Below, piece after piece: positions 1-8,306 of a stretch of DNA of 8,306 nucleotides. The DNA is from Planctomycetota bacterium (lineage in GTDB: Bacteria > Planctomycetota > MHYJ01 > JACPRB01), in contig JACQFK010000349.1 in NCBI GenBank assembly GCA_016200125.1, positions 1 to 8,306 of the forward strand. The letters run 5' to 3'. Within the stretch, counting starts at the first letter, position 1; each line of letters opens with the position of its first letter. The position numbers and the translations under genes are program-made. A model generated the notes under the pieces. It did no database searches, was not told where the DNA came from, and worked only from the letters and a program-made list of their open reading frames with translations.

Positions 1-936
1 ATGTCGGAGATCGGGGCCCTGGTGCGCAAGGTGTCGCAGAGCCAGGCGTCGACCGTGCTGATCCGCGGCGAAAGCGGGACGGGCAAGGACGTGATCGCGC
101 GGGCGATCCACTTCGAGTCCGCTCGCGCGGACAAGCCCTTCATGAACATCACCTGCACGGCGCTCCAGGACACGCTCCTGGAGAGCGAGCTGTTCGGGCA
201 CGAGAAGGGCGCCTTCACCGACGCCAAGACCCAGAAGAAGGGCCTCTTCGAACTCGCCAACAACGGGACCGTGTTCCTGGACGAGATCGGCGACATGTCC
301 CCGACGCTCCAGGCCAAGGTCCTCCGCGCGCTCGAGGAGCGGGCCTTCCGGCGCGTGGGCGGCGGCCAGGACATCAAGGTCGACGTCCGGATCATCGCCG
401 CGACCAACCGGCCCCTGGAGAAGCTGATCGAGGAGAAGCGGTTCCGCGAGGACCTCTACTACCGCCTCAACATCATCACGATCGACGTGCCGCCCCTGCG
501 GGACCGCCGGGAGGACATCTCGATCCTGGTCGACCACTTCCTCAAGCGGTTCTCCGTGGAGTTCCGCAAGACGGTCTCCGACGTCTCGAGCGAGGCGATG
601 CGGAAGCTGGAGTCCTACGAGTGGCCGGGCAACGTCCGCGAGCTCCGCAACGTCATCGAGCGCGCGGTGCTGCTGGGCTCGGGCCCCGTGCTGGCGGCCG
701 ACGACCTGATCATGGGCCGCGCCGTGGTGGCAGCGCCCGAGAAGGACAAGAAGCTCTTCTCCCTGCCGGCCAAGGGCTTCAAGTTCGACGAACTCGAGAA
801 GGACATCGTCCTCCAGGCCCTCGAGCGGACCGCGTGGAACCAGACGCGCGCGGGGGAGCTCCTGGGCATGACGAGGGACCAGATCCACTACCGGATGGAG
901 AAATTCGGGCTGCTCAAGAGCGAACGGCCCGCCTGA
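1..936 (+). CDS. Sigma-54-dependent transcriptional activator (enhancer-binding protein), 5'-truncated by the window edge
   Basis: This protein uses ATP hydrolysis to open promoters bound by sigma-54 RNA polymerase. Numbered from the first visible Met, the AAA+ domain has Walker A GESGTGKD (23-30), the sigma-54 contact loop as GAFTDA (70-75; the textbook form is GAFTGA), Walker B VFLDE (91-95), a sensor I region RIIAATNR (130-137), the arginine-finger region FREDLYYRLN (148-157) and sensor II WPGNVREL (208-215). A Fis-type HTH closes the protein (about 268-305, with NQTRAGELLGMTRDQIHYRM). The first ATG is almost certainly internal: the AAA+ domain of this family normally starts a few residues earlier, after a sensory domain that lies outside the window. 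The signal sensed, and whether this is a two-component regulator, therefore cannot be told. The next gene, a Usp, starts 14 bp after the stop and is probably co-transcribed. It is the obvious candidate activator for the sigma-54 promoters in this window, but that link is inferred. Confidence 0.96.
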   Translation: MSEIGALVRKVSQSQASTVLIRGESGTGKDVIARAIHFESARADKPFMNITCTALQDTLLESELFGHEKGAFTDAKTQKKGLFELANNGTVFLDEIGDMSPTLQAKVLRALEERAFRRVGGGQDIKVDVRIIAATNRPLEKLIEEKRFREDLYYRLNIITIDVPPLRDRREDISILVDHFLKRFSVEFRKTVSDVSSEAMRKLESYEWPGNVRELRNVIERAVLLGSGPVLAADDLIMGRAVVAAPEKDKKLFSLPAKGFKFDELEKDIVLQALERTAWNQTRAGELLGMTRDQIHYRMEKFGLLKSERPA

Positions 937-950
937 CAAGGAGGATTCCC

Positions 951-1853
951 ATGATCGAACGAATTGTGGTGCCGCTGGACGGATCGCTGACGGCCGAAGC
1001 CATCCTGCCCCAGGTCCGCCGCGTCCTGTACCGGAACGACTCCGAGATCATCCTGGTCCGCGCCGTGGTCCCGCCGCCGGTGGAGCAGTCGGCGATGATC
1101 GCCGAGGCGGAGTTGGGAGCGGCCCGCGAGTACCTCGTGGGCCAGCTCGAACGGCTCGAGAAGTCGGGCGTCCGCGTGAAGCAGGTCGCCCGGATCGGCT
1201 CCCCCGTGGGCGTGATCCTGGACGTCGTGGAGGAGCAGAAGGCGACCCTGATCGCCCTGGCCACCCACGGCTCCACAGGGCTCAAGCGGCTCCTCTTCGG
1301 CAGCGTCGCGGAAGGCGTGCTGCGCAAGAGCCCGGTCCCGGTCCTCCTGCTGCGCCCCTTCTGGTCCTACGAGCTGGCGCCGACCGGCCGGCCGGAGCAG
1401 CGCCCCCTTCGGAACATCCTGCTCCCGGTGGACGGCAGCGACATCGCGCTCCAGGGCCTCTCGGGCCTCGTCGAGGTCGCCGATCTCTTCGAATCGCGCA
1501 TCGTGCTGCTCCGCGTGCTCGAGGACAAGAAGAAGAAGCCCGTCACGTCGGACGACAAGGCCGAGGCGGCGAAGCAGCTGGGCGCGATCGCGAAATCGAT
1601 CGAGAAGAAGGGCGTGGAGACGCTCAGCCTCGTGGAGAAGGGCGATCCCGTCAAGCAGATCCTCGACGCGGTCCGCTTCCATGAGATCGACCTGGTCGCC
1701 ATGACCACACACGGCCGCTCGGGCCTCTCCCGGGCCGTGACCGGCAGCGTGACCGAAGAGGTGCTGCGGAAGGCGACGGTGCCGCTCCTCGTGACGCGCA
1801 CGACGGCGCCGGCGAAGGCGGCCAGGCTTCCGGCGGCGAAGGTCCGGAAGTAG
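951..1853 (+). CDS. Tandem-domain universal stress protein (UspA family), both ATP sites intact
   Basis: A 300-residue cytoplasmic protein made of two Usp domains (about 1-137 and 153-283). Each domain opens with the beta-1 nucleotide-binding Asp (VPLDGS at 7-12; LPVDGS at 158-163). Each has the phosphate-binding loop in its ATP-binding form: THG-x9-GS at 105-118 and again at 253-266. Usp proteins of this type bind ATP and support survival under starvation, oxidative stress or low oxygen; the exact role here is not readable from sequence. The start is fixed by AAGGAGG (938-944), 6 nt before the ATG. The gene lies 14 bp behind the sigma-54 activator, with no promoter seen between them, so it is probably in the same operon. 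An Ala/Pro/Lys/Arg-rich tail (about 284-300) follows the second domain and is unusual for the fold. The final codons form one arm of the hairpin shared with the convergent gene. Confidence 0.95.
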   Translation: MIERIVVPLDGSLTAEAILPQVRRVLYRNDSEIILVRAVVPPPVEQSAMIAEAELGAAREYLVGQLERLEKSGVRVKQVARIGSPVGVILDVVEEQKATLIALATHGSTGLKRLLFGSVAEGVLRKSPVPVLLLRPFWSYELAPTGRPEQRPLRNILLPVDGSDIALQGLSGLVEVADLFESRIVLLRVLEDKKKKPVTSDDKAEAAKQLGAIAKSIEKKGVETLSLVEKGDPVKQILDAVRFHEIDLVAMTTHGRSGLSRAVTGSVTEEVLRKATVPLLVTRTTAPAKAARLPAAKVRK

Positions 1854-1869
1854 CCTCCCGGCTACTTCC
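1846..1869. terminator. Perfect 10-bp hairpin shared by two convergent genes, containing both stop codons
   Basis: GGAAGTAGCC (1846-1855), loop TCCC, then GGCTACTTCC (1860-1869): a perfect 10-bp inverted repeat. The left arm holds the TAG of the plus-strand Usp (1851-1853). The right arm holds the TAG of the minus-strand cytochrome-like gene (1862-1864 read in reverse). No T-run follows on either side, so it is not a classical intrinsic terminator. It may act as a bidirectional 3'-end or RNA-stability hairpin. The repeat is seen directly; its function is inferred. Confidence 0.6.
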
Positions 1870-3166
1870 AGGCCGCCGCGAACATCGGCAGGGTTTCGAT
1901 CGCGATCTCCCGCATCGCCCGGCGATCCTCGGGAGTCAGGTGGGAGAATTCCGGACGCGCGTCGCGGCCCCAGAGGATTTCCTTGAGGCGGCCGGCCACG
2001 CAGTCCCGCGCCTCGGGAGGCAGGCCCGCGAAGGGCTTCGAGTAGATCAGGTAGCTCAGCGGGACCTTGAACATCCGTTTCGTCAGATCGAACTGGCGCA
2101 GCGAGCGGCCCTGGCGGTCGAAGGGGCCCCGTTTCTCGAAGTCCGCGGCGAAGGTCGAGGTCCCCGTCACGCGTCCCGTGAGGGGCGCCTCGCCGGAGTA
2201 GACCAGCGCCTCCACCAGCGGCTCGCAGGCGTAGCCGATCCTCCGCCGGGAGCCCTCGGTGAGCGGGCGCAGCGGCGCGCCCAGCGTGCGGTTGATCTCG
2301 TCGCTCTGCGCGACCGCGACCCGGGTCTCGTGGTTGGCCCGCGTGATGAGGTTGTGGACGCTGGTCTGGTACTCGAGGACCATGAGCGCCACGATGTCGC
2401 TCGTTTCCGCGGGATAGGCATCGAGCTCGAGGCGCCGGGCCAGGTCCGTCAGGTTCGCGCCCCGGTCGCGCAGCGGCTTCAGGTCGGGATTCGGATCGTC
2501 GGGGAAGAAGGCGTTGCCCAGGTGCCTCATCTCGCCGTGGGTGCCGGTCACGTACCATCCGCCCCAGCGCTCCTCCAGCGGACTCCGGTAGCTGGTGCGG
2601 AAGCCGCCCAGGTTGAAGCGGGGCATGCCGTCGGCGCCCGGGAAGACGGAGCGCACCGTCACGCCGGGCACGCCGAGCGTGAGGCCGCTGCTGTCGTGGC
2701 ACTGGAGGCAGTTGTCGGTCTGGCGCTGGAAGCGCGGGGGCCTCGCGCCGTCCTGGGGCACGGTGTAGAAGATCGATCCGAGCTGCGGATCCTGCGAGGC
2801 GATCTCCAGCACCTCGCCGCCCTGGACGAAGCCGACATAGACGTCGTCGTTGAAGAAGAGCGCCCGGGGAGAGCGGGGATTGATCCACTGCCGCTGGAAG
2901 CTGGTCTTGCTGAAAACGAGGGACTGGGAGGAGACCGGGATGTCCAGCTCCTTCAGCAGCTCCCTGAGGAAACCCTGCGCGCGCTCGTACTCCAGCTTCG
3001 CGCGGCCCGCCGCCAGGCGCGCCTCCAGATCGGCGATGGGATCGGCCGGCCTGGACCGGCTGTAGTTGATCGGGGATGAGTCGTAGGCGGCCTGCTGGAA
3101 GGAGCCCAGGGCCAGCATCGGGGAAAGGACCAGGAGGAGCGGAAGAATCCGCGCCGACTGTGGCAT
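1862..3166 (-). CDS. Exported single-CxxCH protein, putative c-type cytochrome of unknown function
   Basis: A 434-residue protein with a likely signal peptide (n-region with Arg6, hydrophobic core about 7-20, possible cleavage near ALG-S at 19-22), so it should act outside the cytoplasmic membrane. One haem-attachment motif, CLQCH, lies at 153-157. Around it is a conserved-looking block: ALFFNDDVYVGFV (102-114), VPGVTVRSVFP (166-176), and GGWYVTGTHGEMRHLGN (202-218), whose His and Met residues could supply a distal haem ligand. I recognise this pattern from hypothetical 'cytochrome c domain' proteins of Acidobacteriota and Planctomycetota, but know no assigned reaction. The start is the ATG at 3166, not the longer frame beginning at 3223, because GGAGG (3173-3177) lies 6 nt upstream and the signal peptide then starts at residue 1. 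It lies 60 bp downstream of the CoA-transferase fusion on the same strand. It also has its own sigma-54-type promoter at 3219-3234. Confidence 0.85.
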   Translation of the reverse strand: MPQSARILPLLLVLSPMLALGSFQQAAYDSSPINYSRSRPADPIADLEARLAAGRAKLEYERAQGFLRELLKELDIPVSSQSLVFSKTSFQRQWINPRSPRALFFNDDVYVGFVQGGEVLEIASQDPQLGSIFYTVPQDGARPPRFQRQTDNCLQCHDSSGLTLGVPGVTVRSVFPGADGMPRFNLGGFRTSYRSPLEERWGGWYVTGTHGEMRHLGNAFFPDDPNPDLKPLRDRGANLTDLARRLELDAYPAETSDIVALMVLEYQTSVHNLITRANHETRVAVAQSDEINRTLGAPLRPLTEGSRRRIGYACEPLVEALVYSGEAPLTGRVTGTSTFAADFEKRGPFDRQGRSLRQFDLTKRMFKVPLSYLIYSKPFAGLPPEARDCVAGRLKEILWGRDARPEFSHLTPEDRRAMREIAIETLPMFAAAWK

Positions 3167-3172
3167 TCGCCG

Positions 3173-3177
3173 CCTCC
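3173..3177 (-). promoter_or_regulatory. Ribosome binding site fixing the cytochrome-like gene start
   Basis: GGAGG on the minus strand, 6 nt before the ATG at 3166. It selects this start over an in-frame ATG at 3223, which would put 19 charged and polar residues ahead of the signal peptide. Confidence 0.8.
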
Positions 3178-3218
3178 GATCGACCTGAAACCGGGAATAC
3201 GAATCAGAGGGGGAGGAT

Positions 3219-3234
3219 CGCAAGATTTATGCCA
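3219..3234 (-). promoter_or_regulatory. Sigma-54-type promoter for the cytochrome-like gene
   Basis: Minus-strand sequence TGGCATAAATCTTGCG matches TGGCACG-N4-TTGCW at 9 of 12 defined positions, with the invariant GG and GC exactly 10 bases apart. The predicted transcription start is near 3208, giving a leader of about 42 nt that includes the GGAGG. The site overlaps the stop codon of the upstream CoA-transferase fusion (3227-3229), so the cytochrome-like gene could be transcribed alone as well as by read-through. Any activator site would have to lie inside the upstream coding sequence. Confidence 0.65.
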
Positions 3235-5110
3235 GAGTTTGGGTCTTGCCCCCCGTTTCGGGGAAGCGGATCGTGACCGTGTAGATCCCCTCCTCGAGGG
3301 TGGACACGATCGGGAAGCCGCTGCGGTGGAACAGGTTGAGCATCCGGACGTTGCTGGAGCGGACATAGCCGACGAAGCCGTGGATCCCCCGGGGACGGGC
3401 GATGTCGATGAGACGCTGGAGCAGCCAGGTCCCGATGCCCCGGCACTGCAGGTCGTCGTGGATGGTGAAGGCCACCTCCGCCAGGCCCGTCGCAGGGTCC
3501 AGGACGTAGCGGCCGACGGCCGCCATCTTCTCGGTCTCGCCCTCCCGCGTGAAGCCCACGATCGCCATCTGACGGTCGTAGTCGAGCGTGCAGAGCTGCT
3601 GGATCTGCTGGGGCGTGAGCGACTTGAGCGGCGCGTGATAGCGCTGGTAGACGGTCTCCGCCGAATGGGAGTAGAAGAACTCCTTCAGGAGCCGCTCGTC
3701 GGAGGGGCGGATGGGACGGAAGCGGATCTCGAGCCCCTTGAAGCGCCCCATCGACTCCAGCTCGGCGGGATAGGGCTTGCCCCCGCGGGGCCAGGGGATC
3801 TGGTCGACGGTCACGAAGTGCCGCTGCTTCGCCGCCGCGAGGAGCTCCTCCTGGAACTTCGGGTGGGCGACGCTGATGAGGGCCAGCGTCCGCTCGCGCA
3901 CCGTCCGCCCCTTGAGCTCGGCGGCCCCGAACTCGGTGACGACGGTGTGGACGTCCCCGCGCGTCGTCACCACGCCGGCGCCCTCGGTCAGGACCGGAAC
4001 GATGCGGGACAGTGTGCCGTCCTTCGCGGTCGAGGGCAGAGCGAGGATCGAGCGGCCCTCCTTCGAGCGGGCGGCGCCGCGGATGAAGTCCACCTGTCCG
4101 CCGATGCCGCTGTAGAAGCGCGAGCCGATGGAGTCGGCGCAGACCTGGCCGGTGAGATCGACCTGCAGGGCCGAGTTGATGGAGATCATCCGGTCGTTCC
4201 GCGCGATCACGAAGGGATCGTTGACGTATTCCGTCGGGAGAAACTCGAAGAAGGGGTTGTCGTTCACGAAGTCGTAGAGCCGGCGCGAGCCCATGCAGAA
4301 CGACGTCACCGCCTTTCCGGCGTGGAGCGTCTTCCGGCGGCAGTTGATCGCCCCCGATTCGATCAGGTCGATCACGCCGTCGGAGATCATCTCGCTGTGC
4401 AGGCCCAGGTCCGACTTGCCCCCGAGCGAGGCGAGCACCGCGTTGGGGATCTCTCCGATGCCGAGCTGGAGCGTCGCCCCGTTCGGGACGAGGTCGGCGC
4501 AGAACTTCCCGATGCGGGCGCTCGCCTCGTCGCCTCGGGCGACGGGGATCTCCAGGATCGGCTCGGGGTTCTCGACGAAGAAATCGATGTCGTCCACGTG
4601 CAGGAAGCCCGCCCCGTGGGTCCGCGGCATGGTCGGATTCACCTCGGCGATCACCACCTCCGCCGCCTCCACCGCGCTCTTGACGACGTCCACGGAGACG
4701 CCGAGGGAGCAGAATCCGTGGGCGTCCGGCGGCGTGGTGGAGATGAGGGCGGTGTCCAGCGGGAGACGCCGCGAACGGAACAGGGCGGGGATCTCGGAGA
4801 GGAAGACGGGCGTGTAGTCGGCCTGTCCCGACGCCACCGCCTCGCGCACGTTCGACCCGATGAAGAAGGCGTTGTGGCGGAAGCGGCCGCCCTGCGCCGC
4901 GCGGGCGTAAGGAGCCTGCCCGATCGTCATGATGTGGAGCACCTCGACGTCCGCCAGGTCGTCGCGGTCCGCGAGGGCCGAGACCAGCAGCACCGGCTCC
5001 GCGCAGCCGGAGCCGACGAAGACCCGCGATCCGCGGCGGACGCCGGCGAGGGCGTTGCGGGCTTCCACGGTCCGGAGCTTGACGCGGTCCTTCCACGAGG
5101 GATTCGTCAT
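3227..5110 (-). CDS. Acetyl-CoA hydrolase/CoA-transferase family protein fused to a C-terminal GNAT acetyltransferase
   Basis: A 627-residue cytoplasmic fusion. Residues about 1-450 are a class I CoA-transferase of the acetyl-CoA hydrolase / 4-hydroxybutyrate CoA-transferase type. Visible motifs are LQLGIGEIPNAV (214-225), LHSEM with the probable catalytic Glu240 (the family forms a glutamyl-CoA thioester here), YSGIGGQVDF (333-342) and VTEFGAAELKGRT (391-403). Residues about 460-617 are a GNAT domain with the acetyl-CoA pyrophosphate loop QCRGIG (555-560) and a typical SSNVRMLNLFHRSGF helix (585-599). The first domain would move CoA between acyl groups or hydrolyse acyl-CoA; the exact substrate is unclear. 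The second would acetylate an amine, perhaps protein lysines. The only good start is the ATG at 5110, and it has no recognisable Shine-Dalgarno sequence. The candidate sigma-54 promoter at 5126-5141 would give a leader of only about 5 nt. It is divergent from a Usp/CBS operon. Confidence 0.93.
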   Translation of the reverse strand: MTNPSWKDRVKLRTVEARNALAGVRRGSRVFVGSGCAEPVLLVSALADRDDLADVEVLHIMTIGQAPYARAAQGGRFRHNAFFIGSNVREAVASGQADYTPVFLSEIPALFRSRRLPLDTALISTTPPDAHGFCSLGVSVDVVKSAVEAAEVVIAEVNPTMPRTHGAGFLHVDDIDFFVENPEPILEIPVARGDEASARIGKFCADLVPNGATLQLGIGEIPNAVLASLGGKSDLGLHSEMISDGVIDLIESGAINCRRKTLHAGKAVTSFCMGSRRLYDFVNDNPFFEFLPTEYVNDPFVIARNDRMISINSALQVDLTGQVCADSIGSRFYSGIGGQVDFIRGAARSKEGRSILALPSTAKDGTLSRIVPVLTEGAGVVTTRGDVHTVVTEFGAAELKGRTVRERTLALISVAHPKFQEELLAAAKQRHFVTVDQIPWPRGGKPYPAELESMGRFKGLEIRFRPIRPSDERLLKEFFYSHSAETVYQRYHAPLKSLTPQQIQQLCTLDYDRQMAIVGFTREGETEKMAAVGRYVLDPATGLAEVAFTIHDDLQCRGIGTWLLQRLIDIARPRGIHGFVGYVRSSNVRMLNLFHRSGFPIVSTLEEGIYTVTIRFPETGGKTQTLA

Positions 5111-5125
5111 CCGGGATGAGGATGA

Positions 5126-5141
5126 AGCAACCCGGGGGCCG
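5126..5141 (-). promoter_or_regulatory. Candidate sigma-54-type promoter for the CoA-transferase/GNAT gene
   Basis: Minus-strand sequence CGGCCCCCGGGTTGCT has GG-N10-GC with TTGCT and matches 9 of 12 consensus positions. The predicted start near 5115 leaves only about 5 nt before the ATG at 5110, so the mRNA would be almost leaderless. That agrees with the missing Shine-Dalgarno sequence, but it also makes this the weakest of the five sites. The upstream half is a C/G run that could match by chance. Confidence 0.4.
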
Positions 5142-5198
5142 CGGTCAAGCCTTAATGCGAAGCGCGAAGGACTCCGGGCAAGCGGGGACTATTCCGCG

Positions 5199-5236
5199 CC
5201 GGGGGCGGGAAGGGGAGCCCTTCCCCCCGGGGGCGG
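5199..5236 (+). repeat. Direct repeat CCGGGGGCGG flanking a perfect hairpin in the divergent spacer
   Basis: CCGGGGGCGG occurs at 5199-5208 and 5227-5236. Overlapping and between them is a perfect inverted repeat, GGGAAGGG (5207-5214), loop GAG, CCCTTCCC (5218-5225). The block lies just upstream of the sigma-54-type promoter at 5240, at about -67 to -30 from its predicted start. It could bind a regulator or simply be GC-rich simple sequence. Confidence 0.45.
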
Positions 5237-5239
5237 AAA

Positions 5240-5255
5240 GGGCAAGCCGTTTGCT
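5240..5255 (+). promoter_or_regulatory. Sigma-54-type promoter for the Usp/CBS operon
   Basis: GGGCAAGCCGTTTGCT matches TGGCACG-N4-TTGCW at 10 of 12 positions, with GG (5241-5242) and GC (5253-5254) exactly 10 bases apart. The predicted start near 5266 sits immediately before the GGAGG at 5267-5271, so the leader would be about 12 nt. It shares the string GCCG-(T/A)-TTGCTC with the site at 7232-7247, which precedes another Usp gene. Confidence 0.6.
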
Positions 5256-5277
5256 CCTTCCGCTGCGGAGGCCTTCG

Positions 5278-6168
5278 ATGAACAGATCTATTCTGGTCCC
5301 CCTGGACGGACTGGCGGAGTCCGAGGAGATTCTCGCGGAGGTCCGGCGCTTCGCCGATCCGCAGGATGAGATCCATCTCCTGCACGTCGTTCCGCCGCTG
5401 AACGCCCCGGTCGGACTGGAGCCGACTCACGTGATCGGGCTCTACGACCAGGCGTCGGCCTTCCTGGCGGACGTCCGGGCCCGCCGGCTGCCGGGTCGCC
5501 GGGGACTGGATCTGGTCCGCGCGGGCAAGCCCGCGGAGGGCATTCTCGGCGAGGCCCTGGAACGGAACATCCACCTGATCGCCATGGCCACCCACGGCCG
5601 GGGCGCCTTCAACCGCCTCCTCCTCGGCAGCGTGGCGTCGGAGGTCGTCCGGAAGACCCAGCTTCCCGTGCTGCTGACCCGCCCGGGGCTGATCCGGAGC
5701 TCGAAGCCGATCGAGCGGATTCTCGTCACCGTGGAGGGGCGCGAGACTCCCAAGGAGCTGCTCGACACGGTCAAATCGCTGGCCGCCGGCACCAAGATCG
5801 AGATCATCCTGTTCCATGCGATTTCGCCGGTGACGGATCCGGCGCCCGTCTGGGCTCCGTCGATGAACCTCACGTCGCTTCCCGCACCGGAGCGTCGCCT
5901 CCAGGAGCTCGCGGACCTCCTCGAGGAGGAGGGATACGTCGCCTGGCCGGTGGTGTCCGTGGGGTCGCCGGCGGAGGAGATCCTGGCCCAGGGGGCCCGG
6001 CTCGACGTGGACCTGATCGCTTTGGCGACCCACGCCCGGAGCGGCGTGGAGCGCCTGCTGGAAGGCAGCGTCGCCGAGGCCGTGCTCCGCCGTTCTCCGG
6101 TGCCCGTCCTGCTCCAGAAGCCCCTCGTCATTCCGCACCCCGTTCTGCAGGGGAAATCCCATGAGTAA
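5278..6168 (+). CDS. Tandem-domain universal stress protein with a degenerate second ATP site
   Basis: A 296-residue cytoplasmic protein with two Usp domains (about 1-136 and 145-283). The first keeps the ATP-binding signature: VPLDG (7-11) and THG-x9-GS (105-118). The second is altered at the matching places: the beta-1 Asp is Glu (VTVEG, Glu153) and the loop glycine is Ala (THA-x9-GS, Ala253 at 251-264). The C-terminal half may therefore bind nucleotide poorly or serve as a dimer partner. The start is set by GGAGG (5267-5271), 6 nt before the ATG. The frame remains open upstream, but that stretch lies in the promoter region. The last 8 nt overlap the CBS gene (ATGAGTAA), which implies translational coupling. 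It is transcribed away from the CoA-transferase fusion, from the sigma-54-type site at 5240-5255. Confidence 0.94.
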   Translation: MNRSILVPLDGLAESEEILAEVRRFADPQDEIHLLHVVPPLNAPVGLEPTHVIGLYDQASAFLADVRARRLPGRRGLDLVRAGKPAEGILGEALERNIHLIAMATHGRGAFNRLLLGSVASEVVRKTQLPVLLTRPGLIRSSKPIERILVTVEGRETPKELLDTVKSLAAGTKIEIILFHAISPVTDPAPVWAPSMNLTSLPAPERRLQELADLLEEEGYVAWPVVSVGSPAEEILAQGARLDVDLIALATHARSGVERLLEGSVAEAVLRRSPVPVLLQKPLVIPHPVLQGKSHE

Positions 6169-6658
6169 ACGCATCCTGGCCCGGGACCTCATGAGCCGCC
6201 CCGTGCGGCAGCTCACGACGGGAACGCCGCTCCGCGACGCCGCCGCCTTCCTGCTGCGGCACGGCATCAGCGGCGCCCCGGTCGTCGACGAGCACGGCAA
6301 GTGGGTGGGCGTCTTCACGCAGAGCGATCTGGCCCGCTACCTGGAAAGCCGGATTCTGCCCCCCTCTCCCGAGCGGACGCTGGAGTCGCGGGAGGAGGTC
6401 GCCGGCTTCGCGGCCCTCTCGCCGGACAAGATCGGCGAGGCGCCGGTCCGGCGCTTCATGACCCCCGGACTCTTCACCGTCTTTCCCGAGGCGACGCTCG
6501 AGGAGGTCGTGCGGACTCTGACCTCGTTCAAGGTCCACCGCGTGTTCGTGATCGACGAGCAGACCGCCGAGCTGCTCGGCGTGATCACGTCCATGGACCT
6601 GCTGAGGTTCATGGACGGGCGTCGCGCCCCTAAAAGCAGAAAGACCCAGCGGGTTTAG
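6161..6658 (+). CDS. Two-CBS-domain protein, likely adenine-nucleotide sensor
   Basis: A 165-residue soluble protein that is essentially a Bateman module: CBS1 about 6-62 and CBS2 about 96-152, joined by a charged linker. Each domain ends with the ribose-phosphate-binding pattern G-h-x-T-x-x-D (GVFTQSD at 50-56, GVITSMD at 140-146), and each begins with a typical Met-Ser/Thr-x-Pro segment (MSRP 11-14, MTPG 100-103). Free-standing CBS pairs commonly bind AMP, ATP, S-adenosylmethionine or NAD and regulate partners. No enzyme domain is attached, so the partner is unknown; the coupled Usp is the natural candidate. The gene starts inside the end of the Usp gene (8-nt overlap, ATGAGTAA) and should be translated with it. 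Its last codons form the left half of the downstream terminator hairpin, with the TAG in the loop. Confidence 0.93.
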   Translation: MSKRILARDLMSRPVRQLTTGTPLRDAAAFLLRHGISGAPVVDEHGKWVGVFTQSDLARYLESRILPPSPERTLESREEVAGFAALSPDKIGEAPVRRFMTPGLFTVFPEATLEEVVRTLTSFKVHRVFVIDEQTAELLGVITSMDLLRFMDGRRAPKSRKTQRV

Positions 6659-6672
6659 CCCCGCGGGTCTTT
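6640..6672. terminator. Bidirectional terminator hairpin overlapping the CBS gene stop codon
   Basis: AAAGACCC (6640-6647), bulged A, GCGGG (6649-6653), loop TTTAGC, CCCGC (6660-6664), GGGTCTTT (6665-6672): 13 base pairs with one bulge. The CBS stop codon (6656-6658) lies in the loop. The stem ends in A/T tracts, and on the minus strand it is followed by a T-rich stretch (TTTCTGCTTTTAG). It can therefore serve both the plus-strand CBS gene and the convergent membrane-protein gene. A small competing hairpin, CTTTCC-TCA-GGAAAG, occupies 6669-6683. Confidence 0.8.
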
Positions 6673-6706
6673 CCTCAGGAAAGAAAGGGGAAGGAAAGGT
6701 TTTGCC

Positions 6707-7015
6707 TCAGGTTTCGTGGCGGTCGGGATCCTGCTTCATCATCCAGTAGAATGCCCCCACCCAGCTGCTCATCAGCACCACGACCGTGGCGGTGAGCGGG
6801 ACCAGGCTCAGCACGTCCAGCGGCGAGCCCGCCAGGAACGCCGAGGAGAGCGCGGCGGCGCCGAAGGTCGCGCCGATCAGCCCGCTCAGGGCGCAGATCG
6901 CGATCGTCGAGCCCAGGCCGGGCGCGCCGTCCTTCGCCAGCGGGATCGCGTTTTCGGGGTGATTCGCCTGGTTCAGGGTCACCGGTTCCTGCGTCGGGAT
7001 CAGTCGGGCCACCAT
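6707..7015 (-). CDS. Small protein with two predicted membrane segments, function unknown
   Basis: A 102-residue protein I do not recognise. Residues 1-35 are polar and rich in Pro, Asn and Gly. They are followed by two hydrophobic stretches, about 36-62 (rich in small residues, with GLIGATFGAA resembling a glycine-zipper packing surface) and about 68-93 (ending in aromatic SSWVGAFYWMM). A short charged tail, KQDPDRHET, follows. This predicts a helical hairpin in the inner membrane. The start is the ATG at 7015, because AAAGGAGG (7021-7028) lies 5 nt upstream; the in-frame GTG at 7018 is too close to it. The gene is a single-gene unit that faces the CBS gene across a shared terminator and diverges from a Usp gene. 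Its promoter is the best sigma-54 match in the window, which supports it as a real, regulated gene. Confidence 0.8.
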   Translation of the reverse strand: MVARLIPTQEPVTLNQANHPENAIPLAKDGAPGLGSTIAICALSGLIGATFGAAALSSAFLAGSPLDVLSLVPLTATVVVLMSSWVGAFYWMMKQDPDRHET

Positions 7016-7020
7016 CACGT

Positions 7021-7028
7021 CCTCCTTT
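7021..7028 (-). promoter_or_regulatory. Strong ribosome binding site of the small membrane protein gene
   Basis: AAAGGAGG on the minus strand, 5 nt before the ATG at 7015 and only 2 nt before the alternative GTG at 7018. It therefore selects the ATG. Confidence 0.85.
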
Positions 7029-7035
7029 GGGTTTC

Positions 7036-7049
7036 AGTTCGTACGGACT
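7036..7049. repeat. Near-palindrome over the predicted start of the membrane-protein transcript
   Basis: AGTTCGTACGGACT is a 14-bp near-perfect palindrome centred on CGTACG, with one mismatched pair. It spans the predicted +1 (about 7047) of the sigma-54-type promoter at 7058-7073, where a repressor could block transcription. No known operator is recognised, and it may be coincidental. Confidence 0.3.
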
Positions 7050-7057
7050 CCTGGAAA

Positions 7058-7073
7058 AGCAAGACGCGTGCCA
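7058..7073 (-). promoter_or_regulatory. Consensus sigma-54 promoter for the small membrane protein
   Basis: Minus-strand sequence TGGCACGCGTCTTGCT matches all 12 defined positions of TGGCACG-N4-TTGCW, with GG and GC exactly 10 bases apart. The predicted start is near 7047, about 32 nt before the ATG, leaving room for the AAAGGAGG. This is the strongest promoter call in the window and requires an enhancer-binding activator such as the one encoded at the left end. Confidence 0.9.
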
Positions 7074-7140
7074 GCCGGCGGAGCGGCCGGAAGCGCCGCG
7101 GCGAAGGGGGGGAATTGCGGAGAATCCGACGTTCGGGGCT

Positions 7141-7167
7141 CGGAAATCCCCGCCGCGTGAATTTCCG
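7141..7167. promoter_or_regulatory. Inverted repeat, candidate activator-binding site shared by two divergent sigma-54 promoters
   Basis: CGGAAAT (7141-7147) and ATTTCCG (7161-7167) form a perfect 7-bp inverted repeat with a 13-bp spacer. A second, overlapping pair is TCCCCGCC (7147-7154) and GGCGGGGA (7172-7179). The centre (about 7154) lies about 104 bp upstream of the predicted plus-strand start (7258) and about 107 bp upstream of the minus-strand start (7047). Sigma-54 activators usually bind dyad sites about 80-150 bp upstream. The repeat is seen directly; its role is inferred. Confidence 0.45.
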
Positions 7168-7231
7168 CGCGGGCGGGGAATCGTCCCGGACGGGAGGGCG
7201 GATTCGGCCCCGGCCCCTAGGGGCTCCGGAG

Positions 7232-7247
7232 TGGAATGCCGATTGCT
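7232..7247 (+). promoter_or_regulatory. Sigma-54-type promoter for the Usp pair at 7279 and 8154
   Basis: TGGAATGCCGATTGCT matches TGGCACG-N4-TTGCW at 10 of 12 positions, with GG (7233-7234) and GC (7245-7246) exactly 10 bases apart. The predicted start near 7258 gives a leader of about 21 nt carrying the GGAGG at 7269-7273. Confidence 0.7.
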
Positions 7248-7278
7248 CTGTCCTCCGCAGAAGCAAACGGAGGGAACC

Positions 7279-8139
7279 ATGTTGAAGAAAATCCTGCTGG
7301 CGATGGATGGCTCGGAAAACGCCGAGCGCGCCCTGTGGTGGGTCATCCAATACGCGGGCCGCGAGAAGGCCCAGGTGGTGCTGTTCCGCGCCGTGGATAC
7401 GACGAACCTGGAACCCGAGTTCCTCTCCTCCCAGACGAAGGACGCCCTCAATTATCTCCAGCGGATGGAGACGGAGATCAACCAGGCGGGCATTCCGGCG
7501 AAGGTGATCGTGCGTCCGGGGAGGCCGGCCGAGATGATCGTGAAGGTGGCGATGGAAGAGCGGGCCGACCTCATCCTGATGACGACCCGCGGCGGCTCCA
7601 AGGTGAAGCGCTGGACGATCGGCGGCGTGACGGAGCAGGTCCTCCGCATGAGCCCGATCCCCGTGCTGCCGGTGCAGAGCCGGACGCGCCCCGCGAAGAA
7701 CGACCGCGTGCGCCGCATCATCATGCCGGTGGACGGCTCGAAGCTCGCCGAGGCCGCGATGGACTGGGCCAAGGGCCTCGCCCACCTGCTCAAGGCGCGC
7801 CTCGTCTTCCTGCACGTCTATCCCCACGGGCCCGGGGGCCTGGGCAGCAAGGCGGAGGAGAACTTCGACGCCCTGCGGAAGCGGATGGTGAGGCTCTGCC
7901 AGCTCCTGCGGAAGGAGGGAATCAAGGCCCGCTTCGCCGTGCGCACGGGCGACGCCGCCGACCGCATCCTCGCGTTCTCGGGCATGAACGATCTCATCCT
8001 GACGACCACGCACGGCGGGGGCGGCTTCAAGCGCTGGATCTTCGGCAGCGTGGCCGAGAAGCTCATCCACGAATCCCGGGTCCCGGTGCTGGTGTTCAAG
8101 GCGTTCTCCCAGATCAAAGGAAAGGCCCTGACGGCCTGA
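7279..8139 (+). CDS. Tandem-domain universal stress protein with an altered first ATP site
   Basis: A 286-residue cytoplasmic protein with two Usp domains (about 1-134 and 145-275). Both keep the beta-1 Asp (LAMDGS at 7-12, MPVDGS at 149-154). The first domain's nucleotide loop is changed: TRG-x9-GG (103-116) has Arg104 for the usual His and Gly116 for Ser/Thr. The second is canonical, THG-x9-GS (244-257), and continues into a basic aromatic KRWIF segment. The pattern is the reverse of the Usp at 5278, whose second domain is the degenerate one. The start is set by GGAGG (7269-7273), 5 nt before the ATG; the frame is open upstream, but only through the promoter. Another Usp starts 14 bp after its stop, so the two form an operon driven from 7232-7247. 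Confidence 0.94.
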   Translation: MLKKILLAMDGSENAERALWWVIQYAGREKAQVVLFRAVDTTNLEPEFLSSQTKDALNYLQRMETEINQAGIPAKVIVRPGRPAEMIVKVAMEERADLILMTTRGGSKVKRWTIGGVTEQVLRMSPIPVLPVQSRTRPAKNDRVRRIIMPVDGSKLAEAAMDWAKGLAHLLKARLVFLHVYPHGPGGLGSKAEENFDALRKRMVRLCQLLRKEGIKARFAVRTGDAADRILAFSGMNDLILTTTHGGGGFKRWIFGSVAEKLIHESRVPVLVFKAFSQIKGKALTA

Positions 8140-8153
8140 GCGGAGTCGCGACC

Positions 8154-8306
8154 ATGAACGAACGGAAGAAGATCCTGATCGCGCTCGACGGATCGGCCGT
8201 CAGCGAAGCCATCCTGCGGCCGATCCATCCGCTGATCCGCCGGGCGGAGGTGGAGACCACCCTGCTCCACGTCGCCGAAACCTCGGAGGCCATCCAGGGC
8301 CTGGAG
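8154..8306 (+). CDS. Universal stress protein, N-terminal fragment cut by the window edge
   Basis: Fifty-one codons remain open to the window end. The start MNERKKILIALDGSAVSEAI has the Usp beta-1 strand and nucleotide-binding Asp (ALDGS), and the second strand TTLLHVAE follows at about residues 37-44. The ATG at 8154 is preceded by GGAG (8142-8145) at 8 nt, and the gene begins 14 bp after the previous Usp, so the two are co-transcribed. Whether it has one or two domains cannot be seen. The sequence differs from the other three Usps, so this is not a recent duplicate. Confidence 0.88.
   Translation, partial: MNERKKILIALDGSAVSEAILRPIHPLIRRAEVETTLLHVAETSEAIQGLE

Follow-up and report, generated by a model that had tools for sequence, protein, structure and literature searches.

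The window, the whole stretch of 8,306 nucleotides analysed here, is probably from an uncultured planctomycete and contains the genes and predicted control elements listed in Table 1. At its left end the sequence-only reading placed a sigma-54 activator gene, and the Pfam hits of the open reading frame cut by the window edge (Sigma54_activat, 4.8e-67; HTH_8, 4.5e-13) agree with this. Its loop GAFTDA is a variant of the GAFTGA type, and either GAFTDA or GSFTDA is seen in all 12 aligned relatives. Nine genomes contain orthologues, with 71–75% identity and called lengths of 457–463 aa. Pfam assigns a receiver domain to the one full-length orthologue examined, L143, whose architecture is REC-AAA-Fis, and the C-terminal helix-turn-helix is closely similar between the window activator and its orthologues in the alignment. 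Usp1 is probably co-transcribed with the activator, the gap between the two genes being 14 nt.

Table 1. Genes, predicted -24/-12 promoters and predicted enhancer dyads in the window
Feature	Position	Strand	Remarks
Sigma-54 activator, C-terminal 311 aa	1–936	+	AAA and Fis-type HTH; N-terminal part beyond the window edge
Usp1, tandem universal stress protein	951–1853	+	PF00582, two stretches
CxxCH protein ("cytochrome"), probably secreted	1862–3166	-	Single CxxCH haem motif
Promoter, CxxCH protein	3219–3234	-	TGGCATAAATCTTGCG, score 16.0; predicted
Acetyl-CoA hydrolase/CoA-transferase fused to GNAT acetyltransferase	3227–5110	-	PF02550, PF13336, PF00583
Promoter, CoA-transferase	5126–5141	-	CGGCCCCCGGGTTGCT, score 16.0; predicted, among the weaker sites
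Enhancer dyad	5183–5198	.	Score 12.1, ranked second in the window; 92/5000 shuffles; predicted
Promoter, Usp2-CBS	5240–5255	+	GGGCAAGCCGTTTGCT, score 16.5; predicted
Usp2, tandem universal stress protein	5278–6168	+	PF00582
Two-CBS-domain protein	6161–6658	+	PF00571, two stretches; start overlaps the Usp2 end
103-aa orphan protein	6707–7018	-	Two hydrophobic segments (hydropathy)
Promoter, 103-aa orphan membrane protein	7058–7073	-	TGGCACGCGTCTTGCT, score 18.5/18.5 (perfect); predicted
Enhancer dyad	7154–7169	.	Score 17.3, best in the window; 6/5000 shuffles; predicted
Promoter, Usp3	7232–7247	+	TGGAATGCCGATTGCT, score 16.0; predicted
Usp3, tandem universal stress protein	7279–8139	+	PF00582, 174 bits
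Fourth Usp-like ORF	from 8154, off the window edge		51-aa fragment, 20.5 bits, below the cut-off of 24

The three tandem proteins match PF00582 at 160–174 bits against a cut-off of 24 and belong to the universal stress protein family. No Pfam family is found for the CxxCH protein. Of 392 phylum genomes, 52 have a homologue, and a separate search returned at least 120; the 23 genomes of the related class used for comparison contain no match. The CoA-transferase has metagenome relatives with 84–89% identity. For the 103-aa protein, a search among 5.8 billion proteins (16 candidates) recovered the protein itself alone, and the best tblastn hit in the related loci has E=1.1.

Five sites with GG-N10-GC geometry and TTGC at -12 had been claimed, and pattern scan and scoring find all of them. 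Under our own weighting of the sigma-54 consensus, with a maximum of 18.5, no other site in the window scores 16 or more. With +1 set by hand 12 nt past the -12 C, the predicted starts fall at 3208, 5115, 5266, 7047 and 7258, and the leaders are 42 nt (3219), 5 nt (5126), 12 nt (5240), 29 or 32 nt (7058) and 21 nt (7232), in agreement with the earlier range of 5–42 nt. As also claimed, every unit that starts inside the window has a site (5/5); the NtrC-Usp1 unit starts outside. In the promoter spacers, five sites scoring at least 16 are observed against a shuffle mean of 0.03, and five were reached in 0 of 2000 shuffles; for the whole window the expectation is 0.64 (0/300 shuffles). The simple pattern GGN8TTGC is seen eight times in the whole window against 4.09 expected, which is not rare (eight or more in 11/200 shuffles), and the three additional matches are all intragenic with scores of 12.5, 13.5 and 14.5. 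In the three promoter spacers it is seen five times against 0.40 expected (0/2000 shuffles); the earlier rough estimate was less than one by chance in spacer DNA. A simple consensus search of 3150–7300 found no sigma-70-like site.

A 16-bp dyad, TGCGgAAATTTcCGCA, was learned as the enhancer motif from 22 regions of the relatives, with the window excluded; an earlier count of gapped palindromes had given weak words only and was superseded by this motif. When one genome at a time was left out, 20 of the 22 held-out regions scored above the 95% control level and 15 above the 99% level, with control regions of 170 nt and tested regions that in some cases reach 288 nt. The two regions below the 95% level are 337–536 of L148 and 4060–4259 of L149. 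Among 21 promoters at related loci outside the training regions, 15 have a dyad match of at least 10 at 30–130 bp; the same is true of 3/300 control gene starts and 1/61 sigma-54-like sites on control contigs. The enhancer-promoter distances in the relatives are helically phased (R 0.62 at 10 bp, 38 promoters, 0/500 random sets), although divergent promoters have dyads in common and the enhancer counts are thus not fully independent.

The two best dyad matches of the window are each located between divergent predicted promoters. For the 7154 dyad the distances to the two neighbouring -24 elements are 71.5 and 89.5 bp, and the 5183 dyad, of moderate significance only, is 50.5 bp from the -24 element on each side. 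All four distances are within 2 bp of the phase of the relatives. Many relatives have pairs of dyads 20–21 bp apart; no strong second dyad is found at this spacing from either 5183 or 7154. Four of the five window promoters thus have an upstream dyad predicted by sequence only, the exception being 3219, where the 200 bp upstream contain no match to the enhancer motif. The third-best match, at 3138, was rejected as its enhancer, being intragenic. A dyad score of 9 is seen at 6 of 46190 control positions, hence about one is expected per window.

In the 23 related genomes the genes were called by a home-made procedure, and the controls are from four of these genomes. Twenty of the 23 contain rpoN, including all nine with an activator orthologue. 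A site of at least 15.5 precedes 13/24 first-in-unit Usp genes, 5/7 CBS genes and 6/8 NtrC-type genes, against 7/173 control genes; in antisense the numbers are 0/24, 1/7, 1/8 and 2/173. These counts are not fully independent because five genomes (G002 and G020–G023) have much of the arrangement in common. The remaining 11/24 Usp genes are without a site at 15.5. The Usp excess falls as the threshold rises, from 9/24 against 5/173 at 16 to 6/24 against 5/173 at 16.5 and 2/24 against 2/173 at 17. The arrangement at Usp, CBS and NtrC-type genes recurs in part of the relatives. The CoA-transferase site is not kept: 0/7 CoA-transferase genes of relatives have a site of at least 15.5 that is no more than 120 nt from the called start. 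The CoA-transferase gene of L097 has a site of 14.5 located 36 nt from its called start. Among the nine orthologue loci, L147 contains CBS without Usp in the stretch examined.

The strict dyad pattern is found class-wide at 12 places in 10 of the 23 genomes, a count that is partly circular because the motif was learned at the same loci. The reversed pattern is found at five places (in G004, G005 and G011), none of them in a genome with an orthologue above 70%.

Taken together, the window carries part of a sigma-54/NtrC enhancer-dependent Usp regulon with dyads between divergent promoters, with a probability of about 0.8. Computation shows the promoters, the motif and the helical phase, and also the arrangement in some of the relatives. 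The sites, the related genomes, the independently learned motif and the helical phasing support a sigma-54 regulon that includes the Usp/CBS genes, as in the sequence-only reading. The case for sigma-54/NtrC control is good for Usp2-CBS, Usp3 and the small membrane protein and fair for the CoA-transferase. For the cytochrome (the CxxCH protein) the support is weak because of the missing enhancer match.

The regulon could also be narrower. If sigma-54 acted only on the 103-aa gene, Usp3 and Usp2-CBS, the 3219 site, the 5126 site or both would be chance matches, with other promoters there. This possibility overlaps with the main explanation, as it concerns the extent of the regulon, and it is a real one, if clearly the less probable. 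The lack of conservation of the CoA-transferase site in seven relatives, the 5-nt leader of 5126 and the lack of an enhancer for 3219 are consistent with it. On the other hand, few control genes (5/173) have a site of at least 16 within 120 nt, 5126 and 5240 have the 5183 dyad in common at 50.5 bp, and no sigma-70-like alternative appeared by the simple consensus. In a further, improbable reading the sigma-54 promoters are real, but a different activator or repressor (e.g., FNR/NnrR-like or LuxR-type) binds the dyad, and the left-end NtrC gene just happens to be nearby. Several relatives do have NtrC-type paralogues, and three of the nine orthologue loci (L140, L141 and L145) have neither Usp nor CBS genes in the stretch examined. 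Against this, the dyad precedes the NtrC genes themselves at six loci (L142, L143, L144, L146, L147 and L150, all training regions), it is in helical phase with the -24 elements as activators would require, it is often paired, and 7 of the 12 strict class-wide places are at NtrC/Usp loci. That GC-rich spacers yield TTGC/GG matches by chance, with no sigma-54 regulon, is hardly credible: the mild whole-window enrichment of GGN8TTGC would suit it, but the spacer shuffles reject a pure chance origin of the five sites, the same arrangement is seen in relatives, and the related genome G016 has 29 strict sigma-54 matches against 1 for the reversed pattern.

Under sigma-54/NtrC control, the dyads would be bound by an activator of the NtrC two-component type, whose gene lies with Usp1 at the left end. 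The 5183 and 7154 dyads each lie between a divergent pair of predicted -24/-12 promoters in nearly the phase of the relatives, so that one enhancer could serve two units. Upon activation of the partner kinase, the activator would open the sigma-54 promoters in front of Usp2-CBS, Usp3 and the 103-aa membrane protein gene, probably also that of CoA-transferase-GNAT, and perhaps that of the CxxCH protein. We infer that the dyad is bound by the left-end activator and that this activator regulates its own gene. Usp proteins are widespread, and in our judgement their control outside model bacteria is little known. For an uncultured class of planctomycetes we can here propose a regulator, its binding sequence, a promoter geometry and a set of targets, so that both signal and regulon become open to direct testing.

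The signal would be low oxygen or nitric oxide, because protoglobin or GAF-PAS kinases, hemerythrins (with sites) and a NorB-like protein are seen at some related loci. Protoglobin is present at four of the nine orthologue loci (L142, L143, L144 and L146) and absent from the window; Pfam confirms a kinase domain in the L143 protein, encoded at 4898–6106 of that locus. It can be speculated, tentatively, that this is a planctomycete gas-sensing dormancy programme, in which NtrC, paired with a protoglobin or GAF-PAS kinase, works via a new enhancer sequence, while in this lineage single enhancers between divergent sigma-54 promoters co-induce Usp, the CoA-transferase-acetyltransferase and a new small membrane protein. 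If so, the CoA-transferase-acetyltransferase could couple acyl-CoA status to protein acetylation. Mycobacterium has the DosR dormancy regulon, in which Usp and CBS-type genes are switched on at low oxygen by haem-sensor kinases. The Usp/CBS-type genes and the proposed low-oxygen signal are similar here, whereas the DosR regulator is LuxR-type and is not known to act with sigma-54. A hypoxia-induced dormancy regulon with USPs is also mentioned in PMC11841059.

Published precedents make sigma-54 control of Usp genes somewhat less remarkable. According to the excerpted text of PMC12316311, predicted sigma-54 promoters are enriched before UspA (COG0589) in Planctomycetia, and the CBS (COG0517) and NtrC-type (COG2204) groups are also named for planctomycetes. 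That excerpt presents COG statistics, while the activator, the enhancer motif and the locus anatomy are given here. In Myxococcus, an NtrC-type regulator is reported to act on a USP gene and a CBS gene (PMC11841059). The targets of NmpR in Myxococcus xanthus include a USP, a CBS-domain protein and a hemerythrin, with sigma-54 promoters (PMC11841059, PMC6211767), and homologues of the Nmp kinase were noted in Planctomycetes (PMC6211767). The present system resembles the NmpR regulon in its NtrC-type response regulator (AAA and HTH in the window, the receiver in the L143 orthologue), sigma-54 promoters, USP, CBS and hemerythrin targets and proposed autoregulation, and some relatives of the window resemble NmpRSTU in having a protoglobin histidine kinase. 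The NmpR enhancer is GCGCA-N5-TGCGC, whereas TGCG-N8-CGCA is proposed here. With up to two mismatches the former is seen 11 times in the window against 11.03 expected, never in the promoter spacers, and filing the system as Nmp was rejected on this ground. Unlike in NmpRSTU, the GAF-PAS kinase gene directly adjoins the regulator gene in four loci, and several tandem Usp genes and CoA-transferase-GNAT are present. Neither the NmpS hybrid kinase nor the NmpT double receiver is among 30 Pfam-scanned proteins of these loci. The partial match to the Nmp system, enhancer sequence excepted, hints that different phyla may repeatedly have put low-oxygen stress genes under sigma-54.

In G016, strict matches precede three Usp genes, two of them at more than 300 nt, and also pilin-, DnaK-, FlgG- and SSB-like genes, as judged from N-terminal sequence. 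The Usp cluster would thus be one sigma-54 target among many.

Exactly five sites in the whole window score 16 or more, and all lie upstream of gene starts and are oriented towards them. They were scored against the -24/-12 consensus TGGCACG-N4-TTGCW by a simple weighted scheme in which GG and GC are obligatory and the maximum is 18.5. In dinucleotide-shuffled versions of the three spacers, the mean number of such sites is 0.03, and five were never reached in 2000 shuffles. The bare pattern GGN8TTGC, seen 8 times across the whole window against 4.09 expected, is less telling than the score of 16. The sequence-only reading had described these same five sites as pointing at gene starts, and this is confirmed. 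The sigma-54 finding is real and largely as first read; a proposed enhancer system is added to it here.

Genes, -24/-12 sites and predicted enhancer dyads in the window
Feature	Position	Strand	Remarks
NtrC-type activator and Usp1		+	
CxxCH protein	1862-3166	-	Signal-like N-terminus
-24/-12 site, CxxCH protein	3219	-	
CoA-transferase-GNAT fusion	3227-5110	-	
-24/-12 site, CoA-transferase	5126	-	
Predicted dyad	5183-5198		Score 12.1, second best in window; reached by 92/5000 shuffled spacers
-24/-12 site, Usp2-CBS	5240	+	
Usp2 and CBS protein		+	
103-aa protein	6707-7018	-	Two hydrophobic segments
-24/-12 site, 103-aa protein	7058	-	Perfect match to consensus
Predicted dyad	7154-7169		Score 17.3, best of all window positions; reached by 6/5000 shuffled spacers
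-24/-12 site, Usp3	7232	+	
Usp3		+	Followed by start of a fourth Usp-like ORF

Among at least 120 homologues of the CoA-transferase, nine carry organism names: seven planctomycete, one Binatia and one Acidobacteria. A planctomycete is therefore the probable source of the window. A genome scan led to two planctomycete records (L001 and L002) and through them to 23 genomes of one class. The CoA-transferase is present in nine of the 23 (in seven at 66-74%), the activator in nine at 71-75%, and rpoN in 20, being missing in G004, G009 and G012. Where a genome has both genes, the activator and the CoA-transferase share a contig only in G023 (~10 kb) and G020 (~16 kb); their separation in the window is ~2 kb.

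Sites within 120 nt upstream were counted in 20 target stretches around activator and Usp genes; 40 stretches drawn from four of the 23 genomes served as controls. At a score of 15.5 or more, such sites precede 13/24 Usp genes that are first in their unit, 5/7 CBS genes, 6/8 NtrC-type genes and 19/129 other genes in the targets, against 7/173 other genes and 0/1 NtrC-type genes in the controls. Antisense sites are seen at 0/24, 1/7, 1/8 and 4/129 of these target classes, and at 2/173 in the controls. For the first Usp genes, the counts are 9/24 at 16 (control 5/173), 6/24 at 16.5 (5/173) and 2/24 at 17 (2/173). In none of seven CoA-transferase relatives do the 120 nt before the called start contain a site scoring at least 15.5. 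The picture is not uniform across relatives: 11/24 first Usp genes have no site at 15.5, and the stretches read contain neither Usp nor CBS genes in L140, L141 and L145, and CBS only in L147.

A strict pattern, TGGCAYN5TTGCW, occurs 29 times in one class genome, G016, where its reversed control occurs once. Three Usp genes lie behind such matches, one at 33 nt and two at >300 nt. Other genes there are pilin-, DnaK-, FlgG- and SSB-like, judged from their N-termini, and three matches have no called gene downstream. Given this variety, sigma-54 is probably a broad regulator in G016, with the Usp cluster as one branch.

A motif was learned on 22 upstream regions, all taken from relatives and none from the window, and converged on the dyad TGCGgAAATTTcCGCA. 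In a test leaving out each genome in turn, thresholds were set by 298 control regions; 20/22 held-out regions exceeded the 95% level and 15 of 22 the 99% level, with controls of 170 nt and tested regions of 200 to 288 nt. Among 21 promoters of other genes in the same loci, none of which had entered the training, 15 show a match scoring at least 10 at a distance of 30-130 bp; this is seen at 3/300 control gene starts and 1/61 sigma-54-like sites in control contigs. Both window dyads are flanked by divergent promoters, one pair in each spacer. Many promoters of relatives have paired dyads 20-21 bp apart, and the window spacers contain no strong second dyad at that distance.

In relatives, dyad centres tend to lie about 40, 50, 60, 70 or 90 bp from the -24 element. 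Phase coherence at the 10-bp period is 0.62 for 38 promoters, some of them orthologous or with a common dyad and so not fully independent; none of 500 random sets reaches this value over all periods tried. Because distance was not used in motif learning, the phasing is separate evidence for a dyad-bound protein contacting the polymerase. The four window distances (50.5, 50.5, 71.5 and 89.5 bp, from two dyads only) deviate from the mean phase of the relatives by no more than 2 bp.

The C-terminal helix-turn-helix of the activator is closely similar between the window and orthologues, and dyads precede the own genes of activator orthologues and paralogues (L142, L143, L144, L146, L147 and L150). 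From these two facts we infer that the activator is the likely binder of the dyad. Its sigma-54 contact loop is GAFTDA or GSFTDA rather than GAFTGA, in the window activator (1-936) and in 12/12 aligned relatives (L139-L151).

That the whole cluster forms one sigma-54 regulon is largely upheld, with two of the five units less certain. Membership of the CoA-transferase, whose site leaves a 5-nt leader, would rest on the site score and the shared dyad at 5183. Among its relatives, sites score 14.5 at 36 nt (L097) and 16.0 at 144 nt (L093), and dyads 9.5 at most. The CxxCH protein may belong on the basis of its good site, which has no dyad match within 200 bp upstream.

The CxxCH protein matches nothing in Pfam or NCBIfam. 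Homologues with 38-51% identity occur in 52/392 genomes of the phylum, and this single-CxxCH protein possibly represents an undescribed phylum-wide family. In the acetyl-CoA hydrolase/CoA-transferase fusion, the GNAT domain weakly resembles mycobacterial Pat (75 bits against a cut-off of 460), and relatives at 49-73% are also found under archaea and several phyla. Among 5.8 billion proteins searched, the 103-aa protein matched only itself, despite its perfect promoter. Between its gene and the convergent CBS gene lies a GC-rich inverted repeat (6640-6675), terminator-like by eye, though no terminator came up in a terminator scan.

Predicted sigma-54 promoters are reported to be enriched before UspA genes in Planctomycetia (PMC12316311), and NmpR, the NtrC-type regulator of the Myxococcus xanthus low-oxygen regulon, is reported to target a CBS gene, USP, cbb3 oxidase and hemN-hemerythrin via GCGCA-N5-TGCGC enhancers (PMC11841059). 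Planctomycetes are noted to contain Nmp-kinase homologues (PMC6211767), and a figure key for Desulfovibrio response-regulator targets names UspA (PMC3333781). Titles and abstract openings among the matches listed from the open-licence literature contain no planctomycete description of this enhancer or regulon.

The loci of relatives offer hints on the signal. A GAF-PAS histidine kinase gene directly precedes the activator gene in L139, L140, L141 and L145, and a protoglobin protein shares the locus in L142, L143, L144 and L146, as assigned by profiles built in this analysis. Pfam checks found the GAF-PAS kinase in L139 and L144 and the protoglobin kinase in L143; protoglobin is present in 9/23 class genomes. 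Hemerythrin genes with sigma-54 sites, most with dyads, occur in L139 and L149. One of the two L139 hemerythrins is just below the Pfam cut-off (24.0 against 25.3), and the gene of the other has a cytochrome c gene after it. NorB-like and NnrS-like proteins are encoded in L139, and formate/nitrite transporters in L142, L143, L146 and L147. Based on these genes, low oxygen or nitric oxide is the best guess for the signal. In L143, a formate/nitrite transporter gene is followed by the protoglobin-histidine kinase gene (4898-6106), which lies close to the activator orthologue and encodes a candidate oxygen sensor of the system. A strict dyad match is located just upstream of this kinase gene (G023:C302:19858).
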